DNA of 6,653 bases from Pseudomonadota bacterium (GTDB taxonomy: Bacteria; Bdellovibrionota; Oligoflexia; Oligoflexales; Oligoflexaceae): NCBI GenBank assembly GCA_029556045.1, contig JAKQGS010000141.1, positions 1-6,653 of the forward strand, written 5' to 3'. A program made the position numbers and the translations under genes. This document shows positions 1-6,653 of the stretch, piece by piece; the stretch's first letter is position 1, and each line of letters opens with the position of its first letter. The notes beneath the pieces are model-generated. The model was given only the letters and a program-made list of their open reading frames with translations. It searched no databases and was not told the origin of the DNA.

Positions 1-1
1 G

Positions 2-775
2 GCACCGCCGATCCCCGTGAATTTTCCCAATGGAGACTCCCTGCCCCCCGATCCCCAGGCTCAGGCTTTTACGGAAGCCATGCGTGCGGCTGGATTTTCC
101 TATGTCATTAGTCCTGAGGACACCGGCATTACCCGGGTTCATACCAGCACCACCCGATCAGAATTCTACATATTTTTCTATCGCCCCGAAGTGGTGCAGC
201 CGGTTCTGGAGGGGATGCCCAATGGTTTTGTAAGTCCCCTTTTGGTCGGCAATCCCGTGTATGACCGTGTCCCCTACGCCGCGTCGTTTGCGGTGCTGGA
301 TCCCTATGGCAACCGCAAAAACGACTTTGTTCTGGTCTCTGTTCATTTATCCACCAAACGGGGGAGCCGTACCACTGAGGATGCGCGACAGCGGCGACGC
401 GGTGAGATTGCTGGCGTTTGGGACTGGATCAGGGAGCAGCGTAAAATCGGCAGCGAACGCAACTTTTTCGTGGTGGGGGATATGAATATCAGCAACCGCC
501 AGGAATTGACGGGTATTCTGGACAGTAGCCAGCACTTCGACCATGTGGCATCTCTCAACGAAGATGGTGTGCCCACCAATATCGCCAAAACCAGCCCCTT
601 TGATCAGGCGATGTTTGACGTGCGGGAGGGTGAAACGGTGGTGCCACGACTGGCGGTGGTTGATCTGCGTCTGGCGGTTGGACAGCCTGATCTTGGAACG
701 CGGGATTTTGTCATGAATTACTCAGACCATGATCCTATCGCGTTTAAGGTGGATCTGGCGGACGACAACGACTAG
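2..775 (+). CDS. Endonuclease/exonuclease/phosphatase (DNase I-like) family protein, N-terminus cut off
   Basis: The frame is open from the first bases, so this is the C-terminal part of a longer metal-dependent phosphoesterase of the DNase I/EEP fold. Numbering from the GTG at 17, the late family motifs appear in order: RSEFYIFFYR at 48-57 (its Glu is a candidate metal ligand), SVHLS at 108-112 with the catalytic-type His110, VVGDMN at 152-157 (Asp155 and Asn157), and SDHDP at 236-240 with the second catalytic-type His238. The first metal-binding segment of the family is not visible and should lie upstream, so the GTG at 17 is unlikely to be the true start. These enzymes cleave phosphodiester bonds in nucleic acids or other phosphoesters; the substrate cannot be read here. 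The stop codon TAG at 773-775 lies in the left arm of palindromic element A1, and the next gene is convergent. The fold is confident; the substrate is unknown. Confidence 0.88.
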   Translation, partial: APPIPVNFPNGDSLPPDPQAQAFTEAMRAAGFSYVISPEDTGITRVHTSTTRSEFYIFFYRPEVVQPVLEGMPNGFVSPLLVGNPVYDRVPYAASFAVLDPYGNRKNDFVLVSVHLSTKRGSRTTEDARQRRRGEIAGVWDWIREQRKIGSERNFFVVGDMNISNRQELTGILDSSQHFDHVASLNEDGVPTNIAKTSPFDQAMFDVREGETVVPRLAVVDLRLAVGQPDLGTRDFVMNYSDHDPIAFKVDLADDND

Positions 776-900
776 AAGTCGCCTCATTAATACGATGGCG
801 TTGTTGCTTGGTCGGCTCCGGTCCTCATTGAGATTTGACTCAACTGCGGTCCTCGCCTCCTGCGCGCCTAGCCATCCTATTAATGAGACGACTTCTAATC
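770..900 (-). repeat. Palindromic element, family A, copy 1 (A1), between convergent stop codons
   Basis: The outer arms at 770-791 and 879-900 are inverted repeats of 22 nt with 20 matches. Inside them, 792-878 on the minus strand aligns with element A2 (3227-3348). Shared blocks include GCTAGGCG, a central AGTT...AATGAG, ACCG and GCAACAACGC. The inner hairpin TTGAG/CTCAA (828-832 with 839-843, loop ATTTGA) occupies the same place as TTTAC/GTAAA in A2. The TAG stop of the nuclease gene falls in the left arm and the TAG stop of the UbiB-like gene in the right arm. It may act as a bidirectional transcription end signal or be a small non-autonomous element inserted in a terminator; there is no T-tract typical of an intrinsic terminator. 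Confidence 0.75.
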
Positions 901-2574
901 AAGATGACCGGATTTGCTGATAGCCCGCAATATGCGAATCCCCAGCAAAAAGCTCACCACCGTTCCGATAAATCCAAAGAGCGACAGGCGGTGCATACCC
1001 ATAAACGGTTGCTCAGGAAACAGCAGGGGCGGTACGTTGGAACTCATCATCAGGGATGACCCCAAGAACAAGGCGCTGGTGAGAAGCCCGAGCACGAGGC
1101 GGTTGACGGAGGGCTCCAGTCCCCGGTGCTCCAGGTGAATGTCAAGTTTGCCCGCTTTCGTCTGATCCAGCAACTCAAGCACACGACGGGGCAACAGCTC
1201 CACAATGCGATCAAGATTACGATAAAGGGACTGCCACTTTTTAATTTTGCGGGCAGGGGACAGGCGTCGCAAGAGAATATCCACATGCAGTGGCTCCAAC
1301 GCCTCCAGGAGGCTGAACGATGGGGCCAGAGAGCGGCCCGTGCCATCCAGCATCACCAGCGTTTTAATCACCATGGCCACCTGGGGTTGCAGTGAGATCT
1401 CATATCGACGGACAATTTCAATCATCTCATTTAGCGCTTGGCCCAGATTCATTTGGGATACAGCTTGACTGCCATAAAAGCTGACAAATTCCGCGATGTC
1501 CCGTTCCAGTTGCGAAAGGTCTAGGTCATAGGGAGGAGTTCCCAGTTGGGTGATGATGCTGGTGAGAAGGGGGCCATCCTGTTTGGAGATAGCCAGCAGC
1601 AGATCTTCCAGGGTCTCTCTCAGTTGTTCATCCAGGCGGCCCACCATGCCAAAGTCGATCAGTCCCAAAACGTTTCCCGGCAGGATCAGGATGTTTCCGG
1701 GGTGAGGATCCGCATGGTAAAAACCGTTGATAAATATCATCTGTAGGAAGATGCGGGTGCCCTGGCGGGTGACCAGATCCAGATCGTGGCCCGCCTGGCG
1801 CAGTTTCTCCACATCCTTAAGGTCGGTGCCTTCCAGGTGCTCCATGGTCAGGATGCTGGGGGTGCAATACTCGGGGTAAACCTTGGGAATTTTAACCTGG
1901 GGATCTTTGGCAAAATCCCGGGCAAATTGCTCGATGTGGGATCGCTCGCGGGAGAAATCCAACTCGCGGATAATGGTGCGCTGAAACTCCGCCACGGATG
2001 CGGCGGGGTGGTAGCGGCGCATCTCCGGGATTTTCTCCACCTGCAGAGCCAGTTCCGCCAAAATATCCATGTCCCGATGAATGGTTTCGTCGATGCCTGC
2101 ATGCTTGACTTTGACGATCACCGGCGTGCCGTCCTTGAGGGTGGCTTTATGGGCTTGCCCTATGGAAGCGGATGCGATCGGGATCTCATCAAAGTGGGCG
2201 AATACCGCGGACAGCGGTTTTTTAAATGAGCTTTCCAGGTGTGTACGCACCATGGGGGCTGGATCTGCCGGTACGGCGGTTTGCAGGGACTTCAATTCAT
2301 CCGCCAGCTCCACCCCCACCAGGTCCGGACGGGTGCTGAGTATTTGCCCCAACTTGATAAAGGTGGGGCCTAATTCCGTCATGGCCATGCGGATCCGGGC
2401 CACCCGCGAGTAGCTGGTCAACAGGGCTCCATCGACAGATTTGAGCTGTTGGGTGAAGGTATCGATCTTCAGGTGGCTCAGCCAATCAGCCAGGCCATAT
2501 TTACTGAGGATCGCCAGAACTTCGCGGGAGCGTCCCAGATTGCGATAAAAACGCGGTAAATCGCGAATGTTCAT
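895..2574 (-). CDS. ubiB: UbiB/AarF (ABC1) family kinase-like protein
   Basis: A complete 559-residue protein of the UbiB/ADCK atypical kinase family, which supports ubiquinone (coenzyme Q) biosynthesis at the membrane, probably through ATP binding or hydrolysis acting on lipid or protein partners. Motifs are in family order: the KxGQ motif in FIKLGQ at 72-77; the Ala-rich loop ASASIGQ at 134-140 that replaces the usual glycine loop; the nucleotide-binding Lys155 in VIVKVKH; ELDF with Glu204; HADPHPGN at 287-294; and the DFG metal-binding motif at 307-309. Two C-terminal hydrophobic segments, about 491-510 and 531-550, match the membrane anchor of UbiB proteins, and the length fits the family. 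AGGGA lies about 9 bases before the ATG, supporting this start. HADPHPGN is the form common in AarF-like members rather than classical E. coli UbiB, so an assignment to coenzyme Q synthesis is inference. No other ubi gene is adjacent; it is convergent with the nuclease gene and divergent from the hemerythrin. Confidence 0.9.
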   Translation of the reverse strand: MNIRDLPRFYRNLGRSREVLAILSKYGLADWLSHLKIDTFTQQLKSVDGALLTSYSRVARIRMAMTELGPTFIKLGQILSTRPDLVGVELADELKSLQTAVPADPAPMVRTHLESSFKKPLSAVFAHFDEIPIASASIGQAHKATLKDGTPVIVKVKHAGIDETIHRDMDILAELALQVEKIPEMRRYHPAASVAEFQRTIIRELDFSRERSHIEQFARDFAKDPQVKIPKVYPEYCTPSILTMEHLEGTDLKDVEKLRQAGHDLDLVTRQGTRIFLQMIFINGFYHADPHPGNILILPGNVLGLIDFGMVGRLDEQLRETLEDLLLAISKQDGPLLTSIITQLGTPPYDLDLSQLERDIAEFVSFYGSQAVSQMNLGQALNEMIEIVRRYEISLQPQVAMVIKTLVMLDGTGRSLAPSFSLLEALEPLHVDILLRRLSPARKIKKWQSLYRNLDRIVELLPRRVLELLDQTKAGKLDIHLEHRGLEPSVNRLVLGLLTSALFLGSSLMMSSNVPPLLFPEQPFMGMHRLSLFGFIGTVVSFLLGIRILRAISKSGHLD

Positions 2575-2679
2575 GGATATTTCCCTGTTTCTTAGAGCTC
2601 GTATCAGCGCCGGTGCGGCGACCGTCCTGTGGAACTAAAATAGTTGATGTCATGGCAAAAAACCATCCGGCTTTGCATA

Positions 2680-2719
2680 TTTTTAAAGATGGCAAGGCAA
2701 GATGTTTTTAAGGTTGCAC
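2680..2719 (+). repeat. Short direct repeat in the ubiB-hemerythrin divergent intergenic region
   Basis: TTTTTAAAGATGGCA at 2680-2694 recurs as TTTTTAAGGTTGCA at 2705-2718, offset by 25 bases. It sits about 80-120 bases before the hemerythrin start and about 105-145 bases before the ubiB start. Paired half-sites at this spacing could be a regulator site serving either divergent gene. The match is short and in AT-rich sequence, so chance is possible. I see no convincing sigma-70 promoter elsewhere in 2575-2798. Confidence 0.25.
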
Positions 2720-2798
2720 GATTTTGGGCCGATAGACAGGCCAGTGCAGAGTCTAGGATACGCCTCAGTGGAAGAGGCTTGAGAAGGAGAAATAAGTC

Positions 2799-3206
2799 AT
2801 GTCATTTTTTCAATGGGATGCCCGATTTGATATCGGCGTTAACGAAATGAACGGTGAGCACAAGGAAATCATGAATCTCATGAATCGCCTCTATGAACTG
2901 AATGAAAAGCGTGCTCCCAAGACAGACCTGGCGACAGCGATTTCCAACTTGGCCACCTATACTTTGAAGCATTTCAGTGATGAAGAGGCTTTTATGGCGT
3001 CCATCAAATATCCGGATCTGGAAAAGCATAAGACCATTCATCAAAACCTCTTGACGAACCTCAAGCTGCACCAGGAGAAATTTGAAAAAGGATCCGGTGT
3101 TGTCGAGGCAGATTTTTTTGCTTTTTTGAAGCTATGGCTGTCGGCCCATATCCAGGGCATTGACATGAAATACGGCGATTACGTGAAACAACGCAAGGTC
3201 GGTTGA
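2799..3206 (+). CDS. Bacteriohemerythrin (single-domain hemerythrin)
   Basis: A 135-residue stand-alone hemerythrin that binds O2 reversibly at a non-heme di-iron centre, with proposed roles in oxygen storage, delivery or sensing in microaerophilic and magnetotactic bacteria. All seven ligands are visible: His21 (in GEHKEIM), His58 and Glu62 (HFSDEEAFM), His77 and His81 (HKTIH), and His117 and Asp122 (HIQGID). The N-terminal WDARFDIGV segment is typical, and the length is that of the family's four-helix bundle with no fused sensor or signalling domain. There is no signal peptide, so it is cytoplasmic. AAGGAG at 2784-2789 lies 9 bases before the ATG and fixes the start. It is divergent from ubiB and convergent with the small exported protein, so it is probably monocistronic. 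A functional link to the neighbouring quinone-related gene through oxygen metabolism is possible but unsupported. Confidence 0.95.
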   Translation: MSFFQWDARFDIGVNEMNGEHKEIMNLMNRLYELNEKRAPKTDLATAISNLATYTLKHFSDEEAFMASIKYPDLEKHKTIHQNLLTNLKLHQEKFEKGSGVVEADFFAFLKLWLSAHIQGIDMKYGDYVKQRKVG

Positions 3207-3226
3207 TTTCACCTCCCGATATATTG

Positions 3227-3348
3227 AGAAGTCATTTATAAGGCCCAGATGCTAGGCGTCGAGGAGCGGCGGCGCGGAGTTTACGTCGGGTAAATGAGCA
3301 CCGCCGCGACGAAGGCAACAACGCAGATGGGGTTTAGAAATGGCATCT
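3227..3348 (+). repeat. Palindromic element, family A, copy 2 (A2)
   Basis: Outer arms at 3227-3246 and 3329-3348 are inverted repeats with 15 of 20 positions complementary, 17 if G-T pairs are allowed. The core carries a hairpin: GCGGCGG at 3266-3272 pairs with CCGCCGC at 3301-3307, and TTTAC at 3280-3284 with GTAAA at 3290-3294. The same layout and conserved blocks (GCTAGGCG, AATGAG, ACCG, GCAACAACGC) occur on the minus strand in A1. The CTAG sequences at its edges give minus-strand TAG stops at 3252 and 3347, so a minus-strand gene entering the element terminates inside it. It lies just after the hemerythrin stop and at the 3' end of the convergent gene. The family seems familiar to me from other bacterial genomes, but I cannot name it. 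Confidence 0.75.
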
Positions 3349-3787
3349 AGAAAATCGTCTTTGATGCGGTCAACATCATGGACGATTTTTCGAAATTCGG
3401 TCGCCACGAAAATCGCCATGCCGGGGAGGACTCCGTTGCGGCCCAACGGGCCGATGACGATGGAGTTGTCTGGCCGGATTCCTCGCAGGTACGGGTTGAA
3501 ACTTCGAAAATCCCGAGCCCCAGCCCGAGGGATGCTCCCACCAAAGCGCCCTGTGCCACCTTTTGGCCGGACTTGTCGTAGTTATCCTGCGCCGCGATGA
3601 TTAATCCGGAAAATAAAGCCCCAATGCCGATGCCATAAAACATGTCCTTGAACACCACAGCTCCCCCGATGGAGTCGCAGGCGATGTCCTTGGCCATCAG
3701 CGGGGGGTAGGGAAGGAGCAGGGATCCCGCCAGAATCCAGCCCAAACCACCGTTGTGGACATTTTTCATTGGGGTCCTTTGTGGCAT
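3347..3787 (-). CDS. Small exported glycine-rich protein, probably frameshifted
   Basis: I do not recognise the family. The uninterrupted frame encodes 146 residues. Residues 7-32 form a signal-peptide-like segment ending PLMA, with possible cleavage before KDIAC. Two glycine-spaced hydrophobic stretches follow, YGIGIGALFSGLIIAA at 51-66 and GALVGASLGLGLGIF at 80-94, resembling glycine-zipper membrane segments. After about residue 103 the composition turns unnatural (SGQTTPSSSARW). The next frame over the same DNA, from about 3476 downward, reads plausible protein: RPDNSIVIGPLGRNGV, then GMAIFVATEFRKIV and HDVDRIKDDF, continuing into element A2 to a TAG at 3252. One missing base near 3474-3490 would join the two halves. 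Whether this is a true mutation or a sequence error cannot be told. Two starts are possible: the ATG at 3787 with AAAGGA 7 bases before it, or the ATG at 3769 with AAAGGA 5 bases before it; the latter begins the signal peptide neatly at MKNVHNGG. Confidence 0.65.
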   Translation of the reverse strand: MPQRTPMKNVHNGGLGWILAGSLLLPYPPLMAKDIACDSIGGAVVFKDMFYGIGIGALFSGLIIAAQDNYDKSGQKVAQGALVGASLGLGLGIFEVSTRTCEESGQTTPSSSARWAATESSPAWRFSWRPNFEKSSMMLTASKTIF

Positions 3788-3822
3788 GGTGGTATCCTTT
3801 CCTGAAAATATATTTAAACTTT

Positions 3823-3828
3823 TATGAT
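3823..3828 (+). promoter_or_regulatory. Possible -10 element for the lipoprotein gene
   Basis: TATGAT matches five of six positions of a sigma-70 -10 box and would start transcription about 35 bases before the ATG at 3870. The best upstream hexamer at suitable spacing, TCCTGA or TTCCTG, is a poor -35 box. It overlaps the minus-strand extended -10, so the two divergent genes may compete for polymerase. Confidence 0.25.
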
Positions 3829-3835
3829 TATATCA
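3827..3835 (-). promoter_or_regulatory. Extended -10 promoter for the small exported protein
   Basis: On the minus strand the sequence reads TGATATAAT: a consensus TATAAT box preceded by the TGn extension, which can work without a good -35 box, and none is evident. The predicted start, around 3820, leaves a leader of about 33 bases to the ATG at 3787. Confidence 0.45.
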
Positions 3836-3869
3836 CAGGCCCCACCGATTGATGGGAGATGGGATCGTT

Positions 3870-4520
3870 ATGAATGACCGGCTAGCCACGATCCTGCTGA
3901 CGGGTGTTTTGTTGGGGGGGTGCCAGCGCAAGACTCCGTCTCTGCCCCCCTCTGCCCCGTCTCTGTCCGAGACCCTCGCTCTCTATGCGGCTCCCATGAA
4001 CGCCATGGCCTTGGAAGGATCGTGGCAGAGCGACTGTCTGAATGGACGGGATGACGACAGCTACCGCAAAACCTGGCGCATTCACGGTCACGATGTGGTG
4101 CTGGAGTGGGTGATGTATATCGAGGACCCCTGCGAGATCCCCGGGCACACGGTGCGCTGGGTGGGTCGATGGGAGTTTGGGGCGGAGGAAACCCTGCCAC
4201 AGGGCGCCCGGGCGATCGACTTTCATTGGTCGACGTTAACCATTGAGCCGGAGCACGATGACGTGGTGTCTCTCTTTAATGAAATGAACTACTGCCAGTT
4301 GCAAGGTCCATGGCAAAAAGGGGTTACCCGCACCATCACACAAGGACCCTGTTATTTCCCCACAGGCACGTCGTTATTGCAAAAGGACCTGGTTGCGCAA
4401 AAAGATGACCTTCTATTTTGGGGTCTCGATGCGGTCGGTCCGGATGATTTACCGGCGGAGCGGCCGAAGGGGGTTAATCCGGATCCCTATCGCAAGACCA
4501 CCGCACACGATTGGCAGTAG
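3870..4520 (+). CDS. Predicted lipoprotein of unknown function
   Basis: I do not recognise the family. The ATG at 3870 is chosen because it gives a textbook lipoprotein signal: basic N-terminus MNDR, hydrophobic core LATILLTGVL, then lipobox LLGGC with Cys18 as the lipidation site; GGGA lies 5 bases upstream. An earlier in-frame TTG at 3849 would add seven residues before the signal and is less likely. The 216-residue product continues with a Pro/Ser-rich linker (about 22-32) and a domain that starts LEGSWQSDC and alternates Trp/aromatic and polar residues (TWRIHGHDVVLEWVMY, WVGRWEFG, AIDFHWSTLTIEP), suggesting a small beta-barrel or lipocalin-like fold. Cysteines 56, 88, 142 and 161 in the mature part could form two disulfides, as expected for a periplasm-facing protein. 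It is divergent from the small exported protein and followed 30 bases later by hairpin element B1. Confidence 0.8.
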   Translation: MNDRLATILLTGVLLGGCQRKTPSLPPSAPSLSETLALYAAPMNAMALEGSWQSDCLNGRDDDSYRKTWRIHGHDVVLEWVMYIEDPCEIPGHTVRWVGRWEFGAEETLPQGARAIDFHWSTLTIEPEHDDVVSLFNEMNYCQLQGPWQKGVTRTITQGPCYFPTGTSLLQKDLVAQKDDLLFWGLDAVGPDDLPAERPKGVNPDPYRKTTAHDWQ

Positions 4521-4550
4521 AACCACAGCGAATATAGCGGCAACAGTGGC

Positions 4551-4723
4551 AGGGAGAATATTGCAGGTCCGGGGGCGAGGCCGGCGCGACGGGCGGACGC
4601 TTCCCACCTCACTCGCCGCGGTCGTACTTGTGAGACTGAAGTTGCTTTTGGGGACCGCGTCTGCGCTCCGGTGGGACCCTTCCGCCCTGCTGCCCTCGCC
4701 CCCGGACCTGCAATATCCTCCCT
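4551..4723 (+). repeat. Long-hairpin element, family B, copy 1 (B1)
   Basis: Terminal arms 4551-4580 and 4694-4723 are inverted repeats with 29 of 30 positions complementary. The core also pairs: GGGCGGA (4591-4597) with TCCGCCC (4680-4686), TCCCACC (4602-4608) with GGTGGGA (4670-4676), and CGCGGTC with GACCGCG around a loop. The whole unit could therefore fold as one long hairpin. Bases 4581-4620 are identical in 40/40 positions to the inverse of 4959-4998 in B2, and 4654-4696 match 4884-4926 in 41/43. The 33-nt loop at 4621-4653 and the outer arms differ from B2. It begins 30 bases after the lipoprotein stop. No protein is conserved between copies: the frame shared in the left half shifts by one across the loop. 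Confidence 0.85.
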
Positions 4724-4852
4724 GACGTCGTTCCGCTTTCTTAGCTTACAAATCTCGTGTCTGAATCCATTCGGAGCCTAGATTGTCCGGCAATGATCCA
4801 TTTAAGAAACCAGCGCTTTGAAGCAATAAAGGTTATGTCGTTTTGCGTAAGA
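4724..4852. other. Spacer between the two family B elements, no recognised content
   Basis: About 130 bases of ordinary composition separate B1 and B2. I see no gene, promoter or repeat in it. With B1 and B2, the small remnant and the promoter region below, it accounts for the stretch 4521-5259 that lacks a confident gene. Confidence 0.6.
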
Positions 4853-5032
4853 TGCACAGAACTGCGCCCGAGGCGAACGGGAAAGGGCAGCAGGGCGGAA
4901 GGGCCCCGCCGGAGCGCAGACGCGGTTCAATGTAAGCCTTTGGCAATGGGACTGAGATCGCGGCGAGTGAGGTGGGAAGCGTCCGCCCGTCGCGCCGGCC
5001 TTTCCAATTCGCCTCGGTCTCAGTTCCATGCA
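4853..5032 (-). repeat. Long-hairpin element, family B, copy 2 (B2), inverted relative to B1
   Basis: Terminal arms 4853-4886 and 4999-5032 are inverted repeats with 28 of 34 positions complementary, both ending in TGCA. The inner halves are the inverse of the B1 halves (40/40 and 41/43), while the arms and the 32-nt loop at 4927-4958 are different. A second pairing is available: 4946-4960 (ATGGGACTGAGATCG) can pair with 5015-5029 (CGGTCTCAGTTCCAT) over all 15 positions, two of them G-T, using the right arm that otherwise pairs with the left arm. The element ends 18 bases beyond the stop of the possible minus-strand ORF. Confidence 0.85.
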
Positions 5033-5049
5033 AGATCATAGAATGTCCG

Positions 5050-5184
5050 TTATCGATCAAGTAAATTTTGCTCCCAGGTTTTACCCGATGATCGCTGCCA
5101 TTCCAGACTGGTTTCCGCCAGGAAATTAAAATAACTTTTAATATCAGTGACATAAGTGCACTCCAACTTTAATATCCGAAACAT
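5050..5184 (-). CDS. Possible small ORF or gene remnant, 44 codons
   Basis: On the minus strand an ATG at 5184 opens 44 codons ending in TAA. The peptide has protein-like composition: MFRILKLECTYVTDIKSY, then FNFLAETSLEWQRSSGKTWE and QNLLDR. The same frame stays open upstream for more than ten codons (DFWGIARVKE) before a TGA near 5230. This suggests the C-terminal remnant of a longer gene whose 5' part was lost, rather than an intact small gene. No good ribosome binding site precedes the ATG, and a candidate plus-strand promoter overlaps it. I do not recognise the family. Codon periodicity over so short a stretch proves little. Confidence 0.25.
   Translation of the reverse strand: MFRILKLECTYVTDIKSYFNFLAETSLEWQRSSGKTWEQNLLDR
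5147..5175 (+). promoter_or_regulatory. Candidate sigma-70 promoter for the DUF1737-SNF2 operon
   Basis: GTGACA at 5147-5152 matches five of six positions of a -35 box, and TAATAT at 5170-5175 matches four of six of a -10 box, with a 17-base spacer. Transcription would begin near 5182 and leave a leader of about 78 bases to the GTG at 5260. No other promoter upstream of the operon looks better. Confidence 0.35.
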
Positions 5185-5259
5185 CTCTTTAACCCTTGCA
5201 ATCCCCCAAAAATCGTTTGAATATCATGGGATTCAACCCCAAATCAGGGAGGAGATCCC

Positions 5260-5436
5260 GTGGATATCCGTCAGTTTGCCGAGTACAAAATCATATACAG
5301 CGATCGCGGACCGGGGCTGTTAACTCAATTGGTGAATGAGCACCTGCAGCAGGGGTATGAGGTTTATGGTAGTCCGATGGCGGTGGTGAACCCCAAAGAC
5401 CAGGCCATCGTTCTTTATCAGGCCGTTGTGAAATAA
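5260..5436 (+). CDS. Small DUF1737-like protein
   Basis: A 58-residue protein too short for many gene callers. It starts at GTG, supported by a strong AGGGAGGAG at 5246-5254 five bases upstream. The pattern resembles DUF1737-type small proteins: an N-terminal strand (EYKIIYSD, 8-15), a helix (GLLTQLVNEHLQQ, 19-31), then GYEVYGSP at 32-39 and a final strand LYQAVVK at 52-58. The function of the family is unknown. Its TAA at 5434-5436 shares one base with the ATG of the helicase gene, so the two are probably translationally coupled and co-regulated. There is no signal peptide or membrane segment, so it should be cytoplasmic. The family assignment is from remembered sequence pattern only. Confidence 0.65.
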   Translation: MDIRQFAEYKIIYSDRGPGLLTQLVNEHLQQGYEVYGSPMAVVNPKDQAIVLYQAVVK

Positions 5437-6653
5437 TGGTTTCCCCCGATGACATTCAGGATGGCGGCGTCACGCTGGATGGCGAGTTAACACCGCAAAG
5501 TCCCCCCGTCCTTTCTCTGATTGAACACCTGCGCCGCGAATTAGAGCGGGATTATCCCAAAGTCATCGTTAATAAGGGGCGTAAGATCGATCCGCGCGGT
5601 ATTGCTGTGACAGTGGCGGGTGAAGAGGCCCATGGTCAGGTATTGGACCGTGGGGAAACCCTTCGGGTCTTTATGACCCTGCCGATCTTTGCCGGCGATC
5701 GTGGTTATAGTTTTATCAAATGCAGTTGCCTCAAGGACCGCGTGGTGCTGGAGGATCAACGCTGCGCCCATATGTGGGCCGTGCAGGATCGCCTGCTGGG
5801 TTACCTGGAGGCTCGCGAAAGGGCGGCTGCCACTGCAGTTCCTGAGTCATGGGAAGCCGCCTTCCAGAAGGTGGAAGAAAAAGCTGCGGTGAGTGCCGTG
5901 CAAACCAGCATCCCCGCTGGTGCCGCTGCTCTGCGCTTGGTGTGGGAGATCGGGCCAGACCTCAAGGTTGTCCCCTATCTGCAGTCCCTTGACGAAAGCG
6001 GGGTGTGGTCCCGTGGCCGACGCCTTGGATGGTCGGAGATCCTAAGTCAGGACAGTTTGTGGAAGTTAGCCCCCGAAGCCCTGGCCGTCAGTGCACGCTG
6101 GCAAGCCCTGCAGAATGAAAGCCTGGAACGTCATGAGCCGGATCGCATGGCGATGCTGCGGGAGCTGGTGGGTTGCGATCGGATTGTCAGGAGCGGGCAT
6201 CCGGAGGCGCGGGTGGAGGTGCGGTGCGGGCATATCAACCTTTTGGTGGAACGGCGTACGGATAGCCTGTCGGTTCGCGCGCAGGTGGACGGACGAGATG
6301 GTGTTTCCTGGGTTAAAACGGGCGATTTGGGTTACGGAATTTGGGGGGATGAACCTCTGTCCTTAACTCTGGGTATTCTCGATGAATCGTCCGCACCGCT
6401 GATTCATAAACTGGTGCAAACCCCTCTGACGGTGCCAGCGGACGAAGCGGACAAACTCTTTCAGCATCTGGTGCAGGTGGAGTCCCGTGTGCCAGTGCAG
6501 CTCACCACGCCGCTGGTTTCTACTGAAACAGTCGCGGATGACCGGATCTATCTTCGCATGACACCCCTGGTGGAGCGCGGATTGCGGGTGGAAATGTATT
6601 ACCGTCCATCACCGTTGGGGGCTTATTTTTTTCCAGGATGGGGCAGCACCTAC
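5436..6653 (+). CDS. SWIM zinc-finger SNF2-family helicase, N-terminal part, runs off the window
   Basis: The frame is open for 406 codons to the window end with no stop. A SWIM-type zinc-binding motif CxC-x11-CxH is formed by Cys96, Cys98, Cys110 and His112. Later segments resemble the N-terminal region of large bacterial SNF2 (SWI2/SNF2) proteins: LRLVWEIG with WSRGRRLGWSEIL at about 167-203, then YLRMTPLVERGLRVEMYYRP and the Gly/Pro-rich LGAYFFPGWGSTY at 372-406. The helicase motor, with its Walker A and DExH motifs, would lie downstream and is not seen, so the helicase call rests on this N-terminal pattern. Members use ATP to translocate on DNA and remodel DNA-protein complexes; SWIM domains bind DNA or proteins. 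The ATG at 5436 overlaps the stop of the preceding small gene (TAATG), indicating an operon. Its physiological role cannot be told here; SNF2 proteins occur in both housekeeping and defence settings. Confidence 0.75.
   Translation, partial: MVSPDDIQDGGVTLDGELTPQSPPVLSLIEHLRRELERDYPKVIVNKGRKIDPRGIAVTVAGEEAHGQVLDRGETLRVFMTLPIFAGDRGYSFIKCSCLKDRVVLEDQRCAHMWAVQDRLLGYLEARERAAATAVPESWEAAFQKVEEKAAVSAVQTSIPAGAAALRLVWEIGPDLKVVPYLQSLDESGVWSRGRRLGWSEILSQDSLWKLAPEALAVSARWQALQNESLERHEPDRMAMLRELVGCDRIVRSGHPEARVEVRCGHINLLVERRTDSLSVRAQVDGRDGVSWVKTGDLGYGIWGDEPLSLTLGILDESSAPLIHKLVQTPLTVPADEADKLFQHLVQVESRVPVQLTTPLVSTETVADDRIYLRMTPLVERGLRVEMYYRPSPLGAYFFPGWGSTY

Follow-up and report, generated by a model that had tools for sequence, protein, structure and literature searches.

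A family of palindromic elements of about 180 bp carrying one conserved core on at least two arm types: candidate non-autonomous mobile palindromes

Hairpin elements and genes in the window

Small palindromic repeats are common in bacterial genomes, and some of them are known to spread. The stretch of DNA analyzed here (6,653 nt at its full length, hereafter the window) encodes an ABC1/UbiB-like kinase at 895-2574 on the reverse strand, scoring below the NCBIfam UbiB cut-off, and a bacteriohemerythrin at 2799-3206 (Pfam/NCBIfam). Plasmid matches of the ABC1/UbiB-like protein showed less than 60% identity; among the matches listed, identity reached 51-53% in two of 294 Planctomycetota genomes and 28-46% in the others. 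Judging from the Planctomycetota matches, lateral transfer of the gene is possible. The two copies of family B, described below, register in the window as a pair of inverted repeats, one of 46 nt (98%) and the other of 48 nt (92%), far above chance expectation in 6.6 kb.

The window harbors two families of hairpins. Family A is represented at 770-900 and 3227-3349 by two copies with common segments such as CTAGGCG...AGGAG and GCAACAACGC, which fold well below shuffled sequences (z of -8.79 and -6.67). It resembles family B, the subject of this study, in having conserved half-cores and copy-specific self-complementary arms, but its core sequence is unlike that of family B. No match to family A was found in viral contigs with either a 20-mer or a gapped pattern, none by blastn of one copy in plasmids or phages, and the core gave one short match in 392 Planctomycetota genomes.

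Each copy of family B consists of five parts, i.e., left arm, left half-core, loop, right half-core and right arm. The features are as follows; P0002 is a related protein sequence from another contig, treated below.

4551-4723, forward strand: copy 1, whole hairpin element, 173 nt (half-core match, RNA and DNA folds, arm pairing)
4551-4577, forward strand: copy 1 left arm (arm type 1), 25/26 pairs with the right arm
4578-4620, forward strand: copy 1 left half-core, 43/43 identical to copy 2
4621-4653, forward strand: copy 1 loop segment of 33 nt; P0002 agrees with the first 15 nt at 6/7 determinable bases
4654-4696, forward strand: copy 1 right half-core, 41/43 identical to copy 2
4697-4723, forward strand: copy 1 right arm (arm-pairing scores)
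4853-5032, reverse strand: copy 2, whole hairpin element, inverted, 180 nt, 129 nt from copy 1
5002-5032, reverse strand: copy 2 left arm (arm type 2, common to P0002; arm pairing, comparison with P0002)
4959-5001, reverse strand: copy 2 left half-core, 43/43 identical to copy 1
4927-4958, reverse strand: copy 2 loop segment, 32 nt
4884-4926, reverse strand: copy 2 right half-core, 41/43 identical to copy 1
4853-4883, reverse strand: copy 2 right arm (arm pairing, comparison with P0002)
4833-5153, reverse strand: chance ORF P0001, 106 aa, passing through copy 2

The two copies lie head-to-head in intergenic space, with an ORF ending at 4520 (forward strand) on one side and a short ORF starting at about 5260 (forward strand) on the other, and their GC content of 67% (copy 1) and 64% (copy 2) compares with 55% for the window. 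The alignment bears out the two inverted copies with common half-cores proposed in the initial annotation: the left half-core, given there as 40/40, extends to 43 identical positions, the right one keeps its count of 41/43, and the intervening segment of 32-33 nt indeed differs between the copies. When the core halves are aligned to each other many positions are unpaired, the same bases being unpaired in both window copies, and the two changes in the right half-core of copy 2 weaken pairing by one wobble and one mismatch. The core of family B is kept in sequence, beyond pairing alone. The predicted stem of copy 1 extends imperfectly to about 4536/4737.

Copy 2 is bordered at its outer ends by a possible target duplication, a direct repeat of 3 bp read by eye at 5033-5035 and 4850-4852 (TCT when written on the strand of the element); none was seen by eye at copy 1. 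The facing sides of the two copies carry similar 12-mers, ACGTCGTTCCGC at 4725-4736 and ATGTCGTTTTGC at 4835-4846 (9/12 by eye).

Hairpins of such high stability, lying downstream of the ORF that ends at 4520, could have been retained as a bidirectional terminator or, in the manner of BIMEs, as hairpins at transcript ends. However, no intrinsic terminator was found in 4400-5300 (0 sites vs. 1.3 in shuffles) by a scan that takes loops of 3-8 only and is thus blind to the whole 180-nt stem, and the sequence read beside the arms of either copy contains no T-run, so that we regard a terminator as very doubtful.

Arm pairing and a third copy

The arms of each copy pair with each other and are unlike those of the other copy. 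With arms cut without the stem bases on the core side, 25/26 pairs were counted for copy 1 and 26/32 for copy 2; addition of the core-adjacent stem bases regains the 29/30 and 28/34 of the initial annotation. The own-arm scores of 24 (copy 1) and 20 (copy 2) were reached by none of 2000 shuffles (means 4.1 and 3.4, maximum 11), whereas arms swapped between the copies scored 3 and 3, values at chance level that 1365/2000 and 1245/2000 shuffles reached. The likeness of one copy's arms to the other's was also at chance, with scores of 3 for the two left and 2 for the two right arms. The claim that arms are complementary within a copy and dissimilar between copies thus holds for the window. Moreover, both copies fold well below shuffles as RNA (z of -8.83 for copy 1 and -5.87 for copy 2) and as DNA (z of -9.52 and -4.60, respectively).

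A comparison of P0001 with 5.8 billion proteins yielded four candidates and two matches, namely P0001 itself and P0002, a sequence of 78 aa (E 5.6e-22) encoded on a different contig, 6009 bases long (sources ncbi, jgi and ena). The gap-free alignment of P0002 covers all five parts of the element, from one arm to the other, which identifies P0002, as far as the protein sequence tells, as a third copy of family B read through a chance ORF. Neither P0001 nor P0002 is regarded as the product of a protein gene, because the loop size of copy 1 puts its half-cores in a different frame combination. The bases of P0002 are known by back-reading of codons, and only those fixed by the amino acids were counted as determinable. 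At these bases, P0002 agrees with copy 2 at 17/22 in the left arm, 21/22 in the left and 21/22 in the right half-core and 15/18 in the right arm, while the corresponding values for copy 1 are 8/22, 21/22, 22/22 and 4/18. Over both arms, identity is therefore 32/40 with copy 2 and 12/40 with copy 1. For the left arm of P0002, identity over all forward-strand registers of the window averaged 0.25 (sd 0.09), and the top register, 18/22 at 4852-4884, is the other arm of copy 2, as expected of a palindrome. Since P0002 has the arms of copy 2 and not those of copy 1, at least two self-complementary arm types occur on one core.

The loops of the three copies look related: the first part of the P0002 loop agrees with copy 1 at 6/7 and with copy 2 at 2/7 determinable bases, the last part with copy 2 at 9/11 and with copy 1 at 5/11. 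Two earlier claims were accordingly narrowed. The arms, described as variable between copies, differ between copy 1 and copy 2 but are common to copy 2 and P0002, and the loop, described as variable, does differ between the window copies but is not arbitrary, resembling copy 1 early and copy 2 late in P0002. The initial annotation had also put at stake whether further copies exist and whether their arms are self-complementary; P0002 provides a further copy, and its arms can be paired.

On the pair map of copy 2, 25/26 arm-to-arm pairs of P0002 can form under some choice of codons, a permissive count, and one is impossible. Among 27 arm pairs, one of which goes no further than the core edge, 14 have both bases fixed, and these comprise 12 Watson-Crick pairs, one G-T and one broken A-A. 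One of the 12 Watson-Crick pairs has changed on both sides, from G-C at 5012/4873 to C-G, and in the loop 3/8 predicted pairs cannot form. The mean pairing probability of the arm pairs was 0.73 in register and 0.23-0.42 when slid by 1-3 positions, on a map that, being taken from the close match copy 2, favors the register. The pairing of P0002 supports, short of covariation proof, a stem that is kept.

Such a stem would be expected if the element were a structured RNA, or an RNA part of a transcript, under selection, with the stem kept by compensatory change and a conserved core binding protein. This would account for both the kept pairing and the conserved core, and is in line with the arm pair of P0002 changed on both sides, with another that became a G-T wobble pairing on the forward strand of the element, and with the in-register pairing probability, with the same reservation about the map. 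Additionally, the wobbles among the non-Watson-Crick pairs lean to the forward strand, with 3 vs. 2 on the reverse strand in copy 1 and 5 vs. 1 in copy 2, counts that are small and not independent because the copies share core positions. On the other hand, one of the 14 determined arm pairs of P0002 is broken and three of eight loop pairs are impossible, no Rfam 15 family reached the gathering score in the window, and the one promoter-like site in 4400-5300 (5147-5175; 0.7 expected) lies before neither copy. Furthermore, the wholesale difference of the arms on a near-identical core fits stepwise compensation poorly. Taken all together, we consider selection for a structured RNA a serious contender, albeit a somewhat unlikely one.

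The third copy also bears on two explanations confined to the locus. The window copies might stem from a local event without transposition, i.e., the inverted duplication of one hairpin followed by template switching or gene conversion that homogenized the cores and remade the arms. The copies are inverted and 129 nt apart, template switching, as described in PMC8794818, can make and maintain perfect stems in one event, and the flanks resemble each other in the 12-mers ACGTCGTTCCGC and ATGTCGTTTTGC, at the 9/12 positions read by eye. Despite this, P0002 carries the element with the arms of copy 2 on another contig and its left flank is unlike (3/9 determinable bases vs. copy 2, 1/9 vs. copy 1); in the right flank just three bases are determinable, two of them the same, as P0002 ends there. 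A purely local origin thus seems improbable. A chimeric contig could likewise have created inverted neighbors, as the window appears to be the whole 6653-base contig and inverted repeats are hard to assemble, but the copies differ in arms, loop and two core bases and P0002 is an independent occurrence, so that an assembly artefact is barely credible.

Distribution and class of family B

Searches beyond these three copies returned little. In plasmids and phages there was no blastn match at 1e-5; in plasmids at E <= 10, the best E was 0.1 and no match covered 80% of the element among the best 20 of 52 records. tblastn of P0002 in plasmids gave five records (best E 0.3). In IMG/VR viral contigs an exact 19-mer had no match, and a profile of P0001 and P0002 had 72 pattern matches, none confirmed by tblastn. 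Candidates from the viral contigs were rejected: the sole match of a two-half pattern was judged by eye to be unrelated sequence, and near the six matches of a right-half 17-mer the left half-core scored merely 8-18 of a possible 42.

Across genomes of 84,980 species an exact 22-mer matched once, in a Phycisphaerae MAG (L008). This match aligns over 31/34 columns only, at the 3' end of an ORF that, from its translation, we take to be PTS-like, and the second half is absent from that genome (best E 9.3e-6, next 0.116). In 392 Planctomycetota genomes, with at most two candidates scored in each, 19 had a match at E <= 0.001, the best at 48.2 bits; the genome of L008 ranks second with 46.4 bits, and all 20 matches listed fall in query positions 12-74, on the left side only. 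L008 was dropped as a family member because its score lies inside this Planctomycetota background, and it has no second half. Exact-pattern scans miss diverged copies, which makes absence from them weak evidence. Forward all-frame peptide queries gave 52 candidates, with P0002 and P0001 alone at E <= 10 and P0001 itself at just 3.8e-4, and reverse queries gave 20 candidates and no match; such queries are insensitive, and the scarcity of further annotated ORFs is a weak statement. By these sequence searches, family B appears to be rare in the genomes, plasmids, viral contigs and proteins covered.

Among classes of small folded elements, an integron attC site was rejected, as RYYYAAC and GTTRRRY, the R-box motifs of attC, occur on neither strand of either copy. 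The best Rfam hit below threshold, to the plant microRNA precursor MIR1858 on both strands of copy 1 (41.5 bits vs. a cut-off of 137), we attribute to the general likeness of long GC-rich hairpins. No tRNA was found, and no transposase was recognized among the window ORFs (Pfam on 8/38 ORFs, NCBIfam on seven proteins).

A putative mobile palindrome and comparison with known systems

Three copies have in common one bipartite core of two 43-nt halves, while the loop changes faster. Gradual drift does not account for unrelated arms on near-identical cores inside 0.5 kb, because P0002, whose core is about equally far from copy 2, keeps the arms of copy 2. Either the core of copy 1 entered, or recombined into, a different palindrome, or its arms were remade as a unit, we infer. 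We propose that the copies of family B are non-autonomous mobile palindromes, each about 180 bp long, and that the family is small and rare, a proposal that we hold to be evenly balanced between right and wrong. A transposase or another enzyme acting in trans would recognize the folded or double-stranded core and move it, entry of the core into another inverted repeat, or recombination inside one, would bring an exchange of arm types, and template switching in replication would keep or remake arm pairing; copies that come to lie beside genes would then be passive hairpins of RNA or DNA. Differing flanks, the intergenic place, the inverted orientation and the YPAL-like size and GC-rich internal inverted repeat suggest mobility, as would the TCT repeat at copy 2 if it is a target duplication. 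Against it, neither a transposase among the ORFs scanned nor a convincing target duplication was seen, and of the three known copies two are neighbors, so that copies 1 and 2 could be one local duplication. The earlier alternatives of insertion into hairpins or selection for a fold, and of recent spread or constraint, are partly supported, with insertion and fold selection both possible.

Alternatively, a hairpin might remake its own arms: the core would enter a site and its flanks would become a perfect inverted repeat. This would happen if the core enters palindromes only, or if one flank is the template for the opposite flank in fold-back or template-switch synthesis. Families A and B would both behave in this way. 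We consider such arm remaking unlikely; if arms do prove to be made on the spot, repeats would have a novel means of shaping the site they occupy. How stems stay paired while their sequence changes is debated between compensatory selection and template switching (PMC8794818). The two can be told apart with an element that combines a fixed core with different, self-matched arms, since each dispersed copy is a separate trial.

Family B is short and non-coding with inverted repeats, like MITEs, with no Pfam family in two ORFs through the copies. The copies observed number three, of which two lie in the window and P0002 lies on a different contig. Among bacterial MITEs, ERIC, Correia/NEMIS, RUP and others are similar in their length of about 100-200 bp and in transcripts that would form long stem-loops, as described in PMC2229807 and PMC10969869. 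MITEs with terminal inverted repeats and TA ends differ, as the ends of family B vary by arm type and no TA is present at the arm ends. Family B would work like a YPAL-type MITE; we do not class it as a MITE proper, as copies 1 and 2 have unrelated ends in place of constant terminal repeats (copy 2 and P0002 share theirs) and the target duplication is a candidate only. REP, BIME and REPIN sequences are comparable as inverted pairs of palindromes in intergenic space in the accounts of PMC3733652 and PMC3116915, but REPs are palindromes of 20-40 bp with an unpaired GTAG or CGTC tag, in contrast to the unit of 173-180 nt, about 180 bp, in family B. CGTC does occur just outside the right arm of copy 1 (4726-4729), and copy 2 lacks it at the equivalent position. 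On size and tag, family B falls outside REP and REPIN. REP palindromes have also been described as targets of insertion sequences (PMC1525189).

In the literature searched, by words and not by sequence, no description of the element was found, and family B is probably a new, unnamed family. By description, the nearest kind appears to be YPAL/RU-2 of Yersinia, which according to PMC2229807 is mobile and palindromic, measures about 168 bp, contains inverted repeats and has targets that span or adjoin dyad symmetry. The two are alike in size (173 and 180 nt in family B), internal inverted repeats, an intergenic place and a composition that is not A+T-rich (67% and 64% GC). They differ in that YPAL is abundant in its genomes and associated with target duplications of 3-26 bp, whereas family B is known from three copies. 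Targeting of dyad symmetry of the YPAL type would leave every copy with a matched pair of arms of its own, and insertion into palindromes, if confirmed for family B, would widen this targeting beyond Yersinia.
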